Assembly: GCA_016937155.1 (NCBI GenBank)
Contig: JAFGWM010000062.1
Location: forward strand, 62,001 to 126,000
Direction of reading: 5' to 3'
DNA: 64,000 bases
Source: Deltaproteobacteria bacterium
GTDB lineage: Bacteria > Myxococcota_A > Polyangia > HGW-17
Shown: positions 1 through 64,000 of the stretch, piece by piece
How the letters are laid out: every line of letters starts with the position of its first letter
Numbering within the stretch: position 1 is the stretch's first letter
Notes under the pieces: generated by a model
Seen by the model: the letters and a program-made list of their open reading frames with translations, nothing else
Databases searched by the model: none
Told to the model about the DNA's origin: nothing
Program-made: the position numbers and the translations under genes

Positions 1-1
1 T

Positions 2-1690
2 AACAATGTTGTTGAAGGCAGTGTTGACAGTGTGAGATCAACAGTGGTTTCAATGATAGGTATGGCAGAAGTTGGTGGTTATCTCGGTATTATGGATAAA
101 TATATGCTTGGCCTGTCAATCCCCGTCGGTTTCATTCAGGGAAACAAGATTGATGATGAAGGTATTGAAACAGAATCCCTTTCCCCACTGGCATGGGGTG
201 ACCTTACTGTTCATGCAAAAGGTATGATTACAAAAGTGAGCATGATCGATTTGGGTTTTGATGTGCGCATTGGGGTTCCAACGGGTAAATACAGTGACAA
301 TTTTACCGGGGAAGCCGGAATTAATGCCAGTGCCAGAGTTCTTTCAATGATTAAAATGGGAAAATTTGGTGCAGCGGCTGAACTTGGTTTTATATATAGA
401 CCCTTTGCAGACGATTCAAGCTTTTTCGGCGATAAATTCCAGCAGGGAAATCAGGTTGTCTTTGGAGCAGGTGGATGGTTCAGGGTTCTTCAGCAACTTC
501 ATATAACTGCTGAAATATCAGGCAGAAGTGGATTTTCAAATAACCGTCATGATCACCCCCTTGAAGGTGGAGTGGGAGCCAGTTACGAGGTTATGTCAGG
601 TTTGTATCTGCAGGCTGGTATAAATGTAGGTATTATTTCCGGAATGGGAACACCTCCATTCAGAGTACTTTTTGGTGTTAAATGGGCTCCAAGCTTCAAA
701 GACAGTGATGGTGATGGTGTTGTTGACGAACAGGACAAGTGTCCGCTTATCAAAGAGGATAAGGATGGTTTTGAGGATGAAGACGGCTGTCCTGATCCTG
801 ATAATGACAAGGATGGAATACCAGATGTGACAGATAAATGTCCCAATCAGGCAGAGGATATTGACGGCTTTGAGGACGAAGATGGCTGTCCTGATTATGA
901 CAACGACAAAGATGGAATACCAGATATAAAAGATAACTGTCCCAAGGATCCGGGACCCAAATCCAAGAACGGTTGTCCGGCAAGTCACATTGATACTGAT
1001 GGCGATGGTGTCAGTGACAGTGTTGACAAGTGTCCCAAAGATCCTGGTGAAAAACGCTACATGGGATGTACCAGAGAGACTTATGATGGTGACGGTGATG
1101 GTGTTATGGACTCCGAAGACAAGTGTCCTAAACACCCAGGGGAAGCAAAGTATAAGGGTTGTCCGGCATCCATGGTTGACACTGATGAAGATGGTGTAAC
1201 CGATGACAAAGACAAGTGTCCCGGTAAAATGGAAACCATCAACGGTTATAAGGATGATGATGGTTGTCCGGATAAGGGAAAACCCTGGTTCAGTATTGCT
1301 CAGATTAAAATTCTTGGAATGGAGAAAACCGGGCTTACGTTCAAGTTCCCATCAAGGAAAGCTGAATGGTTTGAAAATAAGACCGGTGGTACCCTTACCA
1401 AAGAAGGTAAAAATGCCCTTGGACAGTTTGTTCTTTTCATGAAGTCCAAGAAAGCCATTCCAAAAATGGCTCTTATGATTCTTACAGACAATACTATGAG
1501 TGGTGATGCCGCCATGAAGATAACAAAAGCTCAGGGAGAAGCAGTTAAAAAATATGTTGTTTCAATGGGTCTTAGTGCAGCACGTGTAGTAATACAGCCG
1601 ATGGGTAACCAGATTCCTGCCTACAAGGGTAAGAACCGTAAAAAACAGATCAGAAACAGACGGATACTGTTCATTATTCTGGAAAACTGA
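2..1690 (+). CDS. OmpA-family outer-membrane protein with thrombospondin type-3 repeats (5' end outside window)
   Basis: The reading frame is already open at base 2, and no signal peptide follows the first possible start (GTG at 32), so the true start lies left of the window. The first ~220 visible residues look like a beta-barrel with alternating glycine and aromatic strands. Bases about 703-1270 encode repeated Ca-binding-type units (DSDGDGVVDEQDKCP, DNDKDGIPDVTDKCP and relatives) ending in CP, which are thrombospondin type-3 repeats. The end (about 1285-1690) resembles an OmpA-like peptidoglycan-binding domain: the terminal NRR motif is kept, but the usual GHTD segment is degenerate (ILTDNT). 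By family it would tether the outer membrane to the cell wall through a rigid calcium-stabilised stalk. It ends 45 bp before the next gene. Confidence 0.85.
   Translation, partial: NNVVEGSVDSVRSTVVSMIGMAEVGGYLGIMDKYMLGLSIPVGFIQGNKIDDEGIETESLSPLAWGDLTVHAKGMITKVSMIDLGFDVRIGVPTGKYSDNFTGEAGINASARVLSMIKMGKFGAAAELGFIYRPFADDSSFFGDKFQQGNQVVFGAGGWFRVLQQLHITAEISGRSGFSNNRHDHPLEGGVGASYEVMSGLYLQAGINVGIISGMGTPPFRVLFGVKWAPSFKDSDGDGVVDEQDKCPLIKEDKDGFEDEDGCPDPDNDKDGIPDVTDKCPNQAEDIDGFEDEDGCPDYDNDKDGIPDIKDNCPKDPGPKSKNGCPASHIDTDGDGVSDSVDKCPKDPGEKRYMGCTRETYDGDGDGVMDSEDKCPKHPGEAKYKGCPASMVDTDEDGVTDDKDKCPGKMETINGYKDDDGCPDKGKPWFSIAQIKILGMEKTGLTFKFPSRKAEWFENKTGGTLTKEGKNALGQFVLFMKSKKAIPKMALMILTDNTMSGDAAMKITKAQGEAVKKYVVSMGLSAARVVIQPMGNQIPAYKGKNRKKQIRNRRILFIILEN
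703..1270 (+). repeat. Tandem thrombospondin type-3 coding repeats
   Basis: About seven imperfect repeats of the type DxDxDGxxDxxDKCP run in frame through the OmpA-like gene. Unit lengths vary (about 25-40 residues), with a KxGC or DDGCP element between units. Recurrent DNA stretches such as GATGGTGTT and GACAAGTGTCC make the region repetitive at base level too, so it is a plausible site for length variation between strains. Confidence 0.75.
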
Positions 1691-1735
1691 AACTGACGCT
1701 TCAAAGTAAATCAAAATTCAGATGAAATAGGGACT

Positions 1736-3103
1736 ATGGAACATAAAATCCTGATCATAGATGATGAAAAGAATATCAGAACCGCCCTCAGAATGGTTCT
1801 TGAAGGTGAGGGGTATTTTGTTATTGAAGCTGACAGTGCTGAAAAAGGACTTCAGATTCTGGATAGTACACCTGGAATAAGTCTTGTGCTTCTTGATCTC
1901 AAACTTGGTGGGATGAGTGGTATGGAAGCGTTGGATATTATACATCGAAAATCCAGTCCTGGTTACGCGCCACTTGTCATAGTCATAAGTGGTCAGGCTA
2001 CTACATCTGAGGCTATGGAAACCGTTAAAAAAGGAGCCTTTGATTTTCTTGAAAAGCCCCTGGAGCGTTCAAGGATTCTGGTTACAATTCAGAATGCTCT
2101 TGAACACAGAAATTTGCTGGATCAAAGGGATAATCTTGCTTCACAACTTGCAGACCGTTATGAAATGATAGGTAAAAGTCCGGTTATGCTTGCTCTTTTT
2201 CAACAGATTGAAAAGGTAGCTCCAACAAAGGGAAGAATCTTAATCACTGGTGAAAGTGGATCAGGGAAAGAGCTTGTGGCCAGAGCCATACATAAAAACT
2301 CAACACTGATGGATAAGTCCTTTGTCAAAGTAAACTGTGCTGCTATTCCTCCGGAACTTATTGAAAGCGAGCTATTTGGTCATGAAAAGGGTTCTTTCAC
2401 AGGGGCACTTTCAAGGAAGACCGGTCTTTTTGAGCTAGCTGATGGTGGTACAATATTTCTTGATGAAATAGGGGATATGAGTCTCAGTGCCCAAGCGAAG
2501 GTTTTGCGAGTCCTTCAATCCGGTGAACTCCTGAGGGTGGGTGGAGAAAAGCCTGTTTATGTTGATGTGAGAGTTATTGCTGCAACCAACCGCAGTCTTG
2601 AGGAAATGGTAAGAGAAGGTAGTTTTAGAGAAGATCTGTTTTTCAGATTGAGTGTAATTCCCGTAAGAACACCGGCTTTAAGGGAACGCAGGGAAGATAT
2701 ACCACTTTTAGTTGAAGGTTTTGTCAATACTTTCTGTGAAGAATACGGATTACGGAGGAAGACAATTGATCAAAAGGCCGTTGAAGTTCTAAAGGAGCAT
2801 AAATGGCCTGGTAACGTAAGGGAATTGAAAAATCAGGTTGAAAGAATGGTCATTTTAAGTGGTGATATTATCGGGGTAAAGGATTTGCCACATGATTTTG
2901 TACAGAATTATCTTCCTGAATTTGATCTCCAGCAGTTTTCTCATCTTTCACTGAAACAGTTTAAATCTGAGATGGAAAAAGCTTTTATAACCATGAAACT
3001 TAAAGAATGTGACTGGAATATTACCAGGGCCGCTGAAGTGATGGGTCTGGAAAGGACGAATCTTCATAAGAAGGTCAGAAGTTATAATCTCTTGAAAGGC
3101 TGA
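1736..3103 (+). CDS. Sigma-54-dependent response regulator, NtrC family
   Basis: A 455-residue three-domain regulator. The receiver domain has acidic residues at DDE (9-11), phosphoacceptor D54 in VLLDLKL, and the conserved Lys in FLEKPL. The AAA+ domain has Walker A GESGSGKE (172-179), the sigma-54 contact loop as GSFTGA (219-224, usually GAFTGA), and Walker B GGTIFLDEIGD. A Fis-type helix-turn-helix closes the protein (NITRAAEVMGLERTNLHKK). By family it drives open-complex formation at sigma-54 promoters after phosphorylation. No kinase gene adjoins it, so its partner is elsewhere. The ATG at 1736 directly precedes the receiver domain. The next gene starts 7 bp after its stop, suggesting cotranscription. 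Confidence 0.95.
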   Translation: MEHKILIIDDEKNIRTALRMVLEGEGYFVIEADSAEKGLQILDSTPGISLVLLDLKLGGMSGMEALDIIHRKSSPGYAPLVIVISGQATTSEAMETVKKGAFDFLEKPLERSRILVTIQNALEHRNLLDQRDNLASQLADRYEMIGKSPVMLALFQQIEKVAPTKGRILITGESGSGKELVARAIHKNSTLMDKSFVKVNCAAIPPELIESELFGHEKGSFTGALSRKTGLFELADGGTIFLDEIGDMSLSAQAKVLRVLQSGELLRVGGEKPVYVDVRVIAATNRSLEEMVREGSFREDLFFRLSVIPVRTPALRERREDIPLLVEGFVNTFCEEYGLRRKTIDQKAVEVLKEHKWPGNVRELKNQVERMVILSGDIIGVKDLPHDFVQNYLPEFDLQQFSHLSLKQFKSEMEKAFITMKLKECDWNITRAAEVMGLERTNLHKKVRSYNLLKG

Positions 3104-3110
3104 CATCCAT

Positions 3111-4094
3111 TTGTCTCACGCATTTTTTTCATTCATATTATATTTTTCATCTTCCATATTGGCTGATTCTGCTGATGTGTCTTCGAAACTTTCAGTACCG
3201 CAAAAATCAGCGAAAAAAATTAAGTTTAATAATCAGAGGCTATTTGGTGAACTCTTCCTGAAGGGAGTAAAACAGAATTTTAATAATGAATTTTCAAAAG
3301 CTGTTCAGACTTATTCTTTCCTATTGAAAATGAAAAATTTTCCCAATGGATTTGAATATTTAAGGCAGAGTATAAAGGATAGTCTGGAAGAGTTGAAAAA
3401 TGGTTTCAGAACAGGTAGCGCATTGGAGATGAAGCTATGGAGAAAAGTATATTATTCAACAGATTTAGTGACTCGTGAAGATAAAATAAAAATTTTTCTG
3501 GATCGGTATGATAAATTTGCATGGAATTCCTGGTTTTATCTTGAAATAGGGAAAAAGCAGCTTGCATCTGACAGAATCTCAGATGGTATTTATTCCCTTC
3601 TCAAAGCATATGACTATCAGAATGCTCACTCCAGTGAAGCGGCAATGAAGCTGGCAATTGATGCTGCAGTACTTTTTAATAGATGGAAATCACTGGGTAT
3701 TATCAAAGAACATATGGAACAGCAGGAATTTTCTGAAGCTCAGTTGCAGCATTTTGAAAAAGCAAAAAACTCTCTTATGAAAGTTCAATTTATTTATATC
3801 AGTCTGACTGTTGTTCTCCTGCTTACCATAGCTTTGGGACTTTATCCCCTGAGATGTGGAAGACGGTATTGGATTCTTGTCTTCGCAGTTCCTGCTTATT
3901 TTATGAAGGAATTTATTCCTCAGTTAATCCTTATTGGAAATATTCTTTTTTATTCCAGTTGGTTTTTTTATATGTTTTCGGGAATATTAAATGACAAAAG
4001 GTTTAAAGTTTCCCTTTGGATATTTCTTCCGGTGATTCTGATTCAGAGTATGATACTGGTTGGTATTATTCCTCTTGGTTACTGGTTTATTTAA
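3111..4094 (+). CDS. Membrane protein with helical extracytoplasmic domain and C-terminal TM cluster, unknown function
   Basis: The frame has no ATG near its beginning. The TTG at 3111 is the only upstream start candidate, about 11 nt after GAAAGG, and gives a signal-peptide-like start (FFSFILYFSSSILADSA). Residues ~30-220 are charged and helical, with a weak TPR-like look. The last ~100 residues hold three or four hydrophobic segments (one begins VQFIYISLTVVLLLTIALG). I recognise no family. It sits 7 bp behind the NtrC-type regulator and overlaps the 3' end of the opposing gene by 8 bp. A role in the regulator's signalling pathway is possible but not shown. Confidence 0.6.
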   Translation: MSHAFFSFILYFSSSILADSADVSSKLSVPQKSAKKIKFNNQRLFGELFLKGVKQNFNNEFSKAVQTYSFLLKMKNFPNGFEYLRQSIKDSLEELKNGFRTGSALEMKLWRKVYYSTDLVTREDKIKIFLDRYDKFAWNSWFYLEIGKKQLASDRISDGIYSLLKAYDYQNAHSSEAAMKLAIDAAVLFNRWKSLGIIKEHMEQQEFSEAQLQHFEKAKNSLMKVQFIYISLTVVLLLTIALGLYPLRCGRRYWILVFAVPAYFMKEFIPQLILIGNILFYSSWFFYMFSGILNDKRFKVSLWIFLPVILIQSMILVGIIPLGYWFI

Positions 4095-4491
4095 TCTTTT
4101 TTCCCTTGAGTTCATATTTCAATGATGCCTTGGCGCCATTGCCACCTCCAACATAAAGCCAGTATTTTCCAGGATACAGCTTTAAATTTTTAAGTGAACC
4201 ACCCTTCTCAGTGATTTTTCCTCTGGATTTTGTATAACTGTACAGGATAACCCCATTTTTCTTTATGGAAAATCCTTTGTAATTAAAAAACCCACCCACA
4301 ACACATTTTGTTCCTGATGAAAGTGAAAGTAGTTTGAAGTTTTTAGCAACGCTTCCCGGAGGAATGTTTATAAGGGCCCTTTCAGATTGACATTTTCTGT
4401 TTATTCTTGCGGTGGCAGTATGTGTTTTACCTTTACCGTATGCTGGAGAGGCAGTTAAAATGAGGCCTGTTATCAATAAAATCTTTTTCAT
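4087..4491 (-). CDS. Small secreted protein, unknown function
   Basis: 134 residues with a clean signal peptide (MKKILLITGLILTASPAYG, cleavage after AYG). The mature part is basic and rich in Gly, Lys and beta-type residues, with two cysteines (about 34 and 63) that could form a disulfide. The end (PGKYWLYVGGGNG...) resembles the last strands of bacterial pre-peptidase C-terminal beta-sandwiches, but this is only an impression. It is convergent with the upstream membrane-protein gene (8-bp overlap at the 3' ends). The 194-bp space behind its start is shared with the OsmC gene that diverges from it. Confidence 0.6.
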   Translation of the reverse strand: MKKILLITGLILTASPAYGKGKTHTATARINRKCQSERALINIPPGSVAKNFKLLSLSSGTKCVVGGFFNYKGFSIKKNGVILYSYTKSRGKITEKGGSLKNLKLYPGKYWLYVGGGNGAKASLKYELKGKKIK

Positions 4492-4642
4492 TGGTGTTTC
4501 ATCCTTCGTAAAAAGTGTTACATTACGACAGAAGTATATGTTTATGCATTTACGGAAGTATTTCCAGAAAATTTAATCGAGGATTAAAAAATTATTTTTT
4601 TTAAAAATGTTAATATATAAGGATATACAAGGTAGTCAGGTC

Positions 4643-4670
4643 TATAAACCTATGTAGCAAAAGGTTTATA
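4643..4670. promoter_or_regulatory. Perfect 9-bp inverted repeat upstream of the OsmC-family gene
   Basis: TATAAACCT (4643-4651) and AGGTTTATA (4662-4670) are exact reverse complements separated by 10 nt, so the arms are 19 bp apart start to start. The repeat ends 24 bp before the preferred OsmC start. It could be a dimeric-repressor operator or an mRNA hairpin next to the ribosome site. OsmC/Ohr genes are often controlled by MarR-type OhrR repressors in other bacteria, but no such regulator is visible here. Confidence 0.5.
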
Positions 4671-4694
4671 CTGCAGTCAGAAGGGATGCAGACA

Positions 4695-5114
4695 ATGAAA
4701 TCAAATAAAATTACTGTTCACCACATAGGATCGAAAAAGTTCACAGGTATAAATGGTGAAGGTGTCAGTGTAATGATGGATGCCATATCACCGAGAACAG
4801 GGCATGGACCGATGGAGCTTTTGCTTGATGCCCTCGGGGGTTGTACCGCCTGGGATGTTGTTGGGATTCTGGAAAAGAAAAAAATCAATCTGAAGCAGTA
4901 TCGGGTTGAGGTTGAAGGAGATAGGGCTGAAACATATCCGCAGGTATACACTGAAATTCGGGTAAAACACATTGCACAGGGTGAAAATCTCACACTTAAA
5001 ACTTTTGAAAAGGCTGTGGGCCTGAGTACCGGAAAATACTGCAGTGTTCATGCTAATCTTAACTGTTCCATCATAACAACAGTGGAACTTCTCGAAAATC
5101 TGGAAAATAGTTGA
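4695..5114 (+). CDS. OsmC-family peroxide-handling protein
   Basis: A 139-residue OsmC/YhfA-like protein. The two family cysteines are present in the usual contexts: GGCTAWD in the first helix and GKYCSVHANL near the end. Members use such a Cys pair to reduce organic or inorganic hydroperoxides in the cytoplasm. I prefer the ATG at 4695 because AAGGG (4681-4685) is then 9 nt upstream. The ATG at 4686 would leave no spacing to that site. A perfect inverted repeat lies just upstream. It is followed 30 bp later by a Cys-rich lipoprotein gene. Confidence 0.85.
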   Translation: MKSNKITVHHIGSKKFTGINGEGVSVMMDAISPRTGHGPMELLLDALGGCTAWDVVGILEKKKINLKQYRVEVEGDRAETYPQVYTEIRVKHIAQGENLTLKTFEKAVGLSTGKYCSVHANLNCSIITTVELLENLENS

Positions 5115-5144
5115 ATGCTATAACTTGACTGCCTTGGTGAATCA

Positions 5145-6857
5145 ATGAAATATTTTTTTGTTCTGGTGTTTTTGTTTTCTGCAGCATGTAATAACTCTGA
5201 TCCTGTAATTGAGGGTGAATGTGGAAACGGGATTGTAAATAAGGGTGAAGAATGTGATAACGGTCTGGAAAACAGTGATATTACACCAGATTCCTGTAGA
5301 CTTGACTGTTCTGAATCCAGATGTGGTGATGGAGTCAGAGACTCAGATGAGCAGTGTGATGGATATCAATTGGGTTCATTGAACTGTTCACTGGTTGGTT
5401 TTGATAGAGGGACGCTGAAATGTTCAGATGATTGCATTATTGACACTTCAGAATGTTCACTATGCGGTAATTCCGTTGTTGAAGGGGACGAGGAATGTGA
5501 TTCAGGAAGTTTTTCTGTAGATGGTTGTGAGTCTGCAGGTTTTGAGGGCGGCATTTTGGATTGTAACTCCTCCTGTACTATAGATTTTTCTGGGTGTACA
5601 GGTGGATGTGGCAACAGTAAAGTGGAATCAGATGAAGAGTGTGATGGCGATGACTTCAATTCTCTTACATGTGAAATGTTGGGTTTCAATGGGGGAAATC
5701 TTAGTTGTACTTCAGGTTGTACTCTTGATTTCACATCCTGCGTGAACGGTTGTGGAAATGGTTTTCTTGACGAGGGGGAGACCTGTGATGATGCAAATGA
5801 TACTCCTGAGGATGGCTGTTTCCAGTGCCGTTCAAACACAGGTGATTTCTCAATGAAGACAGTGATTGATTCTGAATATATGCCACTTGATATTGAAATA
5901 GCTGATTTTGATGGTGATGGTATCAAGGATATACTCGTATCTGAAAGCTCAGAAGATCTTTACACCGGCAGACTGGTTCTTTATCCAAGTACACAATCAT
6001 TTCAGGGGGAAATTCTGCTTCAGGAAGTAGCATTTTTTATGTCAGTTTCATTCAAACATGAACAGGGTAGTCTCCCCGGAATCTGTGCAGTGGGAATGAA
6101 AAACGATGGTTCACATGTGTATTACTGGACTTTCTCGTGGGAACAGGAATTCAACTATACACATTATGAGAGTCGTACAGTTGATTTGAACACTGTACCA
6201 GATTCTGAAGGCAAAGATCAGATATTCCTGACAAATTTTCCTGAACAGAGTCTGGTCTGGTTTGATTATACATCAGGTGAATTTATAACACTTCTTCCCC
6301 TTGGAGGAGGAGTTGGGAAATTTGGAGCCACTGATTTGGATTTTGATGGAATCAGCGATATTATGCTTTTGCGTACACAGAGCCAGTTGCTTAGTTTCAT
6401 TAAGGGATATGAGGATTCTGAATATTATTACACATCAGGAAGATATGTTGGTGGAAGACCCTGGGATCTTCACATTGGGGATATTGATGGTGACAATTTT
6501 GATGATATTCTGGTTACAGATCTTTCCAATCCTTACCTGTATTTTTTTAGAAATATTGATGGTGAGATGAGCTATATTTATCAGATGGAACTGATTGCTT
6601 CACCGTCTCTGGTAAGAACTCTTTATGGCGATAACAACAAAATTCCAGATCTTTTAATGAGTTTTCCTTCACTTGAAAAAGTTATTTTATACCGTGGTTT
6701 AGGTGGTATGAGTTTTGAAGCATCGGTTTCATTCAACAATTGTGTCAGTCCAGGTGATATAAAAGCAGCGGATGTTACCGGTGACGGCCTGACTGATATT
6801 ATTTACAGTTGTATTGGTGATAAAACTGTTCATTTAGTTGAAGGAACCGGTAACTGA
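5145..6857 (+). CDS. Lipoprotein with Cys-rich CGNG repeats and FG-GAP/VCBS repeats
   Basis: A 570-residue predicted lipoprotein with lipobox FSAAC (Cys15). Residues ~25-230 hold five Cys-rich repeats, each opening CGN/D-G and continuing to EECD (for example CGNSVVEGDEECD). The last, CGNGFLDEGETCDD, matches the DUF4215/myxobacterial disulfide-repeat pattern. The C-terminal part carries FG-GAP/VCBS calcium-binding motifs (DFDGDGIKDILV, DIDGDNFDDILVTDL, DVTGDGLTDIIY), expected to form a beta-propeller. This layout is common for surface lipoproteins of myxobacteria-like organisms, probably for adhesion or ligand binding, though the ligand is unknown. The ATG at 5145 follows GGTGA. The M23 lipoprotein gene starts 17 bp after its stop. 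Confidence 0.8.
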   Translation: MKYFFVLVFLFSAACNNSDPVIEGECGNGIVNKGEECDNGLENSDITPDSCRLDCSESRCGDGVRDSDEQCDGYQLGSLNCSLVGFDRGTLKCSDDCIIDTSECSLCGNSVVEGDEECDSGSFSVDGCESAGFEGGILDCNSSCTIDFSGCTGGCGNSKVESDEECDGDDFNSLTCEMLGFNGGNLSCTSGCTLDFTSCVNGCGNGFLDEGETCDDANDTPEDGCFQCRSNTGDFSMKTVIDSEYMPLDIEIADFDGDGIKDILVSESSEDLYTGRLVLYPSTQSFQGEILLQEVAFFMSVSFKHEQGSLPGICAVGMKNDGSHVYYWTFSWEQEFNYTHYESRTVDLNTVPDSEGKDQIFLTNFPEQSLVWFDYTSGEFITLLPLGGGVGKFGATDLDFDGISDIMLLRTQSQLLSFIKGYEDSEYYYTSGRYVGGRPWDLHIGDIDGDNFDDILVTDLSNPYLYFFRNIDGEMSYIYQMELIASPSLVRTLYGDNNKIPDLLMSFPSLEKVILYRGLGGMSFEASVSFNNCVSPGDIKAADVTGDGLTDIIYSCIGDKTVHLVEGTGN

Positions 6858-6874
6858 ATTTTCAGAGTGTATTT

Positions 6875-7513
6875 ATGAGCCGATATATATTTTTAATTTT
6901 GTTTATTCCAATGAGTTGTGGATCAGAAATTTCTCTTGAACAGAAGGTGCTTGATGATAGTTCATTAAAGCAGAAAGATCTCAGTGAAGTGATTTCAGGG
7001 GATATAGTGGTGGAGGTGGAGCCTTCAGATGATTACAGAATTCCAAGGAGAAAGCTTGAAGGCACGTTTACATTTCTTTGGCCTTATGATGATCTGCAGA
7101 TTACTTCTCCCTATGGATTCAGGTTACATCCCGTTTTGAAGACCATAAAGTATCATCGAGGACTTGATCTTAGTAAACCCGTAGGTTCCAGAGTATATGC
7201 TGTGGCTGATGGCCGGGTTGTTAAAATTTTGTATAACGGTGTTTATGGCAATCTGGTGGAGGTTGAGCATATCGGCGGGTTTATAAGTCAGTATGCACAC
7301 TTGAGTGAAATTCTTGTTCTTAAGGATGATTTTATCAATGCAGGAACAATTGTTGGTTTAACCGGATCCACCGGAAGATCCACTGGAAGTCATCTTCACC
7401 TTGGTTTTATTGCAAAGACCCATAGCGTAGATCCTTTTTATTTTATCAGCAGGCTATGGGATGAGAGATCTCTTCAACCAGAAAAAATACCATCTCTTCA
7501 TGGATGGAAGTAG
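6875..7513 (+). CDS. M23-family peptidase lipoprotein (murein endopeptidase-like)
   Basis: 212 residues with lipobox IPMSC (Cys15), so probably membrane-anchored and facing the periplasm. The LytM/M23 domain spans ~75-195 and keeps its zinc ligands and catalytic histidines: H94 and D98 in YHRGLD, H142 in YAHLSE, and H173/H175 in GSHLHLGF. Family members cut peptide cross-links in peptidoglycan, so the intact active site argues for an enzyme, not an EnvC/NlpD-type activator. There is no LysM or coiled-coil region. It follows the repeat lipoprotein by 17 bp and is separated from rimP by a terminator-like hairpin. Confidence 0.88.
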   Translation: MSRYIFLILFIPMSCGSEISLEQKVLDDSSLKQKDLSEVISGDIVVEVEPSDDYRIPRRKLEGTFTFLWPYDDLQITSPYGFRLHPVLKTIKYHRGLDLSKPVGSRVYAVADGRVVKILYNGVYGNLVEVEHIGGFISQYAHLSEILVLKDDFINAGTIVGLTGSTGRSTGSHLHLGFIAKTHSVDPFYFISRLWDERSLQPEKIPSLHGWK

Positions 7514-7590
7514 AACAATTTCATGATGAATTAAACCGGAAATAATACTTGAAATATATAAAAATAAATGGTAATTGCCTTTTCGAGTCT

Positions 7591-7617
7591 AAGGCGGAAG
7601 GGTTTTCCGCCTTTTTT
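7591..7617 (+). terminator. Intrinsic terminator or attenuator just before rimP
   Basis: AAGGCGGAA (7591-7599) pairs perfectly with TTCCGCCTT (7605-7613) around a 5-nt loop, and the 3' arm runs into TTTTTT (7612-7617). This is a textbook rho-independent terminator. It ends only 8 nt before the rimP Shine-Dalgarno sequence, so there is no room for a promoter after it. The rimP operon must be read through it. GCCTT at 7577-7581 could pair instead with AAGGC (7591-7595), giving a weak alternative antiterminator stem. Confidence 0.8.
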
Positions 7618-7636
7618 ATTGTTTCAGGAGGTTTTT

Positions 7637-8095
7637 GTGCCAAAAAATGATTCGGAAATTCGAAATCTGGTTACACAGGTTGTCGAAAACGAAGGTCTGT
7701 TTCTCTGGGGTTTAGAGTGGACAAGTGATCATGGCCGAAGAATTCTCCGGATATATATTGATTCCCCGGAAGGTGTGACTCTCGACTCCTGTGTTATGAT
7801 TAGTAAATTACTGAGTACAAGATTAGATGTTGAAGATATCATCCAAAGTGCGTATAGTCTCGAGGTTTCTTCTCCCGGGCTTGAACGCCCCCTCTTTCTC
7901 CCTGAACATTTCAGGAAATTCTCGGGGAAAAAAATCAGGTTCAAGTTAGTGAAACCCCTGGAGGGGAATCGCAGGAACTATACTGGGATTATCACTTCTG
8001 TGACGGATGATGATTTTGATATAGATGTGGATGGGAAAATTACTACTTTTAACTTTAAAAATCTGGCTAATGCAAGTCTGATTTTTGAAGGTTGA
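7637..8095 (+). CDS. rimP: Ribosome maturation factor RimP
   Basis: 152 residues from a GTG start with an ideal AGGAGG (7626-7631) 5 nt upstream. A longer in-frame ATG at 7568 is rejected because the extension would encode the terminator hairpin. The signature EVSSPGLERPL is present in the N-terminal RimP domain, and the C-terminal Sm-like domain (about 85-152) follows. RimP binds the 30S subunit during assembly. It is the first gene of the conserved rimP-nusA-ylxR-infB operon, with nusA 40 bp downstream. Confidence 0.93.
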   Translation: MPKNDSEIRNLVTQVVENEGLFLWGLEWTSDHGRRILRIYIDSPEGVTLDSCVMISKLLSTRLDVEDIIQSAYSLEVSSPGLERPLFLPEHFRKFSGKKIRFKLVKPLEGNRRNYTGIITSVTDDDFDIDVDGKITTFNFKNLANASLIFEG

Positions 8096-8135
8096 GCCGG
8101 GGAATAAAATCTGAATTTGCCCCGTGGAGGTTTGC

Positions 8136-9716
8136 ATGCATTTTGATCTCGATAAAGTTCTTGAGCAGGTAAGCAGAGACAAGAATATCGACAAGGAAAT
8201 TCTGGTTGATACCCTTGAACAGGCCATATTAAGCGCAGCCAGGAAGGTTTTCGGGAATCAGAGGCAGCTTGAGGCCAGATACAACGAGGATACGGGAACC
8301 GTCGAACTTTTTCTAATTCTTACTGTTACTGAAGACACCAGTGATCCTGGTGTGACCTGTACTCTTGAGGAGTCCACAAAACACAATCTCGGTGCTGAAG
8401 TAAACGACGAGATACTGTTCCAGATCTACTATCATCCTGATGATGAGGAAAAAGCTGTTGAGCAGGAAGCAATGTACGGTGATATTCTGAATCTTAAACA
8501 GTACAGAAAAACCTTTGGCCGTATTGCTGCTCAGACAGCAAAGCAGGTTATCATTCAGAGAGTGAGACAGGCTGAACGAGAGACGATTTTCCGTGAGTTC
8601 AAGGACAGGGTTGATGATATTATAACCGGTGTTGTCAGACGATTTGAAAAGGGAAATATAATAGCTGATATAGGAAGGACTGAAGCAATACTGCCGCAAA
8701 AAGAGCAGGTAGCAAGTGAATCATACAGACCCGGTGACAGGATAATGGCTTATGTAAAAGGCGTCACTAATGATTCCAAAGGCCCTCAGATTATTCTTTC
8801 AAGAAGGGAAGAGGGTCTTGTCAGAAAACTGTTCGAAATGGAAGTTCCGGAAACATATCAGAATATAGTTATAATTGAGGCAATAGCCCGCGAACCGGGA
8901 AGCCGTACTAAAATAGCTGTTTCTTCAAGAGACAGGGATGTTGATCCTGTTGGAGCATGTGTTGGACTGAAAGGTCAGAGAGTTCAGAATATTAAACAAC
9001 AGCTTCGCGGTGAGAAAATAGATATAGTTCCCTACGATACTGATCCGGCAAGGTTTGTATGCAATGCAATCGCTCCAAGTCAGGTCTCCAGAGTTATTGT
9101 GGATGCAGCAGCGCACACTATGGAACTGATAATTCCCGATGATCAGTTAAGTTTGGCAATTGGGAAAAGAGGTCAGAATGTTCGTTTGGCCAGTCAGTTA
9201 ACCGGTTGGAAAATTGATATTTACAGTGAAAGCAAGGTTCTGGAACTTGAGGAGAGAGTGAAGGAAAATATTGCTTCCATTGAAGGAGTTGGAGACGATT
9301 TAGCTGAAACCATGTTCAAACTCGGTTGGAGGAGTCTGGAAGAAATAGCCCAGGCAAGTCCTGATGAACTGGCTAAAATCCCAGGTCTTGGTGGAGTTGA
9401 GGCAGCTGTCAAAATTTCTATGGGTGCACGTATTTTACTTGAACAGCAGGATATTGGTGATGAGTATCTCACCGATGAAGAGCGACTTCTTCAACTTGAT
9501 GGAGTTGATGACAATGTACTTGTTATTCTTAAAAACTCTGGTTTTGAAACACTGGAATCAATTTACGAGAGTGATCCTGAATCTATAAGCAGTGCAACTG
9601 GAATGGATTTTGATCTCTGTCGGAGAATACATACGGGTGCATCATCTGATTTGGGATTTGAAGGAGATGACTCCGATCGTGATTTTGATATGCTTGGTGA
9701 TGGATTTGACGAATAG
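8136..9716 (+). CDS. nusA: Transcription termination/antitermination factor NusA
   Basis: 526 residues from ATG 8136, with GGAGG 5 nt upstream. An in-frame GTG at 8124 overlaps that site and is rejected. Domains in order: the RNA-polymerase-binding N-domain (1-~130), the S1 domain (~135-200, containing [20 protein letters not shown]), two KH domains (~205-345, with [10 protein letters not shown] and [12 protein letters not shown]), and two helix-hairpin-helix C-terminal repeats (~365-500, with [12 protein letters not shown] and [12 protein letters not shown]). The acidic tail rich in Asp and Gly is typical of longer NusA proteins. It modulates pausing, termination and antitermination. It sits between rimP and ylxR as in most bacteria. 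Confidence 0.97.
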
Positions 9717-9734
9717 TTTCCGGATAGTGAAATA

Positions 9735-10097
9735 ATGAATTCAATTAGAACATGTCTGATCTGCAGAAAAAAAAGTAATCCATCCGGTATGGTCTCTTTT
9801 TGTATATCCGGTGGAGGATTAAAAGTTGCAGTTAAATCCTCGGAACGTTTCGGAAGAGGATTCTGGATATGTGATAATTTTAAATGTATGCAGAAACTTG
9901 TGCAAAAGCACGAAGTTTATTTTAGAAGATGGCTTAGAGAGCCTGTTGATATCAAAAATGTTTTGAGCACTGGATTGAATGCAATGAATTCATACCACAG
10001 TGCAATTTTAAAGTCTGGAAATGGAATAATTTCCTCCAGACTGGAAAAACGAATAAACATATTTAGTGAAATATGTGAAGGACGGAGAATGCCATGA
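9735..10097 (+). CDS. ylxR: YlxR-family (DUF448) nucleic-acid-binding protein
   Basis: 120 residues. The N-terminal ~80 match YlxR: RTCLICRKK at the start, then GRGFWICDN and a following Cys (KCMQ). Those cysteines could bind a metal or hold the fold. The last ~40 residues, after RRWLREPVD, are not part of the core family and I do not recognise them. In Firmicutes, YlxR proteins bind RNA or DNA and have been linked to RNase P and nucleoid functions. The role here is unproven. Its stop overlaps the infB start (ATGA), giving translational coupling. Confidence 0.85.
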   Translation: MNSIRTCLICRKKSNPSGMVSFCISGGGLKVAVKSSERFGRGFWICDNFKCMQKLVQKHEVYFRRWLREPVDIKNVLSTGLNAMNSYHSAILKSGNGIISSRLEKRINIFSEICEGRRMP

Positions 10098-13000
10098 GCG
10101 GAACTTTCCGGGTGATGCAATTAGCCAGGGAGGTAGATCTTCCTGTGAGCGAGGTTGTCAATGAGCTCAAGGAGTTGGGTGTGGAAGTGTCCAACAAGTA
10201 CAGCACTGTGACAGAAGAGGAAGCTCAAAGACTCAAAGAAGAACTTGATCGGAGAGCAAGACCTAAAACTCGCGAAACCAGGATTGGCGGAGGAGCAGTA
10301 ATCAGAAGAAAGAAAGCTCCCACACCACCAACTGAAAGTGGTTCAAGATCTTCAGCTGTGAAATCCTCTGACAAACTGCCTTCAAAACCAGCAACCCGTA
10401 AAAAGATAGAAGTACCGGTTGCCGCAACAGTTGAAACCGTTGTTCCTGAAGATTCTAAAACAGTTACAAAGGTTAAGAAACCTGTAAAAGTTGAGGGAAA
10501 AATTGAAGAACAACCGGTGAAGGTGGTTGAAGAAATATCCAGGATTTCTGTACCTGAAGAGAATCCTCCGGTGATTTCATCTGCTGAAATTGAAACTGCA
10601 CCTGAGGTAGTCGAAGAAAAATCTTCTGAGATTGAACAGGAAAAATCAATCCTGAATGTCTCAGAGGTTGTGACTGAGGTGGCTCAGGATGACAGGATAG
10701 TTGAAGTTGTAGAATTAAAATCTGATCAAGTAACTGCCAAAGAGCCTGTAGTTGAAAAAGTTGAGCCTGTAGCTGCAGTGGAGCAGGAAGAACCCAAACA
10801 GACTGAAAAAGTTGAACCGGTTGTTGAAACTCCAGTAAATGTTCAGGGAGAAACTGAAAAAGAGCGTAGCGTCGGTCACATACGGATGAAGCCTGAAGTG
10901 AGTGCATCCCCTGTTTCTTCAGAGAAGCAGATTACCAAAGAGAAACCTGAACGAAAAATCTCTCAGGGTAAGCGGATAACACACTCACCACTACCGGGAA
11001 GGCCTGAAGCCAGCGCAAGTCCTCTTGATCGGGGTCCTCAGTCAAAACCAGGCAGAGGTCCGGCTAATAAAAAGAAAAAGGAAATTGATCTTCCGAAACT
11101 GGGACCCACAGGCAGATATATTGTTCTACCCACAAAGCAGCCGAAAAATGCCGGCCGGAACCGTAATATGCCAACCAGTGTCGACAGCAGTGATTCTTCT
11201 GTTGTGACAAGTGACAGTTCCGGCGGCGGAAGAAAAGGTAAAGGGGGGGACAAGGAATCCTTCATCTCCTACAAGGAAAAACGCAAGGAAGATGAACTTC
11301 TGAGAAAAGCCGGGGGTATTCCACGGAAAAAATCCAAACAGGGTAAACCCAATCTGCCACCTGAAGGTAAGAGAAAGATAAAAATTGATGAGTTTATGAG
11401 CATAAGTGAGATGGCCAAGCAGATGGGTCTCAAGGCTACAGAACTTATAAAGAAAATGCTTACCCTTGGTCAAATGGTTAACATAAATAGCACTATTGAT
11501 GCTGATACAGCAGCCATTGTCGCATCTGATTGGGGTTTTGAAGTAGAAAATGTTGGTTTTCAGGAGGAAAAAATCCTTGGTGATGATATCACTGTTGATG
11601 AATCACTGATGGTTCCAAGACCACCAATTATTACAATCATGGGTCATGTTGATCACGGAAAAACCAGTCTTCTGGACGTAATCAGGAAATCCGATATTGT
11701 TTCAAAGGAAAGTGGTGGTATCACCCAGCATATCGGATCCTATAAGGTGAAAATTCCTTCAGGAGAACTTGTTTTCATTGATACTCCGGGTCATGAAGCA
11801 TTTTCCAGTATGCGTGCCAGAGGTGCATCCCTTACTGATATAGTTATTCTGGTTGTTGCAGCAGATGATGGTGTGATGCCACAGACAATTGAAGCTATTA
11901 ATCATTGTAGAGCTTCCAAGGTTCCGATGATTGTAGCTATTACAAAAATTGATAAAAACAATGCAAGTCCACAGATGGTGAGGGAAAAACTTACCGCACA
12001 TGATCTTATTGATGAGAACTGGGGTGGAGATACCATTATGGTTGAAGTGAGTAGCGTTACTAAAACCGGTATTGATACTCTACTTGAAATGGTTCTTCTA
12101 CAGTCAGAAATGCTTGAATTGAAGGCTAATCCTCAGCAGCGTGCCAGAGGTACAGTAATCGAAGGCCAACTTGATAAATCCAAGGGACCTATTGTAAATA
12201 TTCTTATTACAAATGGTACACTCCATGTGGGTGACTATGTAATATGTGGTACTTATGGTGGCAAAGTCAGAAGTCTCGTTGATGACCGAGGAAGAAATCT
12301 CAAGGAAGCCGGTCCGGCCACACCTGTTGAAGTCACCGGATTGGAGGGAGTTCCTCAGCCTGGTGATGAGCTAAACGGCGTTGAGGATGAAAAGAGTGCC
12401 CGAAGAATTCTTGAAAGAAGACGGGATGACGCCAAGCAGAAGGAACTTGCCAGAAAAGCCCAGGCCAAGGGTATGGATGCCATAAGACTTGCTATTGCCA
12501 AGGGTGAACAAAAACAGTTGAACGTTGTGCTGAAGGCTGATGTTCAGGGTACAATGGAAGCCATAAGAGAAACTCTTGTTAGACTATCCACCGAGAAGGT
12601 AAAAGTTAATGTTGTTCAGGCCGGTGTTGGTGGAATCAATGAAACTGACATTAATCTGGCAATTACTGCTGAAGCACTGGTTCTTGGTTTCAGAGTAAGA
12701 CCAGCATCTAAGGCGAGGCATAAAGCTGAAAACGAAGGAGTTGAAGTCAAACAGTACAATGTTATTTATGATATTGTTGATGACGTTAAGGACCTTATGA
12801 GAGGACTTCTGCCCAAGGAAAAATCTGAAAAACTTCTTGGTAAAATCGAAGTTCGTCAAGTGTTTACAATTCCTAAGACCGGTACTATTGCAGGATGCTA
12901 TGTTCTGGAAGGTAAAGTCAACCGCAACTGTCAACTCCGTGTATTCCGTGATAACGTTCAGATATTTGAAGGACGTGTCGGTTCTCTTAAACGCTTCAAG

Positions 13001-13123
13001 GATGATGTCAAGGAAGTGGCCACAGGATATGAATGCGGTCTCGGATTTGATAATTACCACGACCTTAAAGAAGGCGATATAATTGAATCCTACGAAATAG
13101 TAGAGATTCAGGCTGAACTCTAA
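10094..13123 (+). CDS. infB: Translation initiation factor IF-2
   Basis: A 1009-residue IF-2, longer than the E. coli protein (890). The IF2-N helical domain is at 1-55 (FRVMQLAREVDLPVSEVV). It is followed by GGGAVIRRKK and a ~370-residue Glu/Val/Pro/Lys-rich linker, then a second IF2-N domain (SISEMAKQMGLKATELIKKM). The G domain has G1 GHVDHGKT (517-524), G3 DTPGHEAF and G4 ITKID (T617-D620), where bacterial IF-2 normally has NKID. The beta-barrel and fMet-tRNA-binding C-domains are complete, ending EGDIIESYEIVE. It brings initiator tRNA to the 30S subunit and hydrolyses GTP on subunit joining. Its start overlaps ylxR by 4 bp. The rbfA gene that often follows infB is absent, replaced by yciO. 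Confidence 0.97.
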   Translation: MSGTFRVMQLAREVDLPVSEVVNELKELGVEVSNKYSTVTEEEAQRLKEELDRRARPKTRETRIGGGAVIRRKKAPTPPTESGSRSSAVKSSDKLPSKPATRKKIEVPVAATVETVVPEDSKTVTKVKKPVKVEGKIEEQPVKVVEEISRISVPEENPPVISSAEIETAPEVVEEKSSEIEQEKSILNVSEVVTEVAQDDRIVEVVELKSDQVTAKEPVVEKVEPVAAVEQEEPKQTEKVEPVVETPVNVQGETEKERSVGHIRMKPEVSASPVSSEKQITKEKPERKISQGKRITHSPLPGRPEASASPLDRGPQSKPGRGPANKKKKEIDLPKLGPTGRYIVLPTKQPKNAGRNRNMPTSVDSSDSSVVTSDSSGGGRKGKGGDKESFISYKEKRKEDELLRKAGGIPRKKSKQGKPNLPPEGKRKIKIDEFMSISEMAKQMGLKATELIKKMLTLGQMVNINSTIDADTAAIVASDWGFEVENVGFQEEKILGDDITVDESLMVPRPPIITIMGHVDHGKTSLLDVIRKSDIVSKESGGITQHIGSYKVKIPSGELVFIDTPGHEAFSSMRARGASLTDIVILVVAADDGVMPQTIEAINHCRASKVPMIVAITKIDKNNASPQMVREKLTAHDLIDENWGGDTIMVEVSSVTKTGIDTLLEMVLLQSEMLELKANPQQRARGTVIEGQLDKSKGPIVNILITNGTLHVGDYVICGTYGGKVRSLVDDRGRNLKEAGPATPVEVTGLEGVPQPGDELNGVEDEKSARRILERRRDDAKQKELARKAQAKGMDAIRLAIAKGEQKQLNVVLKADVQGTMEAIRETLVRLSTEKVKVNVVQAGVGGINETDINLAITAEALVLGFRVRPASKARHKAENEGVEVKQYNVIYDIVDDVKDLMRGLLPKEKSEKLLGKIEVRQVFTIPKTGTIAGCYVLEGKVNRNCQLRVFRDNVQIFEGRVGSLKRFKDDVKEVATGYECGLGFDNYHDLKEGDIIESYEIVEIQAEL

Positions 13124-13134
13124 GGACTATCCAA

Positions 13135-13761
13135 ATGCCTAAAGCAACAGTATTTCATCTGGATGCTCAGCATCCGAATCTTAAGCGATTACCCAGAGTG
13201 ATTGACGCTCTGGAAAATGGAAGTGTAGTTCTGTATCCGACGGATACAGTTTATGGTTTTGCGTGTGATCCTCTTCAGAAAAAGGCAATTGACAAAATTC
13301 ATGCCCTGAAGAATCTGGGACCGAAACATATGTTTTCTTTTGTATGCAGTGATATCAGTCAGGCTGCTCAGTTTGTTGATATTGATAATTCACTGTTTTC
13401 AATTCTTAAACGAATACTTCCCGGGCCGTACACAATTATTCTGGAGGCAAATAAAAAAGTTCCCAGAGTTCTTCTTCAAAACAGAAAGGAAGTTGGCATC
13501 AGGGTTCCTGATTCACCTGTGGCTCAGTACCTGTCTCAGTCCATTGGTAGACCGCTTCTGTCCACCAGTGTTGTGGATTTTGATGGAAATGCGATACTTG
13601 ATCCTGAAGAAATGATTGAAATATACGGTGAAAGAGTCTCCTATATTATTGAACAGGGATTTTTGGGAGATGATGTTTCTACTGTGCTTCGCTATATGGA
13701 CGGCGAATGGGAAATCATCAGGGAAGGTAAGGGCTCCATCGATTTCCTGGAAGATATCTAA
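13135..13761 (+). CDS. yciO: YciO-type Sua5/YrdC-family protein
   Basis: 208 residues matching the Sua5/YciO/YrdC fold: VLYPTDTVYGFACDP near residue 35-45, a KK...KNLGPKHMF region, PGPYTIILEA, GIRVPDSP and LLSTSVV. The N-terminus (FHLDAQHPNLKRL) and the PGPYT...VPR...GIRVP spacing look closer to E. coli YciO than to TsaC. TsaC/Sua5 makes threonylcarbamoyl-AMP for tRNA t6A; YciO's own role is less settled, so I do not claim it supplies t6A. It starts 11 bp after infB and ends 5 bp before the GNAT gene, so all six genes look like one operon. Confidence 0.85.
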   Translation: MPKATVFHLDAQHPNLKRLPRVIDALENGSVVLYPTDTVYGFACDPLQKKAIDKIHALKNLGPKHMFSFVCSDISQAAQFVDIDNSLFSILKRILPGPYTIILEANKKVPRVLLQNRKEVGIRVPDSPVAQYLSQSIGRPLLSTSVVDFDGNAILDPEEMIEIYGERVSYIIEQGFLGDDVSTVLRYMDGEWEIIREGKGSIDFLEDI

Positions 13762-13766
13762 AAAGA

Positions 13767-14279
13767 ATGCCAGACCGAGCCGGAATTACAATTTCCATTT
13801 TGCGTCATTTAAGTACTTCAGATCTGGAAGAAATAGGGGAAATATCTGAGGATGCATTCATCCGTTTTGGACATTACAGAGATTTTATATCATCCCTTGC
13901 GGCGGACGAAGAAGGTGTTATTACCTCCGGTATGAAGGACAACGGCAAACTTGTTGGTTTTATTCTAACGGGTTTTTTACCCGCAAATATTGACAATAAA
14001 GATGGGATAATTGCGGATATTCTTGCTATTGCACTGATACCTGATTACCGGTACATGGGACTGGGTAAGGAACTTATGGAATGGGCTCTGGATCTTGTGG
14101 ATTCAATACGTGATTACAAGGATATCTTTTATGTGAGGCTGACAGTTGCTCCTGATAATGTTCCAGCGGTTTCTCTTTTTGAAAGATTTGGTTTTGAGTT
14201 TGATATCAGCACAATAGGAAGTTATCCCACCGGAGTTGATGCTGTCTATATGAAAAAGTATTTTGATAGTGGGGAATAA
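13767..14279 (+). CDS. GNAT-family N-acetyltransferase (RimI-like)
   Basis: 170 residues with the GNAT fold. Motif A, the acetyl-CoA pyrophosphate loop, reads PDYRYMGLGKELM (RxxGxG form), preceded by the beta-strand IADILAIALI. Motif B is VAPDNVPAVSLFERFGFE. The RimI-like order suggests acetylation of an alpha- or epsilon-amino group, but the substrate cannot be read from sequence. It is the last gene of the rimP-nusA-infB run, 5 bp behind yciO, and is convergent with the WG-repeat gene. A long-loop inverted repeat in between (14285-14342) may end transcription from both sides. Confidence 0.85.
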   Translation: MPDRAGITISILRHLSTSDLEEIGEISEDAFIRFGHYRDFISSLAADEEGVITSGMKDNGKLVGFILTGFLPANIDNKDGIIADILAIALIPDYRYMGLGKELMEWALDLVDSIRDYKDIFYVRLTVAPDNVPAVSLFERFGFEFDISTIGSYPTGVDAVYMKKYFDSGE

Positions 14280-14284
14280 GTCAT

Positions 14285-14342
14285 AATTCTCATGATCGGA
14301 TAAGTGTTTCTACTTTAATAATATTTCTGGAAAATGAGAATT
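14285..14342. terminator. Possible bidirectional terminator (long-loop inverted repeat)
   Basis: AATTCTCAT (14285-14293) and ATGAGAATT (14334-14342) are exact reverse complements, separated by 40 nt, in the 67-bp gap between convergent genes. The arms are A/T-rich and no clear U-tract follows, so this is a weak terminator candidate. Confidence 0.3.
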
Positions 14343-14346
14343 GTAA

Positions 14347-15756
14347 TTATTTTATTTTATTTTTGAGTTGTTTGATTGACAGGTATTTTCCGCTTTTATT
14401 AACAAAACTCCATTTGCCTTTTCTTTTTACAAGTGCAAAGTTATCCTTAAAATCATAGGCACTATCGAATTCCACTGCAGTAATTAGTTGTATCAACTTA
14501 TTCACAAAACCGTATTTTCCATTAAGCATTACTCGTGCCCGATGATTCTTAAAATCGTATACCCACTGGAATTTACCTAAAAATTTTCCAGATTTTGAAG
14601 AGAATCCCCAATCAAGAAAATGAGTTCTTTTTGCAACTCTGGCAAAACCAGATTGAAAAGAGTGAATGCGATCAAATTGAAATTTTATTACGATGGCTCC
14701 TTTTTTATTTATAAATCCCCATTTGTTTTTTAGAAAGACTCCCGCAAGTCCTTCTGAAAAATCAAAAGCATAATCGAATTTGGGTTTTATTATTTCCTTC
14801 CCGTGAATATCAAGAAATCCATATCTTTTACCGGTTTTGAACCTCACCATACCTTCGCTGTAATCTGCAATTTCATCATAAAGGAATTTAGTGACAGTAT
14901 TCCCCCACTTGTCAATCAGGGCATGCTTATTTTTTAGAATTACATGAGCAAGTCCAGAAGAAAATTGTTTTGAAAAATCATATTTTGGATGGATAACCTC
15001 AGTACCATATTTATCAATAAACCCATAATTATTATTAAGTATTACGCCTCCTCTTGCTTCATTGAAAGATGTAACTTTATCATATTTAATTTTACCAATG
15101 ATGTCACCGGAAGAATTGATATATCCCCATTTTCCATTGATTTCCACTGGGGCGGCATTATCAGAAAAATCGTAGGCATTAGTGAAAAAAAGATTTTTTA
15201 GTGATTTTCCATGCTTGTCAATGAATCCAAATTTTCCATTGAGTTCAACTCTTGCAAAACTACCTGTAAAATCCCATGCATAATCATATTTGATTTTACC
15301 GATAATTGTTCCGTTTGTGTCAATAAAGCCATACCTGCCATACCTGCGGACAATTGCTCTGTTGTTCCTGAATGGAGAGATTTCATCATATTGAATTTTT
15401 CCAAGAATTTTACCTGAATGATCAACTATTCCGAAATGTCCTTTGTATTTAACTATTCCAATTTTATTAATCAGAGAGGTTGCCTCAGTAAATACAAATT
15501 GGGTAAGTTTTGAATCGTCATGGGAGATATATCCCCATTTGCCACCTGATTGTACGACAGCAGTGCCCCCTGAAAATTCAGATGCAAAGTCATACTTAAA
15601 TTGGATTATTAAACGACCGGAGGTATCAATGTATCCCCATTTTCCTTTTCTTGTTACAGCAGCCATTCCCTCTGAAAACTCTGATGCATCATCGAATTCA
15701 AAATAATTAGTTCCTAAGAGCATATTGATTAAATATAAAAGAATTTTAAATTCCAT
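14347..15756 (-). CDS. WG-repeat protein with 13 repeats
   Basis: 469 residues made almost entirely of 13 tandem WG (KWG-type) repeats of ~33-34 residues. Each reads roughly KGKWGYIDTSGRLIIQFKYD followed by F-EG-A-V. Repeats 8, 11 and 12 are the most degenerate (KHALIDKWGN, DWGFSSKSG). There is no signal peptide beyond a mildly hydrophobic start (FKILLYLINMLLG), so it may be cytoplasmic or poorly exported. The repeats are expected to form a beta-rich solenoid or propeller for protein contacts. The function of these proteins is mostly unknown. The ATG at 15756 has GGAG about 12 nt upstream. It lies 95 bp behind the HDOD gene and may share its transcript. Confidence 0.8.
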   Translation of the reverse strand: MEFKILLYLINMLLGTNYFEFDDASEFSEGMAAVTRKGKWGYIDTSGRLIIQFKYDFASEFSGGTAVVQSGGKWGYISHDDSKLTQFVFTEATSLINKIGIVKYKGHFGIVDHSGKILGKIQYDEISPFRNNRAIVRRYGRYGFIDTNGTIIGKIKYDYAWDFTGSFARVELNGKFGFIDKHGKSLKNLFFTNAYDFSDNAAPVEINGKWGYINSSGDIIGKIKYDKVTSFNEARGGVILNNNYGFIDKYGTEVIHPKYDFSKQFSSGLAHVILKNKHALIDKWGNTVTKFLYDEIADYSEGMVRFKTGKRYGFLDIHGKEIIKPKFDYAFDFSEGLAGVFLKNKWGFINKKGAIVIKFQFDRIHSFQSGFARVAKRTHFLDWGFSSKSGKFLGKFQWVYDFKNHRARVMLNGKYGFVNKLIQLITAVEFDSAYDFKDNFALVKRKGKWSFVNKSGKYLSIKQLKNKIK

Positions 15757-15851
15757 TATTACGAAAAACTCCAGGGTTCATTTTAAAAGTGATTTGAATA
15801 AACAGCAACAAACATTAAATTTAAGAATATTAAACTCAGCAATATTTTTAT

Positions 15852-16784
15852 TTACTGCTGGATGAAAGTTTTCTGTATTTCTTCTATTTCCTGTTTCAGG
15901 AATGCAATACTTTCATTTCGTGGAGGGGCATATTCAGGACAGTGGACACTTATGGTCACTTTTGACCAGTAAATTTCACTGTCTGTGGGAGTTCCAAGTC
16001 CGAAGCCTATGTATGAACTGACGACATTTGAAAGGGAAGTAATCTCCAGCAGGTTATACTGATCGGGTTCAAGCAGTTTAACTAGAGATGTGGTGTCGCT
16101 GGCAGGTGGAACATTGTGATGAAACAAAATACAGTTCAGGATCTGCTGGGGAAAATTCCATTTTAGACCAAGGATATATCCAGCCTGTGGATGTGTTATT
16201 CCTATTTTTTCCTTCTCAAGAGTACAAAGATCAGTGAAGGAGGTTTGTGCCTCCCTGTGGACATTATGATAAGTATCCTTGAACGCCATATACAAAACCA
16301 TTTTGCCAATATCATGAAGTAATCCCGCTGCAAAGGCACTTTCACTGTCACTTCCGGGTATACTGTTTGATATCCGACGCCCCAGCACCGCCGTTGAGAT
16401 ACTGTGATTCCAGAACTGATCCATATCAAACTGATATTTACTGCTTAGTTCAATGACGGTCTTATTGATTCCGAAAGACCAGATTAATTGTCTGATGGTG
16501 TTGAAACCCAAAAGGATAACAGCTTGTCTGATACCGGTGACCTGTCTTTCAAGACCGAAAAATGGACTGTTCACAAGTCTGAGAACTCTGGCAGCAAGAA
16601 CCTGGTCCCGTTCAACAGCCTGAGCGATTATTTTAACATTGGTTGAGGGGTTTGAAAGAAGAGACAAAGTGGCGTTGAATGTTCCACTCATTCCAGGCAT
16701 ATTTGCTATTGATCTCTTCACCGTGCGTATTACACGTGGATCGATAGCGTTTTCATTAAATAAATCTGATGGAACACCGGTCAT
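15852..16784 (-). CDS. HDOD-domain signalling protein
   Basis: 310 residues. The HDOD domain spans ~25-230: NMPGMSGTFNATLSLL, AQAVERDQVLAARVLRLVNSPFF, and a retained HD pair in AAGLLHDIGKMVL, with a later FHHNVP. HDOD proteins act in bacterial regulation and are related to HD hydrolases, but most lack proven enzymatic activity. The C-terminal ~80 residues are not recognised. It abuts the REC-PAS gene with no gap (16784/16785) and is the last of a four-gene operon with a kinase, so it is the likely output of that pathway. Confidence 0.88.
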   Translation of the reverse strand: MTGVPSDLFNENAIDPRVIRTVKRSIANMPGMSGTFNATLSLLSNPSTNVKIIAQAVERDQVLAARVLRLVNSPFFGLERQVTGIRQAVILLGFNTIRQLIWSFGINKTVIELSSKYQFDMDQFWNHSISTAVLGRRISNSIPGSDSESAFAAGLLHDIGKMVLYMAFKDTYHNVHREAQTSFTDLCTLEKEKIGITHPQAGYILGLKWNFPQQILNCILFHHNVPPASDTTSLVKLLEPDQYNLLEITSLSNVVSSYIGFGLGTPTDSEIYWSKVTISVHCPEYAPPRNESIAFLKQEIEEIQKTFIQQ

Positions 16785-17624
16785 TTATTTCTCTAATTTT
16801 CGAAGAACCATTGCAAGGCCACGCAGTTCATTCTCAGCCCGCATCATAGGAATAAGTTCAACTGCATACTGATCGCCGCCGATATTTACGTTATCAAATC
16901 GGTTCAGTACCTGATTGTTTATTGAATCAAAAACCATTCCTGTGAGCTCAGGACCGAGTACCAGTTCAACATCACTTCCTAAAACCATCTCACTTGATGA
17001 AAAAACGTTAAACCCCAGTTTGTTGACCATAACAATAAGACCTTCCGGATCTATACCCAGAATTGCATATGGCAGTTCGTCGAGAACTTCCTGAACGAAA
17101 GTAAGTGCCTGATTGTGTGCACTGAGTTCCCTTGTGCGGTCTTTTACTCTTTGTTCGAGATCTTCATTTATAGCGGCCAGTTCGGCATTTTTCGCTAAAA
17201 GTCTGGCTTCCAGTTCACGATTTCTGTTCGTCAGACTGAAAAAACTGATACCCTGCTTCACTATGTTAAGCAGCTCAGTGTTATTCCACGGCTTTGGTAT
17301 GAATCTGAATATCTGACCTTCATTAATTGCTTCAACTATTGCATGAGCTTCAGCATATCCAGAGATAATCATCCGGACTGTATCAGGACTGATTTTTCTC
17401 ACTTCGCTAAGAAATTCAACCCCGTTCATATCAGGCATTTTATAATCTGACAAAACTACGGCGAAATCGTTATCATAAATCAGTGATAGAGCCTCTTCCC
17501 CTCCAACTGCGGTCATTGTTTCCCACTGTTCATCAAAGAATGTTCTTCTTAGAGCAGCCAGTATTGGAGCCTCATCATCCACCAGAAGAACTTTATATTC
17601 TGAAAAATCAGTTGTTTCCGCCAT
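16785..17624 (-). CDS. Response regulator with coiled coil and PAS-like domain, no DNA-binding output
   Basis: 279 residues from the ATG at 17624, with GGTGAG 4 nt upstream; the longer start at 17645 is less well supported. The receiver domain (1-~125) keeps D16/D17, phosphoacceptor D60 in VVLSDYKMPD, and K111 in FRFIPKPW, the form common in RpfG-like receivers. A coiled coil (~130-185, NAELAAINEDLEQRVKDRT) leads to a C-terminal PAS-like region (ALTFVQEVLDELPYAILGID...). There is no enzymatic or DNA-binding output. It overlaps the upstream kinase by 17 bp and abuts the HDOD gene, so it likely relays the kinase signal to HDOD or another partner. Confidence 0.85.
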   Translation of the reverse strand: MAETTDFSEYKVLLVDDEAPILAALRRTFFDEQWETMTAVGGEEALSLIYDNDFAVVLSDYKMPDMNGVEFLSEVRKISPDTVRMIISGYAEAHAIVEAINEGQIFRFIPKPWNNTELLNIVKQGISFFSLTNRNRELEARLLAKNAELAAINEDLEQRVKDRTRELSAHNQALTFVQEVLDELPYAILGIDPEGLIVMVNKLGFNVFSSSEMVLGSDVELVLGPELTGMVFDSINNQVLNRFDNVNIGGDQYAVELIPMMRAENELRGLAMVLRKLEK

Positions 17625-18609
17625 TTGACTCACCATTATCTTCATGGATCAGAGGTATTATTACTTTAAACATTGTTCCTTTATCGGACTCAGATGAGAC
17701 ATCTATGGTTCCACCATGAATTTGTACAATATTGTATACGATATGGAGTCCGAGGCCTGTTCCTTCTCCTACTGCTTTTGTTGTGAAGAATGGATCAAAA
17801 ATTCTGCTGATGTTTGCTTCACTTATGCCACCTCCATCATCTTCAATTTCCACGATGGCGTTATCGTGATCACTCTTAATTCTCAGCCATAGATTTCCCA
17901 TTGGCCTTGATGCCTTGTTGAGTGTTGGTTTTATTGCCTGAACTGAGTTTATTATGAGATTTAGAAAAACCTGACTCAGTTGACTTGGTACAACGGTACA
18001 TGGGGGGATATTCTGATATTCCTTATGGATATTGGCTACATATTTTACCTGATTGAAAGCAATGGAAAGTGCGTTATCGACTATGTCACTCATTGATGCT
18101 TCAATAAATTCTTCTCCTTCTGCTCTTGCAAAACTTCTAAGACCCTCAACTATTTTTCTCATTTTCAGAGCGCCATCAGTACTTTCCTTTATCATATCTG
18201 AGATATCTTCCAGCATAAAATCTATTTTGAGACGCTTTCGTTCTTTCATTACTGATTCTCTGAATTCTATTGAATTATCGGTATTATCCATGAAAGCAAA
18301 AAATTCATTGAGATTTCTGAGATATTTTTCATTTATAATCTGGAAATTGGATAATATCCATGCAAGTGGATTATTAAGCTCATGTGCTACACCCGCGGCC
18401 ATACTTCCAAGAGATGCCATTTTTTCACTGTGTAGCAACATCAGTTGGGTTTTTTTGAGTTTCGATTCTATCTCACTGTTATCACTATTATTTTGAGAAT
18501 GAGGAGCTCTGGAATCTATTTGAGGTTCAATATTATTACCTGTAAGGGATTTAAGATTTCCATCTATTGACCCCAGTAGTGTAATGATTGCATCCAGTTG
18601 ATCTTTCAT
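17608..18609 (-). CDS. Soluble sensor histidine kinase
   Basis: 333 residues with no transmembrane segment. The H-box is [15 protein letters not shown] with H76, followed by the N-box ([12 protein letters not shown]), G1 (EDDGGGIS), F-box (FDPFFTTK) and G2 ([11 protein letters not shown]). The first ~50 residues are a short Ser/Asn-rich stretch with no recognised sensor domain, so input must come from a partner protein. Its start overlaps the stop of the 125-residue helical protein (ATGA) and its end overlaps the REC-PAS gene, a strongly coupled arrangement. It is likely to phosphorylate D60 of that receiver. Confidence 0.93.
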
Positions 18610-18983
18610 GAATTCTCCTTCGAAAGTTTCAATTCTTTTAGTATTTCAATTGTTTCACTTTCGTATTCTATAACATCTGCCAGAGCGATGAGATCTCCTT
18701 TTCCATATGCCTCTTCTATCATCACCAGAAAATTCCCAACGTCAGTCTGGACTCTAGTATATGTTTCCCCAAGTTCTAACATTTTCATTTCGGCCAGACG
18801 CTCTACAAGTTCCATAAGATTTGCAAGAGCATCAATTACCTGACTGAAAAGTGTTAGAGCATCTTTTACTTTTCCAAGTCTGAAAAGATCGGCGGAATCA
18901 ATAAAATTCTTTCTTATCTCTGATACGTATTCAGGAATTGAATTTATAACATCCAATGCGGTGTCTGACTGTGACTGCTCCAT
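18606..18983 (-). CDS. Small all-helical protein heading a signalling operon
   Basis: 125 residues, acidic, apparently all alpha-helical (for example FSQVIDALANLMELVERLAE and VIEYESETIEILKELKLSKE). There is no signal peptide, TM segment or known motif. It resembles four-helix adaptor proteins only in general character. The start has GGAG 8-9 nt upstream. Its stop overlaps the kinase start by 4 bp, so the two should be made together. Since the kinase has no sensor domain, this protein is a good candidate for its input partner or regulator, which is inference from order alone. Confidence 0.65.
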   Translation of the reverse strand: MEQSQSDTALDVINSIPEYVSEIRKNFIDSADLFRLGKVKDALTLFSQVIDALANLMELVERLAEMKMLELGETYTRVQTDVGNFLVMIEEAYGKGDLIALADVIEYESETIEILKELKLSKENS

Positions 18984-19045
18984 CTAACATCTCCTTACGG
19001 GTACAAAAATCTGAATCGGCGACTTTTCAGGAATTATAAACCGTC

Positions 19046-19065
19046 AAAAACGGGTTCCTGTTTTT
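19046..19065 (-). terminator. Possible intrinsic terminator after the 23844-19074 operon
   Basis: AAAAACGG (19046-19053) pairs with CTGTTTTT (19058-19065), with one G-T pair and a 4-nt loop. Read on the minus strand, the stem lies 8 bp past the stop of the 216-residue gene. The stem is A/T-rich apart from its tip. A TATAAT-like box (19033-19038 on the minus strand) just beyond it could start the next operon. Confidence 0.4.
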
Positions 19066-19073
19066 ATAGTAGC

Positions 19074-19724
19074 TTAATGGATATATTGTTTACTAATATC
19101 ACGTACTAAAGGATCGGAAAGAATGTAAAAACGTTTAGGATTTAAATGTGGATATCTCCAGGATCTCAGATGGAGTTTAGCCAGAAGTCCCGTGAGTTTA
19201 TAAATATCCATACCACCATACTGATCAAGTATTGAAAGTATTCCATCATGGGCTGATTCCGGGTGGATAATCATTGAAGGGGCTAAAAACAAAATAGAGT
19301 CATAAAAAATAATTCGTCCCTGAATAATACAGGGAAATTCAGGAATATGAATTTCAGGATCGATACTGACGTGAAAATCACTTCCTCGAATGAGATCTCT
19401 GAGAAAACCCATTTTATTTTTAATGGGTGCCTCAATGACAAAAAAGCCATACTGGGAATTCATGCAGTTTTTCAGAAAAACACCGGTATCATTATCCAGC
19501 GTGGAAATTATTGTTGAGTATTCCGGAATCGAAGGAAAAATCCGGATTATCATCCATTCAATAAAAAGATTCATACGGGTTTCATAAAATGGTTCATCCC
19601 ACGCGGGTTTACCAAATTCGGTGAAATACTGTTCTCTCAAATGATTTATGTAATCATTTCCATACATGTTGCGAATTTTATCAACAACAGAGTCGAGTTT
19701 TTCAAATGGAAGAATCATATTCAA
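19074..19724 (-). CDS. Unrecognised 216-residue protein
   Basis: No signal peptide or clear TM segment. The middle contains hydrophobic stretches (FFVIEAPIKNKMGFLRDL and IIFYDSILFLAPSMII) with intervening acidic and aromatic residues, giving a mixed alpha/beta character. I recognise no family. The start overlaps the 3' end of the dihydroorotase gene by 23 bp, so it is translated from within that operon. A second ATG two codons in (19718) is also possible. It is the last gene before a terminator-like hairpin. Confidence 0.55.
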   Translation of the reverse strand: MNMILPFEKLDSVVDKIRNMYGNDYINHLREQYFTEFGKPAWDEPFYETRMNLFIEWMIIRIFPSIPEYSTIISTLDNDTGVFLKNCMNSQYGFFVIEAPIKNKMGFLRDLIRGSDFHVSIDPEIHIPEFPCIIQGRIIFYDSILFLAPSMIIHPESAHDGILSILDQYGGMDIYKLTGLLAKLHLRSWRYPHLNPKRFYILSDPLVRDISKQYIH

Positions 19725-21033
19725 TGTTTCCGTTGATAATTGTATAAATGACTTTTCCAGTTAACTGCTCTCCGGTGAAGGGGTTATTTTTTCCCTTACT
19801 TTCACTGTTTCCAGTGAAGATCCATTTAAGTGAAGGATCAACAACTGTAATATCAGCGTTTTCGCCTGGAATAAATCCACCGGAAAATCCCGCAAGTTTA
19901 CGTCCTGCAGTTAGACCATGAATCACGCGTTCCAGAGTCAGTTCTTTTTTTTCAATAAGATTTCCAAGTACGCCGAAGGTACTCTCCAGCCCCGCAATCC
20001 CAAAAGAAGCTGATTCAAGGGGACATGATTTTGATTCGTCATCATGGGGTGCATGATCTGTGGCAATTATATCAATTGTGCCATCCATAAAACCTGCAAT
20101 AAGAGCTTTACGATCCTCTTCTGTTCTAAGAGGGGGTGCACATTTTGCTGCATTCAGTTTTGAAAGAACTGCATTTTCATTGAGTGCCAGATGATGAGGT
20201 GTTACCTCACATGTTACATTCACCGAATTTCTTTTTCCGGATCTCACAAGTTTAACTGTTTCCATGGAAGATACGTGCTGAATATGGTAATGACCACCGG
20301 TTTCACTGCTTCGCAAAATTCCTCTGGAGGCCGGTATTGTTTCAGCACTACAAGGCTGTCCTTCGGTTTTGAGCTCTCTGGAGACTCTTCCAAGATTCAC
20401 CGGGGCTTTTTTACTTAAATGAATATTTTCACAGTGATCGGAAAATATAAATTTCATCCTTTCTGAGATTTTGAGTAACTCAGAAACCAGAGAATCATCA
20501 TCCAGACAGTCTCCATCATCAGAAAAAACCCTGCATCCGCTTTCAGCTAGTTCCTCCAGATTCACAAGAGTTTTTCCGGTTCTTTTAATGGATGCACTAC
20601 AGCAGATGGAAATATGACAATTGTTATTCCCGGTAAGTATTTGCCGGATAAAATTAAGTGATTCCACTGAATCCGGAGCTGGATCAGTATTGGGCATTGC
20701 GGTTATATGAGTGAAACCACCCTTCAGTGCAGCTCTGGATTCAGAATTGCAACTTCCCTTTTTTGTAAATCCGGGTTCTCTGATGTGAGTATGGAAATCA
20801 AAAAATCCCGGAGTGGCAGTATAATCCGGGATATTAATTTCATTTATTTCTCTCGAATATAAACTTTCCGGTAGGATAAAATCAGTATTTTTTCCGATAT
20901 ATGCAAACTTTCCTTTGATAATCAGTATAATACCATCTTCAATATCAATGTTGTTTACCGGGTCGAGTATTCTTTTACACCTGATGAGTAAATCTCCGGA
21001 TTTTTTTTTCAGGGGGATGAAGGCTGAATTCAT
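19702..21033 (-). CDS. pyrC: Dihydroorotase (class I type)
   Basis: 443 residues, the usual length for class I dihydroorotases. Amidohydrolase motifs: metal-binding FHTHIREPG (H81, H83, R85), MPNTDP, SDHCEN, the HYHIQHVS segment and DHAPHDDESK containing the catalytic Asp. It interconverts carbamoyl aspartate and dihydroorotate in pyrimidine synthesis. Allantoinases and hydantoinases are related, but REPG plus MPNT favours dihydroorotase. The ATG at 21033 overlaps the stop of the acyl-CoA ligase gene (ATGA). Linkage to a fatty-acid ligase is unusual, and no other pyr gene is near. Confidence 0.92.
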   Translation of the reverse strand: MNSAFIPLKKKSGDLLIRCKRILDPVNNIDIEDGIILIIKGKFAYIGKNTDFILPESLYSREINEINIPDYTATPGFFDFHTHIREPGFTKKGSCNSESRAALKGGFTHITAMPNTDPAPDSVESLNFIRQILTGNNNCHISICCSASIKRTGKTLVNLEELAESGCRVFSDDGDCLDDDSLVSELLKISERMKFIFSDHCENIHLSKKAPVNLGRVSRELKTEGQPCSAETIPASRGILRSSETGGHYHIQHVSSMETVKLVRSGKRNSVNVTCEVTPHHLALNENAVLSKLNAAKCAPPLRTEEDRKALIAGFMDGTIDIIATDHAPHDDESKSCPLESASFGIAGLESTFGVLGNLIEKKELTLERVIHGLTAGRKLAGFSGGFIPGENADITVVDPSLKWIFTGNSESKGKNNPFTGEQLTGKVIYTIINGNIEYDSSI

Positions 21034-22805
21034 AGTTTGTGGCTGTCAGCAAAATAGTCGATGTAAACAGGGTCATTTTCTCTGAGGATCCTTCTCAGCA
21101 CTTTACCAACCATGTTTTTTGGAACCTCAGAAATAAATTCCACATATCTGGGTACTTTATAATGTGTCAGATTTTCCCTGCACCAGACTTTGAATTCGTC
21201 TTCAGTAATAGAGGATGAATATTCGTCTTTTAAGACGACCCAGGCTTTGATCACTTCTCCTGAATCCTTATCTGGAAGGCCTGCAACCGCGACTTCCAGA
21301 ACCGCATCATGTCTGGCAAGAAGATCTTCAACATCCTTTGGAAAAACACTGTATCCTTTAAACTTGATGAGTTCCTTTTTGCGATCGAGAATAGTTATCT
21401 GACCAAGATTATTCATGTAACCTATGTCTCCGGTGAGGAGCCATCTTTCATTTTCAATTTCTATAATGTGGGAGGCTGTTTCATCCGGATTATCCAGATA
21501 GCCTTCCATTACCTGAGGCCCACATACGGCAAGTTCTCCGATATGTTCAATATCTTCAGGTCCAGCACCTGTGCCCATTTCCTGGGAAGGATCACTTTTA
21601 TTTACTATTTTCCATTTGGTGCCTGGAAGTGGTAAGCCTATTGTTCCGCTTCTTCTCTGGGAATCACTTCCCCAGAGTGGGTTCACGCTTACCACAGGGC
21701 TTGCTTCCGTAAGTCCGTATCCTTCCACCAGAGGACACTGGGTGGCGTTTTCAAATCGGTCCTGAACGGCCCTGTGCAACGGACCTGCTCCACTGGCACC
21801 AATGAACAGCTTTTTTGTTATGTTGTACTTCTTTAGATCGGGAAAATCAGCCATTCGCTGGAACAGTACTTCAGCACCAATATAAATCGAACCTTCATCA
21901 GGTGTTTCTTTCTGAAGAGATAAACAGAGTTCATCCATCTTGGGAGGTCGGGGAAAAAGTAGTATCCATCCGCCATAAAGAGGTGTTAAATTCAGAATAG
22001 TGGTCATTCCGAAAGCGTGAAAAAACGGAAGAATTCCCAGATTTGCAATACTCTGGTTGCTTCGGTAAAACCACATTCTCACCTGAATAGCATTGCATAA
22101 AAGATTATAGTGTGTAAGCACAGCCGCTTTTGGAACCCCGGTGGTACCTCCAGTCATTATGTATGTGGCAGGATCCGTGAGGGGATCAAGTTCTATAACA
22201 GGGGGTTTATTTCCAGATTTAATAAGCTGCATGAATTCTATGGCTTCACTGGGAAGTGGTGCCCATGGAATTTTCCTGAGAATTCTGCCTATTTTCTGTT
22301 TATGCCACGGAAGAAAATCACCAATATTTGTACCGATAAACAGTTTGACATCAATAGAGTGTCTGATCGGTTTTATTTTCTCATCATAAAGAGAATCCAG
22401 AAAAATCAGGTATTTAGCTTTAATTGTTTCTAACTGATGTTTTATTTCCAATGGTTTGTAAGTGGGATTTATTCCGGATATTACTGCACCTATTCTTATC
22501 ACAGCGTGATAAGAAACAACATACTGAACTGAATTGGGCAATAATAATGCGACGGTTTCCCCTTTTTTCACTCCCAGCCGATACAATGAATCAGCTAAGG
22601 CATCAACCATCTGATTGTACTGTTTATAGTTGAAATCAACTCCAAGGAATCTGAGTGCCTTGCTTTTAGGCCATCTGGCAGCCGCATCTGATATTATTGA
22701 GTCCAGAGGTCGTACTGGAAACTCAGGTTTTATAGAAACTTCATCGGGCCATCCGGATTCAGATTTGAACCATGGACTGTCAGGGTTTATTCTAACTTCA
22801 TCCAT
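21030..22805 (-). CDS. Acyl-CoA ligase (AMP-forming), FadD-like
   Basis: 591 residues with all ANL-family core motifs: the P-loop-like MTGGTTGVPKAAV (~220), VEGYGLTEASP (~360), LTGDIGYMN with FKGYSVFPKDVEDLL (~470-490), and NMVGKVLRR containing the catalytic lysine near the end. The length and the FKGY / PKDVE hinge resemble medium/long-chain fatty acyl-CoA synthetases. It would activate a carboxylic acid via acyl-AMP; chain length cannot be told. There is no signal peptide, so it is cytoplasmic or peripheral. It starts directly after the YbjN-like gene stop and overlaps pyrC by 4 bp. Confidence 0.92.
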   Translation of the reverse strand: MDEVRINPDSPWFKSESGWPDEVSIKPEFPVRPLDSIISDAAARWPKSKALRFLGVDFNYKQYNQMVDALADSLYRLGVKKGETVALLLPNSVQYVVSYHAVIRIGAVISGINPTYKPLEIKHQLETIKAKYLIFLDSLYDEKIKPIRHSIDVKLFIGTNIGDFLPWHKQKIGRILRKIPWAPLPSEAIEFMQLIKSGNKPPVIELDPLTDPATYIMTGGTTGVPKAAVLTHYNLLCNAIQVRMWFYRSNQSIANLGILPFFHAFGMTTILNLTPLYGGWILLFPRPPKMDELCLSLQKETPDEGSIYIGAEVLFQRMADFPDLKKYNITKKLFIGASGAGPLHRAVQDRFENATQCPLVEGYGLTEASPVVSVNPLWGSDSQRRSGTIGLPLPGTKWKIVNKSDPSQEMGTGAGPEDIEHIGELAVCGPQVMEGYLDNPDETASHIIEIENERWLLTGDIGYMNNLGQITILDRKKELIKFKGYSVFPKDVEDLLARHDAVLEVAVAGLPDKDSGEVIKAWVVLKDEYSSSITEDEFKVWCRENLTHYKVPRYVEFISEVPKNMVGKVLRRILRENDPVYIDYFADSHKL

Positions 22806-23255
22806 TTATTTCCCTTTCCCGAAGTCATTTACAAGAATATCATCATATTTATCTGCAAGCCTTCCAACTTTAACTATGATGTCTATCAATTCGCTTTCAT
22901 TGAGATCATCTGTTGTACGATCGGATTTTAGAATTACCTTTTTATCCTTCACCGCAAAAGCCACACTGCACATTTCCATTCTGGAGTTATAACCCAGGAG
23001 GCGGGGATAAATTTCGTTATCAACATTTTCATCAAGTTGAAAAATCTGACTGAATACCTGAAGATAATTTGTTTCGGTAGCCTGAGTTAGGACAATGTAC
23101 ACAGTTGCACTTCCACGACTGAGTCCCCAGACAAGTATGCTGTCTCCGGTTGATTTGAGCCGGTTCTGATCGGGATCCAGTCCAAAGGAATCCCTGAAAA
23201 CCCTTTCAATCAAATCCCGCGTTTCAGTAAATTTTTCAGATACTGACTTTTCCAT
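22806..23255 (-). CDS. YbjN-like small protein
   Basis: 149 residues, acidic, no export signal. The order of a beta-hairpin region (ILVWGLSRGSATVYIVLTQ), a segment near LGYNSRMEMCSVAFAVKDKKV and a helical tail (NESELIDIIVKVGRLAD) resembles the YbjN / type III chaperone-like fold. This is recognition by shape, not by a firm motif. YbjN-type proteins are small and poorly understood. A good Shine-Dalgarno (GGGAGAA) precedes the ATG. It sits between the DUF2007 protein (20 bp) and the acyl-CoA ligase (0 bp). Confidence 0.55.
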   Translation of the reverse strand: MEKSVSEKFTETRDLIERVFRDSFGLDPDQNRLKSTGDSILVWGLSRGSATVYIVLTQATETNYLQVFSQIFQLDENVDNEIYPRLLGYNSRMEMCSVAFAVKDKKVILKSDRTTDDLNESELIDIIVKVGRLADKYDDILVNDFGKGK

Positions 23256-23274
23256 TTTAATTCTCCCTGGTGGG

Positions 23275-23844
23275 TTAATTATTTTTCATTTCCTCAAGCA
23301 GTTTTCTGATTTCCGCTAATTCAGTTACAAGAGATTCCAGCTTATCAGCATGGTTTTCAACTACATCAGCCAGATCATCCACGGTTTCCATTAGAGAATC
23401 CAGACCTTCTTCAATATCATCAATTCGTGAATGGAATTCTTCATCTATTTCATTTTCAATTTCTTCAGTAGATGGAAGATCATCAATACTGTCAACTTTA
23501 ACTTTTTTACCTGTTACAACATCTGTATTGCATGCAGGGCAAATATTCACCGTTGGTCCAAGCCACAGTGTACATCCGGGACATTCCCGGCCTTCAAGCT
23601 GTTGTTTGCGGTGTTCTATTAGAATTTCCAGGGCTTCTTTTTCTTTTCCGGATTCAACTAAAAGTGTGCTGTGACCTAGATTGTCACTGAAACTTTTCAG
23701 GATAATATCTGTATGTTCAACGACCTTCCATGGAATATTCGCATTATCAAGTCTGATTACAAGCTGCTCCATCTCAAATATTGATTCAAGTGTGGCAATA
23801 CTGGTCAGACTGGTATCAGGAGGACAGTTTTCATATGAAGCCAT
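23275..23844 (-). CDS. DUF2007 domain, zinc ribbon and coiled-coil protein
   Basis: 189 residues in three parts. Residues ~15-80 resemble DUF2007, the putative signal-transducing domain (LESIFEMEQLVIRLDNANIPWKV). Residues ~88-110 carry a zinc-ribbon-like CPGC...CPAC pair (CPGCTLWLGPTVNICPAC). The last ~65 residues form an acidic coiled coil (IDDIEEGLDSLMETVDDLAD, VTELAEIRKLLEEMK). Such proteins are taken as signalling or assembly adaptors, without proven activity. It is the first gene of the operon. Its leader (23850-23890) can form two short stem-loops, GCCCT/AGGGC and CGGGA/TCCCG. Confidence 0.75.
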   Translation of the reverse strand: MASYENCPPDTSLTSIATLESIFEMEQLVIRLDNANIPWKVVEHTDIILKSFSDNLGHSTLLVESGKEKEALEILIEHRKQQLEGRECPGCTLWLGPTVNICPACNTDVVTGKKVKVDSIDDLPSTEEIENEIDEEFHSRIDDIEEGLDSLMETVDDLADVVENHADKLESLVTELAEIRKLLEEMKNN

Positions 23845-23986
23845 GGTTTACCTTTCTGCCCTTACAGGGCCTTCGGGAAAATATCCCGGACGTTCTTTTA
23901 AATTACAATATTTTTCATGTACATAAAAGAGTTATAATACAAAAACCAACTGGAGTTGAAAATCAGAAAATAATTCAGATGAATAA

Positions 23987-25060
23987 TTATTTGATTCCTG
24001 TGAAGAGACGATTCCATCTGATGCCTTCAGGACCCCGGGAAAGCCATATGAACTCTGCTTTGCCCTTGAGATTGTCCACCGGTATACAAGGGTGAGGTTT
24101 TCCATCCTTCATTAAAAATCTGCTGTCTTCAGAATTGTCTCTATTGTCACCCATCACAAAAACACAGTTTTCGGGAACTTTCCATGTATCAGGCCAGTTT
24201 TGAGGAAGCGGTCTTGGAAATTTATCATAAATTACTCTATGGGTTTCATACCCGAAGGATTCTTCATACAGATCACATGGTTTGCCTTCATGCCAGTCTT
24301 CACCAAGCTTTTCATTCCTGTCCATGTATGAGCACTTCTCTTCCAGTTTAGTGCGTTTAACGGGAGTAAACTCCTTTTCACCTTTTGATTTAATGAAAAT
24401 AGTGCGGTTATGAAATCGAATTGTATCTCCTGGAAGACCTACAACTCTTTTAATCCAGTCTTCACTGTTCTTTATTGGTTCAATAAATACTACAATATCA
24501 CCCCTCCTAGGAAGGCTCCACTTGGTGAAATGCTTAGGAGGATTTTGAGTGAATGGTATTCTCAGTCCATAAACAAATTTATTCACGTAAATGTAATCTC
24601 CCACCTGAAGTGTGGGAATCATACTTCCTGAGGGAATTCGAAATGGTTCGAAAACAAAGGCCCTTAGGAAAAGTGCTACACTGGTGGCAATTAGAAAGCT
24701 TCTTATATAAGTGAACGTCACATTTCTTTTTAAATAAGAAAATTCTTTTTCAATTCCCACCAGATGTTCAACCACAGAATCAAGTTTTTCCTTTTTCCTT
24801 ATGGCTTCCTTCCACGATTTCAGATGAAGTGAAATCCTTTCGGTGTCATGATCCGATAGAGTTGCTCCTTTTTCTTCCCAGGGCCAGTAAAATAAAGGTT
24901 CCCGGTTATAACCGAATCGTCTGATCATATGTCGGAGTTCAGAAGCTGTTTCCACTCCTTTCTTTTTGAGTTTCCTGCGCTGCCACCAGCTGTCAGTTGA
25001 AGCTGAATCTTTTCTGTGGTAGTTTGAATTTCTTTTTGGAGTGTTCTTTTTCTTGCTCAC
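23987..25060 (-). CDS. lepB: Signal peptidase I
   Basis: A 357-residue type I signal peptidase. The GTG at 25060 is chosen because GGAG lies 7 nt upstream and the start then overlaps the DMT-transporter stop (GTGA). The longer open frame to 25321 only shadows that gene. One N-terminal TM (~118-138, SFLIATSVALFLRAFVFEPF) leads to catalytic Ser146 in IPSGSMIPT, the RGDIVVF strand, catalytic Lys204 in WIKRVVGLPGD, and box E GDNRDNSEDSR. It cuts signal peptides off exported proteins, which matches the many secreted proteins nearby. The ~115-residue basic cytoplasmic region before the TM is longer than usual and has no recognised domain. Confidence 0.95.
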   Translation of the reverse strand: MSKKKNTPKRNSNYHRKDSASTDSWWQRRKLKKKGVETASELRHMIRRFGYNREPLFYWPWEEKGATLSDHDTERISLHLKSWKEAIRKKEKLDSVVEHLVGIEKEFSYLKRNVTFTYIRSFLIATSVALFLRAFVFEPFRIPSGSMIPTLQVGDYIYVNKFVYGLRIPFTQNPPKHFTKWSLPRRGDIVVFIEPIKNSEDWIKRVVGLPGDTIRFHNRTIFIKSKGEKEFTPVKRTKLEEKCSYMDRNEKLGEDWHEGKPCDLYEESFGYETHRVIYDKFPRPLPQNWPDTWKVPENCVFVMGDNRDNSEDSRFLMKDGKPHPCIPVDNLKGKAEFIWLSRGPEGIRWNRLFTGIK

Positions 25061-25926
25061 GTACGTTCTCCTGAAGTCAATTTTTCCTCGCTGTTTCTTG
25101 TAACCACCAAAACTGCCATTGAAAAGAAAATAATAAAAATTCCGGAAAATTCCCGCAAATCTGGAATTTCTGCAAAAACCAGCTTTCCTGCTATTGTAGC
25201 CCATATGATACCGGTAAATGAAAATGCAGCCACTGTGGATGCTTTTTCGAGTTTGTAAGACAGTGTCATCAGCCCCTGAGCTACGGTGGTGAGTACTCCT
25301 ATTACAATCAGTTCGTTCCATTGACTGAATGACGGGAGAACCCAGTTTTTCAGCATTGGGGGAAAAGTAATGAACATTGTAAGGATACAGAGCCAGTTTA
25401 TTATCGCAGCAGGGTTTTCCTTCTGGGAAATATGTCTTATTGAAAGATATGCAATGGATGCAAGAAAACCACTTCCAAGTGCAAGCAAACTTCCTGAAGA
25501 CAGAATTCCTGAATCAATCCTCAGAATAAGGAAAACTCCTGAAAGTGCGATAAAGATGAGTAGTATCTTCTTCCATGTAACCTCTTCACCTAAAAGCGGA
25601 ATTGCCAGAATTGTAGTGAAAAGTGGATGAGTGTAGTGGAGTGCAGCTGCGTTTCCCATGGTTGTCAGTGACAATGCCCAGAAGTACAGAATCATAGCCA
25701 CTGCTCCTGAAAAGCCTCTTATAAACAAAAATTTCCAGTTTTTTCTGTTTCCCAGGATTTTTTCTTTTTTCAGTGAGAGCCATAGTGTGAGAATTAAAAA
25801 TCCTCCAAGACCTCTGAAAAACGCTGCTTCCCAGAATCCCAGAGCCATTGTACATCTTTTAACGAATATATATGCCACAGAAAAAACTAATGTGGCAACA
25901 AGCATAAGTAAGATACCTTTATTCAT
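25057..25926 (-). CDS. EamA-family (DMT superfamily) transporter
   Basis: 289 residues with about ten evenly spaced hydrophobic segments and an internal duplication of two EamA units (~1-140 and ~150-280), both typical of drug/metabolite transporters. The start ILLMLVATLVFSVAYIFVKR is characteristic. It should lie in the inner membrane and export a small metabolite or amino acid; the substrate is unknown. The lepB start overlaps its stop by 4 bp, so the pair is coupled although no functional link is obvious. The 67-bp divergent region behind it is very A/T-rich. Confidence 0.9.
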   Translation of the reverse strand: MNKGILLMLVATLVFSVAYIFVKRCTMALGFWEAAFFRGLGGFLILTLWLSLKKEKILGNRKNWKFLFIRGFSGAVAMILYFWALSLTTMGNAAALHYTHPLFTTILAIPLLGEEVTWKKILLIFIALSGVFLILRIDSGILSSGSLLALGSGFLASIAYLSIRHISQKENPAAIINWLCILTMFITFPPMLKNWVLPSFSQWNELIVIGVLTTVAQGLMTLSYKLEKASTVAAFSFTGIIWATIAGKLVFAEIPDLREFSGIFIIFFSMAVLVVTRNSEEKLTSGERT

Positions 25927-25993
25927 GTTGTGTAGATAATCTTAAAAAATATTTTTGGCAATGATCTCTTTTTAAATTATTATTTTCATTACA

Positions 25994-26611
25994 ATGAGCA
26001 AACCGTACCGATTGAGAGCCACCCAAACTGAAACCGCCAGAAGAATTAATTCCGCAATAAAGGAAAGACGCAGAAGGTTCAGAAAAAAACCTGGTGTTGT
26101 TTTTGATTCACCCATGATGCCAAGAAGTTATATTCTTCAGCAGAGGCTGTTAAACATCAGAAAAGAAATCAGGGCACAGCAAAGCAGGAAGAAGAAAAAG
26201 CCGCTTTACGACAGGAAAAAAATGTTTTTACTGATTCTGGTGGGAGGGATGATCGCTGCTTGGATCACAGGCAGAAACAGAAAATCGGATTCCCTGATAC
26301 CTACAAGGGAAAAACCATTCAGTGTTAAAATAAAATGCAATGGAAATTGTGATAGATCCGTTGAAAGACTGAAATCCTTTATTCGGGAAAGAAAGGATTT
26401 TATTTTTACTGAAAAAGCTCCGGATCTACTTATTTCCATCTCCCAAAAGAGTGATAATGTCTGGGAAGCTGATATTGTCAGTCGAGTCAGAGGTGAAGGG
26501 AAAAAAAATCAGTTCCAGAAATGGAGGATTTTTTCTCAAGGCAATCCAAATGAAAATGCTTTTGATAAACTTATTTCGGATATAATAGAAAAATTGACTC
26601 CCGATGGATAG
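25994..26611 (+). CDS. Single-TM protein with basic cytoplasmic N-terminus, unknown function
   Basis: 205 residues. The first ~70 are strongly basic (RRRRFRKK, RKKKKP), one TM follows (~77-92, FLLILVGGMIAAWITG), and the C-terminal ~110 residues would face the periplasm. That domain (FSVKIKCNGNCDRSVERLKS) has two close cysteines and no recognised family. It diverges from the DMT/lepB pair and lies 30 bp ahead of a kinase/regulator pair, so it may be part of their sensory input or a target. This rests on neighbourhood alone. Confidence 0.6.
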   Translation: MSKPYRLRATQTETARRINSAIKERRRRFRKKPGVVFDSPMMPRSYILQQRLLNIRKEIRAQQSRKKKKPLYDRKKMFLLILVGGMIAAWITGRNRKSDSLIPTREKPFSVKIKCNGNCDRSVERLKSFIRERKDFIFTEKAPDLLISISQKSDNVWEADIVSRVRGEGKKNQFQKWRIFSQGNPNENAFDKLISDIIEKLTPDG

Positions 26612-26641
26612 ACAGTCAATTTCATTTAAGGAATTATTCAG

Positions 26642-27613
26642 ATGAGTAAAAGTTCTGTAAACAGTGCAGGAACAACACCAGATGGATTTCTTTCAAGAAT
26701 AACAAAATTCTATCGAAGAACTCAGAAAATAATTGTTTTTTTTGTTCTTTTTCCAACGATTTTTACTACTGCAGTGGGTATTTTGGGCCTTGTGCTGTAT
26801 GATGGCTCCAAGGATATTATTTTTGGTGTTCTTACTATAAGTTTCATGGCAGCTGTGCTCAGCGGCAGTATTTTGGCTGTTGTTTTTACGTCAAAGGCAT
26901 CTGAAAGCGCCAGCAGACAGACAGCATTTCTGGCAAATATAACCCATGATCTTCGTTCTCCCCTTACTGCTATCAAAATGTTTGCACAGACACTGAAGGA
27001 TGAAAGAGTTGATGAAGATGGGAAAAAACTGTGTGTTGAGGAGATTCTGAAAGCCAGTGAACGTCTGGAGTATCTGGTTCAGCAGATTCTTCAATGGAGA
27101 AGAATAGTTTCAGGTCGTGAGCATGCGGTTCTTTCAATAACAAATCCCAATGATACTGTTTTAAGAGCTGTAGAATTTTTTGGTACAATACATCCTGACT
27201 ATGAGGAATATATAAAATATAATCTTACTGGAGAAAAAATTTCTGCTAACATTGATAGCCAGATGATGACCAGAGCGTTGTTGAATCTGATTGATAATGC
27301 CTATAAGTATTCCTTTGATAAATCACGTGAAATCACTATTTCAACATATATAAAAAACCCCGTTGGCAAAAATAGTTCATGGTTTGTGTATGAAGTCAGG
27401 GATAATGGTATAGGTATCAGTAGAGAAAATATTGAGAAAATATTCGATGTTTTTTACCGTGTGGATTATAAGCTCAAGGGTAAGTCAGGTACTGGTCTTG
27501 GTTTGAGCATTGTTAAATCCATAGTTCAGTCTCATAAAGGTGAACTTGAACTTGATTCTGAACTTGATGCCGGAAGTCGATTCATAATAAAGATTCCCCT
27601 GGATAAGATCTAA
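26642..27613 (+). CDS. Membrane sensor histidine kinase
   Basis: 323 residues. Two TM segments (~30-52 and ~61-83) are separated by only a few residues, so there is almost no periplasmic sensor domain. The H-box is FLANITHDLRSPLTAI with H102, then the N-box (LLNLIDNAYKYS), G1 (VRDNGIGIS), F-box (FDVFYRVD) and G2 (GKSGTGLGLSIV). With so short a loop it would sense a membrane state or a partner, possibly the single-TM protein just upstream. The regulator gene starts 21 bp after its stop, so the two form a standard pair. Confidence 0.95.
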   Translation: MSKSSVNSAGTTPDGFLSRITKFYRRTQKIIVFFVLFPTIFTTAVGILGLVLYDGSKDIIFGVLTISFMAAVLSGSILAVVFTSKASESASRQTAFLANITHDLRSPLTAIKMFAQTLKDERVDEDGKKLCVEEILKASERLEYLVQQILQWRRIVSGREHAVLSITNPNDTVLRAVEFFGTIHPDYEEYIKYNLTGEKISANIDSQMMTRALLNLIDNAYKYSFDKSREITISTYIKNPVGKNSSWFVYEVRDNGIGISRENIEKIFDVFYRVDYKLKGKSGTGLGLSIVKSIVQSHKGELELDSELDAGSRFIIKIPLDKI

Positions 27614-27634
27614 AAACAGGGAAGTGGAGATATT

Positions 27635-28315
27635 GTGGTGGAAAAGGACATACAAATACTGCTGGTTGAAGATGAACCGTCATTGCTGGCCGGGTTGCTG
27701 TTGAATCTTCAACTTGAAGGATACAAAGTTACAGCTGCTCCAAATGGACAGCTTGCACTCAGTCAGTTGAAAAAACAAAAATTCGATCTTATCATCCTTG
27801 ATCTTATGCTCCCGGATTTGAATGGAATGGAAATTCTCACAAAAATCAGAGAAAAGGGTAATTTTACTCCCGTTCTGATACTAAGTGCTATGGATGAGGT
27901 GGAAACAAAGGTTGAAGGTCTGACTCTTGGTGCTGATGACTATATGACAAAACCTTTTGAATTAAAGGAACTGTATGCAAGGGTACATGCAATACTGAGA
28001 AGACACAATGGTGATATCCGGGTTATTTCTTTTGGCGATGTAAAGGTTTTTACTGAGGAAAGAAGGGTTGAGAAAAACGGAAAAACTGTTCATCTCACTC
28101 CACTTGAGTATGATCTTCTTGTGTTTTTTATAAAAAATCCCAACAGAGCATTTTCCAGAGAAGCTATACTGGACAATAACTGGCCTCCAGGATCTGATGC
28201 AACTGTCCGCACAGTGGATAATTTTATTGTAACCTTAAGAAAGAAAGTCGATGATCATCGAAGACCCAGACATTTTATTACTGTAAGAGGATTGGGATAC
28301 AGATTTACTTCCTGA
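27635..28315 (+). CDS. OmpR/PhoB-family response regulator
   Basis: 226 residues. The receiver domain (~5-120) has the E12/D13 acidic pair, phosphoacceptor D56 in LIILDLMLPD, and Lys in YMTKPFELKEL. A winged-helix DNA-binding domain follows (~130-225, with HLTPLEYDLLVFFIKN, NNWPPG and TVDNFIVTLRKKV). The start is GTG at 27635 or 27638; TGGAGA lies 4 or 7 nt upstream respectively, so the second GTG is equally plausible. It is the partner of the kinase 21 bp upstream. The last 11 bp overlap the 3' end of the opposing protease gene. Confidence 0.96.
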   Translation: MVEKDIQILLVEDEPSLLAGLLLNLQLEGYKVTAAPNGQLALSQLKKQKFDLIILDLMLPDLNGMEILTKIREKGNFTPVLILSAMDEVETKVEGLTLGADDYMTKPFELKELYARVHAILRRHNGDIRVISFGDVKVFTEERRVEKNGKTVHLTPLEYDLLVFFIKNPNRAFSREAILDNNWPPGSDATVRTVDNFIVTLRKKVDDHRRPRHFITVRGLGYRFTS

Positions 28316-29711
28316 ATTTTCTTCTGATAACTGCAACTGTTCCGAGAAAAACAAAAAGATAAAGAGGGTACGAGGTAGGGCGGTTGTTTCCTGAAGATGT
28401 GCATCCCAGAAGATGATCTCGGGCTGTACTTACTATAAATACTTCTCCACTGCCCTTTGCACAGTAAAATTTATTTTCCTGTTCCCCTGATGGAAGGCAT
28501 ACCATTCCAGGAGCGCAGGAACTGGTAAGAGGAAGGCACTCACTGGAACAGAAACTCCCTGCGCTTCCTTCGACACAGAGTGATAAATTACAACTGTTTT
28601 CATTGGAACAGATATCTCCAACTCCAGCCTTACCATCGGTACATGTGGAAGTTTCACTGCAGTCAGGATCCACTGTAACGGTGATTGAGAATGTTGTGCT
28701 GTTATCATTTTCGTCTGCAGCGGTTGCCTTAAGGGTATGTCGACCTGGAGTCATGGAACTTAATTTCCAGGAAAGATATGGGTATGTTCTGAGACCCTTT
28801 GATTCATTATCTACAAATAATTCCACATATCTTCCAATACCACGTTTATCACCAGTGGTAAGGTTTACAGTGAACTGAATTGGAACTCTGGCACCGTTTC
28901 CAGGATAAAGAAAATCCACCCAGGGTTTTTCTTTATCCGGTTCAAAACCAAGATTTTCTCCGAGCATATCAAATGAATCCTGAGTTGAAGAACCATCACA
29001 TGAGGTTCCATCCGGAACTGTTCCTGCCTGCCAGTATGGATCAGTTGTTACATAAGGATTCATTATAGCTGAAGTGTTATCCACATGATTCAGTCCGAGG
29101 TTGTGTCCGCTTTCATGAGTAATGGTTGTTGCAATATCATCAAGTGACGGCAAATCATCACTGAAAGTGAAAGCGACATCTCTGGAGGATGAGTTTCTGC
29201 AGTCCAGAGGGCTTACACCTACCATTCCACCGGGATATGCAGTGATAAGACTAGCTGAGCCACCAACCATCATCATGGTATAGTCTGTTCCAGGTTCAGG
29301 CCTGACATTTGTTACCAGTACGTTGAATGGTGCGAAATAATGTCTAACCATCCCTGTAAGAGCATCAATCACACTTTGTCGGTCAGAAAGAGGTGCCTTA
29401 AGGTGAGGTTCATGATTGAAAGGAGGTATCGTGACACTGGCATAATCAGGTATCCAGCTTTTATTGTTTTCGGGATCATCAAATCCGTCATTGATGATCT
29501 CAGCTCCTTCGAAGTTAAGGAATATAACCTGTGTTTCTCCATCACTTTTATAATTCATTTCGCATTCCAGTTCACGGAGAGGATGAATATATACGCGGTT
29601 ACATTCTGGGTGATTTTCAATTGATTCCCCAGGAGGGAGATAACAACTGGTTCCCCAACTGTAGTTTGGAAGGAATATTAATGCCGTAAAAAAGATAATA
29701 AATTTTTTCAT
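28305..29711 (-). CDS. Secreted metzincin-type metalloprotease with C-terminal membrane tail
   Basis: 468 residues from ATG 29711, which gives a proper signal peptide (MKKFIIFFTALIFLPNYSWG); the upstream GTG-type start at 29744 does not. The zinc site HESGHNLGLNH (H199-H209) fits the metzincin HExxHxxGxxH pattern. An Ig-like beta-sandwich (~270-365, ending SITVTVDPDC) and a Cys-rich region (~365-440) follow. The C-terminus has a Cys (LLGCTSSG), a TM (PLYLFVFLGTVAVI) and RRK, resembling the MYXO-CTERM surface-sorting tail. It is probably an exported, surface-anchored protease. Its 3' end overlaps the regulator gene by 11 bp. Confidence 0.85.
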   Translation of the reverse strand: MKKFIIFFTALIFLPNYSWGTSCYLPPGESIENHPECNRVYIHPLRELECEMNYKSDGETQVIFLNFEGAEIINDGFDDPENNKSWIPDYASVTIPPFNHEPHLKAPLSDRQSVIDALTGMVRHYFAPFNVLVTNVRPEPGTDYTMMMVGGSASLITAYPGGMVGVSPLDCRNSSSRDVAFTFSDDLPSLDDIATTITHESGHNLGLNHVDNTSAIMNPYVTTDPYWQAGTVPDGTSCDGSSTQDSFDMLGENLGFEPDKEKPWVDFLYPGNGARVPIQFTVNLTTGDKRGIGRYVELFVDNESKGLRTYPYLSWKLSSMTPGRHTLKATAADENDNSTTFSITVTVDPDCSETSTCTDGKAGVGDICSNENSCNLSLCVEGSAGSFCSSECLPLTSSCAPGMVCLPSGEQENKFYCAKGSGEVFIVSTARDHLLGCTSSGNNRPTSYPLYLFVFLGTVAVIRRKFRK

Positions 29712-29752
29712 AAAACACCCGTGGTAATATGGTGGATACAACAAAACACAGC

Positions 29753-29809
29753 ATAAAATTTACCCACTTTTTAATGGTTTTCAAGGGAAGTGTTTCAGGT
29801 AAATTTTAT
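29753..29809. other. 12-bp perfect inverted repeat forming a long stem-loop
   Basis: ATAAAATTTACC (29753-29764) and GGTAAATTTTAT (29798-29809) are exact reverse complements. Immediately inside, CACTT (29765-29769) and AAGTG (29788-29792) add five more pairs across a 5-nt bulge. It lies between the STAS gene stop and the protease start, both on the minus strand, so it could end the STAS/TPR transcript or act as an operator for the protease. The U-rich outer end of the 3' arm suits a terminator. Confidence 0.55.
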
Positions 29810-29828
29810 AACCAGATATTATCTTTGA

Positions 29829-30725
29829 TTACATGAGTTTAAAGAGAACAACCACCAGAATAATTATCACAACGAGGAATAAAAGAGAAACCATCCCCAA
29901 AAGAAGAGTCTGCTGTTTCCCCTGAGTCGAGGATGAATTTTCCTTTCCGGAACCGTTTTTTTGTCCCATTGCATGATCCTGAGAGGGAAATGAAGGGAGG
30001 GAACTGAATGTTCCTGATTTAGAGTCTCTGGTTCCCGGAAGTGAAGGAAGTGATGAACTGGGAAGCGAAGGAAGTGATGAGCTGGGAAGTGATCCTGGAA
30101 GAGAAGACATAAGTGATGGCTGACTGTTTTTGCTTCTTATGGTTCTTTCACGTGTTTTAACTTTTTTATCACTTGTGAGGGTGCTTTCAACATTGAGCAT
30201 TTCCTCCCATCCTTCTGGAAGTCCTTCAGGTAAGGGTCCAAGATTGGAATTCTGTAGAAATGCAAAATAACTTTCCTCCATATCATCAAATTCCATTACA
30301 CCATCACAGTCATCGCAGCGGGAAATCGGCGCAGAAGGTGTTTCCACATTCTTCATTGTACTTGATTCAATAAGAAGTACTTTTTCCTTGTCACAGTTTG
30401 CACAGTAATAAGGAGCATAAAAACTCTGAATGAGGCTTTTTGATATGAAATTACTCACAAGATTTATCTGTGCTACAATCGCTGGAGAACACTCAAGCAA
30501 AACAACCTTGGCACCCTTGCTTTCAATTTTTGTAAGCCAGTTTACCCAGTCACGTACACCACAGGAATTTATTCTTTCAACATTTGAAAGATTTAAAAGA
30601 ACCGTTCCGGTACCTACACGTTCTCCAATTTCTTCAAGATTATTATCTTCATCAATAATTCCAATGATGTTTATATAGGTAATTTTATCTTTTATTTTCA
30701 AGGTGTAGTTAAATTTTTGATCCAT
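29829..30725 (-). CDS. STAS domain, zinc-ribbon, tail-anchored protein
   Basis: 298 residues. The N-terminal ~105 look like a STAS/anti-anti-sigma fold (IINIIGIIDEDNNLEEI-like strand-helix order, then LLNLSNVERINSCGVRDW), keeping S54 where anti-anti-sigma proteins are phosphorylated. Two CxxC pairs (C108/C111 and C137/C140) form a likely zinc ribbon. A low-complexity stretch of SLPSLP-type repeats (~205-245) links to one C-terminal TM (~274-297), so the protein is probably tail-anchored with the STAS domain in the cytoplasm. I know no named family with this exact layout. It follows the TPR gene by 208 bp; a small hairpin lies in that gap. Confidence 0.7.
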   Translation of the reverse strand: MDQKFNYTLKIKDKITYINIIGIIDEDNNLEEIGERVGTGTVLLNLSNVERINSCGVRDWVNWLTKIESKGAKVVLLECSPAIVAQINLVSNFISKSLIQSFYAPYYCANCDKEKVLLIESSTMKNVETPSAPISRCDDCDGVMEFDDMEESYFAFLQNSNLGPLPEGLPEGWEEMLNVESTLTSDKKVKTRERTIRSKNSQPSLMSSLPGSLPSSSLPSLPSSSLPSLPGTRDSKSGTFSSLPSFPSQDHAMGQKNGSGKENSSSTQGKQQTLLLGMVSLLFLVVIIILVVVLFKLM

Positions 30726-30764
30726 TTTATTCTTTTTCTCGCACCAAATTAGTTAGAGGAAAAT

Positions 30765-30782
30765 AGTCTGAACCATCAGACT
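30765..30782 (-). terminator. Small hairpin between TPR and STAS genes
   Basis: AGTCTGA (30765-30771) and TCAGACT (30776-30782) form a perfect 7-bp stem with a 4-nt loop. On the minus strand it is followed by ATTTTCC, a weak U-tract. It may reduce read-through from the TPR gene into the STAS gene. Apart from it, the 208-bp gap (30726-30933) holds nothing I recognise. Confidence 0.35.
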
Positions 30783-30933
30783 TCTACCGATAATTACCGG
30801 TTATACATGGAAAATGCAAACTGTCTTTAGTTCAAACATGTTTTTATTTTCTTAGAACCCATCCCGAATGTAATACACCCATTCAGGGGCTTGTGTCAAA
30901 TACTTGATTGCCTCAGGCAGGAATACTTTTTTT

Positions 30934-33900
30934 CTAATTTCCATAGTAAGTATCCCATCTTGATGATAAAAATTCTTTTGTAATATCTTCAGTTCTGGGC
31001 GCAGTAGCAAAATTAGTAAGTAAATTATCACTGGTGGCTGTGTGTTTGGAAGACAGCCAGGAATTACCCTGAAATACTGAAGCAATATCTCCACTGAGAA
31101 GCAATCCGACTCTGTCAAGTGATAACTCAACGTTGCTCATCCACTTTTTCAGGTCCAGAGTCTGGAATATGTCAACGCTACTGGCACTTACCCGCTCAAC
31201 TGCCTTTTGTTCCTGTCTTCCCAGAGATTCAAGGAATTTTTTAACAGTATCATCCCTCTCTTCCGGGGGCATACCGAGTCCGTACATTAGATTTCTTATT
31301 TCTGCCCTCTGGGTGGAGGTCATCTGGAAGAACATTGAATATCCACTTCTGGCAGATTCAAGAGCCCGGGCAAGAATGTATCGTATTGTTGAAATAGGAA
31401 AATCAAAAATTTCCGGTTTTACAACTACCTGATATTCATTATTTTCAACAATCACAAGAACCGGCCGTGTTTTAAGATCTGCAACCCAGAGTTTTCCTTC
31501 AGCTCCCAGAGTAGCTTCTACTTCCTCCCACCCCAGAAGTTCGGGACCTCTTGCCAGTCTTGCCTCTGATAGAGCTGGATCAAGTGGTTTGAAAATAAGT
31601 TCTATCCCTGTTTTTATAGCGAACCACATCTGAGCTTCATGCCCTGTGGGATCCTTTATTCCAATTTTCCTTCTGAACTCATCAGAGGACATAACACCGG
31701 ATTTAAGGAGAGGATGGGGAAACACTCCGGTTACTGACCCGGAATCCAGAACACTGCGAACCTGAGAAATTCTTTTACTTCTGTTTGTTCTCTCAGGAAT
31801 AACTCTGCTCATCACTTCAAGAAATGCCGGATCATCCCACATTGAGTCCAGTAGTTGTTCCAGATACTTCATAGCAGTGGCTGTATCATTTGATGCAATT
31901 GCCATATCCGCAAGAACTTTTCTTGCAGTAGTGCTTTCACTGGAGATGGATTCAAGTTCTTCCAGAGCACCATTTGTATTTCCTGCCATTATTGCAAGCA
32001 AACCTCTATGGAGTGCAAGAAATGAAGTTTCAGAATCATTTTTTGGATTAACTTTTCTGATTGAGGTTACAGCTCTTGCGAGATCACCTCTTTTAACCAT
32101 TGTATTGAGTATAATACAGCAGTCTCTTGTGGAAAGTTCTTCAAATTTTATCTGTGAAAGTAATTCATCGACTTTCCGTGTTTCGCCGGCTTCACTTTTC
32201 AACTGAATTGCCAGAGCGAGGTACTTCATTCTGGAGGAACTCTTGTCTCTTGTGGAAAGAGTAAGTAGTCTGTCTGTTGTTACAATCGCTTCTCGTAACT
32301 GGTTTGCTGCAAAAAGTTCGCTGGCCAGTTCATAAAGACAGTCAAGATCGTTTGGATAAATCTGAAGAAGTTTTCTCAGGATTCCCATCGCATCACGACC
32401 ACGGTCCAGTTTTTCCGAATAAAATGATACCATTTTGAGCATATCTACAGGATTTTTCTGTGACATGCATTTTTCCGAATACTCTTTCCAGCGGGTGAAA
32501 GAAGCCTCTTCTTCTCCAACCAGAAGTAGCAGTTCTGTTTCTCCGGTTACAGCATCAATAAGACAAGGAGCAAGGCTCCCTGCTTCTCTGTACAGGTCGA
32601 GTGCCGCCAGATTATTTCCAGCATTCTGACTATATTTAGCTTTGGCTATAGCGATCATCGCCATAGCTCCGGGATTATCAAAATCCTGATAGACTGCTTC
32701 AATTTCATCAAGAAAAATACTGAATTCATCGTGATCTTCATAATCAGTACTAAGATCCAAAAGTGCATGCAGCGGAGTCAGATTATCCTTGTCAAGCTGG
32801 ATAGCTGTAATAAAACTTCCGGCAGCTTCATGTTTTTCATCATTTTTTAGAAATACAAGCCCCCGTTTGTAATTGAGTTTAGCTCTTTCCTCAGAAGTTC
32901 CTTCAGTAAGTGCTTTGGGACCCAGGCTGGATGCAATTTCACCAGCTTTTTCCCAGTTTTCATCATTGAAGTAGATTGAAAACAGTGCTCTCAGAGCTCC
33001 CGGACTGTCTGGCCTTAATGCGAGAGCTGCTTCAAAATATCTTTCAGCCTGCTCGCGTCTTTCCAGCCGGTTAATAAGAATTTCACCCATCTGAGTATAA
33101 ATACCAGCTTTTTCCTTGGGATCATCCCATATTGAAGCTTCCATTTTAAGTGTATTGAGAACACCCTTCCAGTTTTCTTTTCTTACGTATATTTCCCGTA
33201 TTCCATGAAGAGCAGGAAGCGATGTAGGACATGCATCAATGGCAAGTTTGTAATATCTGAGAGCTTCATCTATTTTATCAAACTGAGTCTCCAGTATGGA
33301 ACCATACTTAAAGTACAATCCAGCCTTGATATTGATATCATCATTTGCTTCCATTGATAGTCTGAGAACCTGAAGATATTCATCCCAGTTTTCATTTGTT
33401 TCATTAATTCTTCCCAGTGCTTCCAGAGCAATTCTGTTGCCTGAATTTATATTGAGAACTTCAGTATAACATTTGGCAGATTTTTCAATATTCTCAAGAG
33501 CATCTTCATAAAGTCTTGCAAGTCTCAGATACAGGTCAGTTTTCATTAAAGATTGCTCAGACATTTTTGCTTTTATTTCAAGTAGAACTGCAAGTTTTTC
33601 CCAGTCTTTTCCTGCATCATATTCCAGAATGTAGTCGTCAATCCTGCCTTCAATACCTTTAAACCATTCAGGATCGGGGTCAGGATGATTGAGTAGCAAC
33701 TGGATCAATTCATCATCTGTCGATGCAGGTATTGTTCCTCCGTTTTCCAGGAATTTTCCCATATATTTGCTGGATATGGCTGGTAAAGCATCACTGGTCC
33801 AGTCAGCAAGGAGAGAATAAACAGCTCTCCTGGTAACTGGGTTTTTTGCGAGACGTGCTACCTCTTCACCATTTATTACGGCCTTTTCCAGTAGCTGTCT

Positions 33901-35265
33901 CTCTCTGTTCCAGAAAAGTAAAACCATATTATAAAAAATGGGACTGATGTTTTCAATTGGTGACAGGGATTTTTCAGCTTCTCCCCAGAGACCTGTTCCC
34001 GCAAAATAAATACTGGAAATCAGTTTCATTACTGACTGAGGGACATAGGGGTTTGGTGATTTGTAAAGTTCTGAAAGATCCTCCCATTTTCCTAAAATGA
34101 CTGAAAGTCTGGTTTTTGCAAAAATATCTTGTGGTGCAAGCAGATTCCAGGCTTTTGAATAGCTTTTAATCCTGAGTTCAGCTAAAAGGGCAGCTGCACT
34201 TTTCAGCATATCATCATCTGTGGTTGTTGCCATTTCCACAATTTCTCCAAAAGCTCTGCGGTTTAAAAGCATCCGTAAAAGTCCACGTCTGGCAATGTGT
34301 GGTCTTGCTTTTAGTTCATAAGCAATCCGGTAAAATTCTTCAGCTTCTCTGAATCGTTTAAGTCTGAATTCAAGGATTAATGCTGCTCTAAGTATAGCAG
34401 CTCCCTTAATTTCATCACTCAGGGCTGTCTGGTACATTTTATGATAAAGTCTTGCAAGGATCACATCCTCTCCTTTGGATGAAGCAAGATGAATTGCACT
34501 TCTAAGAGCAAGAGGTTTTGCCCAGTTTGTCCTTTCGGTAAGCGTCATCAGTTGTTCAATAGCCATTTCCTCTTCACCGGTAATTGCATACTGATACATC
34601 ACAGAATCCTTAAAATCCTGTTCCCCGCAATTACCGTAAAGAGTCATTTCAGATGCAAGAAATGGTGTATTGTTCTGGTGTGCCCTGTATGTGTATTCTA
34701 TTTTCATAAGGGTTTCAAGAGCATCACTTTTATTCAGATGTTTTCGCCCCTCAAGCCAGTTTTCAGCGGTATCCCCGGTAAGCATTGCCATCATGAATCT
34801 TGATTCTATGATACCACCACCTTCAGAAAGCTGGAGAGCCTCTTTATATTTTTCACTTATGAGTTTTGCAAAGAACAGTTCCTGATTGAGATCCTGACAG
34901 TCACCTGCCTCAATTACCAGTTCAGCTCTCTCGGGTTTTCCAAAAAGAAAAAGCCATATCTGAGTCCAGAGATGAATTTCATTGTCGTCCATCTTTCCAA
35001 AATCAAAAGATACTTCGTTAAAAAGAGTTGTAAGTTGAGCAACATCATCGTTTTCAGCATATGAAATTATTTTGAATTCTCTGGATTCATGACCAGTTGA
35101 ATTATCCGGAATATCAAGAAGTACTCTGGTATCTCCGGTGAGGTGCCACACAAGAAAAGCAAGAAGGGTTTTCTCCTGAGGGGAAAGATGCTCCAGATTT
35201 GAGTACAGTATTTCCGAAAGATGTAATAGCTCCACCACGGAGTCTTTGCTGTTTAAATTTTTCAT
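30934..35265 (-). CDS. Giant TPR-repeat protein
   Basis: 1443 residues from ATG 35265, where AGAAGAG is 8 nt upstream; a GTG at 35274 is the longer option. There is no signal peptide or TM. Most of it is helical with many TPR-like pairs (for example LYLRLARLYEDALENIEKSA and AERYFEAALALRPDSPGALR), densest at ~560-1010. The last ~280 residues are different: after DEFRRKIGIKD there is a mixed domain (KLWVADLKTRPVLVIVENNE, STIRYILARALESARSGYSM) that I do not recognise. It is likely a cytoplasmic scaffold. Large TPR proteins occur in myxobacterial motility and secretion machines, but I cannot assign this one. It lies 88 bp behind the HAMP kinase gene on the same strand. Confidence 0.75.
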   Translation of the reverse strand: MKNLNSKDSVVELLHLSEILYSNLEHLSPQEKTLLAFLVWHLTGDTRVLLDIPDNSTGHESREFKIISYAENDDVAQLTTLFNEVSFDFGKMDDNEIHLWTQIWLFLFGKPERAELVIEAGDCQDLNQELFFAKLISEKYKEALQLSEGGGIIESRFMMAMLTGDTAENWLEGRKHLNKSDALETLMKIEYTYRAHQNNTPFLASEMTLYGNCGEQDFKDSVMYQYAITGEEEMAIEQLMTLTERTNWAKPLALRSAIHLASSKGEDVILARLYHKMYQTALSDEIKGAAILRAALILEFRLKRFREAEEFYRIAYELKARPHIARRGLLRMLLNRRAFGEIVEMATTTDDDMLKSAAALLAELRIKSYSKAWNLLAPQDIFAKTRLSVILGKWEDLSELYKSPNPYVPQSVMKLISSIYFAGTGLWGEAEKSLSPIENISPIFYNMVLLFWNRERQLLEKAVINGEEVARLAKNPVTRRAVYSLLADWTSDALPAISSKYMGKFLENGGTIPASTDDELIQLLLNHPDPDPEWFKGIEGRIDDYILEYDAGKDWEKLAVLLEIKAKMSEQSLMKTDLYLRLARLYEDALENIEKSAKCYTEVLNINSGNRIALEALGRINETNENWDEYLQVLRLSMEANDDINIKAGLYFKYGSILETQFDKIDEALRYYKLAIDACPTSLPALHGIREIYVRKENWKGVLNTLKMEASIWDDPKEKAGIYTQMGEILINRLERREQAERYFEAALALRPDSPGALRALFSIYFNDENWEKAGEIASSLGPKALTEGTSEERAKLNYKRGLVFLKNDEKHEAAGSFITAIQLDKDNLTPLHALLDLSTDYEDHDEFSIFLDEIEAVYQDFDNPGAMAMIAIAKAKYSQNAGNNLAALDLYREAGSLAPCLIDAVTGETELLLLVGEEEASFTRWKEYSEKCMSQKNPVDMLKMVSFYSEKLDRGRDAMGILRKLLQIYPNDLDCLYELASELFAANQLREAIVTTDRLLTLSTRDKSSSRMKYLALAIQLKSEAGETRKVDELLSQIKFEELSTRDCCIILNTMVKRGDLARAVTSIRKVNPKNDSETSFLALHRGLLAIMAGNTNGALEELESISSESTTARKVLADMAIASNDTATAMKYLEQLLDSMWDDPAFLEVMSRVIPERTNRSKRISQVRSVLDSGSVTGVFPHPLLKSGVMSSDEFRRKIGIKDPTGHEAQMWFAIKTGIELIFKPLDPALSEARLARGPELLGWEEVEATLGAEGKLWVADLKTRPVLVIVENNEYQVVVKPEIFDFPISTIRYILARALESARSGYSMFFQMTSTQRAEIRNLMYGLGMPPEERDDTVKKFLESLGRQEQKAVERVSASSVDIFQTLDLKKWMSNVELSLDRVGLLLSGDIASVFQGNSWLSSKHTATSDNLLTNFATAPRTEDITKEFLSSRWDTYYGN

Positions 35266-35353
35266 TGGCAACACTCTTCTCTGATTAAAAGTATTCTGCT
35301 TGAGCCCAGTATATTACATCTAACAGGAATTGTGTTTAAGATTTTTTTTCCTG

Positions 35354-37384
35354 CTAGGATTCTTTTTCGATTCTTCTCGGGAAAGTAAGAGTAAAGGTGG
35401 ATCCCTTTCCTTCCTCACTTTTTACTGATATTTCCCCCCTGATAAGATGTGCCATTTTACGGCTGACGCTCAAACCCAGACCTGTTCCTCCAGCGCTTCT
35501 CGTTGAAGAGCCATCAAGTTGTCTGAATTCTTCAAATATTTTTTCCTGATCCTCAGGGGCTATTCCTGTTCCTGAATCAGAAACACTGATTGAAATTGAT
35601 GAGTGAGAAGTTACAACATCAACTTTGACAAATCCTTCTGAGGTGAATTTAACTGCATTTGAAATCAAATTGGTGACGATCTGCTGGATTTTTCCACCAT
35701 CGGTCATGCAGGGAACAGGGGTATCAGGAAGTGATAGTTCAACCTTATAGTCACGTTCCCGGGTAAGACTCTGATTGCGGTTTACAGCGTCCTTAACGAG
35801 TTTTCTTATGTCCTCAACCATCTCAACGTAGAGTGGTAGTTTTCCAGCCTCCATTCTTGAATGGTCCAGTATGGTGTTTATAAGGTTAAGAAGATTTCGA
35901 CCGCTTTCTTCAATAGCTTGCATACTGTCCATTTGATCCGGGTTAATATCACCGTAATATCCTGCTGCCAGCATTTCGCTGTATCCGATTATGGCATTCA
36001 GGGGGATTCGCAGTTCGTGCGAAACATTTGCAAGGAATTCAGATTTCAGTTTGATTGCTGTTTCGATCTGCTCTTTTTGTCTTATGAGTTCTTCTCTTTG
36101 TTTCTCAAGAATTTTGGTTCTTTCCTCAAGGGCAGAGGTGACACTGTTTAGTTTGTCAAATGTTTGAATGTTTGAAATAGTAATGGTGAGAGCCGGTAGA
36201 ATCTGCTCAATGAATTCTATGGACATGTCCTGTTTCCCGGAAAGTATCAACTGTCCCGCAATGCCTGATGGGGAATCAAGTGGAATATTGATTGTAGAAC
36301 GTCCCTCAAAATCACTGTGACTGCGATTTTTCAGATTCTGAACAGGCTCCGGTATTTTTGATGAATATCCTGTTGTGGAAAGAACCTGAAATTTTTCATC
36401 CATGTTTATAAAAAGGGCAGAAGCTTCAGCCTTGGAACCCACAAGTAGTATTTCAAGTATGGATTTCCAGCTGTTTTCCATACCGGAAATGGGAGAAATG
36501 AGATCATGCAAAAATTCTTTAGTGAGTTTTACCTCCTGAGTTCTTTTTGCAACTTTATCTTCAAGCACTTTACTCCACTTTTCCAGTTCATCCATTCTTT
36601 GTTCCAGATTTGTGGCAAGGATGTTTATAAGATCACTTATCTGTCCCATTTCATCTCTTGATGTTACAGGAATGCGTGTATCCAGTGAGCCCTGACTTAA
36701 ACTGTTTACCCCTTTAATAATTCTTCTTATCGGGTTTGAAAGTGCTCTGGCAGCTCCCCATGAAAAGAAAAGTCCAATGCCGAAAACAGTGGCAAACAAG
36801 ATGAATCCGGTGATCACAGTCTGCTGTTTTTCACTTCTGGTGAGAGATGAATTTATTCTGAAAGTGGCGAATCCTGCCAGAACCTGTTTAGTTGCTATTT
36901 TGTCGGTACTGCCATGGGTGATTTGTGAAGTGTTGTAGCGTGTTACATATACAGGAGTTATGAAAGTAATTGTATTTTTTGTCTCTGAAAGTTTTTTGAT
37001 CTGCTCTTCTCTGAGATTAATCCTGTTGTCAATTTCGACAGCCATTTGAGGTGTTTCCGGGGAAAGTCTGGAGAACAGAAGTTTTCCGCTGTTATCATAA
37101 ACAGCAACACCACTGAAAAATTTTGATGAAGAAAGTCGATCAAAAGTTCCTTCCAGAAAAGTATCATCCTTTGATACCACTGCAGTTTCACTGCTTTGTG
37201 CAAGATAATAAAGAAGTTCTTCACCACGGCTTATTCTGGCCTTTTTAAGAGTTCTAATATTCAGCCAGCCCCCTATTCCACCTGTCAGAATTCCGCTGAT
37301 TAAGGCAGTCAGTGACATAATGAAGAACACTTTTCGAGAAAATAGCGGTTTGAATTTCTTGATGTCCTGAGCTAGATTTTCCAT
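35354..37384 (-). CDS. HAMP-containing sensor histidine kinase
   Basis: 676 residues: TM1 (~19-42), an extracytoplasmic sensor domain (~43-190), TM2 (~190-212), HAMP (ALSNPIRRIIKGVNSLSQGS), a coiled coil, a GAF-like region (~290-400), a second coiled coil, then the kinase core. The H-box is FLANVSHELRIPLNAI with H456, and G1/F/G2 are present (SDSGTGIAP, FEEFRQLD, GGTGLGLSV). No receiver is fused. Its gene lies 4 bp after the periplasmic binding-like protein gene, so that protein probably delivers the signal to the extracytoplasmic domain. No dedicated response-regulator gene is adjacent. Confidence 0.93.
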   Translation of the reverse strand: MENLAQDIKKFKPLFSRKVFFIMSLTALISGILTGGIGGWLNIRTLKKARISRGEELLYYLAQSSETAVVSKDDTFLEGTFDRLSSSKFFSGVAVYDNSGKLLFSRLSPETPQMAVEIDNRINLREEQIKKLSETKNTITFITPVYVTRYNTSQITHGSTDKIATKQVLAGFATFRINSSLTRSEKQQTVITGFILFATVFGIGLFFSWGAARALSNPIRRIIKGVNSLSQGSLDTRIPVTSRDEMGQISDLINILATNLEQRMDELEKWSKVLEDKVAKRTQEVKLTKEFLHDLISPISGMENSWKSILEILLVGSKAEASALFINMDEKFQVLSTTGYSSKIPEPVQNLKNRSHSDFEGRSTINIPLDSPSGIAGQLILSGKQDMSIEFIEQILPALTITISNIQTFDKLNSVTSALEERTKILEKQREELIRQKEQIETAIKLKSEFLANVSHELRIPLNAIIGYSEMLAAGYYGDINPDQMDSMQAIEESGRNLLNLINTILDHSRMEAGKLPLYVEMVEDIRKLVKDAVNRNQSLTRERDYKVELSLPDTPVPCMTDGGKIQQIVTNLISNAVKFTSEGFVKVDVVTSHSSISISVSDSGTGIAPEDQEKIFEEFRQLDGSSTRSAGGTGLGLSVSRKMAHLIRGEISVKSEEGKGSTFTLTFPRRIEKES

Positions 37385-37388
37385 ATTT

Positions 37389-38171
37389 CTACCTTGATAT
37401 TGCAGTGAATTTTATTTTTTCAAACACTTTTCCAGGGATGTCCAGTGATTCGCAGGCATCTGGATTATAGTGTTTTTTTAATTTGATTTGAGGATTATCA
37501 CCATTGATTACTGCATTTATGTATGTGGGAGTGTAGGCAACTTCAATTGAGAGCAATCCTCCCATCAGAACCTCATGTTTGCTTCTCACAAATATTTTAA
37601 CACCATATCTGTACTGAATCTGAAACAACTCCTTTAATACGAGTGCTGTTACCACATCAGGATCATCAAGGGGAATTATCAGCCAGTAGCGATTACGATT
37701 GATTTTTCGAAGTGATGCCACCATTTTTAGAATGGACACTTCATCTGAAAACAGTTTCAACTGGACTTTTAAACCACTTTTAATAAATTCCGATTTCAAC
37801 AAATTTCCGTATTTTTCAAGTCTTGAGGAACCAGTAATCAGTATTTTTCCTTCAGGTCTGGTTTTTTCATGAATTTTACCTGCAACAGTAACCCATTCCT
37901 GGACTGGAACATCCCAGGAAATTATTCGGTGATTCTTACTGACCGGTTCACCCGCCACAAATATTTCCCATAAACCTTCCCTGTCAGAACACCTTCTTGC
38001 GAGTGAGTATCCTGTTACAATACCACCCTTTTTGGGACATCCTTTCCCGGTTATTTTTGAAAATGATGAAAGATCATTTGAAATTTTTGTAAAATCTACA
38101 ACTCCAGGTTCAAAAAGAATTTCACCTTTTGCCGGAGCCAGAAGAAGAGCAAGGGTAAAGTAGAAAAACAT
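37389..38171 (-). CDS. Periplasmic protein resembling ABC-type substrate-binding proteins (PF04392-like)
   Basis: 260 residues from ATG 38171, with AGGA 8 nt upstream and only 4 nt after the previous stop; this gives a short signal peptide (MFFYFTLALLLAPAKG). The longer frame to 38282 merely shadows the upstream gene. The mature protein looks alpha/beta: KILITGSSRLEKYGNLLKS, a Lys/Arg-rich region (LRKINRNRYWLIIPLDDPD) and a C-terminal run (FVRSKHEVLMGGLLSIEV) reminiscent of the PF04392 binding-protein fold. There is no permease or ATPase nearby. It precedes a HAMP kinase by 4 bp, so a ligand-sensing accessory role is more likely than transport. Confidence 0.55.
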   Translation of the reverse strand: MFFYFTLALLLAPAKGEILFEPGVVDFTKISNDLSSFSKITGKGCPKKGGIVTGYSLARRCSDREGLWEIFVAGEPVSKNHRIISWDVPVQEWVTVAGKIHEKTRPEGKILITGSSRLEKYGNLLKSEFIKSGLKVQLKLFSDEVSILKMVASLRKINRNRYWLIIPLDDPDVVTALVLKELFQIQYRYGVKIFVRSKHEVLMGGLLSIEVAYTPTYINAVINGDNPQIKLKKHYNPDACESLDIPGKVFEKIKFTAISR

Positions 38172-38175
38172 GAGT

Positions 38176-38763
38176 TCAGTCCTGATCCAGAATAAATCTG
38201 AGTGAGATACCGATAAACCAGTGTTCAGGAGCTGTATCAATCCCCGAACAGTCTTTTTCAGGTCCTTCCCAGCATCTATCAAGATATTTTCCAGCGTAAT
38301 AATTAATTTTTGCTCCTATTTCCAGTTTTTCAGCTACGCGTTTAAAAATGGAAATACTAAAGCCAACAAGAACGCCAAAGTTAAGAAGTTCATAATTCCC
38401 CTGAGCTATTTCCCCCCCACCTGAATTGTATCTGGTGGAATAAAAAGAAGAAAATCCCCCTCCTGCTCCCAGAACAATTTTCAGATCCTCCATATCAACA
38501 CGTCTGTAAACCATAAAATCGGTGATAGCAACCCCGCCGCTGTTAAAAAGGACTCCATCACTACTGTATGCATTCAGGGTGAGTCCAACCCCATAAAACC
38601 ATTTGTCTGACCACGGTCTTTTATAGGTCAAATTTGTCATAATATCAGAGTTAAGTGGGTGATCCTGTATCCCCTTGTAGAAAATTCCACCAAAGCCTGA
38701 AGTTACCTCCACACTCTGATTTCCTGAAAGCAGTATAAGTGCAGTTACTGCAATGTGGATCAT
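38176..38763 (-). CDS. Small outer-membrane beta-barrel-like protein
   Basis: 195 residues with a short signal-peptide-like start (IHIAVTALILLSGNQS) and alternating Gly/aromatic strands (GFGGIFYKG, WFYGVGLTLNAYS, IVLGAGGGFSSFYS, WFIGISLRFIL) typical of 8-stranded barrels. Two cysteines near the end (CWEGPEKDC) may pair. Its start overlaps the cytidylyltransferase stop by 4 bp (ATGA), and the binding-like gene starts 4 nt after its stop. This coupling suggests it is part of the same sensory or envelope module. Confidence 0.7.
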   Translation of the reverse strand: MIHIAVTALILLSGNQSVEVTSGFGGIFYKGIQDHPLNSDIMTNLTYKRPWSDKWFYGVGLTLNAYSSDGVLFNSGGVAITDFMVYRRVDMEDLKIVLGAGGGFSSFYSTRYNSGGGEIAQGNYELLNFGVLVGFSISIFKRVAEKLEIGAKINYYAGKYLDRCWEGPEKDCSGIDTAPEHWFIGISLRFILDQD

Positions 38764-39473
38764 TCATTCCCCTTTTCGGATATGAGTGAGATCGCATGTT
38801 TCAGTGTTTCCGGAGTGTCAACATCCTGCCACCAGCCATCTCCAATGGAAACAGTTGTCATGAGATTCTCCGCCCCGAGAAGGGAAACACCCTCGCTAAG
38901 GGTGGGTTTTTCAAGTTTTTCAAGTGCTGATATCAGTTCGGGGGAAATACAGAAAAGTCCAGTGTCAACAGCATTGTACTGTGTCAGACTCTTACTGATT
39001 CCGATAATTCTGCCGTCATCATCAACAAGTACCTTTGTGGCATCATCCATATCGAAAATTTCATCAAGTTTGCGATCGATCATCAGGACACTGGTTGAAC
39101 CGGTTTCAGGAAGATCTGCAATAACCCTGACTGCGGCATTACTGAACACGTGATCTGCCATGGAAAGCATTACACGTTTGTCAACAAAATCCTTCGCTGC
39201 CAGAAGGCTTACACCATTTGGATCACGATATCTGTGGTTCTCAAACCAGGTTATGCTGATCCTGCCGGTGTATTCAGATTCAACATGCCGGATGATTTCA
39301 TCCCCACGATACCCGATGGTGATTGCTGTTTCGGTTATTCCGTTTTTTTCAAACTGATTCAAAAGACGTATAATTGATGGAGTACCGTTGATATCCACCA
39401 GAGGTTTTGGTCTCTCATGTGCCTTTTGAAGTCTGCTTCCCATACCTGCTGCAAGAATTATAGCTTTTCTCAT
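38760..39473 (-). CDS. Cytidylyltransferase-like NTP transferase (inositol/choline-phosphate type)
   Basis: 237 residues of the NTP_transferase fold. The nucleotide loop is LAAGMGSRLQ, followed by RPKPLVDINGTP, LLNQFEKNGITETAITIGY and a metal/substrate motif MADHVF. Near the end GISKSLTQYNAVDTGLF resembles the cytidylyltransferase half of inositol-phosphate cytidylyltransferases. It would activate an alditol- or amino-alcohol phosphate as a CDP derivative, for phospholipid or surface-glycan decoration. The exact substrate is not determinable. It is the first gene of a minus-strand run leading into a barrel, a binding-like protein and a kinase. Confidence 0.75.
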   Translation of the reverse strand: MRKAIILAAGMGSRLQKAHERPKPLVDINGTPSIIRLLNQFEKNGITETAITIGYRGDEIIRHVESEYTGRISITWFENHRYRDPNGVSLLAAKDFVDKRVMLSMADHVFSNAAVRVIADLPETGSTSVLMIDRKLDEIFDMDDATKVLVDDDGRIIGISKSLTQYNAVDTGLFCISPELISALEKLEKPTLSEGVSLLGAENLMTTVSIGDGWWQDVDTPETLKHAISLISEKGNE

Positions 39474-39516
39474 GATGTGGAGTTTACTATTTTAACGGGA
39501 TTTAGCAATATGCCAA

Positions 39517-39545
39517 TTACCTCCCATTCAGGATTATGCTATAAA
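39517..39545 (+). promoter_or_regulatory. Predicted promoter of the MutS-like gene
   Basis: TTACCT (39517-39522), a 17-bp spacer and TATAAA (39540-39545), with a TG at the extended -10 position (39537-39538). It sits in the 108-bp divergent gap, 37 bp before the ATG. The -35 element is weak, and recognition is by eye. Confidence 0.45.
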
Positions 39546-39581
39546 AAGTCTGTTTCAGCAGGAGAACACTGGAAATAAAAA

Positions 39582-41192
39582 ATGAATCGTGATTCTAATT
39601 TAAAATTTATTGATGAAAAGACAATGGCAACCACTGGATTCACCCGATACATGGATGAGTTGAATCTGAGATCTTCTCCGGGAAAATCCAGAATCCTGAA
39701 TCCCGAATTCTTCATTCATGGAGATGAGGATAAACTGAGGACACATCACAGATTGATTGAATTTATAGAAAAAAATATTTTTTCTTCCCCGGAACAGAAA
39801 ATAAGGTTATTAGCATCACTGGAAAATATTCGTGAAACATCATTGATTTATAAACAGATTGAATCATGGGGCGCTGTGGAACTCAGTCATCTTTACAGGA
39901 TTATTTCCGGAATGATTTCTCTCATTGAGCTTTTTGAGGACTGCAGTGATTCAGTAACTCCTGAGCCTAGTGTATGGACTGAGGCCAATAAAACAATCAG
40001 ATGCTGCATTTCTGGTGGATTATTTAAAATTCCATCTGATCTGAATAGCAGAAGGTTAAATCTTACTAGGGAACTGCAGAAGTTAACAAAAAACTTCCGT
40101 GAAAGTGAACAGAGATACAGACACGAAACTTCCGGACTCATAAATTTGAGTCCAACTGATCTGAGACTTGATCTTGCCGTGGGGTTTGAAAATAAGATAC
40201 TTCGAGAAAAATTAGAAAAAAGTGAACGTTTTGTAGTTATTGAAGAAACTGCTGGTTTTTCAAGATACCGCATGAAACTGAGCAAAGAACTGAACACTGT
40301 CTCGAGAAAAATAGATCTGTTGCAATCCGAGCTTTCGTTAATGGACAGTATTTTTGTTACTGAACTATCGTTATCTCTTTATCAGATTCTGATTAAAAAC
40401 TATGAGGATTGTCTTTCCTGGGTGGGGAAGATTGATTTGTGTTGTGCACAACTGGAATGGGCCATTCAAAACAACTGTTTCATTCCAGAATTATCAAAAG
40501 AACGTGAACTTAGGATAAAAGACGGGTGTCATCCATTCATAAAAAGAACTGTGGAAATTAGTGGAGGTTTTTACTATCCGGTAACCACAATATTTGATGA
40601 GCCGATAGTGAGTGTTTCTGGAGTAAACATGGGCGGAAAAAGTTCTTTTCTGAGAACAATTGGGTTAATGCAGTGCCTTTTTCAGTTTGGAGCACCTGTT
40701 CCTGCAAAGGAATACTCTTCCTCTCTGTTCAGTCATATAGCCTGGCAGGGAAGTCATCCGGATGATTCAGAAAGGGGGCTTTCCTCGTTCGGTGTTGAAA
40801 TCACAGAGCTGGTGAGGTCTTTGGAGAGGAGTAAATCACTTTATCTTTTTGATGAATTTGCAAGAAGTACCGATGTCGAAACTGCTCAAGCACTAACCTG
40901 GGGATTATTTCAGTATTTCAGAGCAAGGAGTGAAGATCTCGTAATATTTGCAGGACACCTTCACATGGTGGGATCATGGCCTGGGATTACGTCCTTGAGA
41001 GCAGGAATGCTGAAAAAAGACAGTAATGAACTTTTAAAAAGTGGTAATATATTGAAAAATCTAAATAATTTGATTGATTACTCCATATCTTTATGGGAAA
41101 ACCATCATGATTCTGATGCAATAGTGATTGCAAGAGCTCTCGGTCTAAACGAAGAAATCATATACTCTGCAAGTGAATTTGCTAAAAACTAA
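39582..41192 (+). CDS. Stand-alone MutS-family ATPase
   Basis: 536 residues, about 60% of a mismatch-repair MutS. It lacks the N-terminal mismatch-binding domain I. Residues ~60-330 are helical, like the lever/clamp core, and the ATPase follows: Walker A GVNMGGKSS (347-355), a conserved SSFGVE segment and Walker B LYLFDEFARST, where MutS has LDEIGRGT. A signature H follows in IFAGHLHMV. Similar truncated proteins are linked to chromosome-segregation (MutS2) and lysine-mutase reactivation (KamB/C) functions, but I cannot choose. It would not recognise mismatches by itself. It stands alone between divergent and downstream genes. Confidence 0.8.
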   Translation: MNRDSNLKFIDEKTMATTGFTRYMDELNLRSSPGKSRILNPEFFIHGDEDKLRTHHRLIEFIEKNIFSSPEQKIRLLASLENIRETSLIYKQIESWGAVELSHLYRIISGMISLIELFEDCSDSVTPEPSVWTEANKTIRCCISGGLFKIPSDLNSRRLNLTRELQKLTKNFRESEQRYRHETSGLINLSPTDLRLDLAVGFENKILREKLEKSERFVVIEETAGFSRYRMKLSKELNTVSRKIDLLQSELSLMDSIFVTELSLSLYQILIKNYEDCLSWVGKIDLCCAQLEWAIQNNCFIPELSKERELRIKDGCHPFIKRTVEISGGFYYPVTTIFDEPIVSVSGVNMGGKSSFLRTIGLMQCLFQFGAPVPAKEYSSSLFSHIAWQGSHPDDSERGLSSFGVEITELVRSLERSKSLYLFDEFARSTDVETAQALTWGLFQYFRARSEDLVIFAGHLHMVGSWPGITSLRAGMLKKDSNELLKSGNILKNLNNLIDYSISLWENHHDSDAIVIARALGLNEEIIYSASEFAKN

Positions 41193-41280
41193 TCATATGT
41201 TTTTAAAAGGTTTTTAAAATATACAGATCACCTTTTGTGTTGAAGATAATTTCTTTTTGCAGTTTCAACTGAAAATTAAG

Positions 41281-41309
41281 TTGATAACAGCAAAGTGCCG
41301 TGATATTGT
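41281..41309 (+). promoter_or_regulatory. Predicted promoter of the tandem barrel genes
   Basis: TTGATA (41281-41286; five of six -35 bases), a 17-bp spacer, and TATTGT (41304-41309) with a TG just upstream (41301-41302). The start codon is 88 bp further, leaving a leader of about 80 nt. The rest of the 204-bp gap (41193-41396) holds only a direct repeat of GTTTTTAAAA near 41199-41219. Confidence 0.45.
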
Positions 41310-41396
41310 GCCAGCTGAAAAATTATGAGTCGTTTTATGGTGTTTTTAAGCCATGTTACCGAATTTATGGCGCAAAATCTATAGTGAGGTTTGCAT

Positions 41397-42386
41397 ATGA
41401 AGACTTGGCTGACAATTTTCCTAGCTATCTTCTCTCTGGCAGTTCTTCCCCAGAACGCAGCATCCCAGGGAAAAAAGGTAGACAAAAAGGAAAAAAAGAA
41501 AAGTGCGGATGCTGACATTCAAATCGAAGGGGACGATGTCAAAATTGAGGAAGATGGTCCTCCAACTACGGGAAAAGTGGAAACTCCCAAAACTCCAGCG
41601 AAGGATGGTCTCGATGACGATGTGGATTCTCTGGATGTTGATACCAAACCTGCTACAAAAACAGGTCCATCAACAGCTAAGGATAAGGGTACCTCGTCTG
41701 AGTCAACCGGTGGAGATAAGGATGTCAGATCCTACTGGTCTGATATCAAGGTTGTTCCACGTAAACTGATTCTCAAACAGAATCGTGTTGAGTTGATTCC
41801 TTATTTCGGAACAACCCTCAACGATAACCTGATCAGGCACATTCTTGTGGGTGGTGAGTTCAGTTACTATATCTCTGATGCGCTGAGTTTCAGTGTGGGT
41901 GGTCACACCTACATTAAACAGCAGACCGACAGAGCATATCTCACTGGTCTTCAGCAGAGAACACTTCCCACACTTAACACCTATCTTTACAGCGCAACTC
42001 TTAATGCCAATTATGAGGCTGCATATGGCAAGATGGCTATTCACAACAGCAAGATACTCCAGTGGGGTATTTTTCTGAGTGGTGGCGTTGGTGTTACCGG
42101 TACCGAGATTATCCCGCGTAACGCAGGTCATGAATCCTGGGTTAATACCAATATTACGATTCAGGTTGGTGTGGGATTCCGTGTTTTCATAAGCAAATGG
42201 CTCACCGTGTGGCTTTCCATGAGAAACTACATGATGCAGGACAGATTTGAAAACATAAATCGTACTGAAGCAAGTGCTGCAATAGCTGAAGAAGATGCAG
42301 CAGCACGTTTTATTAACAACATAGTTTTCCAGGTTGGTCTCAGTGTATTTTTCCCGACTGACTTCGATTACACAACATTCAGGTAA
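41397..42386 (+). CDS. Outer-membrane beta-barrel protein, myxobacterial type (first of tandem pair)
   Basis: 329 residues from ATG 41397 (GAGG 7-8 nt upstream), with signal peptide MKTWLTIFLAIFSLAVLPQN then AAS. An ~85-residue disordered stretch rich in Lys, Asp, Pro and Thr precedes a barrel domain (~105-329) with strands such as VELIPYFGTTLND, HILVGGEFSYYIS and IFLSGGVGVTGTE, ending in Phe-Arg. The domain resembles the outer-membrane beta-barrel family first described in myxobacteria (OMP_myx_plus type), which often occurs as adjacent pairs. It is followed 18 bp later by a second barrel gene. Confidence 0.75.
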   Translation: MKTWLTIFLAIFSLAVLPQNAASQGKKVDKKEKKKSADADIQIEGDDVKIEEDGPPTTGKVETPKTPAKDGLDDDVDSLDVDTKPATKTGPSTAKDKGTSSESTGGDKDVRSYWSDIKVVPRKLILKQNRVELIPYFGTTLNDNLIRHILVGGEFSYYISDALSFSVGGHTYIKQQTDRAYLTGLQQRTLPTLNTYLYSATLNANYEAAYGKMAIHNSKILQWGIFLSGGVGVTGTEIIPRNAGHESWVNTNITIQVGVGFRVFISKWLTVWLSMRNYMMQDRFENINRTEASAAIAEEDAAARFINNIVFQVGLSVFFPTDFDYTTFR

Positions 42387-42404
42387 AAGGAAGGAGTGAA
42401 TAAA

Positions 42405-43271
42405 ATGCGTCGTATTATCAGTTTTCTCCTCCTTATCAATACACTGGCTGCCACTCAAGCCTATGCAGCGGATAAGAGTGATCCTCTGAAGGATGAGCCT
42501 GCGGTAAGGAAACGTATACTTTATCTACCCAAAAGACTTGAAGTTACTCCATCACTGGGTGTGAGCTTTCTACAGGATTACAAGCACAGTTTTCTGGTTG
42601 GAGCCAGAGTGGAATATCATCTCAATGATTATTTCTCATTTGGATTCAGTGCTCATTATTCACCGTTGTCAATGAATACAGGTCTGACTGATGAAATTAT
42701 GAGTACTCTTCCCTCAGAACTTGAGCAGAATACTTATGTGAATCCTACTCCTTCAAAAAGTGCCATGGAGGATGCTCTCGATACTCTGAGAGTTGTTGTG
42801 GGACCTCATGTGTCCTATACACCGGCTTTTGGTAAAATGGGGCTGTTTTCATCACTGTTTTTCAATTTCGATCTTTATTTTTATGCTGGTGTAGCATTTG
42901 TTCAGTTCGAGGCCGGAAATCTCAGTAAGTATGTTGATACGTCCACAGATAGTAAGGTACCTCAGGATCACAAACTGCATATTGACATTGAAGAAGAGAA
43001 TGGTGGATGGCAGATTGGTCCTCAGGCAGGATTCGGATTACGTATTTATCTCAACAGATGGATTGCTCTGAATGCAGAATTCAGATGGATTTATGTAAAG
43101 AGAAATCAGGCTGGATTTGATCAGAACGGTGATCGTAATTACGAGACTCTGAACGATGTAACCTATGAATACATCCGCGTTGATTCAAAAGACGCCATCT
43201 GGGAAAACACGATGTTCTTCCATTTCGGTGCAAGCTTCTTCCTTCCCAGATATGCTCCCAGAAGTGAGTAA
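42405..43271 (+). CDS. Outer-membrane beta-barrel protein (second of tandem pair)
   Basis: 288 residues from ATG 42405, with AAGGAG 8 nt upstream; the GTG at 42396 overlaps that site. The signal peptide is MRRIISFLLLINTLAATQAYA. The mature barrel opens RLEVTPSLGVSFLQDYKHSF and shows the same YHLNDYFSFGFSAHYS-like amphipathic strands as its neighbour, with a loop (~95-125) and terminal ASFFLPRYAP. It lacks the charged linker of the first barrel. The two are probably paralogues acting together in the outer membrane. Confidence 0.75.
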   Translation: MRRIISFLLLINTLAATQAYAADKSDPLKDEPAVRKRILYLPKRLEVTPSLGVSFLQDYKHSFLVGARVEYHLNDYFSFGFSAHYSPLSMNTGLTDEIMSTLPSELEQNTYVNPTPSKSAMEDALDTLRVVVGPHVSYTPAFGKMGLFSSLFFNFDLYFYAGVAFVQFEAGNLSKYVDTSTDSKVPQDHKLHIDIEEENGGWQIGPQAGFGLRIYLNRWIALNAEFRWIYVKRNQAGFDQNGDRNYETLNDVTYEYIRVDSKDAIWENTMFFHFGASFFLPRYAPRSE

Positions 43272-43313
43272 TCGAGTTTTCTTCTTCAGTTCAATAAAAA
43301 TTTAATCACAAAA

Positions 43314-43342
43314 TTGTTTCTTTTAATAACAACTGTTATAAT
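43314..43342 (+). promoter_or_regulatory. Predicted promoter of the MshEN-domain gene
   Basis: TTGTTT (43314-43319), a 17-bp spacer and a perfect TATAAT (43337-43342), with TG at the extended -10 position. Expected transcription start is near 43349, so the true start codon must be downstream, at 43365. This supports rejecting the longer frame that starts at 43314. Confidence 0.6.
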
Positions 43343-43364
43343 TCCACATCTGGATGGAATAAAT

Positions 43365-44204
43365 ATGAAAATTGGCGAAATACTTTTATTGAAGGAACAT
43401 ATTACCCCTGATGAACTCGCCTTTGCTCTATGGCAGCAAAAAGCTTGTGGTGGTAAAATTGGAAGAATTCTCGTAAGCAGCGGGTTTGTTACAGAAAATG
43501 ATCTGGTGCAGTGTCTTGGTTATCAACTGGGGATTGCGTCGGTTTCCCTTAAAGGAATAAGGATTCCTACTCTTTTGACTGAAAAATACTCAGTGAACAT
43601 GTGTCTGAATTACAGGGTTGTTCCATTTTCTATAGATCCTGACAGTGGGGCTCTTGAAGTAGCGACATCAGAATTTAATGATGAATCTGTACTCAGGGCT
43701 ATGAAGGATATTTTTCCGTCAGGAACAAGAGTCAGTGTTGCTGGTACAAATGATTTACTTTTTTGCATCTGGGAAAACTGGGTGCAAAATGACAAGGAAT
43801 GTATTTCAAAAATAAATGATCTAAAAAACAGCATTAAAAATCTGACAGTTGAATTGAATACTGGTGAACATTTGGAAATAATAGAAGAAATAGATTTTGA
43901 ACCGGAAATTACTGAAAATCTTCTGAATACATTTACTTCAAATGATCCAGTTATTGATTCCGGGGTCGAAATTATAGAGGAAAACTCTATCGAAGATATG
44001 GAAGAACTCGAAATACTGGAAGAAGATTCGCTGGTTGTGACTGATGTAGGTACTATGGATGCTGAACTTGAAATTAAAATAATTGAAGAAGAACAGTTGT
44101 CGAAAAAAGTGGAAGAAATTGATACTATGGATTTGCTTGATGATCCGGAAGATTTAATGGAACGAGTCAGTTTTAAGCCCCGTCCTCCGAAACTCAAAAA
44201 ATAG
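43365..44204 (+). CDS. Free-standing GspE-N/MshEN-type domain protein with acidic tail
   Basis: 279 residues. The first ~135 match the N-terminal domain of type II secretion/pilus ATPases: KIGEILLLKEHITPDEL..ALWQQ, then KIGRILVSSGFVTENDLVQCL..QLG, the pair of RLG-type motifs that bind c-di-GMP in MshE. The remainder is an acidic low-complexity tail of EEIDFEPEI, IEENSIEDMEELE and similar. There is no Walker A or B, so it is not an ATPase. It may be a c-di-GMP receptor or an adaptor to a pilus/secretion ATPase encoded elsewhere. It has its own predicted promoter. Confidence 0.7.
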   Translation: MKIGEILLLKEHITPDELAFALWQQKACGGKIGRILVSSGFVTENDLVQCLGYQLGIASVSLKGIRIPTLLTEKYSVNMCLNYRVVPFSIDPDSGALEVATSEFNDESVLRAMKDIFPSGTRVSVAGTNDLLFCIWENWVQNDKECISKINDLKNSIKNLTVELNTGEHLEIIEEIDFEPEITENLLNTFTSNDPVIDSGVEIIEENSIEDMEELEILEEDSLVVTDVGTMDAELEIKIIEEEQLSKKVEEIDTMDLLDDPEDLMERVSFKPRPPKLKK

Positions 44205-44232
44205 TTTCCATACTGAAAAATAACGCTATAGT
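44205..44232 (+). promoter_or_regulatory. Predicted promoter of the GH13 lipoprotein gene
   Basis: TTTCCA (44205-44210; four of six), a 16-bp spacer and TATAGT (44227-44232; five of six), 38 bp before the ATG. It begins directly at the stop of the previous gene, so the amylase-family gene probably has its own transcript. Confidence 0.4.
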
Positions 44233-44269
44233 AAAAAACCTGATGAAAACAGGCTGACAGGAATATATC

Positions 44270-46555
44270 ATGAGGACTAAATTTGTATCTGTAATAATTT
44301 TGGTATTTTTGTTTTCAGTTGGTTGTGAAGATGAGACTGCCTCCACTAATAACAATTCATTAACAAATAATTCATCTGTTATTCCGGTTCGTACGGATTG
44401 TACAGTTCACCTGAATCTTGATGCAGCCTCGGAATCAAGTGTACACCTGAGCGGTACATTCAATGAGTGGCAACTTGATGATTCATGGTTATTGGAGCGT
44501 GATGGTTACACATGGAGAAAAAATATCACATCAAATCCTTATGAAGAGGATGGGGGAGCTATTCTACTTTCACCTGGTGAATATCAGTATAAAATAGTTA
44601 AAAATGGTGATGTGTGGGAACTTGATTATACAAACCCGTATACCGCCTATGATAAAACTCAGCAGATTGAAAACTCGCTGCTTATACTTCCTGACTGTAG
44701 CGGTCCATATGTTACAGAAGAAGATGTAAATATTGACTTTAGTAGTGGTGCAGCAACCCTTTCATATCAGATCTACCGTCCTGGAGATGGATCAAAAATT
44801 ATAGAAGTAACCGCAGTGTTACTCAGGGGTGAAGAAACTGTTGAAACTGATCTTGATTTCAATGAATCAAGCGGGATTGTCACAATTAGCGCCCAAAACC
44901 TTGAAGTCGGGAAATACAAAATAGCATTGACTGTGATTTCAGAAAATCAGGGAGTATTTGAAAGAAAATATGGTTTCTGGATGGAGGAGGAACCGAAATC
45001 CTGGGATGATATGATACTTTATTCCATATTTGTGGATCGTTTTAACAATGGGGATGCCTCAAATGATGCTCCTATTGATGGCATAGAGGATCAGATCAAC
45101 TGGCATGGTGGCGACTGGAAGGGTATTACGCTTAAACTCAGGGAGGGCTTTTTCGAAGATCTGGGTATAACCAGTCTATGGATAAGCACTCCAATGGATA
45201 ACCCCGATTATGCACTTCCCGGAGACTGTGATCGGAGCTTCAGTGGATATCATGCCTACTGGCCTCAGGCTGCCAGAGAAGTGGAAAATCATTTCGGGAC
45301 TGTTGATGATCTTAAGGAACTTGTTCAGGAAGCGCACTCAAGAGGCATTCGTGTTTTAATTGACTGGGCTGCAAATCACATATTCATTGATCATCCCCTT
45401 CATGAGGAATACTTTGGAAACCAGTTCTGGTTCAATTATCCTGGGAGTATTCTGGAAAAAGAGTTCTGGAAAAATAAATGTGGTTATCTCGGGTGGAATG
45501 AATACGCACTGACATGCTGGTTCACTGAATATCTCCCGGATTATAATCACAGAAATCACGAACTGCTCAAAATGTTAATTTCTGATGCAATGTGGTGGAT
45601 TGATACTTTTGATTTGGATGGTTTCAGAGTTGATGCAACAAAGCATATACGTTCAAACTACCTTCGTCTTCTTAGAAAGTCTCTGGATGACAATGTACAC
45701 TCAATGAATGCTCCGTTTTATATGGTTGGAGAAAACTTTCTTTATGATTACGGGGTTATTAATGAAAAGATAAGTTCCAGTGAACTTCATGGTCAGTTTG
45801 ATTTTCCAATGTATGGAGCCATCAGGACAGCACTGCTTGGGGGTAATTCAAATCTTCTGTCCCTGAATACGTTTGTATATGAAAATCTTATAAATAATCA
45901 ATATATTACTGGTCTTGACTGGGGTCTGGAAGGTTCAATTTCTTCCGGAACATTAATGGGTACATTCTTAGGAAATCACGATGTGGAACGGTTTTCCTCT
46001 GTTGCAGCAGGGCAGGCAAATGGTGATGGATGCCAGGCGTTTAATGAGCCGCTTGTTTCACAACCCCAAGAGGATTCAATTTATCAGAGAATGTCCGTAG
46101 CATTTGGCTTTTTGCTGACAGTTAGAGGGCTCCCCGTGATTTACTATGGTGACGAATATGGTCAGGCAGGAGTTAAGGATCCTGATAATCGCAGGCCAAT
46201 GGAATTTTCTGAAAGCAATATGACGAGTGCACAGATAGATTTGAAAAATATGGTATCACTGCTTAATAAAGCCAGAACACAATATCCTTCTCTAAGAAAG
46301 GGTAGCTATGATGCAGCATTTGGTTCCGAAAGCTGTCTTGTGTATTTGAAGCGTCTCGGTGAGGAAAAAGTATTTGTGGTGCTTGGTGGAAACAATGGCT
46401 GTCAGGTACAGGTGGATATTAAAAGTGATTACCTGATTCCTGATGGAACTGTCCTGAGTGAAGTACTTTTTGGAACAGATACCATAACTGTGGTTAATCA
46501 GAAGATAAATCTTGATTATGGTCCATGGACTGTCAGAGTTTTCTCTGCTGAATGA
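44270..46555 (+). CDS. GH13 alpha-amylase-family lipoprotein with CBM48-like domain
   Basis: 761 residues. Lipobox FSVGC (Cys19) is followed by an Asn/Ser/Thr-rich spacer, so the enzyme is membrane-tethered. A CBM48/E-set-like domain (~45-130, with VHLSGTFNEWQLDDSW and SPGEYQYKIVKNG) and a second beta-domain (~150-240) precede the catalytic barrel (~245-650). GH13 landmarks are DWAANH, nucleophile D455 in GFRVDATKH, acid/base E488 in VGENF and D571 in GNHDVERF. It should hydrolyse or transfer alpha-1,4/1,6 glucans at the cell surface or in the periplasm. Subfamily is uncertain. It ends 1 bp from the stop of a convergent barrel gene. Confidence 0.92.
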   Translation: MRTKFVSVIILVFLFSVGCEDETASTNNNSLTNNSSVIPVRTDCTVHLNLDAASESSVHLSGTFNEWQLDDSWLLERDGYTWRKNITSNPYEEDGGAILLSPGEYQYKIVKNGDVWELDYTNPYTAYDKTQQIENSLLILPDCSGPYVTEEDVNIDFSSGAATLSYQIYRPGDGSKIIEVTAVLLRGEETVETDLDFNESSGIVTISAQNLEVGKYKIALTVISENQGVFERKYGFWMEEEPKSWDDMILYSIFVDRFNNGDASNDAPIDGIEDQINWHGGDWKGITLKLREGFFEDLGITSLWISTPMDNPDYALPGDCDRSFSGYHAYWPQAAREVENHFGTVDDLKELVQEAHSRGIRVLIDWAANHIFIDHPLHEEYFGNQFWFNYPGSILEKEFWKNKCGYLGWNEYALTCWFTEYLPDYNHRNHELLKMLISDAMWWIDTFDLDGFRVDATKHIRSNYLRLLRKSLDDNVHSMNAPFYMVGENFLYDYGVINEKISSSELHGQFDFPMYGAIRTALLGGNSNLLSLNTFVYENLINNQYITGLDWGLEGSISSGTLMGTFLGNHDVERFSSVAAGQANGDGCQAFNEPLVSQPQEDSIYQRMSVAFGFLLTVRGLPVIYYGDEYGQAGVKDPDNRRPMEFSESNMTSAQIDLKNMVSLLNKARTQYPSLRKGSYDAAFGSESCLVYLKRLGEEKVFVVLGGNNGCQVQVDIKSDYLIPDGTVLSEVLFGTDTITVVNQKINLDYGPWTVRVFSAE

Positions 46556-46556
46556 T

Positions 46557-47165
46557 TTAGAAATAATATCTCAGGGAAACAAAAACCTGATACTGGTTTG
46601 AATTGTAAAAACTTCTCACTGTGGGTATTTCTTCAGAGGATTTTTTTTCAGCACTTGTGGATATATAAGTTTGAACATCTGTAATTGAAGGGCCAAGAAA
46701 CCTGACCTCGGTTGAAAATGCCCAGTTAGACCAAAATGGAAGTTCGTAACCCATTCCTGCATAGTAAACATTACCTGAGAATTCTTCAGTACTCTCTCCT
46801 TTCCCTGCTCCTGCAAGGATATAGGGTGTTCCCATTGCTGTATGTGCCAGATCAAGAGAAATAGTAAGGCTTTTCAGTGGTTCGCGGGTTATTGAGGCTG
46901 GTGTGGACAACTGGTTATCTGTTGAGGCAGGAAGTTTTGACATATTATAGTCAAACTCAATGTGAATTGACCTGAAAAGCCTTGCTCTGAGCTGCCAGCC
47001 CATATTTACTCCTTCCCCAAATGGAGAGTTGGCATCAGAAAGATTACTTTTTACAGTATGAAAAGCAAATCCCAGAGTAAACCAGGAGTTGTTGTCAGCA
47101 TAAGAACTTGTTGATATAAGCATGGTGGTTATGATTGTATATATTGAAATGAATTTGGAAAACAT
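46557..47165 (-). CDS. Outer-membrane beta-barrel-like protein
   Basis: 202 residues with signal peptide (ISIYTIITTMLISTSSYA) and Gly/aromatic strands (WFTLGFAFHTV, WQLRARLFRSIHIEFDY, YYAGMGYELPFWSNWAF, VFVSLRYYF) ending with a terminal Phe, typical of small outer-membrane barrels. No family is assigned. It is divergent from rarA. A cluster of TTGTAAT/ATTACAA half-sites occupies 47184-47212, just upstream of its start. Confidence 0.7.
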   Translation of the reverse strand: MFSKFISIYTIITTMLISTSSYADNNSWFTLGFAFHTVKSNLSDANSPFGEGVNMGWQLRARLFRSIHIEFDYNMSKLPASTDNQLSTPASITREPLKSLTISLDLAHTAMGTPYILAGAGKGESTEEFSGNVYYAGMGYELPFWSNWAFSTEVRFLGPSITDVQTYISTSAEKKSSEEIPTVRSFYNSNQYQVFVSLRYYF

Positions 47166-47183
47166 TTTAAAACTCCTAAAAAA

Positions 47184-47212
47184 TTGTAATTTATATTACA
47201 AATTAATTACAA
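47184..47212. promoter_or_regulatory. TTGTAAT half-site cluster between barrel gene and rarA
   Basis: TTGTAAT (47184-47190), ATTACAA (47195-47201) and ATTACAA (47206-47212). The first two form a perfect 7-bp inverted repeat with a 4-nt spacer, and the third is a direct copy 11 bp after the second, about one helical turn. This fits an operator bound by one or two dimers. The region is very A/T-rich, so chance is not excluded. Confidence 0.4.
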
Positions 47213-47250
47213 TTATAAATTTAGCGGAAATTTCGGGGAAATCAAGTTAA

Positions 47251-48699
47251 ATGAAAAAAAATCTTGAAAAACCATTGGCAGAAATATGCAGACCATTGAA
47301 TTTAAATGATTTTGCCGGGCAAAAGAAATTAGTTTCACCGGGAACTTTTTTGTGGAATCTGCTGGAAAACCACAAACTTACTTCAATTGTGTTCTGGGGA
47401 CCTCCAGGTACGGGAAAAACCACACTTGCAAGAATTTTGTGCAAAGAAGCAAATATTGAATTCACTGAATTGAGTGCTGTTGTAAGTGGGGTGGGGGATA
47501 TAAAAAAAATTGCGATGAACACCCAGAGAGTACATGGCCTGTTCATTGATGAAATACACAGGTTTTCAAAAACTCAACAAGATGCTCTTTTGCCATGGGT
47601 TGAAAAAGGAAAGTTGATTCTCCTCGGGGCGACAACGGAAAACCCTGTTTTTTCACTTACCAGTGCACTTAAAAGCAGATTAAGGGTAATAAAATTTGAA
47701 AAACCAACTGATGATGAAGTACGGGCTTATCTGAAAAAAAGTCTTGAAATACTTGAGGGATATTCCGGATGCGAAATAGATTTTAAAGAGGTTTTGGATT
47801 CTATTGTGAATTCTTCCGGAGGGGATTTAAGAAAAGCAATTTTATTACTTGAGGACTGCTACACTGTAAGTAATGAAAATGAAGGCAAAATTACTATAAC
47901 TATGAATGACTTCAAAAAGATATCTGAAATGGTTGTGGGAAATTATGAACTGAAAAAATCCGATCATTTTGATTGTGCAAGTGCTTTTCAGAAAAGTATC
48001 AGAGGCAGTGATGTCAATGCTGCCCTTTACTATATGGCAAGAATGCTTGAAGGCGGAGAACCACCTGAATTTATAATGAGAAGGCTTCTTGTATGCAGTT
48101 GTGAGGATGTAGGGATGGCAGATCCTATGGCTCTCGTAATAACCCAAAACTGCTTTAATGCAATCAGGGAAGTGGGAATGCCTGAAGGAAGGATAATTCT
48201 GGCAAATGCTGTGATTTACAATGCCACAGCTCTGAAAAGTAATGCGGTGTATACAGCCTGTGACAACGCAATAGATACTGTTAGAAAAGTGCCTGAAACC
48301 TTGATTCCTGAATATCTTAAAAGTATACCCGACAAAAGATCTGAAGAAAAATATATTTACCCTCATGTCAGAGGATCGAAAAAGATATCGTATCTGCCAC
48401 GGGTTCTTTCTAAAGAAGTTTTTTATAATCCATCAAGTCAACCGGAAGTCGATCGTCTTAAAAAGCTAGAACAGTGGCAAAGACATCATCACACCAGTAC
48501 CGATTTAAATAATCTCCGCGAAAGAGTACAGCAGTGGATACTGGAGAACTCGGAAAATCTGGAAAATGTACATACGAGTGATATTTCAGATTCTCTGGGT
48601 ATACCAAGGGATATTGTTTATAGAATTCTTCTGGATCTAGAGAATGAAGGAAAAATTAAAATCCACACTAAGGCCACAATAGAAATTCTTATCAGTTAA
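47251..48699 (+). CDS. rarA: Replication-associated recombination protein A (MgsA/RarA) with winged-helix tail
   Basis: 482 residues. The AAA+ core has Walker A GPPGTGKT (50-57), Walker B LFIDEIH, the RarA-typical sequence FSKTQQDALLPWVEKG and sensor 1 LGATTENP, followed by the helical MgsA C-domain (ALYYMARMLEGGEPP, LVCSCEDVGMADP). RarA acts on stalled replication forks and single-strand gaps. The last ~60 residues (RERVQQWILENSENLENVHT to the end) read as an extra winged-helix domain (SDSLGIPRDIVYRILLDLEN), which standard RarA lacks. ATG at 47251 with a G-rich site ~10 nt upstream. It is convergent with and directly abuts the M18 peptidase gene. Confidence 0.9.
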   Translation: MKKNLEKPLAEICRPLNLNDFAGQKKLVSPGTFLWNLLENHKLTSIVFWGPPGTGKTTLARILCKEANIEFTELSAVVSGVGDIKKIAMNTQRVHGLFIDEIHRFSKTQQDALLPWVEKGKLILLGATTENPVFSLTSALKSRLRVIKFEKPTDDEVRAYLKKSLEILEGYSGCEIDFKEVLDSIVNSSGGDLRKAILLLEDCYTVSNENEGKITITMNDFKKISEMVVGNYELKKSDHFDCASAFQKSIRGSDVNAALYYMARMLEGGEPPEFIMRRLLVCSCEDVGMADPMALVITQNCFNAIREVGMPEGRIILANAVIYNATALKSNAVYTACDNAIDTVRKVPETLIPEYLKSIPDKRSEEKYIYPHVRGSKKISYLPRVLSKEVFYNPSSQPEVDRLKKLEQWQRHHHTSTDLNNLRERVQQWILENSENLENVHTSDISDSLGIPRDIVYRILLDLENEGKIKIHTKATIEILIS

Positions 48700-49983
48700 T
48701 CAATTCAACATAAAAAATTCAGAAATCAGTCTTATCATGTCCAGATGATCTGTAACTCCACAGAATTCACGACTGGAATGCATTGCAAGGAGGGGATTTC
48801 CAACATCAGCACCGTTAATTCCGGTAAAACTTGATGCAATGGGACCAATTGTGCTTCCTGATGGAATATCACTTCTGTTGATCTGGGTCTGCAGTGGTAT
48901 ATTGAGCCTGCTGCAGAGTAATTTAATAAGTGAAGCACTATGACCTGTTGTGCAATATTTCATATTTCCATTGAGTTTAAGTACTATGCCTCCATTAACT
49001 GTACATATATGGTCAGGATCATATTTTTCGGAAAAACCCGGATTGAATGCATGGGCCATATCTGTACTGAGCAGAAAGGATAAAGCAAGTATCCGTAAAT
49101 ATTCCTCTCTCGTACCTCCCAGACCCAGAATGATTCTTTCAAGAACTGTGCTCAGAAAGCTACCATCTGCTCCACCACTGGTCCGGCTTCCGATTTCTTC
49201 ACTCTCAAAAAAAACACCTACTTTAATGCTGCTTGAGTTTCTGGAGGTTTTAATTCCCTCAAGTATCGCGTGACACATGGCGAGATTATCAAGCCTAGAT
49301 GAAGCGAGCATTTCGGAATTCTTCCCAATCAACTGAGCTTTCTGAACTGGATGAAAGAACAGATCCCAGGATACAATGTTACTGGTTTCACAACAAAGTT
49401 CGTCTGCTATAAGGCGTTCAAGTTGTTGAATTGTAGTACTTTCAGTAGCCTGACTGAAAATAGCTCTCAGGTGTTTTTGAGCATTTATCTCAAATCCCTT
49501 GTTAACCTGACGATTTAGATGTATCGGGGCATTGGGAATAACGGCAACACCTCTGTCTATGAGAAGATTTACTGTTTTAAGATCGGAATTTTCGTCGGTA
49601 ATTACCACGTTACCTGAAATTCCAAGTTCTCTGTCCAGCCAAGTGTTGATAATTGGACCTCCATACACTTCAACACCCACACTGAGGGTTCCATTTTGGA
49701 CTTCCTCGCTTCTGGGTTTTATTTTCAATGCAGGTGAATCAGTGTGTGCTGCAGCAATTTTAAATGAACTGTATTCAGAGGAGGGGACTGTAAAAGTAAT
49801 GAGTGAGGTTTTATTTCTCTCCACAAAATACTTATGGGATGGTTTCAGGTTCCATAAATCAGTTTCACTGAGTCTTTCATAGTTTGCATTTTCAAGTTCG
49901 GATGCAATATTTTCCACCGCCAGAAATGAGGAGGTGGATTTATTGAGAAAATTAAGAAATTGATCCACTGTTTTGTTTGACAT
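48700..49983 (-). CDS. M18-family aminopeptidase
   Basis: 427 residues matching M18 peptidases (yeast aspartyl aminopeptidase/ApeB type). Metal-binding and catalytic segments: AAHTDSP with its His, ESEEIGS with paired Glu, SRLDNLAM and a late His in TTGHSASL; the loop GGADGSFLSTVL also fits. Members cut N-terminal acidic or neutral residues from peptides in the cytoplasm, using two zinc or cobalt ions as large multimers. The length is right for the family. It diverges from the downstream lipoprotein gene across only 41 bp. Confidence 0.9.
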   Translation of the reverse strand: MSNKTVDQFLNFLNKSTSSFLAVENIASELENANYERLSETDLWNLKPSHKYFVERNKTSLITFTVPSSEYSSFKIAAAHTDSPALKIKPRSEEVQNGTLSVGVEVYGGPIINTWLDRELGISGNVVITDENSDLKTVNLLIDRGVAVIPNAPIHLNRQVNKGFEINAQKHLRAIFSQATESTTIQQLERLIADELCCETSNIVSWDLFFHPVQKAQLIGKNSEMLASSRLDNLAMCHAILEGIKTSRNSSSIKVGVFFESEEIGSRTSGGADGSFLSTVLERIILGLGGTREEYLRILALSFLLSTDMAHAFNPGFSEKYDPDHICTVNGGIVLKLNGNMKYCTTGHSASLIKLLCSRLNIPLQTQINRSDIPSGSTIGPIASSFTGINGADVGNPLLAMHSSREFCGVTDHLDMIRLISEFFMLN

Positions 49984-50024
49984 GAAATATCCTCCTGTTA
50001 AAAAACATAGTCCGGAGAGTTATT

Positions 50025-50921
50025 ATGAAAAAATTATTTCTTGTTCTCTTTGTCATATTGGGATGCTCAGGAAAGACTGAAACCTGGAATGTTACCGAAA
50101 CGGTTAAACCGAATGATAAATCCTCCATGAGCTCATCCCCGGTTTTAAAACCGGTTTTACCGGATGACAAAATTGAAACATATGAAAGTAAAACAGTTAT
50201 AAAAGATATTGCAATACCTTTTAAGGTGCTGGAAACTGAATTTAAAAAGGTTGTTTTATCTAATAACCTTAAATATCTCATGATTTCAGCAAAAATAGAG
50301 AAGACAGGTATTCCAATAAGACGATTCAGACCATTTATCAGAGTAAGGGCACTATCAGGAAACCAATGGTATTTTGATAGTATTGCCCTTCCTGAAATTG
50401 GTGGTTCTCTTGAGAAAAAAAGTGAAATTCATGAGAAAATTTTTAGAAGTACTCCTCTGAAAGATGATATCACAGCAGTGGAATTAATATTTTTATATGG
50501 TGATCAATTAGGTGAAGAAGAAGCTGATGAACGTATAAAAATTAAATGGAATGGTAAAAGTATTGAACAGTCAGTTTTAAGGGGATTTAAGAGTACTATG
50601 ACTGACACTTCCAGGTCTGAAACGGATGCAGTGATCAGTGGCTGGAGGTTAACTGCACCCTTACAGTTGGCAGTAGATATAAAAATCAGGGCACCCCTGG
50701 CGCCTCATCAGGCAATAGAACTTATTGTAAATAAACAGATATTTTATGTTTCTTCAAAAATATCTGGAATATCTGCGGGAGATGTCGTCACTACAACAGT
50801 TAAAATAAAGGGATATCCCCTGAAAATGCAGATTAAAGTCAGAGATATGCGAAAGGGTGAGAAATACTCTAAAGCCGTCTGTGTTGATAAGAATTTAAAA
50901 AGCATCGTTTGTGAAAAATAA
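50025..50921 (+). CDS. Lipoprotein of unknown function
   Basis: 298 residues with lipobox ILGCSGK (Cys14), so probably membrane-tethered. The mature part is Lys/Glu-rich with beta-type segments (FRPFIRVRALSGNQWYF, TAVELIFLYGDQLGEEE) and a final Cys-containing VCVDKNLKSIVCE that could hold a disulfide. The pattern of long beta-strands suggests two beta-sandwich domains, but I recognise no family. GGAGAG precedes the ATG. A stable hairpin (50968-50993) lies between this gene and the next. Confidence 0.6.
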   Translation: MKKLFLVLFVILGCSGKTETWNVTETVKPNDKSSMSSSPVLKPVLPDDKIETYESKTVIKDIAIPFKVLETEFKKVVLSNNLKYLMISAKIEKTGIPIRRFRPFIRVRALSGNQWYFDSIALPEIGGSLEKKSEIHEKIFRSTPLKDDITAVELIFLYGDQLGEEEADERIKIKWNGKSIEQSVLRGFKSTMTDTSRSETDAVISGWRLTAPLQLAVDIKIRAPLAPHQAIELIVNKQIFYVSSKISGISAGDVVTTTVKIKGYPLKMQIKVRDMRKGEKYSKAVCVDKNLKSIVCEK

Positions 50922-50967
50922 TAAAAATAATAATTAATAAATATTGAAAATTTTCTTTACCTGAGCT

Positions 50968-50993
50968 AACCCGATTTCACCTGAAATTGGGTT
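50968..50993 (+). other. Stem-loop in the leader of the exonuclease gene
   Basis: AACCCGATTTC (50968-50978) pairs with GAAATTGGGTT (50983-50993), 11 pairs with one G-T, around loop ACCT. It ends 6 nt before the Shine-Dalgarno (AGAGGA). No U-tract follows, so it is less likely a terminator for the lipoprotein gene than a leader structure affecting translation or mRNA stability. Confidence 0.5.
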
Positions 50994-51010
50994 TCAGGCA
51001 GAGGATTAAT

Positions 51011-51634
51011 ATGGCTGATTGCGATAATGCTTTGAATGTTGTTGTTCTTGATTTTGAGACAACAGGTCTTTCTCCATCATATGGTGACAGGGCAATTGAA
51101 ATTGGTGCTGTAAAACTCAAAAATGGTGAAATTATAGAAACCTTTCAGGAGTTGATGAATCCGGGTTTTCCGGTGAATAATTTTATTGCTCAATACACTG
51201 GAATCACCAATTCCATGTTAAAAAAAGCCCGCCGTTGTAATGAAGTCATGAAGAGTTTTGCAGAATTTCTTGGGGATTCAAATTTTGTAGCTCACAATGC
51301 CAGTTTTGATGAGAGATTTTTAAGATCTGAATTTGAAATGATCTCCCGGTACAGCATCCCAGATTATACATGCAGTATGCTTTGCGCCAGAAGAATATAC
51401 CCCGATGCTCCTAGTCACAAACTGTCCAGTCTGGTTTCCTATAAGTCAATCAGGGAAGAGGATTCATATCACAGAGCTCTTCAGGACAGTATTATGACTT
51501 CCAGACTTTGGACAACAATGATCAATGATATACGGGAAAAATACAACACCGGTATTATCAGTTTTTCCATGATGAAAAAGCTGTCTAGAATGTCCAAAAA
51601 GAATATGGACAGTTTTTTCAGAATTCACCCCTAG
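51011..51634 (+). CDS. DEDDh 3'-5' exonuclease (DnaQ/epsilon-like)
   Basis: 207 residues from ATG 51011, with AGAGGA 6 nt upstream; the earlier TTG at 50987 lies inside the hairpin. Exo motifs: I VLDFETTGL, II AHNASFDERF, III SYHRALQDS with the final H and D of the DEDDh set. It is a free exonuclease without a polymerase or helicase fusion, like DNA polymerase III epsilon or RNase T-type enzymes. The C-terminal ~45 residues carry basic residues (KKLSRMSKKN) that may bind nucleic acid. Whether it proofreads or repairs is unclear. It overlaps the opposing hybrid kinase gene by 4 bp at the 3' ends. Confidence 0.88.
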   Translation: MADCDNALNVVVLDFETTGLSPSYGDRAIEIGAVKLKNGEIIETFQELMNPGFPVNNFIAQYTGITNSMLKKARRCNEVMKSFAEFLGDSNFVAHNASFDERFLRSEFEMISRYSIPDYTCSMLCARRIYPDAPSHKLSSLVSYKSIREEDSYHRALQDSIMTSRLWTTMINDIREKYNTGIISFSMMKKLSRMSKKNMDSFFRIHP

Positions 51635-54201
51635 TTAATATCAGTTTTATCACTGATCAGAGTACTCACCTTTTGAAGCAGTTTTTTAGGAGTATAGGGT
51701 TTTTGCAGGAAGTCGCTTTTTCCAGGCTGCAGTTGAGGTACAAGTGATGTTTCTATATACCCAGATGTAAAAAGAATGTGAATGTCCGGTCTGATGTGGG
51801 TTATACACTGAGCAAGTTCAACTCCACCCATCTGTGGCATGATAAGATCTGTTATCACCAGTTGGATGTCCAGGGATAACTGCTCTATTTTTTCAAGTGC
51901 ATCTACTCCGTTTGATGCTTCAATTACTTCAAACCCTTTTTTAACAAGTGATTTAACTGCTACTTTCCTAACCAGATCCTCATCCTCAACTAAAAGTATT
52001 CTTTTTCTTCCAGCCTTGAATTTATCCAGCTGGATGTGATCCCAGCTGCCGCTTTCCTGATTTTTCGTTGATTCTTCACAGTGCGGCAGGAAAATCCTGA
52101 AAACAGTTCCCTTTCCCTGCATTGAATCAAGATCAATGAAGCCGTTATGCTGTTTTACAATACCATAAACCATACTCAGACCAAGGCCAGTCCCCTTGTC
52201 TTTTGGTTTTGTAGTGAAGAATGGCTCAAAAACTCTGGAGACCAGCCCCCGTGGAATTCCCTGTCCTGTATCAGTGATTTTGAGTTCAATCCAGTCACCA
52301 TGAGGTAGAGTAAACTGTGAAAAATCAAACGGTTTTTCATTTATAAAAGGTACGACTTCAATGGTTAGTTTTCCTCCATATGGCATTGCATCTCTGGCAT
52401 TTACACTGAGATTGATCAGAACCTGCTCAATCTGGCTTCTGTCCCCTTTCACCACTGTATTTTTATTACAGGGTCTAATAACCAGTTCAATATCTTCTCC
52501 AATGAGTCTTGAAATCATTTTGATGAGATTATTGATAGTTACCATAAGATCAAATGGAGCAATATCGAAAATCTGTTTTCTGGAGAAAGCCAGAAGCTGT
52601 CTGGTGAGATCACTTGCTCTTTGAGAACTTTTATTTATTTCCTCAAGATATTCAGATACCTCCGGGTTAGTTGAAGTCTGTTCAATTGCCATATGAGCAT
52701 TGCCGATAATTGTTGTCAGAATGTTATTGAAGTCGTGAGCTATTCCCCCCGCCAGTTGACCGATGGATTCCAGTTTCTGAGACTGGAAAAGCTGCTCACT
52801 GAGATGCTCCTTTTCCTTTACGGCATTTTCAAGTTTTTCGATAAGAATTTTCATATCGGAAATATCATGTGCCACAACACTCACAAATGAAACTGTGTTA
52901 TCAAGAATCACCGGGTTAAAATTCACATCGAAATAGTATTTCTTATTATCCACGGAAAAATGAAAAATATCAGTGAACTGTTCACCCATGTGGGCTCGAA
53001 TTATCATGTCCTTGAACCAACTGGTCTCTTTTGTTTCGGATCTTAGAATAGAGGATGAATTTTCATTATTTCCTGACAACACAGGGAGAATTACTTTTCT
53101 GAAACGTGTATTTGATGTAATCAGACGAAATTTTTCATCTATTGTACATATGGGCATATCTGTGTTTTCAATAATTCCCATAAGATTTGCATTGAGCTCT
53201 TCCAGTTTTTTTTCAAAACGGATATGTTCAGTGACATCATTGGCAATAGCAATAACGGCACTGACAAGTCCATTATTTACAACAGGAGAGATAATCATAT
53301 CTGCATATACAGCATTTCCGGTCTGATTCAGAATTTTCTGATCAAGCTTTATATGAGTACGATCTCCATCCACTAGTTGATCCATAAAGTCCCCTGGGAA
53401 AGACTGACTCTCCGGGAAGACACTGTCCATAAAGGAATGGCCGCTCAGTTCCTCTTCTGATTTCCCGAGCATATCCATCCATTTATCATTGAACGCAAGA
53501 AATTCTCCATTGAGATCCATCATTGCCATTGGTGTTTTTATACTTCCAATGACCGCCTTCAGTACATTTTCACTCAGTAAAGCTTCTCTGGTTTTCATGT
53601 TTACAAAAGTGAATACCTGAGTAACGCCTGCACTTAATAAAAGTAATGCACTGAGTGTAAGTGTCGGAAATGCGAAATCTCTGTTTACAAGTGTCAAAGG
53701 ATAGGAAAGGGAAAGTACTCCGATTACTATGAACAGATAACCGTTTTTTCTGGAAAATACAGGTGTTCTGCTGGATTCAAACAGAAAAATCACTCCAGTG
53801 ATGATTACTGATACCCCGGAATATATCTGAATAGGAATTGAAAACATCAGTAATGGATGAAGATTGCTGAGTCCTGTGAACGACCAGATGAACAGTATGC
53901 TGAATACAGAGATATGAGATTTTTTTAATGATGTTCCGGTAATTTTCATTATACCGGCGTAAAGAAGAGTTGCCCCGGCAAAAGCACTAAGATTGCTGAA
54001 ATTTATAAACAAAACAGCATCTGTGGAAAGATGGAGGTATGAAAGTAAAAACTGCAGTGTAAAAGCAATCCAGGAAACAGACCAGAATCGAAATGCCGAA
54101 TTTCCGATTTGAGTGGATATATAATAATATATCCCTGAAAGAAGCAGTGAACCGGTAATGGTTGCACTGATTGATGGAAGCATTAAAGTTGTATCATTCA
54201 A
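51631..54201 (-). CDS. Hybrid sensor histidine kinase with N-terminal membrane domain, two PAS domains and receiver
   Basis: 856 residues: a membrane domain of about seven or eight TM segments (~10-205), two PAS domains (~225-335, ~345-455), a coiled coil, the kinase core (H-box LAGGIAHDFNNILTTIIG, N-box VLINLSVNARDA, G2 KGTGLGLSMV) and a C-terminal receiver (ILLVEDEDLV, D in LVITDLIMP, Lys in DFLQKPYTP). It would autophosphorylate and pass phosphate to its own receiver and then to an unseen phosphotransferase or regulator. The multi-TM input domain implies sensing in the membrane. There is no partner gene next to it. Confidence 0.93.
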   Translation of the reverse strand: MNDTTLMLPSISATITGSLLLSGIYYYISTQIGNSAFRFWSVSWIAFTLQFLLSYLHLSTDAVLFINFSNLSAFAGATLLYAGIMKITGTSLKKSHISVFSILFIWSFTGLSNLHPLLMFSIPIQIYSGVSVIITGVIFLFESSRTPVFSRKNGYLFIVIGVLSLSYPLTLVNRDFAFPTLTLSALLLLSAGVTQVFTFVNMKTREALLSENVLKAVIGSIKTPMAMMDLNGEFLAFNDKWMDMLGKSEEELSGHSFMDSVFPESQSFPGDFMDQLVDGDRTHIKLDQKILNQTGNAVYADMIISPVVNNGLVSAVIAIANDVTEHIRFEKKLEELNANLMGIIENTDMPICTIDEKFRLITSNTRFRKVILPVLSGNNENSSSILRSETKETSWFKDMIIRAHMGEQFTDIFHFSVDNKKYYFDVNFNPVILDNTVSFVSVVAHDISDMKILIEKLENAVKEKEHLSEQLFQSQKLESIGQLAGGIAHDFNNILTTIIGNAHMAIEQTSTNPEVSEYLEEINKSSQRASDLTRQLLAFSRKQIFDIAPFDLMVTINNLIKMISRLIGEDIELVIRPCNKNTVVKGDRSQIEQVLINLSVNARDAMPYGGKLTIEVVPFINEKPFDFSQFTLPHGDWIELKITDTGQGIPRGLVSRVFEPFFTTKPKDKGTGLGLSMVYGIVKQHNGFIDLDSMQGKGTVFRIFLPHCEESTKNQESGSWDHIQLDKFKAGRKRILLVEDEDLVRKVAVKSLVKKGFEVIEASNGVDALEKIEQLSLDIQLVITDLIMPQMGGVELAQCITHIRPDIHILFTSGYIETSLVPQLQPGKSDFLQKPYTPKKLLQKVSTLISDKTDIN

Positions 54202-54282
54202 AATAACACCGTATTTCCTGAGTGTTCATTATTTTTATTTCGGATAATTTATGCAGAAGTTTATTTTTTAACGGTATTAATT

Positions 54283-54843
54283 TCAGATATATCCTGTATG
54301 TTCCAGAAGTATTTTAACTCCCACCAGAATAAGGATAATCCCGCCTGCGATTTCCATGGAGTGTTTGAATCTAAATCCAAGAAATCGCCCTGTCATAACT
54401 CCGGCAAAACACAGTGCAGCGGTAACAAGAGTTATTATCAGAGCACTTATCCAGATGCTCAGATCTATTATTGATAAGGTCAGTCCGGCAGCGAATGCAT
54501 CTATACTTGTTGCGATGGCAAGGAAGAACAGAGTTCTTGTATCAAAATAATCTATACATTCCTTTTTTTCCTCTTCAAAGGCTTCATGGATCATTTTTCC
54601 ACCGATAATCAGCAGTAAAAAAAAAGCAATCCAGTGATCCACCACTTCAATCTGGTTTCTGAAAAAGGCACCGAGAAAATATCCCCCCAGAGGCATCAGT
54701 CCCTGAGATATCCCAAACCATGCAGCGGCTTTAAGTGCATGTTTTACTCTGACCTCAGTGGAACAGATGCTTGCACTGATGCTGACCGCAAGGGCGTCCA
54801 TACTCAGACCTGCAGCAATAGCAAAAACAGTTAGGTATATCAT
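54283..54843 (-). CDS. mntP: Manganese efflux pump MntP
   Basis: 186 residues with six TM segments and two internal repeats, each with the family Asp motif: LSMDALAVSI and TSIDAFAAGL. This matches MntP, which exports Mn2+ from the cytoplasm. The length is standard. Its ATG overlaps the preceding stop by one base (TGATG), so it is coupled to the YkgJ-like metal-cluster gene. In other bacteria MntP is often controlled by a yybP-ykoY riboswitch, but none fits here because the gene starts inside an operon. Confidence 0.95.
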   Translation of the reverse strand: MIYLTVFAIAAGLSMDALAVSISASICSTEVRVKHALKAAAWFGISQGLMPLGGYFLGAFFRNQIEVVDHWIAFFLLLIIGGKMIHEAFEEEKKECIDYFDTRTLFFLAIATSIDAFAAGLTLSIIDLSIWISALIITLVTAALCFAGVMTGRFLGFRFKHSMEIAGGIILILVGVKILLEHTGYI

Positions 54844-55337
54844 CAGAATCCGCTAATATGTCTCATGGGGGTACGATTCAGATTTCCAGCATATTCCATT
54901 TGAATTTTTCTCAGTTCATCCTCAAAGGGTCCGATAAGCCACAATTTCATACTTTCGGCTGTTTCAATATCCAATACATCATCATTTTCGGGACAGATAT
55001 CCCTGTATTCGATTATTTCATCACCTGAATCATCATCTTCAAACCATCTGAGGGGAAGTCCCTGGGTACGGCAGACATAGGGTCTTACTTCGTAGACCTG
55101 ACAGAATCCATCCTTAAGAAACACACAGTTTCCCGAAGGAGCCGGAATGATTTTAGTTTCAGATTCTTTCAGAAAATTTTCAATCAGATCACATTCAACA
55201 GTAAAAAGAGTAAGTTCATCAATACAGCAACTGCTGCAACCTTTTTTGCATTTCAGGGAAGGGAGGTTGTCAGTCAGATTTTTTACCTGATTATCAACCT
55301 TTAAGTGAAAATCGTGGATAGAGTTTAAACTTTTCAT
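54843..55337 (-). CDS. YkgJ-family Cys-cluster protein
   Basis: 164 residues with the YkgJ/UPF0153 signature CKKGCSSCC (C30, C34, C37, C38) and later cysteines in NCVFLKDGFCQVY and RPYVCRTQGLP. Members are proposed to bind zinc or an iron-sulfur cluster; the function is not established. It has no signal peptide. The one-base overlap with mntP suggests a shared metal-related role, which is inference from coupling. The 80-bp gap behind its start holds nothing else I recognise. Confidence 0.85.
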   Translation of the reverse strand: MKSLNSIHDFHLKVDNQVKNLTDNLPSLKCKKGCSSCCIDELTLFTVECDLIENFLKESETKIIPAPSGNCVFLKDGFCQVYEVRPYVCRTQGLPLRWFEDDDSGDEIIEYRDICPENDDVLDIETAESMKLWLIGPFEDELRKIQMEYAGNLNRTPMRHISGF

Positions 55338-55417
55338 GATAACAACTTACCGGGAATTTTTTGAGTTTGAAGAAAAAACTGGATACAGTGGAAAAAAGTT
55401 TACAAATGCCTGTGCAA

Positions 55418-56632
55418 TCAGGATTTGCGGTTTATTTCACCGGCTTTTGTGAGGGCTATTTTTGTGAGAACCGGTCCTGCTATTTCAAAAACTATTGATG
55501 TAGCGGTTACACTGGCCAGAACGCTGGAGCCTATCCACAGCGCATGAGGGGAACCGAGTGTGGTGGCTTCACTGCTTACCACAAGGGCAAGTCCTATTGC
55601 CACACCAGCCTGAGACAGTATCCCCATTCCGAGATATTTTCTTATATTATCATCAGCCTTTCCAATGGTGGCTCCAACATATGCTCCACCCATAAGTCCG
55701 AGACTTCTGCCAATAATATAGACCAGTCCAATACCACCGAGAGCAGGAAGTGCCCAGATATTCAGATGAGCTCCAGCCAGCATAAAAAACAGTACAAACA
55801 AAAGAGGCATCAACTGGGAAAGTGTTGATGAAATCCGGTGTCCTGAGTGTTCACCTGTAATATTCACAAAAACCAGTCCCACCATCATGTTTGTTAGAAT
55901 AAGTGAAAGATGAAGTTGATTGGAGATGCCTATTCCGAAAGCTATGGCACAAAAGGAAATAATTATTATCTCACTTGTCTGCTGGACTCTGGGGAGTATT
56001 TTTGCCAGTACAAATCCCATGGCTCCGCCAATTGTGAGACTCAGTACAATTTCTTTCCCAGCAGTTAAAAGTCCTCCAATAGTATTCACACTGGCACCGG
56101 GAATTTCAGAGGCGAGAATAGTTTTTGCCATGGCAAATGCAACACCGAAGATAATAATGGCGAGGCCATCATCAAATCCTACAACTGCATAAAGTGCCTT
56201 TGTCAGATTACCATGAGCTCTGTATTCCTGAATAACAGCTACAGTTCCTGCCGGTGCGCTGGCGGGTGCCATTGCTCCGAAAACCAGTGCCAGAGGGAGA
56301 TCCCTGGTAAACAGATATATGGCAGCTGTAACTATGAAGAAGGCTCCGAATGATTCAGCGAAAATTATTGTTACAATACCTTTTCCCTGTTTTCTAAGGG
56401 CTGGAATGGATAACTCCAGTCCAATTGTAATAGCCACATATCCCAGTACCATGTCAGAAATAAAATGCAGATTTCCTAAAAATTCATTGCTGAATACTTT
56501 TCCTATACTGCCCCCAAGAATAACTCCCGTGATCATATAGCCCACCAGTGAAGGAAGTCGCAGTTTCTTTGTTAAAAATCCCATCATATAGGCTGCACTT
56601 GCTGCAATAGCGATAATTAAAAATGGTTTCAT
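55418..56632 (-). CDS. CPA2-type cation/proton antiporter, membrane domain only
   Basis: 404 residues, about 12 TM segments, no RCK/TrkA-N regulatory domain. The start LRLPSLVGYMITGVILGGS and the conserved block APASAPAGTVAVIQEYRAHG then VVGFDDGLAIIIFGV place it in the monovalent cation/proton antiporter-2 family. It exchanges Na+ or K+ for H+. Since it lacks its own regulatory domain, control must come from elsewhere. The extended EIIA gene begins upstream, 12 bp away, and in other bacteria EIIA(Ntr) proteins regulate K+ transport, so direct control is plausible. Confidence 0.9.
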   Translation of the reverse strand: MKPFLIIAIAASAAYMMGFLTKKLRLPSLVGYMITGVILGGSIGKVFSNEFLGNLHFISDMVLGYVAITIGLELSIPALRKQGKGIVTIIFAESFGAFFIVTAAIYLFTRDLPLALVFGAMAPASAPAGTVAVIQEYRAHGNLTKALYAVVGFDDGLAIIIFGVAFAMAKTILASEIPGASVNTIGGLLTAGKEIVLSLTIGGAMGFVLAKILPRVQQTSEIIIISFCAIAFGIGISNQLHLSLILTNMMVGLVFVNITGEHSGHRISSTLSQLMPLLFVLFFMLAGAHLNIWALPALGGIGLVYIIGRSLGLMGGAYVGATIGKADDNIRKYLGMGILSQAGVAIGLALVVSSEATTLGSPHALWIGSSVLASVTATSIVFEIAGPVLTKIALTKAGEINRKS

Positions 56633-56644
56633 GGCAGCGATATC

Positions 56645-57454
56645 CTAATCTCTCAATTTTCCACCGAGATATTGAATTTCAGTTGTGAATACAAGGACGC
56701 CATCTCCTTCACTCAGAGGACCGGTTATACCTTCTATTCTTCTAACTGCTTCATTTGTAAGTCTTTTATCAACAATGAACCGTATGATTGTGCAGTAACT
56801 TTCCTGTTTCATATTCCATAAATCTGCGAAAAGCGGAACTTTGTGCAGATATTCCAGAGCACTTTTACCCTGAATTACAAGGGGGGGTGATGTTGCAATT
56901 CCCAGAATGTTTTCCAGAATATCCTCAAAAAACTCATCCCTTTCGAGAACAAGTTCCACAAGACTCTGTTCCTTTGGTTTCTCCCCGATTTCATCCGGGA
57001 GCATTTCCAGAAATCTTTTTCTGAGTTCATTGCTGGATTTTGAGGAATGAAGCATATCCAGATTGGATTTTTTCATCAGTGCTCTGGAAATTCCTGAAAG
57101 CAGCTTGAGATGATCCATTTTCTGACCTTCGGGAGCCAGGATAAACACAAACAGACTGGTATTTTCACCATCCATGGATTTGAAATCAATACCATGGGGA
57201 ACCACCACCAGACCTACAAAGAACCTTGAAAGACCATTAACTCTGCAGTGGGGTATGGCTATTCCTCCCCGGAAGCCAGTGGAACCAACCTGTTCTCTCT
57301 TTTCCAGAAGAGTGTAAACAGTGGATTTATTTATTTTATCCAAACTGAGATGTTCTTCTGAAATTTCAACTATTTTTTTAAGAAGTTCTTTCTTTGTTGA
57401 GATATCATCATCTATTACAACACATGATTCAGGTACAATATCTTTTACTTTCAT
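56645..57454 (-). CDS. EIIA (PtsN-like) protein with C-terminal extension
   Basis: 269 residues. Residues 1-~150 form a PTS EIIA-2/PtsN domain with the phosphorylatable His69 in GGIAIPHCRV and HLKLLSGISRALM. Residues ~155-269 are an extra region (LVLERDEFFEDILENILGIA, YCTIIRFIVDKRL) that resembles a P-II-like ferredoxin-fold signalling domain in shape only. A standard PtsN is ~150 residues. With no EI or HPr gene near, its phosphate source is unknown. It sits between the HTH-EIIA gene (14 bp) and the antiporter (12 bp), so it may gate that transporter. Confidence 0.8.
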   Translation of the reverse strand: MKVKDIVPESCVVIDDDISTKKELLKKIVEISEEHLSLDKINKSTVYTLLEKREQVGSTGFRGGIAIPHCRVNGLSRFFVGLVVVPHGIDFKSMDGENTSLFVFILAPEGQKMDHLKLLSGISRALMKKSNLDMLHSSKSSNELRKRFLEMLPDEIGEKPKEQSLVELVLERDEFFEDILENILGIATSPPLVIQGKSALEYLHKVPLFADLWNMKQESYCTIIRFIVDKRLTNEAVRRIEGITGPLSEGDGVLVFTTEIQYLGGKLRD

Positions 57455-57468
57455 CAGGATTTCCCTCT

Positions 57469-58188
57469 TTACAGTTCTATTGATAGATTTTTATGACTGT
57501 TTTTTATAAGTGTAAGGATTTCATTTTCACTTGAGGCTGCTTTCATTGCCTCTACTGTTCCTTCAGTACGAAGAAAATATGAAATTTTCGCCATAAGCCT
57601 TAGATGTGATGTGGTATCGCAGGCTGCTAAGAGTGCAAAAATATATGATTTTGCACCGTTCAGCGAGTTAAAGTCTGTTCCTTCAGGACATATTCCAATG
57701 ACCACAAGGTTTTTATCAATACCAGTTTTTTCAGGAGTTCTTGGATGGGGAAGAGCAATACCGTTTTCAACAGCAGTGGACATCATCTCTTCCCTCTGAA
57801 TCAGAGTCCTGATGAAATCTTCGCTGTTTTTTATTTCCCCTGTTTGTTCCAGCACACTTACCAGTTGTCTCAGGATATCACCGACAGAGCCGCTTTTGAG
57901 ATTTAATACTATATGGTTTACTGGAATCAGTTCCACAAGTGAATGTACTTTTTTAGCAGTATCTATTACATCCACCAGATTTGATTTTTTTACTGTCGTC
58001 ATTTTTGCCAGTATCCAGTCATCTATAATGGCTTTAACAAATCTCAACTGGCCTGAGATTTTTGCACTGGGTAAATCACCGGCCTTAATCATTCTCTGTA
58101 TTGTTCTTTCAGAAACCTTCAGGTACTCAGCTATTTCTGAAACAGTAAGTAATTCATCAATATTTCTGGTGTCGTTATCAATATCCAT
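57469..58188 (-). CDS. Helix-turn-helix/EIIA fusion regulator
   Basis: 239 residues from ATG 58188, with GGAG 7 nt upstream; the earlier starts at 58200 or 58233 are less likely. Residues ~12-60 are an excisionase/MerR-type helix-turn-helix (LTVSEIAEYLKVSERTIQRM, then LRFVKAIIDDWI). Residues ~85-239 form a fructose/PtsN-type EIIA domain with the phospho-His148 in GIALPHPRT. This suggests a DNA-binding protein controlled by PTS phosphate. Just upstream of its start lies a cluster of GACAAA/TTTGTC sites (58203-58229), a likely autoregulatory target. It heads the EIIA-antiporter operon. Confidence 0.85.
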   Translation of the reverse strand: MDIDNDTRNIDELLTVSEIAEYLKVSERTIQRMIKAGDLPSAKISGQLRFVKAIIDDWILAKMTTVKKSNLVDVIDTAKKVHSLVELIPVNHIVLNLKSGSVGDILRQLVSVLEQTGEIKNSEDFIRTLIQREEMMSTAVENGIALPHPRTPEKTGIDKNLVVIGICPEGTDFNSLNGAKSYIFALLAACDTTSHLRLMAKISYFLRTEGTVEAMKAASSENEILTLIKNSHKNLSIEL

Positions 58189-58202
58189 TTTTTTCTCCAT
58201 AA

Positions 58203-58229
58203 GACAAACAGCTTTTGTCGTTATTTGTC
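58203..58229. promoter_or_regulatory. GACAAA/TTTGTC repeat cluster upstream of the HTH-EIIA gene
   Basis: GACAAA (58203-58208) and TTTGTC (58214-58219) form a perfect inverted repeat with a 5-nt spacer. A second TTTGTC (58224-58229) is a direct copy 10 bp further on, about one turn of helix. The cluster lies 15 bp from the start codon of the excisionase-type regulator and could be its operator or that of another protein. The remaining 58230-58384 is an A/T-rich divergent region with no other clear site. Confidence 0.5.
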
Positions 58230-58384
58230 GCAATCTGACGCGAATAGAGCACCAGTGACTTCTTGTGTCAATATGTAAAATTAAAATTGTTTTTTTTTAT
58301 TTTATGTAAACCTGTGGACTCTAAAATGCTCTAATATACTGACCGATGTTTTTAGGGTTTTTTATTTAAGGAATTCAGGAATTA

Positions 58385-58939
58385 ATGATGAGTTTATCGA
58401 ATTCTGCAAGGCTTGAGAAAATGATTACCGAGGAGTCCAGAAAGTTTTACTTTGTGGCGTTTAGAATTCTGGGTGATCAGGATATGGCAATGGATGCATT
58501 CCAGAATTCCTGTGTAAATGCTCTTCGGAGTGTTGATAAGTTTCGTGGTGATTCCAGTCTGTCCACCTGGTTTTACACCATACTAATTAATTCATGCAGG
58601 AAACAGCTTTCTGTATGGAATCGACTGGGCAGGATTTTTTCCCATACTGATTTGGAACAGTTCAGTTCCAGCGAAGAAGATGATGGGGAAGATGCTGAAA
58701 AGTTAAAACTTGTTATGGATGAAGTCGGGAGGCTTTCCTCAAGGCAGAAGGAAGCAATGATTCTGAGATACAGTGAGGGATTATCTATCAGGGATATTTC
58801 GATAGTCATGGGTTGCAGCGAGGGTACAGTAAAATCTCACATAAACAGAGGTGTTACAGCCGTCAGAACAAGACTTTTTCCGGATTCTGAGGAAAGTGTT
58901 GATATGGCAGCAAGAGCATGTGACGCAAAATTGCACTGA
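58385..58939 (+). CDS. ECF-type RNA polymerase sigma factor
   Basis: 184 residues: sigma region 2 (~12-75, FYFVAFRILGDQDMAMDAFQ, KFRGDSSLSTWFYTILIN), a short acidic linker (SSSEEDDGEDAE), and region 4 (~115-165, LSSRQKEAMILRYSEGLSIR, DISIVMGCSEGTVKSHI). Regions 1 and 3 are absent, as in extracytoplasmic-function factors. It directs RNA polymerase to a small envelope regulon, held inactive by the membrane protein encoded downstream. There are two in-frame ATGs (58385 and 58388); AGGA precedes both. I could not identify a convincing self-promoter. Confidence 0.93.
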   Translation: MMSLSNSARLEKMITEESRKFYFVAFRILGDQDMAMDAFQNSCVNALRSVDKFRGDSSLSTWFYTILINSCRKQLSVWNRLGRIFSHTDLEQFSSSEEDDGEDAEKLKLVMDEVGRLSSRQKEAMILRYSEGLSIRDISIVMGCSEGTVKSHINRGVTAVRTRLFPDSEESVDMAARACDAKLH

Positions 58940-58980
58940 AAGGATCTGGTGGTGCAATGCTGATTCTGGAGAATGAAATT

Positions 58981-59445
58981 ATGGATGATATATGCATTAA
59001 ATTTGAGTCTGAAGTCAATGAAACAGGAACTGACACCCTTTCCACTGAACTTATGGAACATCAGAAAAAATGCAGTCGCTGTGGGCGCTATTTTGAAACT
59101 GTAAAGCACCTTGAGGAGGCAATGAAATATGAAGTTCCTCTCAGGAAGGAACCTTCAGAGGTTGCCGCAAGGGTTATAGAGATGATGAAGACCAGAGTTT
59201 CCATAAACTGGCAGCTTCCCTTGGTATCATTTTCTCTGAGTGTAAGCATACTGATGTTTTATATCTGGGGAGTTTTTAGTCCAGTCAATTTGGTGACTGA
59301 CCCGGGTAATAACAATAATACGGAAAAAACCTATCTTACTTTTCAGGCTGTACCGGTAAGTTCTGAAAATATTAAGGTTCCAGGAAATTTTTCTCCGTAT
59401 AAATCACTGGCTCAGGTTTTGAAGAAAGATGAAGGTATAAAATGA
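58981..59445 (+). CDS. Membrane anti-sigma factor with zinc-type motif
   Basis: 154 residues from ATG 58981, where GGAG lies 9 nt upstream; ATG 58957 is the longer option. The cytoplasmic N-domain has H27, C31 and C34 in MEHQKKCSRCGRYF, the HxxxCxxC signature of zinc-binding anti-sigma (ZAS) factors. One TM (~79-98) leads to a ~55-residue outside part with an NNNN run. It should bind and inhibit the ECF sigma factor until an envelope signal arrives. It lies directly downstream of the sigma gene, and its stop overlaps the start of the His-rich protein (ATGA). Confidence 0.88.
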   Translation: MDDICIKFESEVNETGTDTLSTELMEHQKKCSRCGRYFETVKHLEEAMKYEVPLRKEPSEVAARVIEMMKTRVSINWQLPLVSFSLSVSILMFYIWGVFSPVNLVTDPGNNNNTEKTYLTFQAVPVSSENIKVPGNFSPYKSLAQVLKKDEGIK

Positions 59446-60263
59446 CTAAACAGGGATGGATAGCAATATTTCTCGCAGTTACATTTCCCTCCACGGCCAT
59501 GCTGGTTATTCTCCTGATGGGGTCTAAAGAAAGAGGTGCACCCAAACCGCCTCTACCCCGGTGTCACGAACGACAACTGGCTATCCATCCCGCTGGTGGG
59601 GTACAGGGCCCTTGCTTTGGTCCTCATATGAAAATGCCTCCCCACGGAGATCATCATGGGAAGCCTCGAGGAGATCATCATGGAGCTGGTCCTCGTATGG
59701 AAGGGGATAATGGAAAACTGAAAATAATGGCAAAGGAACTTGGTCTGACAAAGGAACAGATAGATAAAATTATAAAAATTGAATCCGATGCTGATAAAAA
59801 AATGGAAAAAGCACAGAAACTTGTCACAGAGAAGGAACAGGAACTGTTCAAACTCATGAACAATGAAAAAACAGGTAAAATGGAGTTCAACAAACTGATT
59901 GATGAACTTGTGGGATTGAAGGGCAGTGTTGATAAGCTGCATCTGCTGGTTCCGATTGAAATCAGAGAAGTGCTGACGGATGAACAGCGCAAAAAGATTC
60001 ATGAAATTATGTCTAAAAAGCCTCCTGTTGGTCCAGGCATGGGTGGTGAATTTGGTCCGAAGAATTTTCCAGGACGTCACCACCCGGGCATGGGCCCCCA
60101 TGACAGGGGACATCACCATGGTGGTGGGATGATACCACCACATCATGGTTCAGATATGGGTCCCCATAAGGGTGCACATGGTCTGGCACCGGATCAAATT
60201 ATGCCACACAGACATCACGACCCCACGAATTTTAGGAAGCCCCAGCAGGAAATTATTAAGTAA
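59442..60263 (+). CDS. Membrane-anchored His-rich LTxxQ protein (Spy/CpxP/CnrX-like)
   Basis: 273 residues. An N-terminal TM anchor (~6-26) leads to a periplasmic domain. His clusters flank a helical core: residues 62-80 (PHGDHHGKPRGDHHG, coded by a repeated 14-bp DNA unit) and 213-259 (GHHHGGG, PHHGSDMG and others). The core has two LTxxQ motifs, LTKEQ (102-106) and LTDEQ (178-182), as in Spy, CpxP, ZraP and CnrX, which sense metals or unfolded proteins. With the sigma and anti-sigma genes directly upstream and a 4-bp overlap, the locus resembles the metal-responsive CnrYXH arrangement. It is probably the signal sensor; the metal is unproven. Confidence 0.82.
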   Translation: MTKQGWIAIFLAVTFPSTAMLVILLMGSKERGAPKPPLPRCHERQLAIHPAGGVQGPCFGPHMKMPPHGDHHGKPRGDHHGAGPRMEGDNGKLKIMAKELGLTKEQIDKIIKIESDADKKMEKAQKLVTEKEQELFKLMNNEKTGKMEFNKLIDELVGLKGSVDKLHLLVPIEIREVLTDEQRKKIHEIMSKKPPVGPGMGGEFGPKNFPGRHHPGMGPHDRGHHHGGGMIPPHHGSDMGPHKGAHGLAPDQIMPHRHHDPTNFRKPQQEIIK

Positions 60264-60311
60264 ATTACTTAAATATCAGTAATTTGACATCATAAAAAAA
60301 AGGAAAAAACC

Positions 60312-61604
60312 ATGAAACTCCAACTAACTGTTTTTTCTATATGCTTTGTTTTTTGTATGACCGCATGGGCGGAATATACACTTTATGCGGAATATGATGA
60401 AAATGGAGATTCCATGACAAGTGTGGAAATTGAGGAACATACGAATCTTGCAAGATGTTTGTGTGATGAGGATGTTTCATCTGATGATGAGGATTACTCA
60501 TATTATCTGGGAATGGAGTATGATGGTGATTATGATGGTAGTGATAACTATGCATACATTGGTGCAGACTGTTCAAACACTGCGGTATCACTGGAAAACT
60601 GTGCATATCTCGGATATACAAATGTCAACAGCTTATCCTCGAGTCTTTGGTATATTCCGGTTCCTGTTAATTTCGTTGTTGATCCCTATGATGGAGAATG
60701 TTCCGAGGGGACCGGTTCGAATACAGTTCACATTTTCTCATCTGTTGAGAGCAGGACAAGTGAATACAGTTATACAATCAGTTTTGATACCAAAAGACCA
60801 AGCGTTCCATATGATCTGACGGTTTCAGGTGGTGAAAATGCACTTAACGTAAGCTGGGATGCAGTTGATCCATCTGACGAAGGTGTTGAATATTACAATG
60901 TTCTTTGTATGAGAGACGGTTCTCCTTCTGAAGTTTCAAAAACAAGCAAAGCTAACTGGGTAAGCACCATGGAGGTTTGTGGAAAAGTTCTCACACTGAA
61001 TGAAAAAAAAAATAATTTTAAGGATTCAACTGGATGCAACCTGTATGGAGTGGAGGAGGGTGCTGATCCTGAAAAATGTTTTGTATGTGGTAGTGTTTCC
61101 AGTTCCACAAACAGTGTTCGGATAAGCGGTCTTGAAAATTATGCTGACTATGATGTGGCAGTTGTGGCTGTTGATGAAAATGGTAATGTTTCAGAGGTGA
61201 GTGAGGTGCTGACAGGAACTCCGGTTCCCACAACGGATTTTGCTGAGGCCTATAATGAAATGGGAGGCAGTGCAGATGGTGATTACTGTTTTGTTGCCAC
61301 TGCGGTCTTTGGAAGCAAGTCACATGCTGCTGTGGCAGTCCTCAGGGTTTTCAGAGATCGCTTTCTTCGAGGAAATTATATGGGAGAGGCCTTTATAAAA
61401 TACTACTACTCCCACGGCGAAAAATGGGCCGATTTTGTTAAGGGAATTGCTCCTCTGATGTATCTGGTGAAGTTTCTTCTGGTACTTGTTTCTGGTTTTA
61501 TCTTCCTGGTTATGGATACGTTTATAATGCATCTTCTGTTACTGCTGATTCTGGTTTTCCAGCTACGTTCATATTACAGTTTTACATATTCTCTTCATAA
61601 ATAA
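60312..61604 (+). CDS. Secreted Cys-rich protein with fibronectin-type domain and CFI-box C-terminus
   Basis: 430 residues with signal peptide (LTVFSICFVFCMTAWA). The N-terminal ~160 are acidic (Asp/Tyr-rich) with several cysteines. Residues ~160-305 look like a fibronectin type III module (RPSVPYDLTVSGGENALNVS, VAVVAVDENGNVSEVSEV) with extra Cys. The C-terminus starts CFVATAVFGSKSHAAVAVLR and continues with FRDRFLRGNYMGEAF and a TM pair: the CFI-box sorting signal, here CFVAT not CFIAT. The protein is therefore probably processed or anchored at the surface. It follows the His-rich protein by 48 bp and may be in the sigma factor's regulon. Confidence 0.75.
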   Translation: MKLQLTVFSICFVFCMTAWAEYTLYAEYDENGDSMTSVEIEEHTNLARCLCDEDVSSDDEDYSYYLGMEYDGDYDGSDNYAYIGADCSNTAVSLENCAYLGYTNVNSLSSSLWYIPVPVNFVVDPYDGECSEGTGSNTVHIFSSVESRTSEYSYTISFDTKRPSVPYDLTVSGGENALNVSWDAVDPSDEGVEYYNVLCMRDGSPSEVSKTSKANWVSTMEVCGKVLTLNEKKNNFKDSTGCNLYGVEEGADPEKCFVCGSVSSSTNSVRISGLENYADYDVAVVAVDENGNVSEVSEVLTGTPVPTTDFAEAYNEMGGSADGDYCFVATAVFGSKSHAAVAVLRVFRDRFLRGNYMGEAFIKYYYSHGEKWADFVKGIAPLMYLVKFLLVLVSGFIFLVMDTFIMHLLLLLILVFQLRSYYSFTYSLHK

Positions 61605-61663
61605 GCACATTGGATACACTTTACAGATTTGAAATCCTCCTGATGGTTTGCTAAAACATGTGT

Positions 61664-61685
61664 GTGGTGATGCATGTGTCACCAC
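61664..61685 (+). other. Hairpin upstream of the DUF2892-like gene
   Basis: GTGGTGA (61664-61670) and TCACCAC (61679-61685) form a perfect 7-bp stem with an 8-nt loop containing TGCA. It lies 35 bp before the ATG. No U-tract follows, so it is more likely an operator or leader structure than a terminator. Confidence 0.35.
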
Positions 61686-61720
61686 TGGTATGTGAAAACA
61701 AATCTAAAAGGAGCAATATT

Positions 61721-61915
61721 ATGGCGGAAAGAATACAGCGACTAATGATGGCCGGTATGATTTCACTGGGGCTTATACTTTATCAGACCGGCTTCAAATG
61801 GGGTCTTTATGTGGACTGGTTTGTGGTATTTATGGTTATCGTGTGGGCTGTCACGGGATTTTGCCCCAGTCTGTATGTTTTAAAAAAATCCGGTATGCCA
61901 TCTGAAACTGAATAG
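61721..61915 (+). CDS. DUF2892-like small membrane protein
   Basis: 64 residues from ATG 61721 with AAGGAG 7 nt upstream; the longer frame to 61658 covers the hairpin. Two TM segments (MMAGMISLGLILYQTG and FVVFMVIVWAVTGF) end in GFCPSLYVLKKSG, close to the GxCPxY motif of DUF2892/YgaP-type inner-membrane proteins, which occur near rhodanese and sulfur-handling genes. Only the TM part is present, with no rhodanese domain. The single Cys could be reactive. It lies between two Cys-rich exported proteins. Confidence 0.75.
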   Translation: MAERIQRLMMAGMISLGLILYQTGFKWGLYVDWFVVFMVIVWAVTGFCPSLYVLKKSGMPSETE

Positions 61916-61948
61916 ACTCACCTCATTATCATCTGTCATGGAGAAAAA

Positions 61949-62653
61949 ATGAAACCTTTAAAAATATTACTTTTATTTATTTTAATTCTTTCGGTTTTTT
62001 CTATGTGTCACAGGGAAAACTCCAGTACAACTGAGCGCAGAAAAAAAAGAATGTGGCAAAAAGAAAATCACTGCAGTACTGACAATGACTGTGTAGCTGT
62101 TGATTCCTCCATTGAATGCTGCTCTGGCTGTGGTTCCAGTATTTTCGACTTCACTGGAGTTTCCAGGAAAGGTGCCCGACTCAGACTGAAGTATATTGAT
62201 TCTCTGAACTGTAGTGAGAAAAGCTGCCCTTTAGTTAACTGTGCTGTGACGGTAAAGTGCGTGGATGCTGTGGCCGTATGTGCAAGTGGCCGATGTGCTA
62301 TAAAGCGCCAGATAAGAAAAACCTGCACTGATTCTCTGCCTTCATCACTCCACTGGAGACATATGAATTCATGTGAATCGGATTCAGACTGCTTTGTAAC
62401 TGAAGATGAAAATGAATGTAAAAAGAAGTGCCCATCTCCGATCTCAAAAATAATAGCTGTTAACAGGGAGGGAAAAGTAAGAAAATTCTCCTGGAAACTT
62501 GAAAACTGTAAACCTGAAATTCCATATGAGAATCCCACCTGTGAAAACCCCATGCTTTCAGAGACCTATGCTGAATGTATTTCAGGAAAATGTGAACTTA
62601 AAACTCTAAAGAAATCCACGGACTCTCCCATGGGAACACCGGAAGTTGAGTAA
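61949..62653 (+). CDS. Cys-rich exported protein with internal duplication
   Basis: 234 residues. The start MKPLKILLLFILILSVFSMC has a weak lipobox (Cys20, Met at -1), so lipidation is uncertain, but export is likely. Two tandem homologous units follow (~40-120 and ~130-225). Each opens C-x-SD/TD-x-DC (CSTDNDC and CESDSDC), has a I-x-VxR-x-GK-like middle and ends CxSGxCxxK (CASGRCAIK and CISGKCELK). Many cysteines imply several disulfides. I recognise no named family; the C-SD-DC ... SG-C pattern is frequent in myxobacterial exported proteins. It lies 33 bp behind the DUF2892 gene. Confidence 0.65.
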   Translation: MKPLKILLLFILILSVFSMCHRENSSTTERRKKRMWQKENHCSTDNDCVAVDSSIECCSGCGSSIFDFTGVSRKGARLRLKYIDSLNCSEKSCPLVNCAVTVKCVDAVAVCASGRCAIKRQIRKTCTDSLPSSLHWRHMNSCESDSDCFVTEDENECKKKCPSPISKIIAVNREGKVRKFSWKLENCKPEIPYENPTCENPMLSETYAECISGKCELKTLKKSTDSPMGTPEVE

Positions 62654-62666
62654 AATTTCGTAACAG

Positions 62667-63761
62667 TTATTTTGCTGTTGTTGTAAGTATTTCCCCGGTA
62701 TAAACCACTTCAAAGGCATTTCCTGGAACGTTTCTGAGTTCACTGAGATCCTCATCATTCCATCGGCTGTCCGGTTCTCCACTAAGATACCAGTTGCTTC
62801 CGTTATCAGCTACTATCATACCGTATTTTTTCAGAGCTCTCAGTATCACCTGTACCGTGGGGTTGAATCCGTTTATATCAAAATCCTGTTTAAGTCTGAG
62901 TCTTAAACCCATGGGTGGAACATCAGTACTTGTATTTGATGAGGCAAAATGAGTTGCAGGATGTATGTAGCCTGCCTGTGATGAAGAAACTGTAAACCGT
63001 ATGGCATGATTGATTTCCCCATCCACCATTGTTTCCTCATAACGGATAAGACCCGGAAGTATGGGAAGACCCGCTGCATCGGCACTTGTCCATCCATCAG
63101 GCCTCAAACCATTATCAGAAAGATCAAAGATGGCCCCGCTTCCGGCATACCATGTTTCACCAGAGTTTTCACTGCTTCCCGGAGGCCATGCATAGTAAAG
63201 TTCATAGAGTGTGCATGTATCGGTATCCAGCATTATTATATGTCTGTCCCCTGTGCTGAGGTCTCCACCTTCGATGAGAGGACTTTCAGGGATGGGATAA
63301 GGTCCGGCATCGCTTTCTGATGAGTACTCAAAATCCACAAAACTGAGAGGAGTTGTAGCGTCCACCAGCATGAAAGGAATACCAATTGGTGCTCCATCCC
63401 ATTCAGTTCCGAAATCCGGATGAAGGTAGCTTTCTGACCCAATGGAATTAATGAAATTATCAGAATTTTCATGAAGTGGATATTCAGAAATATCCGTGTT
63501 CCATGGATTGTCAGCAGGAAATATCTGACAACCGCCAACTAATGCACCAGAGCCGGTGTTGTTGTTTGTGGTATTATTGGTCGAGTTGTTGGTTGCATTG
63601 TTTGTTACGTTATTTGTCGCATTGTTTGTGGTGTTATTGGTCGAGTTATTGGTCACGTTGTTGGTTGAATTGTTTGTTGCATTATTGGAATTTGAAGAGG
63701 AATCATCACATCCACCAGCCAGTACAAAAAACACAGCCATAAAAAAAAGGTAATTTTTCAT
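62667..63761 (-). CDS. Lipoprotein with NNxT spacer repeats and a large unrecognised domain
   Basis: 364 residues. Lipobox LAGGC (Cys18) is followed by 11 units of NNxT (residues ~26-69), a flexible spacer lifting the domain off the membrane. The main domain (~75-364) begins CQIFPADNPWNTDISEYP and includes DRHIIMLDTDTCTLYELYYA, IRFTVSSSQAGYIHPATHF and a GSNWYLSGEPDSRW end. This order, with a conserved NPWN start, looks like a beta-rich extracellular domain, but I cannot name its family. The start is ATG 63761, with GGGAG 8-9 nt upstream. It is convergent with the Cys-rich gene, 13 bp away. Confidence 0.75.
   Translation of the reverse strand: MKNYLFFMAVFFVLAGGCDDSSSNSNNATNNSTNNVTNNSTNNTTNNATNNVTNNATNNSTNNTTNNNTGSGALVGGCQIFPADNPWNTDISEYPLHENSDNFINSIGSESYLHPDFGTEWDGAPIGIPFMLVDATTPLSFVDFEYSSESDAGPYPIPESPLIEGGDLSTGDRHIIMLDTDTCTLYELYYAWPPGSSENSGETWYAGSGAIFDLSDNGLRPDGWTSADAAGLPILPGLIRYEETMVDGEINHAIRFTVSSSQAGYIHPATHFASSNTSTDVPPMGLRLRLKQDFDINGFNPTVQVILRALKKYGMIVADNGSNWYLSGEPDSRWNDEDLSELRNVPGNAFEVVYTGEILTTTAK
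63555..63686 (-). repeat. NNxT tandem coding repeat (11 units of 12 bp)
   Basis: Eleven consecutive 12-bp units encode Asn-Asn-x-Thr with x variable (Ala, Ser, Val, Thr, Asn). Because each unit is 12 bp, gain or loss keeps the frame and only changes spacer length. Base-level variants such as GTTATTGG and GTTGTTTG alternate along the array. Confidence 0.8.
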
Positions 63762-63782
63762 TTTTTTCTCCCTGAAACTACA

Positions 63783-63809
63783 ATTTTACAGATATATAAA
63801 ACAAGTCAA
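63783..63809 (-). promoter_or_regulatory. Possible promoter of the NNxT lipoprotein gene
   Basis: On the minus strand, TTGACT (63809-63804; five of six -35 bases) and TAAAAT (63788-63783; five of six -10 bases) are separated by 15 bp, a short spacer, and lie 21 bp before the ATG. The rest of 63762-64000 shows no gene or other site. Confidence 0.35.
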
Positions 63810-64000
63810 AAATTATTTTCATAAAGCAGATATTTTAATCAGATACTGGAAATTATGTGGTGACTGGTTCATGCAATCTGGTGTGCAACGGACAGCGGAA
63901 TGATTTCTTATTCAATGAATCTGGTGGTTCCTGAACTTTTGTTTCACTCCATTATCCTGCAATTTTAAAATCATTTAAAGACCTGAAGGCTGGACATATT

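Follow-up and report, generated by a model that had tools for sequence, protein, structure and literature searches.

A three-gene sigma factor module

The window is the whole 64-kb stretch of DNA that was analysed (G000:C25:62001-126000 in genome coordinates). It carries three tightly packed open reading frames side by side on the forward strand, where the sequence-only reading had placed three coupled genes. The ATG of the third overlaps the stop codon of the second by four bases. Judged from sequence, the genes for the sigma factor, the anti-sigma factor, and the putative sensor are real and form a module:

58385..58939 (+), ECF sigma factor, 184 residues, regions 2 and 4 only (from open reading frame, domain models, and relatives)
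58957..59445 (+), membrane anti-sigma factor, probable start at 58981 (154 residues)
59442..60263 (+), predicted membrane-anchored sensor of Spy/CnrX fold, 273 residues, two LTxxQ motifs

Divergent from the sigma operon is a gene that fuses an excisionase-type HTH to a PTS EIIA-2 domain (57469-58233, −). It adjoins the gene of a second EIIA-2 protein (56645-57454, −). Near both is the gene (55418-56632) of a multi-TM protein that resembles cation/proton antiporters. Beyond the module, 62667-63761 (−) encodes a lipoprotein whose spacer is a long Asn/Thr repeat (NNTTNN); this style occurs in other putative lipoproteins of the family as well, e.g. L084:783-1952.

Sigma factor and anti-sigma factor

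The first protein has the makeup of an ECF sigma factor, as had been proposed. Its length falls in the range of about 160–200 residues, it contains only regions 2 and 4, and its scores against Sigma70_r2 (PF04542, 45 bits), Sigma70_r4_2 (PF08281, 52 bits), and TIGR02937 (82 bits) all exceed the cut-offs.

The second protein carries the motif HQKKCSRC (Hx3Cx2C) and a single TM at residues ~74–97, both of which the sequence-only reading had recognized. Its translation probably starts at 58981 (M9), because the relatives begin there and the ligand Cys5 then lies near the N-terminus. The zinc set C5-H27-C31-C34 is invariant in four sequences. Having Hx3Cx2C and an upstream cysteine in the N-terminal cytoplasmic domain, the protein belongs by sequence to the zinc-type class I (ZAS/ASDI) anti-sigma factors, and the search against Pfam and NCBIfam models gave no anti-sigma match. 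The AlphaFold2 model of this protein is too poor for use (pLDDT 50). About 48% of the membrane-bound class I anti-sigma factors have Hx3Cx2C, for which a static, structural role has been suggested (PMC7406223). Hence, the zinc motif alone does not set this protein apart.

Architecture of the third protein

The third protein is divided into four parts:

residues 1–28, TM
residues 29–91, His/Gly/Pro-rich flank
residues 92–193, predicted four-helix core
residues 194–273, His-rich tail

It contains 23 histidines, which make up 12.7% and 16.2% of the two flanks vs 2.0% of the core. The core hosts the motifs LTKEQ (102–106) and LTDEQ (178–182), so that the earlier description of a TM-anchored protein with two LTxxQ motifs between His clusters is borne out. 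Among orthologues, the His/Met/Pro/Gly composition of the arms is kept, while their sequence is not.

A single-sequence AlphaFold2 model, with pLDDT of about 80–88 in the core only, has helices at residues 89–99, 104–139, 146–177, and 180–191. Its best Foldseek matches in the PDB are ZraP, CnrX, CpxP, NccX, and Spy. The probabilities are mostly 0.96–1.0 (Spy 0.75), and the E-values are weak, being 0.12–0.44 for ZraP, CnrX, CpxP, and NccX. A PDB search with the window sensor sequence alone gave no meaningful match; a profile of four orthologues found a VirG-like protein (3.8e-7), Spy (2.9e-6), and, weakly, CnrX (0.07). Against Pfam Metal_resist (PF13801), the window protein scores 25.4 bits, just below the cut-off of 29.2, and two orthologues score above it (36.1 and 48.2 bits). 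With its hooked hairpin of four helices and two LTxxQ motifs, the predicted core has the features of the Metal_resist/LTXXQ families. The prediction that it is a four-helix hairpin of the ZraP/CnrX/CpxP/Spy fold is thus well supported by model and profile. The sequence-only reading had suggested a Spy/CpxP-like core and staked its case on a fold related to Spy and CnrX; the predicted structure agrees with it.

We then compared the core with the metal site of CnrX, whose sequence was checked against 2y39. In an ungapped extension of a low-probability alignment, CnrX His42, His46, His119, and Met123 correspond to Leu93, Ala97, Val170, and Ile174 of the sensor, and only Glu63 has an equivalent, Glu114. 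Four of the five CnrX ligands are thus missing from the core, and across the orthologues no invariant His, Cys, or Met was found in it. Because of these two absences, a metal, if the sensor binds one, would most likely sit outside the core, in the arms.

The TM is the best-conserved stretch in both membrane proteins. Over four orthologues, with shuffled TMs giving about 10%, mean identity in the sensor is 53% for the TM and 33% for the core; in the anti-sigma factor it is 43% for the TM, 23% for the ZAS part, and 16% for the linker. The periplasmic C-terminal tail of the latter, VPxxLSxYxxLAxxL-like in three genomes, likewise stands out from its surroundings by its conservation. This pattern suggests helix–helix signalling. 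From the conservation of the TMs and the tail, we infer that the two proteins contact each other through both.

Conservation and distribution of the module

The best-matching sigma factors come from four whole genomes related to that of the window, two from the same family (G001, 45% identity; G003, 37%), G049 from another family of the class (38%), and G005 (39%). The order sigma, anti-sigma, sensor is identical in G001, G003, and G049. In G005 the contig ends directly behind the sigma gene, and the order beyond is cut off. The order is therefore the same in four of the four uncut copies, one of them from another family. The sequence-only reading had made its case depend on the three genes staying together in relatives, and they do.

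An anti-sigma profile run over the class (318 genomes) gave strong scores only in G000, G001, G003, and G049 (184–225 bits; the next score is 32 bits). Within the class, the close group is thus a rarity of patchy occurrence and no general feature. When GTDB r220 contigs were searched with peptide patterns of the sigma factor, no close relatives turned up, only remote ECF factors of 21–26% identity. The earlier reading thought of a new switch for this lineage; the form found here is rare, and the kind of switch is already known.

More distant trios are widespread. Of the 28 next-best sigma-profile matches from 379 phylum genomes, 25 have a Spy-like match near the sigma gene on the same contig, and inspection at gene level found a Spy-like neighbour for two further next-best matches. 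Every phylum copy examined (L194-L233) has an anti-sigma factor lacking Hx3Cx2C, and the third protein mostly has an N-terminal signal peptide. G029, G025, and G041 have more distant trios whose anti-sigma factor is of zinc type; in the last two, a hydrophobic stretch anchors the third protein at its N-terminus, and genes for TolC, an adaptor, and a MacB-like protein follow.

Other arrangements were also seen. In L198, L203, L205, L208, and others, Spy-like genes flank the sigma/anti-sigma pair on both sides. The genome of the window holds a second module of different order (L089:8935-10279, G000:C76:292934-294278), in which a Spy-like protein with a signal peptide (HSMGYGRHSMKHRG) is followed by a sigma factor and a short protein; the latter has one hydrophobic stretch and may be an anti-sigma factor.

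A predicted promoter upstream of the sigma gene

A predicted promoter element precedes the sigma gene:

58306..58334 (+), predicted autoregulatory ECF promoter: −35 box GTAAACC (58306-58312), 16-nt spacer, −10 box CTCTAA (58329-58334)

GTAAACC-N16/17-CTC, a predicted element newly reported here, precedes the sigma gene at a matching position in five of five genomes, with the −35 box 76–104 bases before the start codon. GTAAACC alone has a chance of about 1% of occurring in a given 200-bp stretch. The full motif has one match in the 64-kb window vs 0.01 expected, and no second copy was found there. By means of this motif, sigma activity should be readable with a simple reporter.

The core motif occurs once only in the G049 genome, in front of the sigma gene. 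In the G000 genome it occurs 11 times; only the sigma copy stands in front of a gene, and the matches outside the sigma operon lie inside genes. Because the sigma copy is the only one fronting a gene in G000, the switch looks self-controlled and local, which remains a prediction from sequence. A wider motif-based regulon is not claimed, as the match totals are near those of a reversed-pattern control. In G005, the motif also precedes a TolC-MacA-like-ABC set (L291, G005:C599, with TolC, adaptor, and MacB-like genes) and lipoprotein genes, which we regard as leads only.

Downstream genes

Three further genes follow the sensor gene:

60312..61604 (+), exported Fn3/CFI-box protein, distant to the MXAN_2561 family; probable co-transcribed output
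61658..61915 (+), small membrane protein with a weak YgaP-like TM match; possible operon tail
61949..62653 (+), putative Cys-rich lipoprotein made of two similar halves; possible operon tail

The first of them had been counted among Cys-rich exported proteins possibly under the control of the switch. With 61 bits for the CFI-box (cut-off 40), it is more aptly called an exported fibronectin-III/CFI-box protein. It lies on the same strand as the sensor gene, 48 bp behind it, and no terminator-like site was found on the + strand between the two or anywhere before 61790. In G003, the fourth gene is its best homologue, with 57% identity. The window and G003 fourth-gene copies are sisters in the tree (support 90/94), apart from truA-linked paralogues. 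The fourth gene can be compared in only two genomes of the family with an uncut contig. The module of G001 ends at a contig edge and the sole copy found in that genome is a truA-linked paralogue, so it was rejected as proof of linkage.

On these grounds of strand, spacing, lack of a terminator-like site, and the G003 fourth gene, control of 60312-61604 by the switch through predicted co-transcription is plausible, and its product probably belongs to the output. The claim does not extend to all three genes: counterparts of 61658 and 61949 were not found behind the G003 module, and the window has no second motif. For MXAN_2561, the literature collection searched contained no paper. As a separate observation, truA and an outer-membrane-type protein adjoin the 60312-protein paralogue at L125:5212-6654 (G000:C31), L124, L126, L127, and L132, an arrangement conserved in several genomes of the order.

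Proposed mechanism and its alternatives

We consider it rather likely that the module is an autoregulated ECF switch, held by the anti-sigma factor, released by the sensor, and driving its own operon together with 60312. At rest, the single-pass anti-sigma factor would hold the sigma factor with its cytoplasmic zinc-type domain. The partner anchored in the inner membrane would expose a periplasmic Spy/CnrX-type hairpin between disordered His/Met/Pro-rich arms, and would pair with the anti-sigma factor via the TM helices and probably also via the periplasmic C-terminal tail of the latter. A soft transition metal on the arms, or a damaged protein in the Spy-like cradle, may alter this pairing. 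The released sigma factor would then transcribe its own operon, including 60312-61604, from the GTAAACC-N16/17-CTC promoter.

As to the signal, envelope damage has nearly an even chance in our estimate. Its hints are the Spy-like core, the lack of a CnrX site, the MacAB-TolC neighbours in G181, G025, and G041, and the cirYZ-spy operon of P. vulgatus. A metal signal is a serious possibility that stays somewhat below an even chance. Two hints at it are indirect: the sensor arms are His/Met-rich, and in G049, 59 bp behind the module, lie genes for a CopZ-like protein and for a P-type copper ATPase that has a CPC motif (TIGR01511, 620 bits; cut-off 397). In G103, a related trio precedes an ACR3 arsenite pump. 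A more specific version is tentative: an ECF metal switch of a new class, in which a Spy fold lacking the CnrX site carries disordered His/Met-rich arms serving as a metal antenna (copper being the best guess), a zinc-type anti-sigma factor is signalled via a specific TM pair, and an exported Fn3/CFI-box protein is the output. Directly 3′ of trios in three genomes (L194, L086, and L087) lie TolC-type, adaptor, and MacB-like ABC genes, and a link between trios and efflux may be general.

Of the alternatives to sensor-driven release, the one that survives best makes the third protein a product of the switch. It would be a membrane-tethered Spy-like chaperone, perhaps with CpxP-like feedback on the anti-sigma factor, and the stimulus would be sensed elsewhere, e.g. 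by anti-sigma proteolysis. In Phocaeicola vulgatus, the sigma/anti-sigma/spy operon is autoregulated, has a narrow regulon, and is induced in colitis, and its Spy is interpreted as a protective chaperone (PMC13114119). The mostly signal-peptide-bearing, soluble-looking Spy proteins of the phylum and the core lacking the CnrX ligand set would also suit such a role. However, the protein of the window group keeps an uncleaved TM as its most conserved part, which is unusual for a plain chaperone, and its His-rich arms have no known chaperoning role. We hold this alternative to be rather unlikely. It is improbable that the anti-sigma zinc domain itself senses redox state or metal in the cytoplasm, as in RsrA/ChrR, with the periplasmic protein as an accessory. 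The invariant C-H-C-C set agrees with this, but the prevalence and suggested static role of Hx3Cx2C argue against it, as does a ZAS part less conserved than the TM. That an ordinary sigma/anti-sigma pair merely lies beside an unrelated His-rich membrane protein is very improbable: the close group occurs in only 5 genomes of the class, but its order is constant in all uncut copies, another family included, the genes overlap, and a Spy-like neighbour accompanies most next-best phylum matches too.

Comparison with known systems

In logic, the closest studied systems are, by our comparison, CnrYXH and the P. vulgatus cirYZ-spy operon. CnrYXH of Cupriavidus metallidurans, which senses Co/Ni, likewise combines an ECF sigma factor, a single-pass anti-sigma factor, and an anchored periplasmic protein of four-helix fold. 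The path from periplasm to anti-sigma to sigma, proposed here for the window module, has been reported for it (PMC7689651). Different from the window module, its order is anti-sigma, sensor, sigma (Y-X-H), and CnrY is a class II, non-zinc anti-sigma factor, whereas the window protein has a zinc class I-type motif. The window sensor has His-rich arms unlike CnrX, most CnrX ligands are replaced in it, and no RND pump genes lie behind the module. The sequence-only reading, which saw a resemblance to CnrYXH logic and suspected a different sensor, was therefore apt: the module departs from CnrYXH itself in order, anti-sigma class, and metal site.

Fold and two LTxxQ motifs are common to the window sensor and CpxP, Spy, and ZraP of the LTXXQ and Metal_resist families. 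The latter three are soluble, reside in the periplasm, are linked to two-component systems, and lack the conserved TM anchor. The phylum-wide trios (L194-L233) are like the module in order and sensor fold, and have related sigma factors (about 104–136 bits to the sigma profile). They differ in the anti-sigma motif, and mostly have a signal peptide in place of the QGWIAI..FPTTAL-type anchor of the window group. Such sigma/anti-sigma/Spy-fold trios are common in the phylum and hardly studied; for PF13801 together with sigma factors, the literature collection searched contained no paper. By its published description, the Azospirillum brasilense operon of RpoE8, a hypothetical protein, and a 'periplasmic heavy metal sensor' has the same three-gene order with a Metal_resist-type third gene, and is up-regulated on RpoE6 overexpression (PMC12826043).

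The likeness to cirY-cirZ-spy lies in order and published description: sigma factor, anti-sigma factor, and Spy are encoded in one operon that controls its own expression, has a narrow regulon of envelope genes, neighbouring ones among them, and is strongly induced in colitis (PMC13114119). The window genes have this order, with the four-base overlap and no + strand terminator-like site before 61790, and their promoter motif suggests that they may be self-controlled and have a narrow regulon. The Spy of cirYZ-spy, from another phylum, is read as a periplasmic chaperone, whereas the window protein is TM-anchored and has His/Met-rich arms. CnrYXH and cirYZ-spy, the experimentally examined examples found, thus point to different roles of the third protein, metal sensor in one and chaperone in the other. 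By joining a CnrX-like anchor to a core lacking the CnrX metal site, the window module may allow the two roles to be separated.
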